The position numbers were made by a program, and so were the translations under genes. DNA of 38,353 nucleotides from Candidatus Aminicenantota bacterium. Lineage in GTDB: Bacteria > Acidobacteriota > Aminicenantia > S016-38. Positions 1 through 38,353 of this stretch are shown one piece after another. The notes beneath the pieces were generated by a model. That model saw nothing but the letters and a program-made list of their open reading frames with translations. It did not search any database and had not been told where the DNA came from. Each line of letters starts with the position of its first letter. The stretch's first letter is position 1. The stretch lies in the NCBI GenBank assembly GCA_026991555.1, contig JALXBI010000105.1, forward strand, positions 1 to 38,353, in the 5' to 3' direction.

Positions 1-469
1 GAAGGGGTTTGGGTGGGGTGGCCATGGTGGAGACTAAATAAAGTTTGCCAAGCCAGGTGTCAAAAACCCCGTAGCGGGAGCGAAAGAGAACGTATTTCCC
101 GTCCGGGCTCCATCCCATAACTAAATTATCAGGCCCGAACCTTTCCGGGGTTTTAACTTCCCCTAAATAGGTGAGCCTCCTTGGTTCCCCTCCCTGGCTG
201 GGTATAATGTAAACTTCAAAATGACCATCGTATTGTCCGGTAAAGGCAATCCATTTTCCGTCGGGGGAGAACTTGGGGAAAAGCTCCAGCCCTGGATGGG
301 CGGTCAATCTTCGGGCAATTCCTCCATTTTCGCTTACTATCCAGAGGTCGCCTCCATAGGAAAAGACTATCTTTCCGTTCTTTATGTCCGGAAACCTCAT
401 AACCCTTCCCTGGATAGCCCAGAGATATAGGGGAAACAGTAAAGCCAATATAAAGCCGAGTTTTTTCAT
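1..469 (-). CDS. Tricorn-like protease, N-terminal part (partial)
   Basis: The gene starts at the ATG at 469 and runs off the left edge; 156 codons are visible. A signal peptide (MKKLGFILALLFPLYLWA) is followed by a Tricorn-type beta-propeller start. The pattern MRFPDI, GGDLW, GGIARRLT, FSPDGKWIAFTG and GGEPRRLTY is that of Tricorn homologues (TolB/WD40-like propeller, then a C-terminal S41 serine protease). Tricorn-family enzymes degrade peptides; the signal peptide suggests a periplasmic or secreted form here. The catalytic domain lies outside the window, so protease activity is inferred. A strong AAAGGAGG site sits about 6 bases before the ATG. The gene follows the ArsA-type gene by 48 bases and has its own promoter-like sequence in that gap. 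A TolB-like propeller without protease is the alternative. Confidence 0.85.
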   Translation of the reverse strand, partial: MKKLGFILALLFPLYLWAIQGRVMRFPDIKNGKIVFSYGGDLWIVSENGGIARRLTAHPGLELFPKFSPDGKWIAFTGQYDGHFEVYIIPSQGGEPRRLTYLGEVKTPERFGPDNLVMGWSPDGKYVLFRSRYGVFDTWLGKLYLVSTMATPPKPL

Positions 470-497
470 GGACAACCTCCTTTAGAGGATTAAGTAA

Positions 498-526
498 ATT
501 TTATTCACTTCCGGAGTTTATCTCAA
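498..526 (-). promoter_or_regulatory. promoter for the Tricorn-like gene
   Basis: On the minus strand, TTGAGA (521-526) is followed after 17 bases by TAAAAT (498-503), a good sigma-70-like pair. The predicted start near 491 leaves a leader of about 22 bases that holds the AAAGGAGG ribosome site. The -35 box lies in the 3' end of the ArsA-type gene, so the protease can be made apart from the upstream operon. Seen by eye only. Confidence 0.55.
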
Positions 527-1342
527 AATTTCTCGGATTCTTTCAGCAATTTTTTCCCAGGAGGGGGAAGCGAAGGTGGGTTCCTCGTCCAGCAGGGGGA
601 GTTCAATCCTCCTGAGCTTTGCCAATGACTCCGGCAACGCAATTTCTCCTTTAACCTTGTTCACCACTAAAAAATCCACCCTCCTTATTTGGGTAAGGGC
701 CCGAAGGGTCTCCCTCAGGGAGAGGGCCGTAGGCTCAGTTACCCATACCAGGAAAGCCCCCTGCATGAGCCTGCGGAAAGCCTCGGTTTCCTGAACTCTT
801 TTTTCCAGGAATTCCTCCATGGCATCCTGAGTTTTCCCCTTAGTCATTTCCCTGAGTTTCAGGTATTTTCTTCTCCACCTCCTCAGGAGGCGATACCATT
901 CCAGGAGTTTATCCCCCAGAAAAAGGAATTTGAGGAACTGGCCCGTGGGGCCGGAATCCACCACCAAGTGCTCCTGTCCTCCCTTTAAGGCAAGCCCTTT
1001 CACTTCCTCAAGCATTATAAGGTCATAATTGGAAGGGTCCTTCTCTGCAAACCGGAAAAAGGGAGAAAAATCCTCCCTCAGGGTGGGGGAAATATTGCTG
1101 AAAAACTCCCTTTCCCAGTTTTTTACCCTTTCCCTGAGCCTTGAAGGAGCATCGGGCTGAAGAACCCTTATACCCGCCACCTGAAATTCTTCCCCCTGCA
1201 TGGCGAAAAAATCCCCCAAGGAATGGGCCAGGTCGGTAGAAATAAGAGCTGTTTTTCCCTTTCTGGAAAGAAGATAAGCCAAGGTGGCGGCCACGGTGGT
1301 CTTTCCCACCCCGCCTTTTCCTGCTACGAAAAAAAGCCTCAT
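518..1342 (-). CDS. ArsA/GET3-family ATPase
   Basis: This 274-residue protein has the deviant Walker A motif GKGGVGKTT at residues 8-16, followed by STDLAHSLGDFF (switch-like region) and VDSGPTGQFLKFL. These mark the SIMIBI P-loop ATPases of the ArsA/Get3/anion-transporting ATPase family. It is a single-domain form (ArsA of arsenic operons is a tandem duplication of about 580 residues). I see no CxxC or arsenic-binding cysteine cluster and no ArsB, ArsC or ArsR beside it, so a role in arsenite export is unlikely. Its start overlaps the stop of the small protein gene as ATGA, so the two are translationally coupled. The cellular role is unknown; single-domain bacterial homologues are poorly characterised. 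Confidence 0.85.
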   Translation of the reverse strand: MRLFFVAGKGGVGKTTVAATLAYLLSRKGKTALISTDLAHSLGDFFAMQGEEFQVAGIRVLQPDAPSRLRERVKNWEREFFSNISPTLREDFSPFFRFAEKDPSNYDLIMLEEVKGLALKGGQEHLVVDSGPTGQFLKFLFLGDKLLEWYRLLRRWRRKYLKLREMTKGKTQDAMEEFLEKRVQETEAFRRLMQGAFLVWVTEPTALSLRETLRALTQIRRVDFLVVNKVKGEIALPESLAKLRRIELPLLDEEPTFASPSWEKIAERIREILR

Positions 1343-1608
1343 GCCCAGCCCTCAAACCTTGAGAAAAGATAACCCAATCGCTCCTCCTTGGAAATGAGCC
1401 TCCTCAGGGAATAGGGGGTTATTTCCATGAAGGGAAGGAGCTCTAAGGCGTAAAAAGAGAAGGGGTTTTCCAGGCCTGAAAATTGAAGAAGAGCGAGGAC
1501 CAAAACAATTTCCTCCACCTCCTTGGCTTCCCTTTCAAGATCGGCGAAAAGGGTATCGGAAAAGGCCCCCCGGAAAAAGCCCGAGAGCCAATCCTTTAAC
1601 TTCCCCAT
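1339..1608 (-). CDS. small protein paired with the ArsA-type ATPase
   Basis: An 89-residue soluble-looking protein with an acidic amphipathic first half (ADLEREAKEVEEIVLVL) and a patch GLENPFSFYALELLPF. I do not recognise it with certainty; the pattern recalls small proteins often encoded next to single-domain ArsA-type ATPases, but it lacks the paired C-terminal cysteines known in one such group. It overlaps the end of cstA by 13 bases and the ATPase start by 4, so all three are probably co-translated. An AAAAGGAA site precedes the ATG. The likely inference is a partner or regulator of the ATPase. No function is assigned. Confidence 0.7.
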   Translation of the reverse strand: MGKLKDWLSGFFRGAFSDTLFADLEREAKEVEEIVLVLALLQFSGLENPFSFYALELLPFMEITPYSLRRLISKEERLGYLFSRFEGWA

Positions 1609-3236
1609 TTCCTTTTTATGGCCCTCAGGGCTTCATAACCAACTAAAAGTCCCAGTCCTATAAGGGTGAGGGTGACCAAGGAGAGGAGCAATTTTCCGGT
1701 GCTTTTTCCTGCTCCTGGCAGGAATTTGAAGAGCAGAAGGTATGAAAGGGCGCCCTCGGTCATCAGCCACATGAAAAGGGCAGGGATAAGGCTGTAGAGC
1801 GTGGGCCTTTTCACCCCTGCCAGGTAAGCGGTTACGGTGAAAAGGGAAAGGGCTGCCACTAACTGGTTTGCCCCTCCGAAGGCAGGCCAGATAACCTTCC
1901 AGGAGTTTGTGGCGGCAAAGGCCCAGGCCAAGGCTATCCCTATTAGGGATGCTATCCAGCGGTTGGAAAGTATACCCTTTCCCCGAACGATGGCTTCCTG
2001 GAATACGAACCTGCTCAGTCTTACAGAGGTATCTAAGGAGGTAAGGACGAAGGCATTGAGCATTAGAATCCCAAAGGCTGTGGCAGCAGAGAGGGAAACC
2101 CCCAAGGAGGAGACCGCCTTTCCAAAACCCGCCCCAAAGGCCACTATGGGACCTCCCCCTGAACGGAGGATGGAATGGAGATGAAAACCGTCGCCTCCCT
2201 TTCCCCATTTTAAAGCCCCTGCCATAAGGAGAAGCACAAGTAAGGCCAGAATCCCTTCAAATATCATGGCCCCGCTTCCCACAACCCTTCCGTGGGTTTC
2301 CTTGTCCAGCTGTTTTGCAGTGGTTCCGGAGCCCACTAAGGAGTGAAATCCGGAAATGGCCCCGCAGGCAATGATTATGAAAAGCATGGGAACCAGGGGT
2401 CCCTGGGGGGAAGTGAAGGAGGCATAGGAAGGACCTGATATCTCCGGGTGAAGGGCGAAGAGCCCTGCATATCCCAAGAAAAGCCCTGCGAATAGTATGG
2501 TCATGCTCAGGTAATCCCTGGGCTGGAGAAGGAACCATACGGGAAGGCCCGATGCCACAAAGGCGTAGGCTAAGAAAACATAGAACCATGTGTTAAATCC
2601 TGCCCTTATGGGAAATTTATAGCCCAGCCAGACTAAGGCGAAAATGAGTAGCCAGGAGAGAAGGGTGGCAGGAAGGACTTTTATTTTTAACCTGTAGACT
2701 GCAAGGCCAAAAAGTATGGCCACAACAATTAAACCTAAGGTTGGAACTGCAATCTGGGGTTTTTCCTCTAAGGTCTTCGCCGTTATCACCGAAAATACCG
2801 CCACAACCAGAACTAAGGTAAACCATACGAAGACGGAAAAGAGCCATTTGGCGGTTTTAGAGATCACCTTTTCCGCCACCTCGGCTATGCTTACCCCCTG
2901 GTTTCTCACCGAGGTCATCAGGGAAAAATAATCGTGCACCATACCTATGAAGGCGGTTCCTAAAAGAACCCAGAGAAGAGCAGGTCCCCATCCAAAGAGG
3001 GAGTAGGCAAGAATTGGGCCAACTATGGGGCCCGCTCCAGCTATGGAGGAGAAATGATGGCCGAAGAGAACCGCTGGATGGGCAGGAACATAATCCACCC
3101 CATCATAAAGAGTGTGGGCAGGGGTGGGTTTTTGGGGATCCGGTTTTATTACCTTCCTGTCAAGAAACTTTCCATAAAGAAAATAGGCCAGGGCAAACCA
3201 CCCAAGACCTGCCAGGGCTATAAAAGCGGCGTTCAC
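1596..3236 (-). CDS. cstA: CstA-family carbon starvation/peptide transporter
   Basis: A 546-residue polytopic membrane protein with the CstA signature near the N-terminus: PAHPAVLFGHHF then FSSIAGAGPIVGP, followed by HDYFSLMTSVRNQG and later ISGFHSLVGSGTTAKQL. The CstA family imports peptides and/or pyruvate in other bacteria; substrate here cannot be told from sequence. It is of the short type, lacking the long C-terminal part of the roughly 700-residue E. coli CstA. The start is GTG at 3236, overlapping the glycosyltransferase stop as GTGA, with AAGGAGGGG just before it. In an organism rich in peptidases, peptide uptake is the more likely role. Confidence 0.92.
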   Translation of the reverse strand: MNAAFIALAGLGWFALAYFLYGKFLDRKVIKPDPQKPTPAHTLYDGVDYVPAHPAVLFGHHFSSIAGAGPIVGPILAYSLFGWGPALLWVLLGTAFIGMVHDYFSLMTSVRNQGVSIAEVAEKVISKTAKWLFSVFVWFTLVLVVAVFSVITAKTLEEKPQIAVPTLGLIVVAILFGLAVYRLKIKVLPATLLSWLLIFALVWLGYKFPIRAGFNTWFYVFLAYAFVASGLPVWFLLQPRDYLSMTILFAGLFLGYAGLFALHPEISGPSYASFTSPQGPLVPMLFIIIACGAISGFHSLVGSGTTAKQLDKETHGRVVGSGAMIFEGILALLVLLLMAGALKWGKGGDGFHLHSILRSGGGPIVAFGAGFGKAVSSLGVSLSAATAFGILMLNAFVLTSLDTSVRLSRFVFQEAIVRGKGILSNRWIASLIGIALAWAFAATNSWKVIWPAFGGANQLVAALSLFTVTAYLAGVKRPTLYSLIPALFMWLMTEGALSYLLLFKFLPGAGKSTGKLLLSLVTLTLIGLGLLVGYEALRAIKRKWGS

Positions 3237-5158
3237 TTTTCCCCTCCTTCTATGTAATCAATCCAGAATTTGCATCCCTTCCTTTTATAAAAATTTATTT
3301 CTTTGCCAGGATTCACCATCAGTTTTTGGAGCTTGTAATTTTTGCCTCCGTAAAGGACAGCTGACATTCCCTCACCCTTTGTCATTACACATCTTTGGTC
3401 TCCCCGGAGGCGGAGGAGCAGGAAGTTTCCCTTACTGGTAAAGGAAAGAAACTCTCCCTCCAGGTCTTCGGGCAAATAGAGGGTCCAATTCCCCGAGGCC
3501 CCTTTTTCGTAGACGGCATAACCTCCTTTTCTCCTTAAAGTCTCCCCTTCCAGGCGGCCCGTGTCCTTCCCCGGGGCCATGAGCAGAAGGTCTGTCCTCC
3601 AGAGATAAAATCTCGCCACGATCCTGAGGGTTTTCATAAAATCGGGAAACCTGTTCCAGTAATAGTTTAGCTCACCGTTATAGGTGAGGAGAACCACGAA
3701 TTTTATGTGCTTTTTCCAGGGAAAATCCCTCTCGTAATTTATTCTGTGGGTGGGCCAGGATACATGGGGGATATGGCGATTCTCCATGGAGAGGACCGGG
3801 GCGGTAAGTCCGGCAAAATCCGAAGGGGGAAAAGCCTTACCCAGGTCCATGGAGATTTGCTTCAGGCGGTATTTAGGATGCGAGTAATAGGGCAGGTATA
3901 CCTTGAGGCCCCAGAGAAGATTTCCAAGAAGCAGGGCGTATACTAACGCCTTGGGAAACTTTAACTTAAAGGGAATGAGGGCTGGAAGAAAGGGCAGAAT
4001 TAAAAAGGGGAAGAAATAAAGCGGGTTCAGGAGTATGCGGTATTTTCCCGAAAGCCTTATAATAAGGACAAAAACTTCAAGGAAAAGGAAATATTTGGCA
4101 AAGAAGGGAATTATCCCGGAAATTTTAGAGGAGTTTTTCAGGAGTATGAAGGCGGAAAGTATGAACATGGGGTATATGATTTCAAAATAATACCTTATGG
4201 GCCTCAGGCTGAAGGAAGAAAGGAAGAGGTAAAGGGCGGGGAGCCATAAAAGGGAAAGGGCTACCGAAAAGGGAAGGTTTTCCCTTAAAAATCCCCGCGA
4301 CGCAATTAAAAGCCCTGTCAGGGCGAGGACTGAAAGTAGAAGCATGTAGGGATAAAAGAAAACAAGGGGCTGATGGACGAAATTGCTTATGCCGTTGGCT
4401 AAGCTGTGGATTTTCATTATCCTCCATGTGGCCCTGGAGCCGAAAAGAACATAGATTTCCCTGTGGGGCAAATAGAGGAAAAAATACCAGGGAAGGAAGG
4501 CAGCAAAAATTCCCAGGAGAAACACACCCACTTCCTTCAGCCTGTCCCGGAGATTTCCTCTCCTGTAGAAAAACAGGGCAAAAGGAAATATGGGAAATAG
4601 ATATGCCATCTTTCCCTTGCTCAGGAAGGCCGCAAAGAGGGATATTCCCGAGAGAAAAATCAGGGACAGCCTTTTGCCCCGGGCCTTTTCCAGAAGATAA
4701 ACAGAAAGGACGATGAAAAACCCCATGGGCATTATCCTGTTTGCTATTTTGGAATAGCACAGGAAAAGGTAATGGAAGGAGAGAAGCAGGGTGAAAAGAA
4801 ATGCGGTTTTCCGGGAAGATAGAAGTTCCTGAAAGAGGAGGAAGGAGGCCCATATGGACAGAAGGGCGAAAATAAGGGGAACAAGGTTCAGGGAGAAGAA
4901 GGAGACTCCAAGAACTTTAAAGACCACAAAGGAGATGATATGGGGTATGGGATTGGTATACATCAGGTTCCACTTATCCGCATCCCAGTGGCCCAAAACC
5001 ACCTTATTGCGGGCGTTAAGGGCGTAACTTCCAGGGTCGCCGAATTCGCCCATGGATACTTTACTCAGGCTGTAAGGAGGGTCTGCGTCCAGTATTTTAA
5101 GCTGGAGCAGAGCGAAAAGCAGAAGAAGAAGTCCCAGGAAAATGTATTTTCCCTTCAC
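3233..5158 (-). CDS. GT39-like membrane glycosyltransferase
   Basis: A 641-residue protein with roughly 12 hydrophobic segments in the first 430 residues and a hydrophilic C-terminal domain of about 200 residues. The layout and the acidic first loop (MGEFGDPGSYALNARN, where the Asp is the expected catalytic residue) fit the GT-C/GT39 (ArnT/PMT-like) family, which transfers sugars from polyprenyl-phosphate carriers on the outer face of the inner membrane. The later segment FLSKGKMAYLFPIFPFALFF also fits. Start is GTG, overlapping the upstream stop as GTGA. Linkage with a secreted deacetylase-like protein suggests a joint role in an envelope glycan or glycoprotein; acceptor and donor are unknown. 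Confidence 0.82.
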   Translation of the reverse strand: MKGKYIFLGLLLLLFALLQLKILDADPPYSLSKVSMGEFGDPGSYALNARNKVVLGHWDADKWNLMYTNPIPHIISFVVFKVLGVSFFSLNLVPLIFALLSIWASFLLFQELLSSRKTAFLFTLLLSFHYLFLCYSKIANRIMPMGFFIVLSVYLLEKARGKRLSLIFLSGISLFAAFLSKGKMAYLFPIFPFALFFYRRGNLRDRLKEVGVFLLGIFAAFLPWYFFLYLPHREIYVLFGSRATWRIMKIHSLANGISNFVHQPLVFFYPYMLLLSVLALTGLLIASRGFLRENLPFSVALSLLWLPALYLFLSSFSLRPIRYYFEIIYPMFILSAFILLKNSSKISGIIPFFAKYFLFLEVFVLIIRLSGKYRILLNPLYFFPFLILPFLPALIPFKLKFPKALVYALLLGNLLWGLKVYLPYYSHPKYRLKQISMDLGKAFPPSDFAGLTAPVLSMENRHIPHVSWPTHRINYERDFPWKKHIKFVVLLTYNGELNYYWNRFPDFMKTLRIVARFYLWRTDLLLMAPGKDTGRLEGETLRRKGGYAVYEKGASGNWTLYLPEDLEGEFLSFTSKGNFLLLRLRGDQRCVMTKGEGMSAVLYGGKNYKLQKLMVNPGKEINFYKRKGCKFWIDYIEGGEK

Positions 5159-7083
5159 CTTCTTCCTTCTACGAATGTGATCTCAGCAGTTTTTCTGGAT
5201 GCCTTTCCAAAGGGTTTAAATTCCACCACCACCTCCCCGTCCTTCAGATAAGCCCTTTTTACCGAGGGAGAATTTGAGGAGGCCTCGGCGAAACCCCTGA
5301 AGTAAAAATTGCTTCTCCACAGGTTGTCCGGGAGGTGGATTTTCAGAGTCAAGCTGTGGGAGGAGAAGAACCTATCCTGGGGAAGGTCGTGGGGACCTCC
5401 AGTATTGCTTATATCAACGGTGACGGTAAACCTATTTCCTTCCCTGGAAGCTTCTATCTGGGAAAAATAGTATCCAGCGAATTCTGCCAGGGAAATAAAG
5501 TGTTTTACATTAAGGGTCTCTTCCCACTGGGTTAGAAATTCCTCAAGCCAATCAGGACCTGCGAGGATAAGGTCCCAGTCGTGAAAATAAACCAGGTGAG
5601 GGCTGGCAGCGATGTGCCAGAGAAGGGAGGGGGGAGGGCTCCAGTGGATGTAGTTTATAAAAAGGGATTTAATCTGCTGATTTTTGTCGTATCCCCAATC
5701 CTTCCAGATACCCAGCCAATCCACGCTGAAGAGTTTGATTCCAAACCGGTGGGCCACTTCTAAGGTGGTCTCGTCGTGGGCATGGCCCGGGGGGATTAAT
5801 GCTATGGGTTCATGGCCAAACCAATTTTTCAGCCTTATGAATCCCTGGTAAAGTATATCTTCCTGGACATACTCCGGGACAGGTTCGTGGTCCACCAGAT
5901 CAACAAATTCCCTCTCCCAGGGGAAAGGATTGGTAGCCCTGGTGGGACTTGCACACCATTCGTTCTTTTTCCAGTTTATATGGGTAAAACCGTGTTCCTG
6001 GACATCCACCAGGCCCCTGTGTATGAGCTCCAGTATACCCCTGTACTCTGGGGGATAGTTATAAGTATCCCCGGCGTTCCATCCGGAGGTTACTTTAAAG
6101 ACCACATCCTTGACATCGTAGATGGTTCCGCATTGCCTTAAGGATGGGGAATGTCCGTTTACCAGCAGAATTCCCTTCTCTGGACCGGGATCTGGAAAAC
6201 CTGGAACCACGAGGAAGGTTACATGGGCATTGTGCTTCTGAAAGATGTCCCCTATTTCTTTAAGATATTCCTCGTCCATTCTGTGAGTGACCAGGGGGTA
6301 TTCAGGATAAACCGGATCCTCCCAGGTGTGGCGATTCTGGAGGAAGTCGTCAATTCTGAGAATTACCGTATGGGAAAGGTCGTAATAAACGAAACCCAAT
6401 CCAGAATTCTCAATTATCGCCCGCCGGAGAAGAACCAGCCTGGGGTCTTTATCCGACCTTCCCCATTCAGAATACCACCAGGACAGGGAATCCTTGGAGA
6501 GATTAAAAAGATAATTGATTGCTTTGGAATATGGACAGGCGGCAACCGCAGGAATATTGGTTCCGGAAGTGGCTATTGCCCTGCAGGTTTTTTTCAGCCT
6601 CAACTCCCTGATAAGGGAGGGTTTTAACTTTTCCCCCTCTATTTCGTGGGTTAAAAACCCGAGGCCAGATTTAATCCTTATATTTCCGGCTTCTTCCCAG
6701 TCCCCTATTTCCTCTATGGAAAAGAGCTCCCTATAAAAAGGAGATTCCCCTATTACATCTGAGAAACTTATAATGGAAATCCCTTCCTGGGATGCTTTTT
6801 CTAAGGCGTTCCTTTCTGATGGGTACATTTCTGATGCCCTGCGGAAAAGAATGATGGTGGAGTAGTTCAGGTTGTGGCCGGACAAAAGCAGGGATTTTTC
6901 AATTTCCTTCCCGGGCTGAAGGACATCGTATTTGAAGGCTGAGGCGTCGAGAAATTGAATTATGTGAGTCTGGAAGTCCTTCAGGTCCGGATAATCGGAT
7001 TTAACCACCAGGATCCTGTATTGGGTCCCTGCCCAAAGGTGAGCCATGAAGAATAACAACAGTATGTGCTTTATGACTCGCAT
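5155..7083 (-). CDS. secreted polysaccharide deacetylase-like (DUF2334-like) protein
   Basis: A 642-residue protein with a signal peptide (first 18-19 residues). Residues 22-130 look like an alpha/beta domain; residues about 238-500 resemble a NodB/DUF2334 deacetylase barrel with RIDD (D245, D246), HGFTH (H364, H368) and IPPGHAHD. These fit the motif 1 Asp pair, the motif 2 HxxxH metal site and the motif 3 Pro-containing loop. A C-terminal domain of about 100 residues is beta-rich and probably binds ligand. Activity would be removal of N- or O-acyl groups from an extracellular glycan; this is inferred. It is the first gene of the operon, with AAAAGGAGA about 9 bases before the ATG. Confidence 0.75.
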   Translation of the reverse strand: MRVIKHILLLFFMAHLWAGTQYRILVVKSDYPDLKDFQTHIIQFLDASAFKYDVLQPGKEIEKSLLLSGHNLNYSTIILFRRASEMYPSERNALEKASQEGISIISFSDVIGESPFYRELFSIEEIGDWEEAGNIRIKSGLGFLTHEIEGEKLKPSLIRELRLKKTCRAIATSGTNIPAVAACPYSKAINYLFNLSKDSLSWWYSEWGRSDKDPRLVLLRRAIIENSGLGFVYYDLSHTVILRIDDFLQNRHTWEDPVYPEYPLVTHRMDEEYLKEIGDIFQKHNAHVTFLVVPGFPDPGPEKGILLVNGHSPSLRQCGTIYDVKDVVFKVTSGWNAGDTYNYPPEYRGILELIHRGLVDVQEHGFTHINWKKNEWCASPTRATNPFPWEREFVDLVDHEPVPEYVQEDILYQGFIRLKNWFGHEPIALIPPGHAHDETTLEVAHRFGIKLFSVDWLGIWKDWGYDKNQQIKSLFINYIHWSPPPSLLWHIAASPHLVYFHDWDLILAGPDWLEEFLTQWEETLNVKHFISLAEFAGYYFSQIEASREGNRFTVTVDISNTGGPHDLPQDRFFSSHSLTLKIHLPDNLWRSNFYFRGFAEASSNSPSVKRAYLKDGEVVVEFKPFGKASRKTAEITFVEGRR

Positions 7084-7115
7084 ATCATGTCTCCTTTTCT
7101 TTTCAACAGGAATAA

Positions 7116-7121
7116 ATTATA
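7116..7121 (-). promoter_or_regulatory. -10 element of the deacetylase-GT-cstA operon
   Basis: A perfect TATAAT on the minus strand lies about 33 bases upstream of the ATG at 7083, with only a weak -35 (TTAATT at 17 bases). The remainder of the 148-base gap 7084-7231 is AT-rich then C-rich, and I see no terminator hairpin or RNA gene in it. Confidence 0.45.
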
Positions 7122-7231
7122 AACCTGGATTAGAAAATAATTAAAGAAAAAGCCTCCCCCCTGAGAACTCACCCCAGCGCTTTAGACTCCCTAAAATTGT
7201 TTAAGGTAAATTTTCTGTAATGTGAACCGTC

Positions 7232-8335
7232 TCAACCGAACAGTTTCGTCAGGTCAATAGAGCCTTCCTTTTCCTCGCCTTCCTTAATGGAGGCAGGTAT
7301 TTCCACCCCGAAGCTATTGAGGCTGCTTATGAACATTCCCCGAAGCTCATCGTGAATCTCCTCTGAGGAGGCTTCGGTAAGCGCTTTCCAGAAATAATGG
7401 ATGGCCGATGAGGGGATCAACTTCACTCCCTTTATTGTCCCTCCAGCCACATCAAATACCGTAGTGAAATCTCCACTCTGGGTCAGAGTTTCCAGAAGTG
7501 AGGAGTGAACATCAGGGTAGAGCATTTTCAGCATGTCCATAAATGAGGCCAGAGCCAGAATCAGGCTTTCCTTTTCCGCTTCCAGCCCTACTTCCAGGTC
7601 AACCCCCACGGACAGGGAGGAGAGCCTGAGAAGAAATTCGCTGAGAAATTCTCCGGCAACCACATCTCCGTGCTGGGGAGCTATTATTTCAGGGGGAGGG
7701 GAAAGGAGTCCGATTCTATCTACTGTCATCTGGAGGGCTTTTTTAGAGGGCATGTATATCTGGTGAAAGAGAGAAATTCCCTCCCAGGATTCCTCGTTGG
7801 CATAAATTCCCGGCTCCTTTTTGGTGTTAAGACCTGCCATAAAGTCGCCTGAAAACAGGATGCGACTTTCGTGGTCGTAGAACATATAAGCTCCCCTGAA
7901 ATGGCAATATCTGGCTGGCACAAACTGGATGAAGGTTCCCGTTCTTTTTATCTTGAGCACATCGTTTTTGAAGGACTCCACGGGTTTAAACCTATGCTCC
8001 GGGATTCCATACATCTTAACCAGACGCCAGGTGTCTATTGAGGTGAAAACCATGGCCTTGGGGGCCGAGGCCAGGATAGGAGAGATATTGGAGGAAACAT
8101 CCGGGTCCTGATGGCTAAGGAAGATTATATGGATGTTCTTAATTCCCCCTATGAGCTCCTTGGCTGCCTTACTTAGGGAAGGGTAGTCCAGGGAAGTTCC
8201 AGGGTCCATTACCATGTTAATACTTTCCCCAAGATCTCCAACGAATTTTTTGATGTAGATGTTGCGGTGAAGGTCCTTTTCCTTGCTTTTGAGCAGATAG
8301 AAATTCTTGCCAATTTCATGAATTTCAGGCGACAT
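7232..8335 (-). CDS. metallo-beta-lactamase fold protein, ODP (oxygen-binding di-iron) type
   Basis: I start the gene at the ATG at 8335 (367 residues) because TACGGAGG lies 5 bases upstream; an ATG at 8404 would add 23 residues that overlap the promoter. The N-terminal 220 residues carry a flavodiiron-like metallo-beta-lactamase fold: MVMDPGTSLDY, SHQDPDVSSN, RYCHFRGAYMF, LFSGDFMAG and IAPQHGDVV supply the His/Asp ligands in order. The first motif is H-Q-D-P-D-V rather than HxExDH. There is no flavodoxin domain; instead about 130 helical residues (8 or so helices, TLTQSGDFTTVFDVAGG) follow. It could be an oxygen or NO sensor or reductase module. Function is inferred from fold only. Confidence 0.8.
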   Translation of the reverse strand: MSPEIHEIGKNFYLLKSKEKDLHRNIYIKKFVGDLGESINMVMDPGTSLDYPSLSKAAKELIGGIKNIHIIFLSHQDPDVSSNISPILASAPKAMVFTSIDTWRLVKMYGIPEHRFKPVESFKNDVLKIKRTGTFIQFVPARYCHFRGAYMFYDHESRILFSGDFMAGLNTKKEPGIYANEESWEGISLFHQIYMPSKKALQMTVDRIGLLSPPPEIIAPQHGDVVAGEFLSEFLLRLSSLSVGVDLEVGLEAEKESLILALASFMDMLKMLYPDVHSSLLETLTQSGDFTTVFDVAGGTIKGVKLIPSSAIHYFWKALTEASSEEIHDELRGMFISSLNSFGVEIPASIKEGEEKEGSIDLTKLFG

Positions 8336-8375
8336 CTTTTCCTCCGTAAAATTTTTGTAAAGTTTTTGTAAAATT

Positions 8376-8404
8376 ATTTTAACTCCGGATGCAAATTTGT
8401 TCAA
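8376..8404 (-). promoter_or_regulatory. promoter of the ODP-type MBL gene with repeated leader
   Basis: On the minus strand TTGAAC (8399-8404) and TAAAAT (8376-8381) are separated by exactly 17 bases. The predicted 5' leader of about 34 bases holds two copies of TTTACAAAAA-like sequence before the GGAGG site. This region also carries the start of the divergent sirtuin transcript. Confidence 0.6.
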
Positions 8405-8421
8405 ATCTTTGTTTGCCCTGG

Positions 8422-8430
8422 TGTTAGAAT
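8422..8430 (+). promoter_or_regulatory. extended -10 of the sirtuin operon (leaderless)
   Basis: TGTTAGAAT is an extended -10 (TGnTAnnnT) with no recognisable -35. Its last base lies 6 bases before the ATG at 8437, so transcription is predicted to start on the A of the start codon. No Shine-Dalgarno sequence is present. Confidence 0.55.
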
Positions 8431-8436
8431 TTCACC

Positions 8437-9135
8437 ATGAGGGTGGTAGTGCTTACAGGGGCAGGGACTTCAGCCGAAAACGGCATACCCACCTTCAGGG
8501 GAAAGGGTGGGCTGTGGGAGGGAGCGAGGCCCGAGGAACTGGCCACCCCTGAGGCTTTCCAAAGGGATCCTGAGAAGGTCTGGAGGTGGTACTGCTGGAG
8601 GAGGGAACTCATTTCTAAGGCAGAGCCCAACGAAGCCCACAGGCTTTTAGCTAAGATGGAAGAGGAATTTGACCTGTGGGTTATCACTCAGAATGTGGAC
8701 GGGCTTCACCAGAGGGCAGGAAGCCGGAAGGTGGTGGAGCTCCACGGGAACATCTGGAGGCTGAAGTGTGCCTCCTGTGGAAGGACATGGGAGGACGAGC
8801 AAGCATGCAAAGAGATTCCCCCAAGGTGTTCTTTCTGTGGAGGGCTGGCAAGGCCTGATGTGGTATGGTTCGGGGAGGCCCTTCCTGAAGAGGCGGTGAG
8901 AAAAAGTTTTGAACTTGCCGGATGGGCCGAGGTTTTCGTTGTGGTGGGAACTTCCGGGCTGGTTCAACCGGCGGCCCAGCTCCCTTTCATCGCCAAAAGC
9001 TTCGGAGCGGAGGTTTATGTGGTAAATCCCCGGCCCACCCCTCATGTTCGGATAGCGGACCTTTTCATTCAGGATAAAGCCAGCTCGGGCTTAAGGAGAG
9101 TTTATTATGAGTTACAGAATAAAGGATCTTCCTGA
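8437..9135 (+). CDS. cobB: NAD-dependent protein deacylase, sirtuin (CobB type)
   Basis: A 232-residue sirtuin with all key motifs: GAGTSAENGIPTFRG (residues 8-22) for NAD binding, TQNVDGLHQRAG, catalytic H103 in ELHGN, and a four-Cys zinc site (C111, C114, C131, C134). Y52 and R55 in WYCWRR correspond to the Tyr/Arg pair that marks class III sirtuins (CobB, SIRT5), which remove succinyl and malonyl as well as acetyl groups from lysines. It is a cytosolic enzyme and the first gene of an operon with radC, the sugar phosphate mutase and an unknown gene. The mRNA appears leaderless. RadC begins 29 bases inside its 3' end. Confidence 0.93.
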   Translation: MRVVVLTGAGTSAENGIPTFRGKGGLWEGARPEELATPEAFQRDPEKVWRWYCWRRELISKAEPNEAHRLLAKMEEEFDLWVITQNVDGLHQRAGSRKVVELHGNIWRLKCASCGRTWEDEQACKEIPPRCSFCGGLARPDVVWFGEALPEEAVRKSFELAGWAEVFVVVGTSGLVQPAAQLPFIAKSFGAEVYVVNPRPTPHVRIADLFIQDKASSGLRRVYYELQNKGSS

Positions 9136-9778
9136 AAGCTCAAGGCCCAGGGAGAAACTATGGGAAAGGGGAGCCGAAGCCCTTTCCGATGCGGAGCTTC
9201 TGGCAATAATTCTGAGAAGCGGGGGAAGGGGGAAATCCGCCTTAGACCTTGCCCATGAGCTTTTAGTGGAAGCAGGGAGTTTGAGGGACCTGGCCTCCTG
9301 GTCCTTAGATAAACTTTCCTCTTTTACTGGTATGGGAAAGGCCAAGGCCGCCCAGGTAAAGGCAGCCCTTTCCCTGGCTGGCAGGCTTTCCTCCGGCAGC
9401 CTTAAGGGAAAGAGGATAAAGAGCCCCTTAGATGCGGTGGAATTTCTTAGGGCCACCTTTTCCTTCAGGAAGAGGGAATTCTTCGGGGCCATATACATGA
9501 ATCAATCTAATTTAGTTCTAAAGGCAGAGGTGCTTCACAGCGGGGGAAGGAAAAGCTCCTTGGTGGATGTGGGTTTTCTAATGAAAAGGGCCTTGGAAGT
9601 AGGGGCCACTAGGATTATAGTTTTTCACAATCATCCGTCGGGAAATCCAGAACCTTCGGCCCAGGATAGAGCTTTGACGGATAGAATACGAGAAGCTGCG
9701 TCGGTTCTTGACATAGAGTTTCTTGACCACATAATTATAGGAAGGAATAAATTTTTCAGTTTTAAGGAAGGAGGTTGA
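9107..9778 (+). CDS. radC: RadC family protein
   Basis: A 223-residue protein of normal length for RadC. It has an N-terminal helical/HhH-like region (EALSDAELLAIILRSG, SSFTGMGKAKAAQVKAAL) and a C-terminal JAMM/MPN+ domain with HNHPSGNPEPSAQD (H174, H176, D187), all metal ligands present. Its biochemical role is uncertain; early claims of DNA repair are disputed and homologues are often linked to recombination or mobile DNA. It starts inside the sirtuin gene (29-base overlap), with AAGGAG upstream of the ATG, and is followed after one base by the mutase gene, so it is translationally coupled on both sides. Confidence 0.93.
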   Translation: MSYRIKDLPESSRPREKLWERGAEALSDAELLAIILRSGGRGKSALDLAHELLVEAGSLRDLASWSLDKLSSFTGMGKAKAAQVKAALSLAGRLSSGSLKGKRIKSPLDAVEFLRATFSFRKREFFGAIYMNQSNLVLKAEVLHSGGRKSSLVDVGFLMKRALEVGATRIIVFHNHPSGNPEPSAQDRALTDRIREAASVLDIEFLDHIIIGRNKFFSFKEGG

Positions 9779-9779
9779 A

Positions 9780-11141
9780 ATGGCGGAGATATCACCTTAC
9801 ATATTCAGGAACTACGATATTCGCGGCATTTTTGAAAAGGAGCTCACCAAGGATACGGTTTCCCTTATAGGCAGGGCTATTGGGTCGTATGTAAGGAGAA
9901 GGTGCGGAAAGGAGATAGTGGTAGGCAGGGACGGAAGACTCTCTTCTCCTCAGCTCAGGGACTGGCTGGTGGATGGGATAATATCAACCGGAGTGGATGT
10001 GGTGGACATAGGCATGGTGCCCACCCCCCTTACATATTTCGCTATTTTCCACTGGGAAAAGGATGGGGGGGTTATGATAACCGGTTCCCACAACCCTCCG
10101 GAGTATAACGGCTTTAAAATCCTTTGTGGAAAGGAAACCCTCTATGGACAGCAGATAAAGGAACTTTACAAGATTATAGAGCGAGACGATTTCGAAGAGG
10201 GCAAGGGAAAGGTGAAAAATAGGGAGGTAGTCCAGGTTTACATCAATTTCGTCCTGGCCAATGTTCACCCCAGCAGGAGGATGAAAATTGTGGTGGATGG
10301 GGGAAACGGGGTGGGATGTTTCGTGGCTAAGGAGCTTTTTGAGAGGATGGGCCACGAGGTCCATACCCTCTACTGTGAGGTGGACGGAAGATTTCCCAAC
10401 CATCATCCCGATCCCACAGTGCCTGAAAACATGAAGGAACTTTCCAGGAAAACTGTATCCCTTAAAGCAGAGGTGGGAATTGGCTACGACGGGGATGCTG
10501 ACCGTCTGGGGGTTGTGGATGATAGGGGAAGGCTCCTTTTCGGAGATCAGATTATGATGATTCTAATAAGGGATGTTCTCCAGAAGAATCCCGGGGCAAA
10601 GATAATATCGGATGTCAAAGCCTCAAAATTCCTGTTTGAGGAGATAAAGAGGCTGGGTGGGGTTCCCATAATGTGGAAAACCGGGCACTCCTTCATAAAG
10701 AAGAAGATGAAGGAGGAAGGAGCCCTGCTGGCAGGGGAAATGAGCGGGCACATATTCTACGCTGACAGGTATTACGGCTTTGACGATGCCATATACTCGT
10801 CAGCCAGGCTTCTGGAATACCTTTCCAACATCAACGAGCCCCTTTCTTCCATAGTTGATTCCCTGCCTAAGGCCTTCTCCACCCCGGAAATCAGGGTGGA
10901 GACCACCGAGGAGCGGAAATTCGAAGCGGTGGAAAAAATAAAGGAAAAGCTCAGGGAACTTCACCCTGATTATCCAGTGATTGACATAGACGGGGTGAGG
11001 ATAGAATATCCGGACGGATGGGCCTTGGTGAGGGCTTCCAACACCCAGCCTGTCCTCGTCCTGAGGTTTGAAGCCTCCTCCCCCGAAGCCCTGGATAGGA
11101 TAAGGAAGGAAGTTGAGGGCATCGTGAGGGAGTTTCTCTGA
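9780..11141 (+). CDS. phosphomannomutase/phosphoglucomutase
   Basis: A 453-residue alpha-D-phosphohexomutase with all four signature loops: TGSHNP (phosphoserine S103), GYDGDADR (Mg binding), GEMSGHIFY (sugar-binding loop of the PMM/PGM subgroup) and RASNTQPVLVLRFEA (phosphate binding). It interconverts mannose- or glucose-1- and 6-phosphates in the cytosol, feeding nucleotide sugars for envelope glycans. GEMSGH distinguishes it from GlmM, which has GEQSGH. A GGAGG site lies just upstream, overlapping the radC stop codon. The next gene starts immediately after its stop, without a gap. Confidence 0.93.
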   Translation: MAEISPYIFRNYDIRGIFEKELTKDTVSLIGRAIGSYVRRRCGKEIVVGRDGRLSSPQLRDWLVDGIISTGVDVVDIGMVPTPLTYFAIFHWEKDGGVMITGSHNPPEYNGFKILCGKETLYGQQIKELYKIIERDDFEEGKGKVKNREVVQVYINFVLANVHPSRRMKIVVDGGNGVGCFVAKELFERMGHEVHTLYCEVDGRFPNHHPDPTVPENMKELSRKTVSLKAEVGIGYDGDADRLGVVDDRGRLLFGDQIMMILIRDVLQKNPGAKIISDVKASKFLFEEIKRLGGVPIMWKTGHSFIKKKMKEEGALLAGEMSGHIFYADRYYGFDDAIYSSARLLEYLSNINEPLSSIVDSLPKAFSTPEIRVETTEERKFEAVEKIKEKLRELHPDYPVIDIDGVRIEYPDGWALVRASNTQPVLVLRFEASSPEALDRIRKEVEGIVREFL

Positions 11142-12302
11142 ATGCTTCCTTCCTTTAATCCTTACAGGCTCTTTCTCCTGATAATAAGAAAAAACTGGCA
11201 GGGAATAATAAAAGGGGTTTTTCTGATTTTGCTGGGCTCTTTTTTACTTATATACGGGTTTTTCCTTTTCAATCACCTGGAGCTCAGGGTTAACCTTTCC
11301 AGGCCTATGGCAGAGCCCGACCTCTTTGAGCTGTTTTCCCTGAAAAGGAAATACGAGAGGGATTTCAGGGCAGTTCTGATTTCCTGGAAGAGCCCTCCCC
11401 CTGAGAGGTTGCTTGCCGAGACCGGCGAATTCCTCGATTTTATGAGGTCAAAGCTCGGGGAAGGGGGAAAACTCCTACAGGAAGATATTTTAAAGAAACT
11501 GGCGAAAGTGAAGTATATAAAAAGAAGCCGGACAAAAAAGGAGAAGGGATTTCCTATAACCTCAAGGACTTACAGGAATGCTTTGGTGGACCTTCTGGCT
11601 TCCTCCCGTTATAGAACTATTCTCGGAAAAAGGGATAATTCCTTTCCTCTGACAGTCCGCCTTTTCCTGGAGATGTATTCTCGTCCCTATAAATTTTCGT
11701 CCACAAGGAAGATTTGTTCTCCCTTTCCCTGTTGTCGTCTAAATCCCCTGCCTTACCAGATTCTTTCCCTTTCCGCCCTGGCCCTTCACAATTCCTTGGT
11801 GAGGTATCTGTGCATGGGTGAGCGTGGCCAGATGGAATACATTTCAGACCTGACCCGGGCTTCTCTTATCTTTGCCCGAAGGTTGGAAGTTGAGGGGGTA
11901 AAGGTGGAAAGAAGGGAAGTCGCCCGGCACTGGGGTTGGAGAATTCTTCTTCCCTGGGATAGATTCAAAACCCTTGCCGCTCCGCTTAGCATGGGAACCC
12001 TTCCCGAAAGGGACATCAGCGGGAAGCCCTGCCCCTATCCCTACGACCTTTCCCTTCAAAGGAGAATAATTTCCACTTATTTTCTTCTGGCCGGGGCTTA
12101 TTACGCCTCCGTAACCCGGGGTAAAGTGAAAAAGGGGGCTTTTAGTTTCCAGGGCATGCTTGCGGGGATGGAGGCCTCCGGGCCTGTGGTGCATTTTCGT
12201 ATGGCGGGCACTGGGGTTAAATCCCTCACCTTAGTTAGGAACTCTCCCCTTGCCTGCGACTCTGTTCTCTCCCATCTCTTAGAGAAAATTAACGGGGAAT
12301 AA
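11142..12302 (+). CDS. unrecognised protein with one N-terminal membrane segment
   Basis: I do not recognise this 386-residue protein. One clear hydrophobic segment (about residues 22-45) follows a short basic N-terminus, which predicts an inner-membrane anchor with the bulk outside. The body is basic and has scattered cysteines (KICSPFPCC near residue 190, then single Cys at CMGERGQ and SGKPCPYPYD), and a C-terminal stretch LLAGAYYASVTRGK with a GTGVKSLTLVRNSPLACDSVL ending. Its ATG abuts the mutase stop codon and an SD-like GGGAG lies inside that gene. The operon suggests an envelope role. It ends 7 bases before the convergent HD gene. Confidence 0.7.
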   Translation: MLPSFNPYRLFLLIIRKNWQGIIKGVFLILLGSFLLIYGFFLFNHLELRVNLSRPMAEPDLFELFSLKRKYERDFRAVLISWKSPPPERLLAETGEFLDFMRSKLGEGGKLLQEDILKKLAKVKYIKRSRTKKEKGFPITSRTYRNALVDLLASSRYRTILGKRDNSFPLTVRLFLEMYSRPYKFSSTRKICSPFPCCRLNPLPYQILSLSALALHNSLVRYLCMGERGQMEYISDLTRASLIFARRLEVEGVKVERREVARHWGWRILLPWDRFKTLAAPLSMGTLPERDISGKPCPYPYDLSLQRRIISTYFLLAGAYYASVTRGKVKKGAFSFQGMLAGMEASGPVVHFRMAGTGVKSLTLVRNSPLACDSVLSHLLEKINGE

Positions 12303-12309
12303 TTTGCTC

Positions 12310-12855
12310 TTAAAGTCCCAGTTCCCCGGAGATTCCTTTCATGGCATTAAGGCAAATTTCCATGAACCTGTCCAGGTCCAGGCCGAGGTTTTCGCATTTT
12401 TTAATTTGTTCCCTATCAGCCCCTGCAGCGAATCTTTTTTCCCTGAACCTCCTCTTTAAAAACCCCAGGTCAACTTCTTCCAGTCTTTTGGTGGGATGCA
12501 TAAGGGCAGCGGCCACTATTAATCCTGTAAGGGGGTCTGCGGAATAAAGGGCCCAGGCCATTTTGGTTTTAGGCTCCTCTTTGTAAGCGTGGGCCCGAAT
12601 GGCATGGAGGATTTCCTCGTCCTTTATTTTATCCTTGAGTATTTCCATAGCCTTGAGACCGTGTTCCTCTGGCCTGTCCATGGTGAGTTCGTAGTCAATA
12701 TCGTGGAGAAGCCCGGCAAGGCCCCAGCGGTCAGGGTCTTCGCCCATCTCCTGGGCCAGGGCCCTCATGCAGGCCTCAACGGCTAAGGAGTGTTTTATGA
12801 GGTTGCGGTGCTTCAGGTTTTCTTTGAGAAGTTTCAAAGCTTCGTTCCTTTCCAT
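12310..12855 (-). CDS. HD-domain hydrolase (HDIG type)
   Basis: A 181-residue cytosolic protein with an HD-superfamily core: H22 (HSLAVEACMRALA), the HD doublet in GLLHDIDYE (about residues 51-52), HAIRAHAY and a later Asp in YSADPLTGL. This stand-alone HDIG form is typical of metal-dependent phosphohydrolases acting on nucleotides or related phosphates; the substrate cannot be told. An SD-like AGGGGGAA lies 4 bases before the ATG at 12855. The gene follows the acylphosphatase gene by 8 bases and is the last of the minus-strand operon. Confidence 0.88.
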   Translation of the reverse strand: MERNEALKLLKENLKHRNLIKHSLAVEACMRALAQEMGEDPDRWGLAGLLHDIDYELTMDRPEEHGLKAMEILKDKIKDEEILHAIRAHAYKEEPKTKMAWALYSADPLTGLIVAAALMHPTKRLEEVDLGFLKRRFREKRFAAGADREQIKKCENLGLDLDRFMEICLNAMKGISGELGL

Positions 12856-12863
12856 TTTTCCCC

Positions 12864-13139
12864 CTAAAAGAATCGTATCTCAAACCAGTTTAAACCCTTC
12901 TGCGGGGAAACATCAAATTTCTCAACCTTCTCTACCCTGGCTAAAGCAGGGCCCCTTTCCAGGTCCCTTTCCAGTTCCCGAATGGCTTCGTATTCTCCCT
13001 GGGCGAAAACCTCCACCCTCCCGTCGGGGAGGTTGCGAACCCATCCTGCCAGCCCGTAAAGGTCAGCCTTCCTTTTTACGAAATAGCGAAAACCAACACC
13101 CTGAACTATTCCTGAAATTAAATATCTCCTGGCAACCAT
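12864..13139 (-). CDS. acyP: acylphosphatase
   Basis: A 91-residue acylphosphatase, normal family length. GIVQGVGFRYF supplies the phosphate loop with catalytic R18, and N36 in WVRNLPDG completes the active site. It hydrolyses acyl phosphates such as 1,3-bisphosphoglycerate or acetyl phosphate in the cytosol. The ATG lies 8 bases after the 3' end of tRNA-Pro(CGG), separated by TTTTTCCC with no Shine-Dalgarno site and no good -10 box. Co-transcription with the tRNA followed by tRNA 3' processing is therefore the simplest explanation for its expression. Confidence 0.93.
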   Translation of the reverse strand: MVARRYLISGIVQGVGFRYFVKRKADLYGLAGWVRNLPDGRVEVFAQGEYEAIRELERDLERGPALARVEKVEKFDVSPQKGLNWFEIRFF

Positions 13140-13147
13140 GGGAAAAA

Positions 13148-13222
13148 TCGGGGCGAGTGGATTCGAACCACCGGCCTCCTGCTCCCGAAGCAGGCGCTCT
13201 AACCAGGCTGAGCCACGCCCCG
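13148..13222 (-). tRNA. tRNA-Pro (anticodon CGG)
   Basis: Reading the minus strand, a 7-base-pair acceptor CGGGGCG/CGCCCCG, a D arm, an anticodon arm CCTGC-TTCGGGA-GCAGG (anticodon CGG), and a TTCGAAT T-loop are present. The 3' CCA is not encoded: TTT follows the discriminator A. The gene lies between yqaA and the acylphosphatase gene, 8 bases before the latter's start. A TAAAAT box lies about 10 bases upstream. Confidence 0.95.
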
Positions 13223-13230
13223 ATTCCTTA

Positions 13231-13821
13231 TTATTTTATCGCAAATTTTACCACTAAAAAACCGCCCACAAGGAGAATTCCGAAGGCAAGGGCGAGCCAG
13301 TTGAAGTATCGGTCTATGAATAACCTGGCCCTTTCCCCGAAGGCGTAAACTAAGGCCGATACTAAAAAGAAGCGGGCGCTTCTGCTGAGGGCCGAGGCTA
13401 TTATGAAGACTATAAAATTTATCCGGCATGCTCCAGCGGCTATGGTAAAAAGTTTGTAGGGAAGAGGGGTAAAGCCAGCCACGCTGACCGCTAAGGCATT
13501 GTACTGGTTATAGAGGGCGCTTACATACTGGTATTTTTCCATTAAGCCATAGGCCTTTAGTATGGGAATGCCCACGGAATTCATAAGGAAAAGCCCTATT
13601 AGATAGCCGAAGGCCCCTCCTATAATTGACCCTATGGAAGATATGGCCGCATAGTAAAAGGACTTCCTGGGCTTGGAAAGTCCCAGGGGAATGAGAAGAA
13701 CATCCGGGGGAACCGGAAAGAAGCTGCTTTCGGAGAAGGCGAGAAGAAAAAGAGCCGGGACGGAGTAGGGAGAATAGGCCCACCCCAGGACCCAATCATA
13801 GAGTTTTCTAAGAAACCTCAC
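13231..13821 (-). CDS. YqaA/VTT-domain membrane protein
   Basis: A 196-residue polytopic protein with 4-5 hydrophobic segments and the VTT (SNARE-associated/DedA) signature: FLLAFSESSFFPVPPDVLLIPLGL near residues 25-48, then GGAFGYLIG and AGFTPLPYKLFTIAAGACR. The last is typical of the YqaA branch. DedA-family proteins act in lipid scrambling or polyprenyl-phosphate recycling in the inner membrane; the YqaA branch is less studied. Start is GTG at 13821, 14 bases inside the surE 3' end, so coupling with surE is expected. It is followed by tRNA-Pro(CGG). Confidence 0.9.
   Translation of the reverse strand: MRFLRKLYDWVLGWAYSPYSVPALFLLAFSESSFFPVPPDVLLIPLGLSKPRKSFYYAAISSIGSIIGGAFGYLIGLFLMNSVGIPILKAYGLMEKYQYVSALYNQYNALAVSVAGFTPLPYKLFTIAAGACRINFIVFIIASALSRSARFFLVSALVYAFGERARLFIDRYFNWLALAFGILLVGGFLVVKFAIK
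13233..13238 (-). promoter_or_regulatory. possible -10 of tRNA-Pro(CGG)
   Basis: TAAAAT on the minus strand predicts a start about 4 bases before the tRNA. It overlaps the yqaA stop codon. The -35 region is only a T-run, so transcription from surE/yqaA may be the main source. Confidence 0.35.
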
Positions 13822-14551
13822 CCTTAAGGGCCTCCCTCAAGATTTCCAGGTGTCCGTAACTGGTCATGTCCGAATGTATTGGGGTTATGGAAATGTATCC
13901 CTCCCTTACCGCTTTTATGTCCGTGCCGTCCTCCGGGGAGGAGACCGGGCTTCCTATTCCTATCCAGTAGTATTTTTCCCCCCTGGGGTCTTCCCTGGTT
14001 ATTATCTCTGGCCTGTATTTTTTGCTTCCCATTCTCGTTACCTTAATTCCCTTCCAGGGAGGGGGAGGAAAATTGACATTTATGGTAATGTCCGTAAACC
14101 TTTGCCTGAGCAGGATTTCTATTAACCAGGCTGCCCTTTCCCCTGCCTCCTCCAGCCCTTCCAGGTTCTTTCCTGTAAAGGAAAAGGCTACCGAGGGAAT
14201 TCTAAAATGGGTGGCAAGGATGGCCGCCCCTACGGTTCCCGAGTAAATAACATCGTCGCCCAGATTGGGACCATGGTTTATTCCCGAGACCACCAGGTCA
14301 GGATACTTCTCCTCCAATACTCCTAAAGCTAAGTATATGCAATCGTTGGGGGTGCCGTCGGTAATGTAAAAATCCTTCCCGATTTCCCTCATTCTGAGTG
14401 GTCTATGAAGGGTAAGGGCCTTGCTTACCGCTGAGCGTTCCTTATCGGGAGCCACCACAAGGACGCTATGGCCCCTTTCCCGCAGCACTCTCCTGAGGAT
14501 GTTTATTCCAGCGGACAGGTATCCGTCATCATTGGTGAGGAGAATTCTCAT
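13808..14551 (-). CDS. surE: 5'-nucleotidase SurE
   Basis: A 247-residue SurE with the family N-terminus MRILLTNDDGY (N7, D8, D9 metal ligands), SGINHGPNLGDDVIYSGTVGAA in the middle, and FPPPPWKGIKVT. SurE is a cytosolic metal-dependent survival protein that dephosphorylates nucleoside 5'- and 3'-monophosphates. I place the start at the ATG at 14551; a longer in-frame reading to 14608 would translate the tRNA-Pro gene and has no ribosome site. The ATG lies 12 bases after the tRNA CCA end in a T-rich spacer without Shine-Dalgarno. It overlaps yqaA by 14 bases downstream. Confidence 0.94.
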   Translation of the reverse strand: MRILLTNDDGYLSAGINILRRVLRERGHSVLVVAPDKERSAVSKALTLHRPLRMREIGKDFYITDGTPNDCIYLALGVLEEKYPDLVVSGINHGPNLGDDVIYSGTVGAAILATHFRIPSVAFSFTGKNLEGLEEAGERAAWLIEILLRQRFTDITINVNFPPPPWKGIKVTRMGSKKYRPEIITREDPRGEKYYWIGIGSPVSSPEDGTDIKAVREGYISITPIHSDMTSYGHLEILREALKGEVS

Positions 14552-14563
14552 AAAAATAAAAAA

Positions 14564-14640
14564 TGGTCGGGACGAGCGGATTTGAACCGCCGACCCCACG
14601 CACCCCAAGCGTGTGCGCTTCCAGGCTGCGCCACGTCCCG
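14564..14640 (-). tRNA. tRNA-Pro (anticodon GGG)
   Basis: On the minus strand the acceptor pair CGGGACG/CGTCCCG, the anticodon arm CACGC-TTGGGGT-GCGTG (anticodon GGG), a T-loop GTTCAAAT and an encoded CCA end (14564-14566) are present. The discriminator is A. It lies between the MerR-like gene and surE, and the CCA ends 12 bases before the surE ATG. Confidence 0.96.
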
Positions 14641-14644
14641 AACC

Positions 14645-14926
14645 TTAATCTATCTTATCATCCTCCCTCAGGAAAGTCAATATCTCCTCCAGTTTATGCC
14701 TTAGAGCCCGGAGGAATCTCCTGGGCATTGGCGGTCCGAATTCCTCGAAAAGTCTTCTCCTTATCCCTGCCAGGGTAAAACCCCTGTCTTCCAGTTCCTT
14801 TATCCTCCTTGCAATTTCCACCTGTTTCTCGTCGAGTTCTTCGCTGAGCCATTCAAACATCTCCACCCATCCCCGCAGCCTTTCCTCCTCAACTCCTATT
14901 TCCCGGGCAGCTTCTTTTAAGAGCAT
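14645..14926 (-). CDS. small MerR-like helix-turn-helix protein
   Basis: A 93-residue protein whose first 65 residues (MLLKEAAREIGVEEERLRGWV, KELEDRGFTLAGIRRRLFEEFG) match the MerR winged-helix DNA-binding domain, followed by a short basic helix. No effector domain is present. The start at 14926 is chosen because the family begins at the first helix and a TATAAT lies 6 bases upstream; longer readings would run across queD and its promoter. It may regulate the shared bidirectional promoter with queD or the following tRNA-surE unit; this is inference. It ends a few bases before tRNA-Pro(GGG). Confidence 0.75.
   Translation of the reverse strand: MLLKEAAREIGVEEERLRGWVEMFEWLSEELDEKQVEIARRIKELEDRGFTLAGIRRRLFEEFGPPMPRRFLRALRHKLEEILTFLREDDKID
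14652..14680 (-). promoter_or_regulatory. promoter of tRNA-Pro(GGG)-surE-yqaA
   Basis: TTGACT (14675-14680), a 17-base spacer and TAAGAT (14652-14657) on the minus strand form a good sigma-70-like promoter, about 12 bases before the tRNA. The boxes lie within the last codons of the MerR-like gene. Confidence 0.65.
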
Positions 14927-14932
14927 AGGGAA

Positions 14933-14940
14933 ATTATAAT
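14933..14940. promoter_or_regulatory. palindromic bidirectional -10 (MerR-like gene / queD)
   Basis: ATTATAAT is its own reverse complement and gives a perfect TATAAT on each strand: 14935-14940 on plus and 14933-14938 on minus. On plus the queD ATG follows after 7 bases; on minus the MerR-like ATG follows after 6. Both transcripts are thus predicted to start on or beside the start codon. No clear -35 or Shine-Dalgarno site is seen for either. Confidence 0.65.
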
Positions 14941-14947
14941 ATAAATT

Positions 14948-15370
14948 ATGGAAATAAGGGTTGAAAGAAGTTTCCACGCCGCCCATCGCATATGGCAACA
15001 CAGGGAAAAATGCCGTTTTCTCCACGGTCATTCTTATCTGGTAAAAATTAAAGCCCAGGGGAAGCTGGACCAGTGGGGAATGGTGGCGGATTTTACCGAT
15101 GTGAAGGCCATAGTTGATGAGCTTGACCACTGTGTAATACTGAATTCCAAGGATCCCATGGCAGAGGTAATGAAAACCCAGGGCCAGAGGGTTTTCCTCC
15201 TGGACAGAAATCCCACCGCAGAGAACCTGGCCCTTCTTATAGGCCAGAGGCTCGTGGAAGAACTTTCCTTGGAGAGAGCCGAAGTGGAGGTTTTTGAGAC
15301 CGAGACCCAGAGCGGATTCTGCGTTGTGGAGAAGGGAAGGAGCCCGGGAATAAGATTTGAGAGAACCTGA
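14948..15370 (+). CDS. queD: 6-carboxy-5,6,7,8-tetrahydropterin synthase QueD
   Basis: A 140-residue member of the PTPS/QueD family. Zinc ligands are H13 (FHAAH) and H26 and H28 (LHGHSY); C22 is placed as the catalytic cysteine; DFTDVK, DRNPTAENLA and VFETETQSGFCV are further family motifs. With the adjacent QueE it belongs to the queuosine precursor (preQ0) pathway: QueD makes CPH4 from dihydroneopterin triphosphate in the cytosol. The family also holds sepiapterin and folate-salvage variants, but the queE neighbour decides. The mRNA is predicted leaderless. It overlaps queE by 14 bases. Confidence 0.92.
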   Translation: MEIRVERSFHAAHRIWQHREKCRFLHGHSYLVKIKAQGKLDQWGMVADFTDVKAIVDELDHCVILNSKDPMAEVMKTQGQRVFLLDRNPTAENLALLIGQRLVEELSLERAEVEVFETETQSGFCVVEKGRSPGIRFERT

Positions 15371-16016
15371 ACTCTTCGTCCACTCAATTTTTTACTCCCT
15401 TCAGGGGGAAGGCCCCAGGGCCGGGGTTCCCTCGGTTTTCCTAAGGCTTGCCGGTTGTAATTTAAGGTGTTCTTATTGCGATACCCCGGAAGCCTTGGGG
15501 AAAGGTAGCGGATTGGAGGTGAATGAAGTGGTAAGGAAGACTGTGGAGTTGGCCTCCAGGGCTGAAAATTTAGTGATTACCGGGGGGGAGCCCCTGCTTC
15601 AGACCAGAGTTCTTGAATTATTCCTTGATGAGGTCCTCGGTTTTTTCCCGTATGTGGAAATAGAAACCAACGGAACTTTGCCCCCATTAAAAATTAAATC
15701 TGGAATTCACTATAATGTTTCCCCAAAGCTTTCCAATTCCGGGGAGAAAGAGGAAAAGAGGTTGAGGTTGGATGTTTTAAGGGAATTTTCAGGGCTCCCA
15801 TCGATTTTTAAGTTCGTGGTAAAGGAGCGGGAAGATGTTGAGGAGGTGGCGCGCCTGGTCTCTGCCCTCAATATACCCGGCAGCAGAATTTACCTCATGC
15901 CCATGGCCCGAAATGCCAAGGAGTTAATGACAAGGGCCAGGGGAGTTGCCCTTCTGGCCTTGGAGTATGGTTTTCGCTACTCTGATAGGCTTCACCTTCG
16001 CCTCTCCCTTCCCTGA
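15357..16016 (+). CDS. queE: 7-carboxy-7-deazaguanine synthase QueE
   Basis: A 219-residue radical SAM enzyme with CNLRCSYC (C34, C38, C41; the CX3CX2C cluster ligands), FYSLQGEGPRAG ahead of it, and ITGGEPLLQ for SAM binding. It converts CPH4 to 7-carboxy-7-deazaguanine on the way to preQ0/queuosine. The start is the TTG at 15357, overlapping the queD 3' end; no ATG precedes the conserved region and a GGAG lies about 13 bases upstream. QueC and QueF are not in the window. The last part of the gene holds the hisS promoter. Confidence 0.93.
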   Translation: MREPELFVHSIFYSLQGEGPRAGVPSVFLRLAGCNLRCSYCDTPEALGKGSGLEVNEVVRKTVELASRAENLVITGGEPLLQTRVLELFLDEVLGFFPYVEIETNGTLPPLKIKSGIHYNVSPKLSNSGEKEEKRLRLDVLREFSGLPSIFKFVVKEREDVEEVARLVSALNIPGSRIYLMPMARNAKELMTRARGVALLALEYGFRYSDRLHLRLSLP

Positions 16017-16020
16017 GCAT

Positions 16021-16049
16021 TTGGAACTCTGGCGGGTTTGGGTTAAAAT
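16021..16049 (+). promoter_or_regulatory. promoter of hisS (leaderless)
   Basis: TTGGAA (16021-16026), a 17-base spacer and TAAAAT (16044-16049) end 7 bases before the ATG at 16057. Transcription should start next to the start codon. The intervening TTTTCCC holds no Shine-Dalgarno site. Confidence 0.6.
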
Positions 16050-16056
16050 TTTTCCC

Positions 16057-17346
16057 ATGGCCAAAAAGGAATACAGAACCTACAGGGGAATGAGGGATTT
16101 CCTCCCCTCCCAGATGAGAAGGAGGGATTATGTTTTCAATGTGCTCAGGGAGGTTTTTGAGGCCCACGGGTTTGAGAAAATAGAAACCCCGGCCATTGAG
16201 CTCTGGGAGGTATTGAGCGGGAAATATGGGGAGGAGGAAAAGCTGATTTACAGGTTCACGGACAGGAAGGGGAGGGAAGTGGGGCTTCGTTATGACCTTA
16301 CGGTCCCCCTGGCCCGGTTCGTGGCCCAGCACCGTTCCGAGCTGGTTTTTCCCTTTAAGAGGTATCAGATGGAGAGGGTATGGAGGGCGGATAGGCCCCA
16401 GAAGGGAAGGTTCAGGGAATTCTATCAGTGCGATGCGGATATCGTGGGGAGTCCTTCCATGATGGCGGATGCTCAAATAATAACCATAATCTACGATGCC
16501 CTTACCCGTCTTGGGTTTAAAAGATTCCTCATAAGGATAAATAACAGGAAACTCATCTCCGCCCTTCACAGAAAAATAGGGGAGGGAGACGAGTTTTCCT
16601 TAGCCAGGGCCATGGACAAACTTGATAGGGTGGGGCTGGATGGGGTAAAGGACGAACTTCTTTCCCGGGGCTTTTCCCCTTCCGCAGCGGAACGGGTAAT
16701 TGCCGCCATGAGCTTAACCTCCCTGAAAGAAGCCAATAAATTTTTCGGGGAGGAAGAGGGTATTTATGAACTGGAGGAGCTCTTTTCCTATCTCAAGGCC
16801 ATGGGAATTCCCGATGATTTCTATTCTTATGACCCTTCCTTAGCCCGGGGTCTTGATTATTATACAGGGCCCATCTTTGAGACGGTGGTGGAGGAGCCCA
16901 GGATCGGAAGCATAACAGGTGGGGGACGATATGATAAGCTCATAGGTAGTTTTGCTGGGACGGAAATTCCGGCCACAGGAACAAGCCTGGGGGTGGAAAG
17001 GATTATAACGGTGATGGAAGAGCTGGGAATGTTCCCTGAGAAAATTTCCCCGCCGGCCCATATTCTTCTCGCCCATTTCAGGGATACCAGGGCGGAGGCC
17101 TTAAAGCTTGCCTCCCAATTAAGGCAAAAAGGCATAAAGGTTGATGTTTATTGTGGGGAAAAGGGGTTGAGGGCTCAGCTGGGATACGCTTCCCAGAAGG
17201 GAATTCCCTTGGTGGGTATAGTTGGAGAGGAGATAAAGAAGGGCATGATTAGCCTGAAGAACCTCCTTACCCAGGAGCAGAGTGAAGTTCCTGTGGAAAA
17301 CCTGGAAAAATTTATCAGGGGTCTTTACTATTTTGATTTCGGATGA
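16057..17346 (+). CDS. hisS: histidyl-tRNA synthetase
   Basis: A 429-residue class II synthetase of normal HisRS length. GLRYDLTVPLARFVA, RADRPQKGRFREFYQCDAD (motif 2 and adenylate site), ARGLDYYTGPIFE (histidine-binding signature), TGGGRYDKLIG and a C-terminal anticodon-binding domain are present. It charges tRNA-His in the cytosol. I place the start at the ATG at 16057 (MAKKEYRTYRGMRDFLP), the family start; an upstream ATG at 15946 would add 37 residues that overlap queE and lack a ribosome site. It has its own promoter and is followed by tRNA-Ser, whose promoter lies in the hisS 3' end. Confidence 0.96.
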   Translation: MAKKEYRTYRGMRDFLPSQMRRRDYVFNVLREVFEAHGFEKIETPAIELWEVLSGKYGEEEKLIYRFTDRKGREVGLRYDLTVPLARFVAQHRSELVFPFKRYQMERVWRADRPQKGRFREFYQCDADIVGSPSMMADAQIITIIYDALTRLGFKRFLIRINNRKLISALHRKIGEGDEFSLARAMDKLDRVGLDGVKDELLSRGFSPSAAERVIAAMSLTSLKEANKFFGEEEGIYELEELFSYLKAMGIPDDFYSYDPSLARGLDYYTGPIFETVVEEPRIGSITGGGRYDKLIGSFAGTEIPATGTSLGVERIITVMEELGMFPEKISPPAHILLAHFRDTRAEALKLASQLRQKGIKVDVYCGEKGLRAQLGYASQKGIPLVGIVGEEIKKGMISLKNLLTQEQSEVPVENLEKFIRGLYYFDFG

Positions 17347-17352
17347 TATATT
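17324..17352 (+). promoter_or_regulatory. promoter of tRNA-Ser
   Basis: TTTACT (17324-17329), 17 bases, then TATATT (17347-17352) preceded by TGA, so also an extended -10 (TGnTATATT). The predicted start lies about 5 bases before the mature tRNA end. The -10 sits immediately after the hisS stop codon. Confidence 0.55.
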
Positions 17353-17363
17353 TATAAAAAGAG

Positions 17364-17456
<93 letters not shown>

Positions 17457-17468
17457 TTTTTGTTAAAA

Positions 17469-18125
17469 ATGAAGTTAGCCAACCTTGTGTTTTCAACCCA
17501 TGCAAAAATCGATGTGCTTAGAACCATTTATTTTGCCGGGGATGGTATATCCGGGAGAAAAATAAGCCTCCTCGGGGAGATAAACCCCAGGTCGTGCCAG
17601 CTGGCCCTTCAGGAATTAGAGGCTCTGAACATAATTTATAAAAATGGAAACAGGAGGAAGCATAGCTTTTTCCTTAACAGGGAACATCCCCTTTACAGGG
17701 AACTGCTGAAACCTATTTTTGAGGGGGAAAGGAGGCTTTACCGGGAGATGGCGGGTAAAATAAAGGAAGGACTATCACCTCAGCAAAACGATTCCTTGGT
17801 CTCCATATGGAGTTTTTCGAGCAAGGAGAAAAACGGGGGGGGAGTTGGGATTATCCTGCTTTTCGGTATGGACATTCCCCCCAGGGAGCTCGCCTCAGTG
17901 GAGAGAAAAGCTGGCGAGGAAATAAAGGGACTTATGAACACCCCGGTGAAGGTCAAGGCCTTTACCCTTAAGGATATAAAGGAGGATGCAGGATTTAGAG
18001 ATTTCATTAGGGGAGCGGTAATCCGGGTCCTTTTCGGGGAAAGGCCCGAGGATATAGCCAGGGACCTGGGGATAACCAGAGGCCCTCTTCATTATTTCCT
18101 TTCCAAAAGCCTTTATGTTTCCTGA
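17469..18125 (+). CDS. winged-helix protein with degenerate nucleotidyltransferase-like domain
   Basis: About 218 residues. Residues 5-70 (STHAKIDVLRTIYF, SLLGEINPRSCQLALQELEALNIIYK) form a winged-helix domain of the ArsR/MarR kind, ending in RKHSFFLNREHPLYRELL. Residues about 105-175 recall the minimal nucleotidyltransferase fold often fused to such domains, but the expected GS-x-DxD catalytic motif is not visible (FSSKEKNGGGVGIILLFG stands there), so it is probably not catalytic. A third segment ends in FGERPEDIARDLGITRGPLHYFL, another HTH-like pattern. The ATG at 17469 is chosen; a TTG at 17460 is possible. There is no Shine-Dalgarno site, and the gene lies 12 bases after tRNA-Ser. Targets are unknown. 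Confidence 0.7.
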   Translation: MKLANLVFSTHAKIDVLRTIYFAGDGISGRKISLLGEINPRSCQLALQELEALNIIYKNGNRRKHSFFLNREHPLYRELLKPIFEGERRLYREMAGKIKEGLSPQQNDSLVSIWSFSSKEKNGGGVGIILLFGMDIPPRELASVERKAGEEIKGLMNTPVKVKAFTLKDIKEDAGFRDFIRGAVIRVLFGERPEDIARDLGITRGPLHYFLSKSLYVS

Positions 18126-18134
18126 CCAAATAAC

Positions 18135-18140
18135 TATAAT
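18135..18140 (+). promoter_or_regulatory. -10 of the M16-like operon (leaderless)
   Basis: A perfect TATAAT ends 6 bases before the ATG at 18147, so the transcript is predicted to begin on the start codon. No convincing -35 or Shine-Dalgarno site is seen in the 21-base gap. Confidence 0.6.
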
Positions 18141-18146
18141 TGGGGT

Positions 18147-19385
18147 ATGAGGAAGCTCCTTTTCCTTTTGCTTTTCCTTCCCCTTTTCGCTGTCGAGACC
18201 ATCAAATTGCCCAACGGGCTTAAGGTGGTCCTCGTTAATCGAAAAATTCCGGCGATTTTTCTTACCGTCTTTTACAGAGCAGGGGCCTTTTTTGACCCGG
18301 AAGGTAAGAGCGGTCTTTCATACCTTACGGGCATGATGAGCTTTGCCGGGTCACAAAAGACCACTCCGTGGGAGCAGATTTTTTTTCTGGAGAGGGTAGG
18401 TGGCAGGATTAATGTGAATATAACCAGGGATTTTGTTATATTTGAAAGCTATTTTCCCAAGGAGGAATTTCCTTTAGGATTGTGGTATGAGCACGAGAGG
18501 ATGAAGCCCCTCAGTCTTTCCCGGAGTTTTTTTAATGCAGAAAAACGCAGACTTATAAGGGAAGCTGCCCTTTATGAGCAGGATGAGGATTACAAAATTA
18601 AGAGCATCATTTACTCCCTGCTTTATTCAAATTCTCCTTATGCCCACAGGCCCCTTAACATCAGTGATAGTATAACCATTCAGGATGTGGAAAATTTCCA
18701 CTCCATGTATTTTCAGCCCCCCACAGCGCTGATGGTGGTTATAGGGGACCTGGGGGCCAGGGAGAAAAGCCTCATTACCAAAATGTTCTCTGCCCCGGCT
18801 TCCCGGCAGGTTCTTTTTCCGGAAAAGGTGGAATTCCAGTCCAGGAGCCTGAACAGAAAGCTCCTGGTAAAGGGTCTTAAAACAAAGGTCTACGCCAGGT
18901 GTTATAGAGTTTCTTCTCCTTCCTGTTTAAAGCGATGCTCTCTGGACCTGGCAGGGCTTTATCTTAGGAGGAAGATTGAGGGGCAGGTGTTGAAGGGGAA
19001 ATTAAAGGGGAATTGGGAAGTCCTCTCAAGGCATCTGGTTTATTCTTCTTCCCTCTGTGTTGTGGTGAAGGGGGGGGATCCGGTTGCATGGAGGAAGGTG
19101 GTGAACCAGGCGATAACCTCCATGAAGGTTTCGCCCATTAAAAGGACGGAATTTTCTGCCCTGAAACTTTCCTATATAAGAGAAATAAGGGAGGATGAAC
19201 TGAACCCGGAAATCTGGGGTGAGAGATTGGGGGAATATTCACTGGTTTTCCGTTGCTCTCAGGAGGAAATTCTGGGTGGAATTTCCCTTTTAACTCCCAC
19301 TGCCTTCTGGAACATGATAAGGAAAAGCATTTATCCTTTTAACAGGATGGATGTGGTTCTTATGCCATGGGAAAAAAAGCCGTAA
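18147..19385 (+). CDS. M16-like (insulinase fold) protein lacking the zinc motif, subunit 1
   Basis: A 412-residue protein with a signal peptide (first 15 residues) and an M16 fold: TIKLPNGLKVVLVNRK, FYRAGAFFDPEGKSGLSYLTGMM, FESYFPKEEF, MYFQPPTALMVVIGDL. Where active M16 peptidases have HxxEH after GL(A/S), this protein has Y59-L-T-G-M63, so the zinc site is lost; a glutamate-rich helix about 70 residues later remains. It is expected to be a non-catalytic periplasmic protein. It is coupled to the next gene by a 19-base overlap; both look inactive. It may act as a peptide-binding or structural subunit. The mRNA appears leaderless. Confidence 0.8.
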   Translation: MRKLLFLLLFLPLFAVETIKLPNGLKVVLVNRKIPAIFLTVFYRAGAFFDPEGKSGLSYLTGMMSFAGSQKTTPWEQIFFLERVGGRINVNITRDFVIFESYFPKEEFPLGLWYEHERMKPLSLSRSFFNAEKRRLIREAALYEQDEDYKIKSIIYSLLYSNSPYAHRPLNISDSITIQDVENFHSMYFQPPTALMVVIGDLGAREKSLITKMFSAPASRQVLFPEKVEFQSRSLNRKLLVKGLKTKVYARCYRVSSPSCLKRCSLDLAGLYLRRKIEGQVLKGKLKGNWEVLSRHLVYSSSLCVVVKGGDPVAWRKVVNQAITSMKVSPIKRTEFSALKLSYIREIREDELNPEIWGERLGEYSLVFRCSQEEILGGISLLTPTAFWNMIRKSIYPFNRMDVVLMPWEKKP

Positions 19386-20569
19386 TTTTGATCCTGTTTA
19401 TATTGCCTCTATTTTCCGAGGTTAAATACTATCCAGGGAAAAGCCCTCTCATCTCCATTTCCCTCATCTCTCCCTGTGGGAGAGCCGATGACGAGAAATC
19501 GGGAGTCCTTGAGGAGTTCTTTGTTTATCACAAAATGAAATGGGAGGATGAGGTCTTTTCCGTAGGAGGGAGGAGTGAATACCGGGTGGGGCCCGATTAC
19601 TCATATTTCCGGGTTTTTACCCTGAAAAATTACTGGCAAACAGCCATAAAAACAATAGTCTCTATGGTAAGGGACAGGGGTTTTGAATCCGAAAGTTTAC
19701 TGAAGGCAAGGACCTATCTTTCTTTAAGAAATACATCCCCTCTTCCCCGGGATTTCGGAATTTTCCTTTTTTATCCTCTCTCCCGCTATGCGAAGCCCTA
19801 TCCCGGGCCCTCGGATTTTAACAGGATTTCCACCGTGGACCTTGTTTCCATCAGAAGGAAGTGTTTTTCCCCTTCCAGAGTCAGAATTGTAGTTGAGGGT
19901 AGTTATTTAGGGTATCTTGTAAAGGAGCGCCTTACATTTCCTGTCTCTATTGAGAAGCTACCACCTCTGGAGGAGCCTCCGGACAGGACCCCCCTGAAGG
20001 TGGGCTTGCTTCCCTCCCATAAGGTTTTTGTGATCTGGTATTTTAAGGTTATAGACCCTAAGGACCTGTGTCCACTCAGGTATTTGCTCTCCTCCTTGGC
20101 CATGGAGCCAGGTGGGTTGCTCCGTTCGGTTCTCCGCCCCTTTGGGAAGGTGGACTGGGGAATAAACTACGGAAGAAAAATTTCGGTAGGATGGATAATG
20201 GTCAGGTCAATTCCGCAAGACGCCATTTTGAAGACCATTTCCGCAGGGACCAGAGCTATAGCAGGTAAACTCAGGGTCGGCCTTGACGGAGTTGAGTATG
20301 AAAGAATAACCCGACAATTTCAGGGAAGAGCAGCCTATGAGAATTCCCTGCCATGGCAGGGCTTCCGACGGGAATGGAAAAGTTTCCTTATGGAAAATGG
20401 AAGATGTTCCCGGCTTCAGGTTAACTCCTCCCTTTCCGATTATCCCACAAGAAGTATTTCGGTACTAGTGGGGGCCAGCGAGAAAATTCTTCCGGTTTTA
20501 GTGGGCCGATTTTCTTCGGTAGGGGTTTTTGACCGGCGGGGAAAGCTCCTCTATCAGGTGTCCAGATAA
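19367..20569 (+). CDS. M16-like (insulinase fold) protein lacking the zinc motif, subunit 2
   Basis: A 400-residue protein with a signal peptide (about 17 residues). The pattern ISISLISPCGRADDEKSGVLEEFF, the long helix region, SRVRIVVEGSYLG and the second half with LSSLAMEPGGLLRSVLRPFG recall the M16 second-subunit fold. No HxxEH is present (SGVLEEFFVYHK at the expected place). In known bacterial M16B pairs one subunit keeps the zinc site and the other carries an Arg/Tyr pair; here neither visible partner has the zinc site. It overlaps the first subunit by 19 bases and the recombinase gene by 1. Family assignment is less sure than for the first gene. Confidence 0.7.
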   Translation: MGKKAVILILFILPLFSEVKYYPGKSPLISISLISPCGRADDEKSGVLEEFFVYHKMKWEDEVFSVGGRSEYRVGPDYSYFRVFTLKNYWQTAIKTIVSMVRDRGFESESLLKARTYLSLRNTSPLPRDFGIFLFYPLSRYAKPYPGPSDFNRISTVDLVSIRRKCFSPSRVRIVVEGSYLGYLVKERLTFPVSIEKLPPLEEPPDRTPLKVGLLPSHKVFVIWYFKVIDPKDLCPLRYLLSSLAMEPGGLLRSVLRPFGKVDWGINYGRKISVGWIMVRSIPQDAILKTISAGTRAIAGKLRVGLDGVEYERITRQFQGRAAYENSLPWQGFRREWKSFLMENGRCSRLQVNSSLSDYPTRSISVLVGASEKILPVLVGRFSSVGVFDRRGKLLYQVSR

Positions 20570-21447
20570 TGCCCCTGGATGCGGCCAAGGATTTCCTTGA
20601 CTTCATCTCCAAGGAAAGGCACCTTTCCCCTAATACTTTAAAGGGCTACAGGCGGGACCTTAAGCAGTTCAGGTTTTTTCTCGCCTCAGTGAAGGGAAAG
20701 AATGTAATGGAAGTCACGGCTCAGGACATTTACGATTTTCTCCTTTGGCTGGAAGGGGAAGGATATTCAAGGGCATCTGTGGAAAGGAAGCTGGCAACCC
20801 TTAAATCCTTCTATAAGTTTTTACTCAGTGCTGAGTATACTGAGAAAAACCCGGCAAAACTGGTAAAATACCCCAGGAAGGGAAAAACACTTCCTGTTGC
20901 CCTTTCCAGAAAGGAAATATCCCAGCTTCTGGAGGTTCCCCAGGGGGATGACTTCTTTTCCCTAAGGGACCGGGCCATACTGGAGCTCCTGTATGCTACG
21001 GGCCTGAGGGTGTCCGAGCTCGTTGCTTTGGACCTGGGGGATATAAACTTGAAGGAAAGGTTTGTAAAAGTAAAGGGAAAAGGTGGAAAGGACCGAATAG
21101 TCCCCTTTGGAAAACCAGCTCAGAGGGCACTGGTTCTTTATCTGAATAAAAGACCGCGCGGCGAATCTTCTGCCCTCTTCCTTAACAAATTCGGAAGGAG
21201 GCTTTCGGCAAGATGGGTTCAGAAAATGCTTGACAGATACATAGCTCAGACCTCCATAAAAAAGAGAATTTCCCCCCACAAGATAAGACACAGCTTCGCC
21301 ACCCATCTCCTGCAAATGGGGGCTGATGTAAGAACCATACAGGAACTTCTGGGACATTCCTCCCTTTCCACCACCCAGAAATATACCCATCTTGACCTTG
21401 AAAATATTAAAAAACAATATGATAAGGCCAAAGGAGGGGAATTGTGA
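20569..21447 (+). CDS. xerD: tyrosine recombinase XerC/XerD
   Basis: A 292-residue recombinase of normal Xer length with an N-terminal SAM-like core-binding domain (SPNTLKGYRRDLKQFRFFL) and a catalytic domain with the full set R147, K174, H237, R240, H263, Y272 (ATGLRVSEL, KGGKDR, HKIRHSFATHLL, LGHSSLSTTQKY). It resolves chromosome dimers at dif together with FtsK. No phage or integron genes surround it, so it is the housekeeping enzyme; XerC versus XerD cannot be decided here. The ATG overlaps the upstream stop (TAATG), so it is cotranslated with envelope proteins, an unusual context. Confidence 0.93.
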   Translation: MPLDAAKDFLDFISKERHLSPNTLKGYRRDLKQFRFFLASVKGKNVMEVTAQDIYDFLLWLEGEGYSRASVERKLATLKSFYKFLLSAEYTEKNPAKLVKYPRKGKTLPVALSRKEISQLLEVPQGDDFFSLRDRAILELLYATGLRVSELVALDLGDINLKERFVKVKGKGGKDRIVPFGKPAQRALVLYLNKRPRGESSALFLNKFGRRLSARWVQKMLDRYIAQTSIKKRISPHKIRHSFATHLLQMGADVRTIQELLGHSSLSTTQKYTHLDLENIKKQYDKAKGGEL

Positions 21448-22796
21448 GAAAGGTTTTAATGCTTACTGTTTTCTTTTTGCTGGTTTATGCGGTAAAACCC
21501 TGTTTTACTATAGTGGTGGGCAGAGAGGCTTCTGCCGATGGTTCAGTGATTTTAGCCCACAACGAGGATGAGCCCGGGGATCCCATTATAAAAATATGGT
21601 GGGTGCCGGCTAAAACCGGGGTGGAAGGTTTTAGTCTGGTTAGCGGAGCCCAGGAGGTCTGGAGGGGAAATCCGGACATGCTCTGGCTTGAGATGAAGCA
21701 GAAATACTATGCGGATTTCTTCATTAATTCCTACGGGGTGGCAGTTATATCCAACAGGTGCAGGTCAGTGGTTGAGAGGAGAATGGGGGAAAAGGGAATA
21801 AGTTATTTCCTCCGCAGGCTGGCTATTGAGAGGGCCAAAACTGCCAGGGAAGCGGTTTTAAGGGCAGGTGAGCTTATTGAAAAATACGGATATCCTGAGG
21901 GGAGAACCCTGACCTTTGCAGATCCTAAGGAGGGCTGGCTTATGCATATACTGGGAGGCAGGCACTGGCTTGCGTGGAGGGTGCCAGATGACGCGGTGGC
22001 CCTTCTTCCTAACAATTTTACCGCCGGGGTTGTGGATTTGAAGAACAGGGAAAACATTCTTCATTCCAGGGGGTTTTTATCCTTTGCAGTAAAGAACGGT
22101 TTCCTCAAGAAGGGTCAAACGCAATTTCATTTTACTGAAACCTTTTCCCCGGATTACTCAAGCTCTTACAATACGGGAAGGTGGCTTAGCGCCTATAAGG
22201 TGCTTACTGGCAGGGAGTTTGCTGGCGCTCCTCCCTTCCCACCTTTTATAAAGCTGGATTATAAATTGCGACCTGAAAAACTCTTTGAGGTTCTAAGGCA
22301 AAGGCCAGCTCCAGGAACGGACCTTCCCTCCCTTTTCGCCATAAGGTCCATTTGCTATTACACCACTAAGCATTCCTTCGTCCTTTCCCTCTGGGGCAAC
22401 CAGCCAGGAGACATACTGTTGTGGCTTTCCCCTGCGAGACCCGAAGCCACACCCTACATTCCCATATTTTTTGAGGCCAGGAAAATTTTCCCCAGCTGGA
22501 AGGGCTCCCACCGGGATATCCTCCCGGAGCATTTTCTTTTGAAAGGGAAGGTCAGGGAGGAGGCTTCCCACATGCTTTACTATCCCTTCAGGACCCATGC
22601 CGATGAGGTTTATCTTTCCGCCAAGAATCCCCTGGTGTTCTGGAAGGAATACGAGAGAAATTACCTAAGGATGGTCTATCAGGTAAGGGAAAGGGCCAAA
22701 GCGCTTATGAAGGAAGGGAAGATAAAGGAGGCCCGGGAAATTCTTATTAACTTCTCGGCAGGGGCCATTGAAAGGGCCAGGGCTCAGTTGAGGTAA
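21444..22796 (+). CDS. family C69 dipeptidase-like Ntn hydrolase, secreted
   Basis: A 450-residue protein with a signal peptide (about residues 1-17) and then C20-FTIVVGREASADGSVILAHNEDEPG, the start of peptidase family C69 (PepD-like Ntn hydrolases), where the cysteine freed by processing is the nucleophile. Further family features are SYGVAVISNRC, LTFADPKEGWLMHILGGRHWLAWRVPDD and NNFT. It should cleave dipeptides in the periplasm or outside the cell. Start is GTG with AAGGAGGGG upstream; it overlaps the recombinase stop by 4 bases. It ends 13 bases inside the convergent MauE/DoxX gene. Confidence 0.9.
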   Translation: MRKVLMLTVFFLLVYAVKPCFTIVVGREASADGSVILAHNEDEPGDPIIKIWWVPAKTGVEGFSLVSGAQEVWRGNPDMLWLEMKQKYYADFFINSYGVAVISNRCRSVVERRMGEKGISYFLRRLAIERAKTAREAVLRAGELIEKYGYPEGRTLTFADPKEGWLMHILGGRHWLAWRVPDDAVALLPNNFTAGVVDLKNRENILHSRGFLSFAVKNGFLKKGQTQFHFTETFSPDYSSSYNTGRWLSAYKVLTGREFAGAPPFPPFIKLDYKLRPEKLFEVLRQRPAPGTDLPSLFAIRSICYYTTKHSFVLSLWGNQPGDILLWLSPARPEATPYIPIFFEARKIFPSWKGSHRDILPEHFLLKGKVREEASHMLYYPFRTHADEVYLSAKNPLVFWKEYERNYLRMVYQVRERAKALMKEGKIKEAREILINFSAGAIERARAQLR

Positions 22797-23383
22797 ATAA
22801 AGACGGCAAGGGAAAGGAAGATCAGGTCCCTTGATATGGCCTGAAGGGAAATTTCTTTGCTAAGGGAACCGAAACAACCGCAGGGGGCTTTAACCCCCTT
22901 CATTAAAGCTATGGATAGCACCCCGATGAAGAACAGGTTCATGAAAATAAGAATAAGGGCTGAGGGTTTTCTCAGGGGAGGAATCAGGAGTCCTAACCCG
23001 CACAGTATTTCAGCCCAGGGCAGGAATACTACTGCGAGCTTAATCATCCATGGGGTAAACATCTGGTAATTTCTAAGGTTTTCGGCGAAATTTTCCGGGG
23101 CAAGGAGTTTGTTTATCCCTGAAAGCAAAAACACCGTAGAAAGAATGAGAAGGGCAATGTATTTTAATGCTTTCATGGGAAGCTCCTCCTTTTTGGACTT
23201 TCCCCCCTCTTCCTTTATTGAGCAGAACTGCTGGTTATGGCTTTTCCCCCAGTTTAAGGAAAATTCCTGGGAAAGGACAAGGTCCGCAGGGCCGTTCAAT
23301 CTCTCAGGGGCCGGAAGGAAGAAGTAATATACGCTTCCGCACAGCAAAACAAGAAGGAAGAGGATAGATAAGCGTTTTAACAC
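22784..23383 (-). CDS. MauE/DoxX-like membrane protein with N-terminal extension
   Basis: The C-terminal 130 residues are a four-helix DoxX/MauE protein: VFLLSGINKLLAPENFAENLRNYQM, LPWAEILCGLGLLI, APCGCFG. The CGCFG motif is typical of MauE-like proteins linked to redox or methylamine-dehydrogenase maturation. Two starts are possible. A GTG at 23383 sits 5 bases after TATAAT and adds a membrane segment plus about 45 periplasmic-looking residues; an ATG at 23176 has AAAGGAGGAG 7 bases upstream and gives the bare 130-residue protein. I use the long form because the extra frame is open and signal-like. The gene ends the minus-strand operon and overlaps the C69 gene convergently. Confidence 0.75.
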   Translation of the reverse strand: MLKRLSILFLLVLLCGSVYYFFLPAPERLNGPADLVLSQEFSLNWGKSHNQQFCSIKEEGGKSKKEELPMKALKYIALLILSTVFLLSGINKLLAPENFAENLRNYQMFTPWMIKLAVVFLPWAEILCGLGLLIPPLRKPSALILIFMNLFFIGVLSIALMKGVKAPCGCFGSLSKEISLQAISRDLIFLSLAVFIYLN

Positions 23384-23388
23384 ATAAT

Positions 23389-23394
23389 ATTATA
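23389..23394 (-). promoter_or_regulatory. -10 of the MauE/DoxX gene
   Basis: A perfect TATAAT on the minus strand lies in the 20-base gap after the preceding stop codon and 5 bases before the GTG at 23383. Transcription would start at the GTG. No -35 is clear. It implies an internal promoter for the last gene of the operon. Confidence 0.5.
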
Positions 23395-23403
23395 CTAAAT
23401 CCT

Positions 23404-23958
23404 TCAATTATCCCGGGCAGGGACCTCTATGGTATTATCCACATCAAAGGTGCCTATAAGCTTTATTTTCTCGCCTCTGACCACATACAATCTGCAGATT
23501 ACAGGTTCCCAGAAAGGATTTTCCTTCAGTGCTTTAAGCGAGGAACCTGCATATCCCCCGTCTGAGGTCATGATTATTGGTTTTGATATTTCTCCGGGTT
23601 TCAGGCCTTCTCTAAGGGTGAGTATATAGGCAGTTCCAAGCTTCATCTCTGTCCTCTTTCTCAGGAATACCGCATTAAATGCCACATATCTCAGGGTTCT
23701 TTTCCCCTTATTTCTCACCCTGAAGATAATTCTCGGAGCGACGAAGGTCTCCCAGGGTTTTATCATAGCTCTTGCCGGGGGATGCCAGGGAACCCACATG
23801 GTTTTGACCTGTTCTATGCTAATAGAAGAGGCCACCTCACTTACAGAGGGCTCCCACAGGGAAAGCACAATGGCAATGGCAAACCCGAGAACGAGGGCTA
23901 TAGTCAGAAACTTGGTCTCATTTCCCAGGGGATTTTTCAAGTCCCTCCTCCAGGACAT
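23404..23958 (-). CDS. membrane-anchored paralogue of the adjacent lipoprotein
   Basis: A 184-residue protein with a membrane segment at about residues 18-34 (TIALVLGFAIAIVLSLW) and an outer beta-rich domain. It shares a clear pattern with the gene just upstream: W-x-P near the start, P-x-I-x-F-R-x-x-N-x-G, R-(Y/I)-x-x-FNA-x-F, KPGE-x-S, then NP-(F/Y)-W and a V-rich strand ending in LIGTFDVDNTIE versus LVDLGTYPIENV. Tandem duplication is the natural reading. Function is unknown; an Ig-like protein-protein fold is plausible. It overlaps the lipoprotein gene by 41 bases. Confidence 0.75.
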   Translation of the reverse strand: MSWRRDLKNPLGNETKFLTIALVLGFAIAIVLSLWEPSVSEVASSISIEQVKTMWVPWHPPARAMIKPWETFVAPRIIFRVRNKGKRTLRYVAFNAVFLRKRTEMKLGTAYILTLREGLKPGEISKPIIMTSDGGYAGSSLKALKENPFWEPVICRLYVVRGEKIKLIGTFDVDNTIEVPARDN

Positions 23959-24433
23959 TTTCTATGGGGTAGGTCCCTAAGTCCACCAATTTTCCCCCGG
24001 GGATCCCCACAATAATCCTTACCTCGGCCTTCTTCCAGTAGGGATTGTTCTTGAAACTTTCCTTGCTCTTAGCCCTGAACCCGTAGGGGGAACGGAGAAA
24101 GATTTCGGGGCTTTTTTCCCCGGGTTTTATGGGCTTTGCCTGTGGGTAGGCCCTGTAATCGTATCCCAAGGCTTTCTCCTCATCTGCGAACTTGAATTCC
24201 GCATTGAAATAAAGGATCCTTACCGGTTTCGGTCCTGTATTCTTCAGTCTGAACTTGATGGAGGGGACGTAGACCACCTCCCATGGCCTCACATCTGGAC
24301 CGATTTTTTCCACCCACTGGGTCTTTATGTCCACCACCTTTATCCATTCTTTCACCTGTTCCGGAGAAGGCCCCTGAGAGCAGAAGCTCAAGATCAGGGG
24401 AATAAGCAGAATCAAAAATAAACTCTTCTTCAT
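23918..24433 (-). CDS. putative lipoprotein, tandem paralogue
   Basis: A 171-residue protein with a lipoprotein signal peptide (MKKSLFLILLIPLILSFC with lipobox LSFC; C18 would be lipidated). The mature part has the WVEKIGPDVRPWEVVYVPS, IKFRLKNTGPKPVRILYFNAEF and KPIKPGEKSPEIFLRS pattern shared with the following gene. I do not recognise the family. Position in an operon with a MauE/DoxX protein suggests an envelope role. A strong AAAGGAGGTT site precedes the ATG, 16 bases after the HAD gene stop. Confidence 0.78.
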   Translation of the reverse strand: MKKSLFLILLIPLILSFCSQGPSPEQVKEWIKVVDIKTQWVEKIGPDVRPWEVVYVPSIKFRLKNTGPKPVRILYFNAEFKFADEEKALGYDYRAYPQAKPIKPGEKSPEIFLRSPYGFRAKSKESFKNNPYWKKAEVRIIVGIPGGKLVDLGTYPIENVLEEGLEKSPGK

Positions 24434-24449
24434 GGCTAACCTCCTTTAA

Positions 24450-25058
24450 TTAGTTTAACATTTCCCCGGGGAAAATTTCTCCCAGGATCTCGGGGAAACT
24501 GTTTAAAAATATTACCCTTTTTCCGTATTCCCTCCTCAGTTGGGGGGAGCCGTTTATTATCAGAATTTTAGCGAATTTAAAGGGCAGGGCAGCCTCTATG
24601 TCAAGGCGGTTGTCTCCCACATACACCGTTTGCTCAGGAGTTGTTTCCAGCCCGTCCAGGGCTCTTTCTACCGCTTCGGGGTAAGGTTTCCATATTCCCT
24701 CGTCCCTGGTTATCAGAGCGTCAAACTCCACGGGAAAACGGGAGAGAATTTCTTCGGCTAAGACCCTGGAGTTATTGGTCAAAACCCCCAATTTTAACCC
24801 CCTTTCCTTAAGCAGACTCAGGATTCTTTCCGCTTCAGGAGCAGGTTTTCCCTTGCTAACCGCTTCCCTCTCCATTTTTTCAAGAAGGATAAATTTTTCC
24901 CTTTTCTCTTCCGGGGGCAGGGAATGGAGATGATCAAGGATGAGCCCCCCTTTTACCCCCAATTTTTCCTTTATTCTCTTCCAGTTAAATGGGGAGATGA
25001 AAAGGGTTCCATCCATGTCAAAAATTGCGGCTTTAATCCAGGAGGAGGTTGAGGACAT
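24450..25058 (-). CDS. HAD-family phosphatase
   Basis: A 202-residue haloacid-dehalogenase-like hydrolase: FDMDGT (D14 nucleophile, D16 acid), LGVLTNNS (motif II), KPYPEAVERAL (motif III Lys) and VYVGDNRLDIEAA (motif IV). A helical cap lies between motifs I and II. The phosphoglycolate phosphatase-like subtype is likely, but the substrate is not known. Its start lies 26 bases inside the preceding 100-residue gene, so the two are coupled. Confidence 0.9.
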   Translation of the reverse strand: MSSTSSWIKAAIFDMDGTLFISPFNWKRIKEKLGVKGGLILDHLHSLPPEEKREKFILLEKMEREAVSKGKPAPEAERILSLLKERGLKLGVLTNNSRVLAEEILSRFPVEFDALITRDEGIWKPYPEAVERALDGLETTPEQTVYVGDNRLDIEAALPFKFAKILIINGSPQLRREYGKRVIFLNSFPEILGEIFPGEMLN

Positions 25059-25335
25059 CTTTGCCCGTTCTCCTTGAAAAGGTTTCGGAAAGGGATTCTA
25101 CCCCGTCCCTTTCCTCGTCAAGTATAAGCTTTTCCACCCTTCTCCAGGGAAAAAAGAAGGTAGATATGGCGCTGCCCCTCTTACCCTGATTTACCTCAAC
25201 TATCCATGTGTTAAAGGACTCCAGATTTAATCCCCTCATTATGAGGCCCGAGGGGTGGAGTTGAAGTAGAACCCCAAAAAACCTTTCCTTGGGGGCGGAC
25301 AGATAAGCGATTATCAGGGAGTTTTCTCCTATCAT
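25033..25335 (-). CDS. small protein downstream of MEMO
   Basis: A 100-residue protein beginning MIGENSLIIAYLSAPKERFFG, with an alternating beta pattern (LLQLHPSGLIMRGLNLESF, WIVEV) and a basic C-terminal helix. I do not recognise it as a named family. It begins 2 bases after the MEMO stop codon and overlaps the HAD gene by 26 bases, so translation of the three is linked. Real coding is supported by the context and the spaced hydrophobic pattern. No function is assigned. Confidence 0.7.
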   Translation of the reverse strand: MIGENSLIIAYLSAPKERFFGVLLQLHPSGLIMRGLNLESFNTWIVEVNQGKRGSAISTFFFPWRRVEKLILDEERDGVESLSETFSRRTGKDVLNLLLD

Positions 25336-25337
25336 TC

Positions 25338-26141
25338 TCAGTAAACCACAACCCCGGCGTATCCCACCACCGGTTCCTCCCCGGTAACTTCTCCTGAGTG
25401 AGAATAGGCCACAAGTTCTGCCCTTTTAGCTCCGAGGAGCTTGGATGCCTCCACCATTATTGAGGCAGGAATGTATCCACACATGGATATTTCCTCCCTG
25501 TATACCACTTCCATTAATCCCCGACCGTCCAGCCTTAGAATTTCTTCTATGGCCTTGAAGTCCTTTTCCTTAGCTATATGGGATGGAAGATAATGGCTCA
25601 TATCCGAGCTCGCCACTATTAAGAATTTCTCCTCCCTCTCATTAAGGGCCAGGGCAATGGCCTTTGCTATTTCCATAACTTCAGAAAACCGGAGGGGATA
25701 CAGGACGATGGGAACAATCTTTATGGCTGGATTCATGAACTGGAGGAAGGGGAGTTGAACTTCCACCGAATGTTCCCTTAGGTGAGCGGTGTAATCCTCC
25801 TCCAGAACAGGAGCCAGGGATAAAAGCTGCTCCGCCAGCTCCTCATCTATATCTACAATCCCTAAGGGAGTTTCCCACCTACCCTTAGCCATGACCGAGG
25901 CCCTGGGACCTAAGCCGGTGTGATTTGGCCCCATTATTATGGCCAAATCGGGGATGATTATTTTCCCGTAAACCTTTGCCGCTATTTTCCCGCTGTAGAG
26001 GTAACCTGCATGGGGTGAAAGCACTCCTTTGGCCCTGTAAATTCTGGACGGAGTATCCTCCATGTGTTCCCTGAGCCACCAGAGAAGTTCTTCTCTGTCC
26101 CCCGGATAAAAATAACCTGCTACCGCTGGTTTTCTAACCAT
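25338..26141 (-). CDS. MEMO family protein (AmmeMemoRadiSam system B)
   Basis: A 267-residue protein with the MEMO1 pattern: RKPAVAGYFYPGD at the start, SPHAGYLYSG (H44), GPNHTGLG, HSVEVQLPFL, ASSDMSHY and MCGYIPAS. These residues match the His/His/Cys metal site described for human MEMO1. In prokaryotes the family is often fused or linked to AMMECR1 and a radical SAM protein, and neither is seen here. The gene is tied to the upstream metalloprotease fusion by a 22-base overlap and to the 100-residue gene downstream. The activity is unknown. Confidence 0.93.
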   Translation of the reverse strand: MVRKPAVAGYFYPGDREELLWWLREHMEDTPSRIYRAKGVLSPHAGYLYSGKIAAKVYGKIIIPDLAIIMGPNHTGLGPRASVMAKGRWETPLGIVDIDEELAEQLLSLAPVLEEDYTAHLREHSVEVQLPFLQFMNPAIKIVPIVLYPLRFSEVMEIAKAIALALNEREEKFLIVASSDMSHYLPSHIAKEKDFKAIEEILRLDGRGLMEVVYREEISMCGYIPASIMVEASKLLGAKRAELVAYSHSGEVTGEEPVVGYAGVVVY

Positions 26142-28708
26142 GACAATGATCCTCCTCTTAAATATTTTAGTCCCTTGGAGGCGAAATTTCTTCCCCTTTC
26201 TGTTCTACGGAAGGAGGAGATGGGCGTTATAAGGCCACCTACACCCACAAAGGGATAAAAACTGTTCTGGTCTGCTCTGTATGCCACCCCAGCCAGGGGA
26301 TAGAACCTCAAAAGTCCGTGGTAGGTAGAAACTTCCACAGAAAGGAAAGCCCCGGCGGATAGCTTCCCGTCCGGAAGGAATCCCTCAGCGAAGAGGGAAA
26401 AATAAACCCCGTCCAGGAAAAAATGAGGAATGTCCACGCCCTTTCTTATGTCCGCTATTCTGGTGGAAATTTCCCCGTAGGCGAGGAGTCCGCTCCGGGC
26501 CTGTATATTGCCCAGGGAAACGGTTTTAAAATTATGCAATGTGGGGTTGTTCTGGTCCTTTACCCCTGAAAGGGAAAAATAAAATCCGGACTTGCTGGCT
26601 ACTGCCCAAAGGAGTTTTGCCCTGAAGAATTCTCCGGTCCTTTCTAAGGGGCTTCCCGAAAATTTCCCCTCCTTTTCCATGCCAAATTCTATGAAAAACC
26701 TTAACCTCTCCGACGGTGAAACTAAAAGGGTGGGAAAGCTGAACCCCACGGCCCTTCTTTTTCCTTCAGCCCAGCCCCATATGTAAAAATCCCATTCCCT
26801 GAGCCATTTTCTCAGGCTTCTTCTCAGGGGAAACCCCAGTTCCACCGAGGAATCCTCAGAGGATAGGTGGATGGAGAGAAGGAGGGGCGAGAAGTAAAGG
26901 GAGTTAAAATCGTATTCCCAGATAAAATTTCCACTGGAATCCTCCCCTAAGGAAAGGGTATAAAAATTTTCCTCTAAAGCGTCGTGACCGATGAAGTTCC
27001 AGTAGAATTCCTGCTGATCTATGGAAGGAAACATGAGGTCAGGAATGAGGAGGGTGAGGAAATCGGGGCCATGGGAGAGCTTTCTGAACTGCGGAGTTTC
27101 TATTTTTTCTTTCTCCAGCCCTTCTCCTGGGTGGAATTCCTCCCTTTTAATTTTTCTCCTGAATATGCCAATTCCATCCTGGGCAAGGTCCTGGCAGAGG
27201 AGATAATCCCCGTCCAGCACTGGAAAGGCGCAGTATTTTCTGCTTAGAAGTGAAAATTTCCCCTGGCGGTAGGAATATGCCCGCCAAATACCCCCGGCAT
27301 TTGAAGAAAAAACCAGCCTGCCCTGCCAGCGAAGGTCCGTCTCAGTATAGGGGGTGCGGGCGAGCCTTTTAGGTTTGTCTCCCTGGATGATGTAAATGTC
27401 TCCCCCCTCCCCGTCCCTTCTTCCAGCAGCGTAGAGAAAATCTCCCCTGGCCAAGGAATAAAATTCCAATTCCTTGGATGCGAAAATCTCCTCCTTTCTC
27501 CCTGTTTTAATGTCCATTTTGTATATCCTTGAGCCACAGCATCCCCAGGGCTTTGAGAAATAGAGAACCCCTTCCTTTACCTCGTAGGATAAGATTTCTC
27601 CCTTAATTAGAACCCTTTCCCTTCCGGTTTTAAGCTCCCTTTCCACCACCTCCCTTATTACCCCGTAGCCCTGGTTTATCTTGTTGGGGAATCCTCTCTG
27701 AAGTTCATCCATAGTGTAATAGAGTTTTCCGTTTCTGAATTTTATGGGTAGGGAGGAAGGATGGGGGATAATTTTCTTAACTTTGCCCTTGTGAAGAAGA
27801 TAAATCCCAGGGGAGAAAACAGCAAAATTAGGAAAGGGAAGGAGAACTTTCCATGAGGTAAAGACAAGTCCCTCTCCGGCTGGCTCCAGCCACCGTATTT
27901 CCCCCTGGGAGAAGACGGGTTTCTCACTTTCCTTCGAAAATCCCTCCTGGAATTCCCTGAAAAGCTCTGATAGATTTTTGCCAAAACACCGGGAATAGGC
28001 CGGGGACAAACCTATGAACTGGGACAGGGAGAAAGAGTATCGCCTGGCCAGGCAGGTCAGGGCTTCCTCCCCGTAGCGGTCCGCCAGGAATTCCACAAAT
28101 TCTCCCCCGTAAATATACCTTGCCGAATAATATGGCCATAAAAGGGGCTCTGCCATTACCTGGGAAAGGGACCAGGGTTTTCTGGTCTGCAGGAATCTCC
28201 TGTAAAAACCCTCGTTTAACCTTCCCTCGTAAGGGGAAAGGAGGGATTCCGAGTAAACCGCCATGCCCTCTATGGTAAATTCCGGTTGAATTAAGTTGGG
28301 AAGGAAGGCTCTGCCCAAAATGAACCTCAGGGCCCAGGCCCTTCCCCTGGCCTGATTAAGGTGTAGGGCATGGGCAAGTTCGTGGATGGAAACCACCCTC
28401 CACCAGCTTCTCATGGCTCCGAAACGGTGGTTAGGGTGGGGTTTTCCCGCGAAGATATGGACCGAGGGGACCGTGGGGTCGGTAAACCCGTTGGCCATCA
28501 AGCCTAAGTCCTGGATGGCTATTATGGTCTTTGCCCTGAAATTTCCAGTAAGAGCGGAGAGCCTGGGATAGTATTTTTCCAGGTAGGCTGCCGTCCTCAG
28601 GGCCTGCTCCTCCTCCCCTTCAGGATAATAAATGTAAAAATGGGAGGTTTCTATAACCTTCCCCCAAAGGAAGGGGAGGAGGAGAAAAAGGGCAAGGGCC
28701 CTTTTCAC
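26120..28708 (-). CDS. secreted gluzincin metalloprotease with propeller and outer-membrane barrel-like domains
   Basis: An 862-residue protein with a signal peptide (about 16 residues). Residues 20-260 form an MA-like gluzincin domain with HELAH (H109-H113) and a downstream glutamate at E147 in TIEGMAVYSES. Residues about 270-520 contain repeated strands of a TolB/WD40-like propeller (GLVFTSWK, LYYTMDEL, LYFSKPWG, IYIIQGDKPKRLARTPYTETDLRW). Residues about 580-862 consist of alternating aromatic beta strands that end in GVGGLITPISSF, typical of an outer-membrane barrel. It is likely anchored in the outer membrane. It overlaps P5C dehydrogenase by 4 bases and MEMO by 22. Confidence 0.8.
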   Translation of the reverse strand: MKRALALFLLLPFLWGKVIETSHFYIYYPEGEEEQALRTAAYLEKYYPRLSALTGNFRAKTIIAIQDLGLMANGFTDPTVPSVHIFAGKPHPNHRFGAMRSWWRVVSIHELAHALHLNQARGRAWALRFILGRAFLPNLIQPEFTIEGMAVYSESLLSPYEGRLNEGFYRRFLQTRKPWSLSQVMAEPLLWPYYSARYIYGGEFVEFLADRYGEEALTCLARRYSFSLSQFIGLSPAYSRCFGKNLSELFREFQEGFSKESEKPVFSQGEIRWLEPAGEGLVFTSWKVLLPFPNFAVFSPGIYLLHKGKVKKIIPHPSSLPIKFRNGKLYYTMDELQRGFPNKINQGYGVIREVVERELKTGRERVLIKGEILSYEVKEGVLYFSKPWGCCGSRIYKMDIKTGRKEEIFASKELEFYSLARGDFLYAAGRRDGEGGDIYIIQGDKPKRLARTPYTETDLRWQGRLVFSSNAGGIWRAYSYRQGKFSLLSRKYCAFPVLDGDYLLCQDLAQDGIGIFRRKIKREEFHPGEGLEKEKIETPQFRKLSHGPDFLTLLIPDLMFPSIDQQEFYWNFIGHDALEENFYTLSLGEDSSGNFIWEYDFNSLYFSPLLLSIHLSSEDSSVELGFPLRRSLRKWLREWDFYIWGWAEGKRRAVGFSFPTLLVSPSERLRFFIEFGMEKEGKFSGSPLERTGEFFRAKLLWAVASKSGFYFSLSGVKDQNNPTLHNFKTVSLGNIQARSGLLAYGEISTRIADIRKGVDIPHFFLDGVYFSLFAEGFLPDGKLSAGAFLSVEVSTYHGLLRFYPLAGVAYRADQNSFYPFVGVGGLITPISSFRRTERGRNFASKGLKYLRGGSLSWLENQR

Positions 28709-30255
28709 AATCTTTCGGATATGCTCTTTCCCTGAAGGAAAAGAAGCAGGTAATCCCTACCTCCGGCCTTGGAATCGGTTCCGCTCATGTTAAACCCGCC
28801 GAAGGGATGGACACCCACTAAGGCACCTGTGCACTTGCGGTTTATGTAAAGATTACCCACATGGAAGAGTTTCTTGGCCTTTTCTATCTTTTTCCTGTCC
28901 TTGGTAAAGACAGAGCCAGTAAGTCCGTAAATAGTGCCGTTGGCTATCCTTATGGCATCGTCGTAATCCTTGGCCTTTATCACAGAAAGGACGGGCCCGA
29001 AGATTTCCTCCTGGGCAATCCTCGCCTTCTCGGGAACATCCACGAATATGGTGGGCTGGATGTAGAAGCCGTCCTCCCTGGCCTTTTCCCCTCCAAGGAC
29101 AAGTTTGCCCTCGCCTTTTCCTATTTCAATATAGGAAAGAATCTTCGCCTCTGCCGTGGCGTTGATTACCGGCCCTACTGGAAGATTTTCCTCTGCGGGG
29201 CCAATGGAAAGTTTCTTGGCCCTTTCCACCACCATCTCAATAATCTTGTCGTAAATGGGTTCCACTGCTATGAGCCTGGAGCCTGCAGAGCACTTCTGTC
29301 CCTGAAAACCGTAGGCAGAAGCTATAATGGCATCGGCTGCAGCCTCTAAATCCGCATCCTCCGCCACGATTATGGGATCCTTACCTCCCATCTCAGCGAT
29401 GACCCTCTTAATCCATATCTGGCCCGGTGCGATTTTCGCCGCCAGCTCGTTTATCTTTAAGCCCACATCCTTGGACCCGGTAAAGGCTATCATCCTGGTT
29501 TTAGGATGGGTTACCAGGAAATGTCCCAGTTTAGCCCCTGGCCCTGTAACTAAGTTCAGAACTCCCTTGGGAAGGCCCACTTCCTCCATTATTTCCACAA
29601 ATTTTACCGCCATGGCCGGAGAATCCGAGGCGGGTTTAAGAACCACAGTGTTTCCTGTTACTATGGCCGCAGAAGTCATGCCTACCAGAATGGCCAGGGG
29701 GAAGTTCCAAGGAGGTATAACCACCACCGGTCCCAAGGGAATGTAATAATACTCGTTGAACTCAGGAGGATAGGGGGTAAGGGGTTGGGGCCCAGCTAAG
29801 CGGAGCATCTCCCTGGGATAAAATTCCAGATAGTCAATGGCCTCTGCCACATCACCGTCGGCCTCTGCCCAGTTCTTTCCCACCTCGTATACCATGAGGG
29901 CTGCCAGTTCATACTTGAGCTCCCTCATTCTTTTGGCAGCCTTAAGGAGAATTGCCGCCCTTTCCTCTGCCGGGTAAAATCTCCATTCCTCAAAGGCCCT
30001 GGTGGCTGCCTCCAGAGCCTTTTCTCCGTCCTCCTCGTTGCCCTTCTGGAAGCGGCCTATGATTTCGTCCTTTTTGGATGGGTTTATGGAAGCGAAGGTT
30101 TCCCCGGAGGCGCTTTTTACCCACTGGCCGTCAATGTAGAGCATGCCTTCCATGGGGAAGGTGGAGCGAACCTTCTTGAGGGCTTCCTCCATCCTTTTCC
30201 TGTTTTCTTCCAGGTTAAAATTCGTAAAGGGTTCGTTTCTAAATTCAGGAAGCAT
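28705..30255 (-). CDS. pruA: 1-pyrroline-5-carboxylate dehydrogenase
   Basis: A 516-residue aldehyde dehydrogenase of the P5C dehydrogenase type, the same length as the Thermus enzyme, which it resembles throughout (MYEVGKNWAEADGDVAEAIDYLEFY, IPPWNFPLAI, AEMGGKDPI with catalytic Glu, GFQGQKCSAGSR with catalytic Cys, GPVINATAEAKILSYIEIGK, RKCTGALVGVHPFGGF). It oxidises glutamate semialdehyde to glutamate with NAD in proline and arginine catabolism. No proline dehydrogenase gene is in the window. It heads an eight-gene minus-strand operon and has GAAGGAGGG 4 bases before the ATG. Confidence 0.95.
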   Translation of the reverse strand: MLPEFRNEPFTNFNLEENRKRMEEALKKVRSTFPMEGMLYIDGQWVKSASGETFASINPSKKDEIIGRFQKGNEEDGEKALEAATRAFEEWRFYPAEERAAILLKAAKRMRELKYELAALMVYEVGKNWAEADGDVAEAIDYLEFYPREMLRLAGPQPLTPYPPEFNEYYYIPLGPVVVIPPWNFPLAILVGMTSAAIVTGNTVVLKPASDSPAMAVKFVEIMEEVGLPKGVLNLVTGPGAKLGHFLVTHPKTRMIAFTGSKDVGLKINELAAKIAPGQIWIKRVIAEMGGKDPIIVAEDADLEAAADAIIASAYGFQGQKCSAGSRLIAVEPIYDKIIEMVVERAKKLSIGPAEENLPVGPVINATAEAKILSYIEIGKGEGKLVLGGEKAREDGFYIQPTIFVDVPEKARIAQEEIFGPVLSVIKAKDYDDAIRIANGTIYGLTGSVFTKDRKKIEKAKKLFHVGNLYINRKCTGALVGVHPFGGFNMSGTDSKAGGRDYLLLFLQGKSISERL

Positions 30256-30288
30256 GACTCCCTCCTTCTGGTGATAATTTTCACTTTC

Positions 30289-30294
30289 AATATA
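30289..30294 (-). promoter_or_regulatory. -10 of the P5C dehydrogenase operon
   Basis: TATATT on the minus strand lies 33 bases before the ATG at 30255 and predicts a leader of about 27 bases with the AAGGAGGG site. The -35 is weak. It lies back to back with the divergent TATAAT at 30308-30313, only 13 bases apart, so the two polymerases would compete for the same DNA. Confidence 0.4.
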
Positions 30295-30307
30295 CCACGT
30301 TAGCCCT

Positions 30308-30313
30308 TATAAT
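30308..30313 (+). promoter_or_regulatory. -10 of the flippase-like operon (leaderless GTG)
   Basis: A perfect TATAAT ends 7 bases before the GTG at 30321, so the transcript should start at the start codon. The AGAGG directly before the GTG is too close to act as a Shine-Dalgarno site for that codon. Confidence 0.5.
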
Positions 30314-30320
30314 AAAAGAG

Positions 30321-31274
30321 GTGAAAAAACTGGGCTTTCTTGGTTCCTTGCTCATTTCTGCCCTTGCCCTTTATTTTTCTTTTTCAAATCTTGACTTTTC
30401 TGAGGTTCTGGCCTGGATGAGAAAGATGAATCCCTGGGATCTGGTGGCCGGCTCCCTCATCTTCGTTCTCTCCTTCCTTTTGAGGGGATTAAGGTGGAAG
30501 TTAATTCTAAAAAAAAGCGAGGAACTTTCCCTTAACCTGGCCACCGCCAACATGTTTATAGGCCAATTTGGCAACAATATTCTTCCCTGGAGGATGGGGG
30601 ATGTGTGGAGAACGGTGATGCTCAGGAAGCTGGCAAAAATTCCCCTGATTACAGGAGGAGTTGGTCTGGCGGTGGAAAGGCTATATGACGGAATTGTTAT
30701 AGTGTCCATGGGCATTTTTGCCAGTTCCTATTATGCGGTTCACTCAAAAATGCTCCACACCCTTTACACTCTAATTGGAATTCTCTTAGGGGTTTTCATT
30801 TTTCTTCTACTTTTTCTAAGAATCTTCGGCCACAGGGAGGGGCGTTTTATCCAGAACTTAGCCAGGGGGGCAAGTTCCCTTAAAAATCCAGGGGATTTTC
30901 TTCTTCTCCTTTCCTTTACATTTTTCATCTGGTCTGTGGAAAGCGCTTCATTTTATTATTTCTTTCATTCCGCAGGGTTTTCCCTTAAACCGGCCCAGAT
31001 TCTCTTAGTGGTGGCCATTTTAAACCTTGTTCTTCTTCTTCCTGCAGCCCCTGCCAGCTTAGGAACCTTTGAATATGCTGTGGTTTTCGCTTCCCAGCTC
31101 CTTTCCATTCCCAAATCCGCTGCCCTTCCCATAGCCTTGGTGATACATTTCCTGAGGTTCATCTCCATAAACCTGGTGGCCATCCTATTTATGCTGGTTC
31201 TTGGCCTGAGCCTCAAGATGGAAATCAAGGAAGTGGAAAGGGAGGCAGAGAAGGTTGAGGAAGAGGTCCTCTGA
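30321..31274 (+). CDS. flippase-like (LPG synthase transmembrane/YbhN type) membrane protein
   Basis: A 317-residue protein with 7-8 hydrophobic segments and the pattern of the lysylphosphatidylglycerol-synthase transmembrane-like family: SFLLRGLRWKLILKK, ATANMFIGQFGNNILPWRMGDVWR, then GVGLAVERLYDG and LLPAAPASLGTFEYAVVF. Members move lipid or polyprenyl-linked substrates or act with glycolipid synthesis; there is no soluble synthase domain here. The basic C-terminal tail overlaps the aminotransferase start. Start is GTG (MKKLGFLGSLLIS); no earlier start is sensible. Confidence 0.85.
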   Translation: MKKLGFLGSLLISALALYFSFSNLDFSEVLAWMRKMNPWDLVAGSLIFVLSFLLRGLRWKLILKKSEELSLNLATANMFIGQFGNNILPWRMGDVWRTVMLRKLAKIPLITGGVGLAVERLYDGIVIVSMGIFASSYYAVHSKMLHTLYTLIGILLGVFIFLLLFLRIFGHREGRFIQNLARGASSLKNPGDFLLLLSFTFFIWSVESASFYYFFHSAGFSLKPAQILLVVAILNLVLLLPAAPASLGTFEYAVVFASQLLSIPKSAALPIALVIHFLRFISINLVAILFMLVLGLSLKMEIKEVEREAEKVEEEVL

Positions 31275-32463
31275 ACTTATAAAAAGATTGAAAAAAGTGG
31301 AGGAGGGGGATTTTACCTTTGTGGAGGGAGATTTCCCCCCGGTTATAAAAGGAGCCAAGGGAATCTTTGTGGAGGATGTGGACGGTAATATTTACAGGGA
31401 TCTTACATCCTTCTTTGGGGTTTCCATGCTGGGGCACTCTCCGGCTTTCGTAAAAGAAGAAGCCGAGAAGGGGTTTTTTCACGGAATGGGGGACCTTATC
31501 CCTGCAGAGGAGAAAATCCTCCTTCTTGAAGAAATGTCCGCTCTTTTAGGGGGAGGCTGGAAGGGCGTTCTTGTAAGCGACGGCGCAGATGCGGTGGAGG
31601 CTTGTTTAAGGACTGCTCTTTTAAAAAGGGGACCTGGCCGGGTAATAGCCTTTGAAGGGGCCTATCACGGAACCGCCTTAGGAGCCCTCTCGGCCACCTG
31701 GGGAGAAAAATTCAGGGGAAGGTTCAAGGAGGCTTTGCCCTTTTCTACTACGTTCTTTCCCTTTGAAGAAGCCTCCCTTTCCAAAATAGAAGCCCTTTCC
31801 AGAAGGGAGCGGATAATGGCCATAATAATAGAGCCCATCCAGGGAAGGGCAGGAATAAGGGTGGCGCCCAATTCCCTGCTTCAGGGTCTCAGGGAACTCT
31901 CCTACCGCCACGGAATACCGCTGATTTTTGACGAAATTTACACGGGTTTTTACAAAACAACGAAACCTTTTGCCAGGGACCTTTACCGGCTGGAGCCTGA
32001 CCTTATCGCCCTTGGGAAAGCCTTATCCGCCTCCTTTCCCCTTTCCGCCTGCATGGGGAAAGGGGAATTTATGGATGCTTGGGGGCAAAGCAGGGGGGAG
32101 GCCTCCTATACCTTCACCTTCAGCGGTAATCCCTTTTTCTGCAGGGTGGCCCTGAGAACCCTGAAGGAATACAGGAGAATAAGGGCCTGGGAAAGGGCTG
32201 AGGAGATTCAGGGGTGGATAAAGGAAGGTTTAGCAGAAAGGGGAATAAGGATAAAACACAGGGGGCTCGGGGTTCTTCACGGTTTTGATTTCGCAAAAGA
32301 GGGGGAGGGTTTTAGGGCCTTTCGATGGTTTTTGGAGCGGGGATGGATAACCCTTCCTTCGGGAATAAAGGGGGAGGTCCTTGAAATAATCCCTCCCTTT
32401 ATTATTGATAAGGAGGTTATTGACCAATTCCTAAGGGAGCTTTCCACTTACCTCAGCCTCTAA
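31255..32463 (+). CDS. class III aminotransferase
   Basis: A 402-residue PLP enzyme of the class III (ornithine/glutamate-1-semialdehyde) type: VEDVDGNIYRDLTSFFGVSMLGHSP, SDGADAVEACLRTA, FEGAYHGTALGALS, IIEPIQGRAG, LIFDEIYTGFYKT and the PLP lysine in ALGKALSASFPLSAC. The substrate is uncertain: the SDGADAVE loop and length do not clearly match HemL, ArgD or RocD. Start is TTG at 31255, 20 bases inside the upstream gene, with GGGAGG about 9 bases before it. It ends 33 bases inside the convergent acyltransferase gene. Confidence 0.88.
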   Translation: MRKRSSELIKRLKKVEEGDFTFVEGDFPPVIKGAKGIFVEDVDGNIYRDLTSFFGVSMLGHSPAFVKEEAEKGFFHGMGDLIPAEEKILLLEEMSALLGGGWKGVLVSDGADAVEACLRTALLKRGPGRVIAFEGAYHGTALGALSATWGEKFRGRFKEALPFSTTFFPFEEASLSKIEALSRRERIMAIIIEPIQGRAGIRVAPNSLLQGLRELSYRHGIPLIFDEIYTGFYKTTKPFARDLYRLEPDLIALGKALSASFPLSACMGKGEFMDAWGQSRGEASYTFTFSGNPFFCRVALRTLKEYRRIRAWERAEEIQGWIKEGLAERGIRIKHRGLGVLHGFDFAKEGEGFRAFRWFLERGWITLPSGIKGEVLEIIPPFIIDKEVIDQFLRELSTYLSL

Positions 32464-33057
32464 TCTTCGATCTAAGGAGTCCATTTCCCCTTCAATTTTC
32501 CCTCTCCATTCCTCCAGTTCAGCATCCGGTGGGATAAAAAGAGGGCCTTTTATTTCCATAATAATTCTAGAAAAGGGCGGGAAAACATTGAACCGGTCCC
32601 AGGAGTGGAGTTTTTTGGAAGGTTTTGAGGCATAGGAGCCGTAGAAAAGCCCGGCTCCGCTCTTTGCCGCAGCATATATGCATCCAGGCTTTAACCTGTG
32701 ATAAGGACCCTTAGGGCCATCTGCGGCAAAAACCACATCTTCCCCCCTTTTAATTGCCCTTAGAGCCTCTGCCAGGGCCGTTCCCCCAAACCTTGTGGAG
32801 GAGCCCCTTATGGGCCTGTAACCCAGAAGAAGGCTGACCTTAGCCAGGAGCTCCCCGTCCCTGTGACGGCTTATTATGGGCCTTATCCCCCTTTTTCGGA
32901 AATAATAAAGGGGGAAAAGCATTTTCCCGTGCCAGAGACAGAGCACTGCTCCCCTGTCCCCTCTTTTATAATCCTCGTATTTTTCCATACCTCTCACCTC
33001 TGCCTTAGAGAGTCCACCCAGGAACTTAACCAGCCAGGACAGGAATCTTTCCTTCAT
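32431..33057 (-). CDS. DUF374/LPLAT-like acyltransferase
   Basis: A 208-residue protein with the DUF374 pattern of the lysophospholipid acyltransferase superfamily: LCLWHGKMLFPLYYFRKRG with the H of an HxxxxD-like site, ISRHRDGELLA, RGSSTRFGGTALAEALRAIKRGEDVVFAADGPKGPYHRLKPGCIYAA. Relatives are often near lipid A/Kdo genes in diderms; the acyl acceptor is not known. The ATG lies 4 bases inside the regulator gene (ATGA-type overlap), so it is coupled to the NtrC-type regulator. It overlaps the aminotransferase by 33 bases at the 3' ends. Confidence 0.88.
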   Translation of the reverse strand: MKERFLSWLVKFLGGLSKAEVRGMEKYEDYKRGDRGAVLCLWHGKMLFPLYYFRKRGIRPIISRHRDGELLAKVSLLLGYRPIRGSSTRFGGTALAEALRAIKRGEDVVFAADGPKGPYHRLKPGCIYAAAKSGAGLFYGSYASKPSKKLHSWDRFNVFPPFSRIIMEIKGPLFIPPDAELEEWRGKIEGEMDSLDRRLEAEVSGKLP

Positions 33058-34379
33058 GAAATTCCGTATTTTCTCATCTTTGAATAGAGGGTTTTGGGGG
33101 ATATTCCCAGGAGCCGGGCGGCCCCCTGAAGGTCTCCCCCCGCCCTTTTAATGGCCTGGGAGATCTTGGTCCTTTCCACCCATTGCCTGGCTTTTTCTAA
33201 GGCTTCCTCTAAGGTTCCTGAAAGGTCTAAGGGATGGCCAATCTCCTGCAGAACAATATCCTTTTCAGTTATGAAATCTCCCTCTGAAAGAACATAGGCC
33301 CTTTCCATTACGTTTTTAAGCTCCCTTACATTTCCTGGCCAGGCGTAGGAAAGGAGTTTCCTTTTAGCCCCTTCGGTTAGTTTCTTGGGTGGCTTTCCTT
33401 CCCCCCGCAATTTCCTGAGGAAAAACTCGGCTAAGGGAATGATGTCCTCCTTTCTTTCCCTGAGCGGAGGAATTTCTATAGGAAAAACCGATAGGCGATA
33501 AAAAAGGTCCTGGCGGAATTTTCCCTCCTTAACTAAGGAGGATAGGTCCCTGTTGGTGGCCACTATGAACCTTACATCCACCTCTATTTCCCTGGTCCCG
33601 CCCAGCCTCTCTATTTTCCTCTCCTCAATTACCCTGAGAAGTTTCGCCTGAAGGGCAGGGCTCATCTCCCCTATCTCGTCCAGAAAAACCGTTCCCCCGT
33701 TGGCCAGTTCCAGCCTTCCAGGTTTTGTTCTATCTGCTCCGGTGAAGGCTCCCCTTTCGTATCCGAAAAGCTCGCTTTCCAGAAGGGTCTCTGGAATTGA
33801 AGCGCAGTTTATGGCCACAAAGGGCCTGCCTCCCCTACGGCTCATGGTGTGGATTGCCCTGGCGAATACCTCCTTACCAGAGCCTGTCTCCCCTGTAAGC
33901 AGAACTGTTATATCGGAAGAGGCAGCTTTCTTTGCTTTAGAGAATGCTTCGGTAAAGGCAGGGGAGGAGCCCACAACCTCCACATCTTGGAGGGCTTGGG
34001 AGAAGAGCAGAGCCTTGGCCCACTGCCTCCTTTCCTCAATGGCTTTTTTTATAGTATCCCTGAGAAATTCAGGATCTACGGGCTTTTCTATGAACTGATA
34101 TGCTCCCTTTTTTACCGCCTCCACTGCCCTGGATATGTCCCCGTAGGCGGTAATCATAATTATAGGAACCCCTTCCTCCACTGCTAAGGGAATTAACTGG
34201 GTCCCTTCTCCGTCCGGGAGCTTCAGGTCGCAAACTATGGCCTCAAAACCCTCCCTCTCCAGTCTTTTTTGCGCCGAAGAAAGGGAATGGGCCTGCACTA
34301 TTTCAAAACCCTCTCCCTGAAGATAATCCCCTAAGGCAGATGCCAGCCTGCGATTGTCCTCCACAAGAAGAATCTTCAT
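33054..34379 (-). CDS. sigma-54-dependent response regulator, NtrC/AtoC type
   Basis: A 441-residue protein with three domains. Residues 1-120 are a receiver with phospho-acceptor D51 and a Lys at about 101 (FIEKPVD). Residues about 145-370 are an AAA+ sigma-54 activator domain with GETGSGKEVFARAIH, ESELFGYERGAFTGADR (the sigma-54 contact loop GAFTGA is intact) and a Walker B region. A Fis-type HTH (GAARLLGISPKTLYSKMRKYGIS) ends the protein. No sensor kinase gene lies next to it. The start may be leaderless from the extended -10. The downstream acyltransferase gene is coupled to it. Confidence 0.95.
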   Translation of the reverse strand: MKILLVEDNRRLASALGDYLQGEGFEIVQAHSLSSAQKRLEREGFEAIVCDLKLPDGEGTQLIPLAVEEGVPIIMITAYGDISRAVEAVKKGAYQFIEKPVDPEFLRDTIKKAIEERRQWAKALLFSQALQDVEVVGSSPAFTEAFSKAKKAASSDITVLLTGETGSGKEVFARAIHTMSRRGGRPFVAINCASIPETLLESELFGYERGAFTGADRTKPGRLELANGGTVFLDEIGEMSPALQAKLLRVIEERKIERLGGTREIEVDVRFIVATNRDLSSLVKEGKFRQDLFYRLSVFPIEIPPLRERKEDIIPLAEFFLRKLRGEGKPPKKLTEGAKRKLLSYAWPGNVRELKNVMERAYVLSEGDFITEKDIVLQEIGHPLDLSGTLEEALEKARQWVERTKISQAIKRAGGDLQGAARLLGISPKTLYSKMRKYGIS

Positions 34380-34385
34380 GAATAA

Positions 34386-34394
34386 ATATTATCA
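34386..34394 (-). promoter_or_regulatory. extended -10 of the NtrC-type regulator
   Basis: On the minus strand TGATAATAT (TGnTAnnnT) ends 6 bases before the ATG at 34379, giving a predicted start on the ATG. Read-through from tRNA-Val, 38 bases upstream, is an alternative source. Confidence 0.4.
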
Positions 34395-34417
34395 GGTGTG
34401 AAGGGGGAAATAAAAAA

Positions 34418-34492
34418 TGGTGGGCGGCAGAGGATTCGAACCTCTGACCACTACCGTGTGAAGGTAGCACTCTACCGCTGAGTTAGCCGCCC
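34418..34492 (-). tRNA. tRNA-Val (anticodon CAC)
   Basis: On the minus strand an acceptor GGGCGGC/GCCGCCC, anticodon arm CTACC-TTCACAC-GGTAG (anticodon CAC), T-loop GTTCGAAT, discriminator A and encoded CCA (34418-34420) are present. It is the only one of the four tRNAs here with a fully canonical promoter and 38 bases to the next start codon. Confidence 0.96.
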
Positions 34493-34502
34493 ACCCGGAA
34501 AA

Positions 34503-34530
34503 ATTATAAATCTATGCTCCCAAAAGTCAA
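34503..34530 (-). promoter_or_regulatory. promoter of tRNA-Val
   Basis: TTGACT (34525-34530), a 16-base spacer and TATAAT (34503-34508) on the minus strand predict a start about 4 bases before the tRNA. The -35 overlaps the stop codon of the giant secreted protein. Confidence 0.7.
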
Positions 34531-37500
34531 TACCCGTTGCCTGAACCTACCGGCAGTTTTAAACCCTCCTGCGAGAGCTTATAAAGCAGGAAGTCGTAGC
34601 CACCGTAGGTGAAGGAATTGGTGAAGCCGAACACATATATGTGAGCTTCGGCATCGGTTACTACAGCCTGGGCCTGCTCCTGGCCCGAGGCTCCCAGGTT
34701 CCTTCCCCAGTGTTTTATTAAATCGCTGGTGAGGGAATAAGCCACAGCATCCGCTCCTCCATTGGTATAGCTCTCACTGTATCCCACGACGATTATTTTC
34801 CCGTCGGCATTTACCGCTACGTCCCTTCCTCCGTCGTCGGCTCCTCCTCCGAAGTGGGCACCCTTTATTTTAAGCCCGGTATCCGGGTCCAGTTTGTAAA
34901 CCACTATGTCGTTTCCTCCGTAAGTATAGCTGGTAGAAGTTCCGACTATGTATAGGTTCCCTCCGTAGAGAATTCCCGAAGAGCCTGTTTCGTCCTGGTC
35001 CCCTCCGAAAAGCCTTCCGTAGATTTTTGACCCGTTTTGATCAAGTTTCCAAAGGGCTATGTCCTCGTCGCCGCCGGTGAAACTTCTGGAGCTTCCTATG
35101 AGGTAGATGTTGTCTGAGGAATCTATAACCAGACCATAGGCCGTGTCGTCATCGTTTCCTCCGTAATGCTTTCCGAAGATTACTGAGCCATCGGACTGAT
35201 TCAATTTATAGACCACCGCATCGGTTCCTCCATAGGTGTAGGAGGTAGTATATCCAGCAATTACAGGGGACTCGTCGCTGGTGAGGGCAATACTATAGGC
35301 TACATCGTCTCCACCTCCCCCAATCCTTTTAGTCCATATTTCACTCCCGTCTGGTGCTATTTTCTTCACCAGAATGTCCTTCTGGGTCCCGTCAAACATG
35401 TACCCGGCAATATACATGTTTCCTGAGGAATCCACCGCTATGGCCTCAGCGTATTCATCATAAAGGTATGTTCCGTAATTTTGATGCCACTCTTTGGTCC
35501 CGTTGGGATTTATCCGGTAAAGAAGGAAGTCCATTCCCCTCCAGGATATGGAATTGGATTCACCTACCATGAGCAGGTCACCGTTGCTATCCGTGGCAAT
35601 GTCCCTGCCTATATCGTCCCCGGTTCCACCATAATGTTGCCCATAGCCGGGATGCACATCAACGGTTATTGTCTGACTTCCTGTGGTGGAGGTTATATCA
35701 TAAGCTATAGCCTTGAGGGTGTGTTGACCTACGGTAGCGGTGGTGGTATCCCAGTGCCAGCTGGCATCGCAGGTCAGGGAGCCTCCGCAGTTGTAGGTAT
35801 ACTGAAGAGCCCCGTCCAGGAAAAATTCCACCCGGTCTATGCCTTCATCATCCTGAGCCCTTACCCTGACCCATATGACCGAAAAGACCGGGGCTCCATC
35901 AGTTGGGTAAAGGAAGGTTACCGTGGGAGCCCCAGGGGTTCCCCCTCCGCTCAGGAAGAACTCAAGATATTTTTCCATTATAGTGTTTCTGTCCGAGGTA
36001 GATGCTCCTCCGAACTCGTGGGATGCTGCTATGGTTTTATAGTTGCTGGTCTCCCTTGCCACTCCTGTGTGATAAAGGGGGCTGGAGTTATCCCAAATAT
36101 TAAAGGAATCGCTCTGGTTTGCACCTATATGGTCCATCCAGTTGTTGTCCCCGGAGTAAATCCAGGAGATTCCTTCGGTAAAGGTTCCTGATATTCCGTT
36201 TATCTGGCTGAGGTCCCCGCTTCCGTCATCGCAGCTGGAATCTCCACTTAGCCAGGTTCCGAAATAGTAATGCACCGATGTGGATGGGTCGTAGCACCAT
36301 GTATCTCCCCCTTCCATGTAAAGCCTGCCTCCCCCGTCCAGATAGGAAGATAAAACATCTCCCTCGGAGGATGTAAGGACATGATTGTCAGGATAAACTC
36401 CCAGGCATATCCACACCACTGGAGTGGAGGAACTTATGCTTGATGGCATGGAAGTGAGGTATTGGACATCGTAGCCCTGGTTGATCAGCTCATCCCTTAT
36501 GGCAGTGCAACTGTTGTTGTTTCCATCCAGGTCTATGACCATCATGGGTAAAATACCGTTATTGGTGATTACGGTTATTCTTTGGCTGGCGGTCTGGTTG
36601 GAAGTATCATAGGCAATGGCTGAGATTTCATGGGAGCCGTCTGCTACCTCGGTGCTATCCCAGGTAAAACCGTAAGGAGGAGAGGAATCCGAGTATTTTA
36701 AAACCCCATCCACATAGAATTCCACCCGTACCACTCCCAGGTCGTCAGAGGCATCGGCGGAGATGGATACATTTCCGGAAACGGTCTCCCCGTCAGAGGG
36801 TTCCGTGATAGTTACCGAGGGGGGATTATCCCCTTCCACCGAGAACCTGAAGGCACCAATTTTTGTCCTCCAATCGGTTCCGTTGACTACATAATATTCG
36901 TTGGTATACCAGAAGGTCTGATCATCATCAGGATCAACGGTGAGCATAGTATAATCGCCCCATCTTCCCGTGTTCCACTGGGAACCCTCACCTTCCTGAA
37001 GGGCTATTTCTCCCTGACCCAACATTCCCAGGGGATCTGTGCTTTTTCTCCCACCGTAGTAAATGGAGGGATATTGGGCAGAAGAGGATATGCTGAAGCC
37101 AAGGGCTACCTCTGCGCTGGAATTGGCAGCTATGGAAGCCATCCAGCGGTGACGGGAATCGGGAGCGTAGGTTCCCTGTTGATATATGTAAGGGGTTCCA
37201 GCAGGATCCCTCAATTCATACCAGCGGATTGCAGCATGGTCCCCTCCAGCATCCACGGTATGGTTAAGGAAGATGGACTCATAGGTTCCGTAATTCCAGT
37301 AGAAGGCAGAGTGCATGAGCCTGGATGAAAGAGCGTCCAGCTTGTTTAGGGTCCCTGGCTGGGGAATACAATTTTCAGAATATCCGCACATGTCAGAATC
37401 AAAACTGGCAACTTCCACCACGGTAGGTCCTGAAATGCTCCCGGTGGAATTTTCAAAATCAATATCCAGTTCGTATATGGCAAGGGAATCGGTGCTTATC

Positions 37501-38353
37501 CCGGCCCAGGAATCGTCCGCCATGGTTATAAGAAATTCTGGCTCCCCGGAAGGGGGAGGGGTGGGACTCTTGGCGTTGGCGGGAAGAAGGGACCAGGCGT
37601 ATGGGTCTGAGCTGTAATCAAGAAAGCCCAACATTCCGCTTAGGGTTCCCGAAGCCATAGCGTTTTTGTCCAGAGCCCATATGGTAACCCCTAAATAATT
37701 CCCCCCGTTGTCCATGTCAAAATCGTTAAAGGTGAAATAATATCCGTCCTCCCATACTCCAGCCTTGGGATAGGAGTTGAGGACATTGCTGGAGGAACTT
37801 ACCCCATCGTTGTTCTCAAAATTAAGGGCCCAGATATACCAGCCGCCGGAGACAGGATCGTTGCTTGCGCTCATGGCAATACATTGATAATGGGGAGCGG
37901 AGCTTACATCCGAGAAGGCGTAATCGGTGATGAGCCATCGGTCAAGGTATCGGTCGTAGAGCACTATGGGATCTCCCATGTTGGAATCGTCGCAGGGGGT
38001 CCCGGTGCCGTCAAAGAAATCGTCAAAGGTGGTTGCAGCTACCAAGGCGCCAGTGGCCTTGTCAAAAATTCCGAAGGAGACGTTTACTGCCTGGATGTAA
38101 TAACCCCTGTTTTCTGCTCCTACATTGGACCTGCCTACATCACCGTTAACATCCGGAGGCCATCCGGCTCCCCAGTTAGTAAGGTCCAGGCCTTCAAAGG
38201 TTAGAATTGGCACAGGCGCCAGCACTGTCCCCGGTTTTTTCTGCAATACTGGATCAAATTCCGTCTTTGGTTTTAAAGACCTCCTGGGGATGAACCTGGG
38301 AAAAACCAGCCTTTTACCTTTAAGTTTTCCTGACTTTCCCGGGGGCAGGGGGG
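34527..38353 (-). CDS. giant secreted protein with two Ig-like domains and seven SBBP propeller repeats (partial)
   Basis: The frame is open from the stop at 34527 to the right edge, so the N-terminus (and any signal peptide) lies outside; about 1274 residues are visible. The TTG at 38246 is not the true start, because the frame continues upstream with sensible sequence. An N-terminal domain of about 450 residues has PPDVNGDVG and repeated aromatic patches. Two Ig-like domains follow (PPSVTITEPSDGETV and PTVTFLYPTDGAPV), separated by a GATase-like alpha/beta domain (MMVIDLDGNN, VVWICLGVYPDNHV, GGGRLYMEGGD). Seven SBBP repeats end the protein. Composition is rich in Ser, Gly, Asp and Tyr, unlike its neighbours, which suits an extracellular protein. 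Its role is unknown; no sorting domain is seen after the repeats. Confidence 0.85.
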   Translation of the reverse strand, partial: PLPPGKSGKLKGKRLVFPRFIPRRSLKPKTEFDPVLQKKPGTVLAPVPILTFEGLDLTNWGAGWPPDVNGDVGRSNVGAENRGYYIQAVNVSFGIFDKATGALVAATTFDDFFDGTGTPCDDSNMGDPIVLYDRYLDRWLITDYAFSDVSSAPHYQCIAMSASNDPVSGGWYIWALNFENNDGVSSSSNVLNSYPKAGVWEDGYYFTFNDFDMDNGGNYLGVTIWALDKNAMASGTLSGMLGFLDYSSDPYAWSLLPANAKSPTPPPSGEPEFLITMADDSWAGISTDSLAIYELDIDFENSTGSISGPTVVEVASFDSDMCGYSENCIPQPGTLNKLDALSSRLMHSAFYWNYGTYESIFLNHTVDAGGDHAAIRWYELRDPAGTPYIYQQGTYAPDSRHRWMASIAANSSAEVALGFSISSSAQYPSIYYGGRKSTDPLGMLGQGEIALQEGEGSQWNTGRWGDYTMLTVDPDDDQTFWYTNEYYVVNGTDWRTKIGAFRFSVEGDNPPSVTITEPSDGETVSGNVSISADASDDLGVVRVEFYVDGVLKYSDSSPPYGFTWDSTEVADGSHEISAIAYDTSNQTASQRITVITNNGILPMMVIDLDGNNNSCTAIRDELINQGYDVQYLTSMPSSISSSTPVVWICLGVYPDNHVLTSSEGDVLSSYLDGGGRLYMEGGDTWCYDPSTSVHYYFGTWLSGDSSCDDGSGDLSQINGISGTFTEGISWIYSGDNNWMDHIGANQSDSFNIWDNSSPLYHTGVARETSNYKTIAASHEFGGASTSDRNTIMEKYLEFFLSGGGTPGAPTVTFLYPTDGAPVFSVIWVRVRAQDDEGIDRVEFFLDGALQYTYNCGGSLTCDASWHWDTTTATVGQHTLKAIAYDITSTTGSQTITVDVHPGYGQHYGGTGDDIGRDIATDSNGDLLMVGESNSISWRGMDFLLYRINPNGTKEWHQNYGTYLYDEYAEAIAVDSSGNMYIAGYMFDGTQKDILVKKIAPDGSEIWTKRIGGGGDDVAYSIALTSDESPVIAGYTTSYTYGGTDAVVYKLNQSDGSVIFGKHYGGNDDDTAYGLVIDSSDNIYLIGSSRSFTGGDEDIALWKLDQNGSKIYGRLFGGDQDETGSSGILYGGNLYIVGTSTSYTYGGNDIVVYKLDPDTGLKIKGAHFGGGADDGGRDVAVNADGKIIVVGYSESYTNGGADAVAYSLTSDLIKHWGRNLGASGQEQAQAVVTDAEAHIYVFGFTNSFTYGGYDFLLYKLSQEGLKLPVGSGNGY
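34545..35636 (-). repeat. seven SBBP-type beta-propeller repeats
   Basis: Seven protein repeats of about 50-52 residues, each with (H/N/R/L)-(Y/F/I)-GG-x-x-D-D at one end, then a strand pair (I-x-x-D-S-x-G-N-x-Y-x-x-G) and YGG-x-D-x-x-x-Y-K-L at the other. They would close as a seven-bladed propeller at the C-terminus. The DNA has diverged between copies, so the repeats are not recent. Confidence 0.8.

Follow-up and report, generated by a model that had tools for sequence, protein, structure and literature searches.

In M16 enzymes the edge strand acts in substrate binding. An Arg/Tyr (R/Y) pair also acts in M16 substrate binding, and one half remains active in the bacterial M16B pairs described so far in the review literature (PMC12731061). 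SPH2681/SPH2682 of Sphingomonas sp. A1 (3ami/3amj) is a two-gene heterodimer of this kind, in which SPH2681 is active and carries HALEH. TTHA1264/TTHA1265 of Thermus thermophilus (7v4y) consists of halves of about 400 aa, one of which keeps HFLEH together with the distal Glu. The M16B halves of the mitochondrial processing peptidase are likewise paired; beta is active and alpha, a pseudopeptidase, has a glycine-rich loop. In the core I and core II proteins of mitochondrial complex III, which are respiratory complex subunits facing the mitochondrial matrix, no site was detected in either protein from yeast, and bovine core I carries YFVEH and shows low activity after detergent treatment (PMC12731061). 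The statement of the preliminary description of the present locus that one subunit remains catalytic in known M16B pairs is thus correct for the described bacterial pairs, but not for yeast core I/II. Within the collection of literature searched there was neither a study of M16 proteins in Aminicenantes nor a bacterial M16 pair with both halves dead.

The window, i.e. the whole stretch of DNA analysed here (38,353 nucleotides), is contig C105 of a 1.9-Mb genome of the class Aminicenantia, 99% complete, whose closest relatives with a name are MAGs of Candidatus Aminicenantes. Its forward strand encodes two M16B-like proteins: subunit A (412 aa, positions 18147-19385) and subunit B, of the non-catalytic type (400 aa, 19367-20569). 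The two open reading frames are uninterrupted and share 19 nt. The N-termini of both proteins are signal-like when judged by eye, with a charged start followed by 10-12 hydrophobic residues, in line with the signal peptides reported earlier, and we infer that A and B are exported from the cytoplasm.

A and B are predicted to have the M16 alpha/beta fold of the M16B type. The AlphaFold2 models reached pLDDT values of 90.5 (A) and 89.0 (B). In Foldseek searches against the PDB, A matched 3ami, the Sphingomonas M16B subunit (TM 0.87), and B matched 7v4y_B (TM 0.72), 3hdi_A (0.73) and the inactive subunit 3amj_B (0.66); the Sphingomonas proteins are best or near-best structural matches, and chain B of the Thermus structure is among the best for B. 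Moreover, PF00675 matches A above the cut-off (E 2.2e-7). Although a Pfam search with B alone gave no match, the model and its Foldseek matches place this protein in M16B; among 18 homologues of B, 11-12 gave matches to the two M16 families of Pfam, and profile searches agree with the fold assignment. The M16-like character proposed in the preliminary description was thereby upheld, as was its reading of the zinc site: residues 59-63 of A (YLTGM, codons at 18321-18335, forward strand) align with the HxxEH of active relatives, and B contains no HxxEH. The motif by which an active M16 peptidase is recognised is consequently found in neither half, which distinguishes this pair from SPH2681/SPH2682, TTHA1264/TTHA1265 and the mitochondrial processing peptidase. 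The third zinc-ligand position (63+76) of A is still Glu (E139).

A and B lie side by side in six other genomes of the window's family (f1), none of which has HxxEH, so the zinc-less pair is not a product of chance or of sequencing error. In all seven genomes the base Glu is replaced by Ser, Gly or Ala and the second His by Met or Arg, and B has lost the R/Y pair, a feature of the M16B non-catalytic subunit. The distal Glu, 76 residues after the second His, is present in the window and in four of the seven genomes overall; in the edge strand of A the Asn is found in five and the Asp in all seven. With much of the edge strand and of the R/Y pair gone from this family, the pair in the window is more derived than is usual in the class. 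The NG86 dN/dS ratios (0.12 for A and 0.06 for B in G000 versus G001, and 0.15 and 0.17, respectively, in G002 versus G003) show purifying selection on both genes; the neighbouring genes measured gave 0.06-0.09.

The zinc-less state extends far beyond this family. Among 71 genomes of the class with a completeness of at least 90%, an A match (counted at about 397 bits or more) is present in 56 and scores well above the active paralogues. The motif was read in 71 distinct class A sequences, seven from the window's family and 64 others: HxxEH occurs in none of them, nor do both His residues, so that no close relative with an intact site, which would have pointed to local decay, was encountered. 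The typical class motif is YLxEN. In the 64 sequences from outside the window's family the first His is replaced by Tyr (46) or Phe (9), the base by Glu (41) or Gln (21) and the second His by Asn (54), and the third ligand is Glu (33), Asn (15) or Asp (8). Such substitutions follow a pattern, as random decay would not. The edge strand of these A proteins reads NAxTxxDxT (N in 57, A in 61, T in 55, D in 61 and T in 51 of 64), and in the aligned class B sequences outside the family the Arg of the R/Y pair is present in 56/56 and an aromatic partner in 49/56 (35 Tyr, 14 Phe). Degenerating genes or a sequencing error would explain the missing catalytic residues, but the low dN/dS ratios, the intact frames in seven genomes and the class-wide occurrence contradict this, and we give it almost no credence. 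The presence of zinc-less pairs in nearly the whole class instead suggests an old, non-cutting, protein-binding chamber.

A B-type frame adjoins A at nearly every class locus, the exceptions being loci truncated by the end of a contig. Two subunits of about 400 aa encoded together, adjacent or overlapping, are thus found across the class, as in M16B heterodimers. One genome (G011, family f6) carries an active A-type domain (HLFEH) and a B-type domain in a single frame of 928 codons (L130, 1893-4676, reverse strand), and, on L131, a separate zinc-less QILQN pair beside FtcD. The kept adjacency of A and B and, indirectly, the active pair in one frame support pairing, and dimerisation of A with B, with binding of a ligand, is what we infer. 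Two families fall below the score gap that delimits A matches: the f2 hits read HMLEH; the three f5 hits (L170, L172 and L173) read YLFQY, YLYQY and YLYQN, are zinc-less, have a B-type neighbour and represent a more divergent pair. Outside the class, the motif was read in 18 high-scoring Acidobacteriota homologues and one Pontibacter sequence. All 18 (L112-L129), most of which have a B-type partner, read HLFEH, unlike A/B, and have the third Glu; the Pontibacter pair (L053) reads HLFEH as well.

These data make one early loss of the zinc site in Aminicenantia the simplest account. In a first tree (95 rows, motif removed) the window's family was placed inside the zinc-less clade (SH-aLRT 98), on a long stem. 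A denser tree, to which active paralogues and f5 had been added and from which the motif columns were removed, had all 24 active rows on one side of a branch (98/99) and all zinc-less rows on the other; a warning from the program concerns the long branches of f1 and f5, which meet in this tree. Using f1 A profiles, the best zinc-less class relatives scored about 159-166 bits, HLFEH relatives up to 153 bits, the one-frame active f6 protein 178 bits and the family's own active paralogues about 78 bits. Alternatively, the window's family might have lost the site a second time, independently. This possibility stems from the AU test, which did not reject the joining of f1 to its own active paralogues (p 0.79), from the very long f1 branch and from the meeting of the f1 and f5 branches.

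We consider it fairly probable (roughly 60%) that A and B form a non-proteolytic M16B clamshell that works outside the cytoplasm by binding peptides or partner proteins. The two proteins would be the halves of an exported chamber, retained as a pseudopeptidase after an early loss of its zinc site in Aminicenantia, for which a single event is the simplest assumption. The parts that dock peptides (the edge strand of A and the Arg/aromatic pair of B) are still present in most of the class, while the metal ligands have been exchanged for a conserved Tyr...Glu/Gln-Asn set; the chamber probably still binds extended peptides or a partner protein, which it would hold or hand on but not cut. In the window's family divergence has gone further, and with the R/Y element and the greater part of the pseudo-site gone the pair is more likely to be a binding or scaffolding module; for the window itself, the loss of the R/Y pair in 7/7 genomes weakens the case for peptide binding. 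A more specific version is put forward tentatively: a free-standing clamshell whose site disappeared in a single event in the common ancestor of most Aminicenantia would since have been a dedicated non-proteolytic carrier of peptides or proteins outside the cytoplasm, an independently arisen bacterial counterpart of core I/II. A class-wide pair that has no active site, yet is still under selection and, outside the window's family, has largely retained its peptide-docking residues, would amount to a natural uncoupling of binding from cutting in M16 proteins, and would offer a comparison for the question of why the mitochondrial core proteins lost their site.

Like the core proteins, the class pair has no site, and yet it lies outside that group. 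With both models, Foldseek returned complex III core proteins among its matches, and the zinc-less state of both halves, as in yeast core I/II (PMC12731061), and the absence of the R/Y pair from the window's family would fit subunits with a structural role in a complex of the membrane or envelope, i.e. a scaffold that has no peptide substrate. However, the substrate-binding residues are kept outside this family and no conserved membrane-complex gene lies beside the pair, which makes such a role unlikely. The kinship with complex III suggested in the preliminary description does not apply in a literal sense: PF00033 (cytochrome b) has no match in the genome, which is 99% complete, so membership of a bc1 complex is ruled out, and A and B look exported.

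The clamshell reading also has to be weighed against a retained, altered chemistry. The Tyr, Glu/Gln and Asn of the class motif might, with the distal Glu, form a changed metal-binding or catalytic site. The replacement is patterned (YLxE/QN) and the distal Glu frequent across the class (33 of the 64 sequences outside the window's family); moreover, the YFVEH of weakly active bovine core I (PMC12731061), similar to YLxEN, is a precedent that makes some weak activity at an atypical metal site conceivable. Against this, roughly half of the class has another residue in place of the distal Glu, and the base and second His positions are Ser/Gly/Ala and Met/Arg in all seven genomes of the family, including the window. 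We therefore consider a changed site very unlikely.

Active M16 paralogues, which the preliminary description proposed to look for elsewhere in the genome, do exist: HxxEH subunits with partners are encoded on C34, C65 and C36 (three pairs). Pseudoenzymes often regulate their active relatives (PMC11266112), and A or B could swap into one of these pairs and tune or block it as a regulator or alternative partner. Nevertheless, A and B adjoin each other and no active M16 gene (one genome of the family, G006, carries an active pair at a distance of about 10 kb), and it is from the active paralogues of its own genome that A is furthest removed (about 78 bits, versus about 160 for zinc-less class relatives), which renders this role improbable.

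The surroundings of the pair in the window's family are unlike those elsewhere in the class, where A and B are typically followed by FtcD and where genes for a zinc ABC transporter and an M20 peptidase are found close by. FtcD is no more than 5 kb away from A in 45 of the 50 A-bearing near-complete genomes from outside the family (45/56 overall) and in none within it. FtcD was rejected as a functional partner, since it is missing near the pair in the window's family and occurs in f2 and f5 as well; the pattern looks like an old gene neighbourhood. The class-wide gene block around the pair, seen in L061-L073, comprises FtcD, a zinc ABC transporter (ZnuA, ABC-3), an M20 peptidase and others. It may be coincidental that an M16 pair without a zinc site has genes for zinc uptake as neighbours. 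An M20 gene is also found near the pair in two genomes of the window's family (L057 and L059).

Within the family, the pair is preceded by HisS and by a 221-aa protein (17460-18125, forward strand) without a Pfam or NCBIfam match. The latter lies directly upstream of A in 7/7 genomes and appears to be associated with the pair by position. A XerC/XerD-type tyrosine recombinase gene (20569-21447, forward strand), the start of which overlaps the stop of B, is a neighbour in 6/7 genomes and is probably merely co-transcribed with the pair. It is followed by a gene for a C69 family peptidase (21444-22796, forward strand), proposed earlier as the source of hydrolysis. This proposal was abandoned: the gene adjoins the pair in four genomes of one genus and is absent from the locus in the other three genomes of the family, and for this reason it is not part of a conserved unit. 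Further along the window, on the reverse strand, there are two adjacent genes for paralogous small secreted-looking proteins (23404-23958 and 23918-24433); those of this type that were tested had no Pfam match, and they are paired in G001 too.
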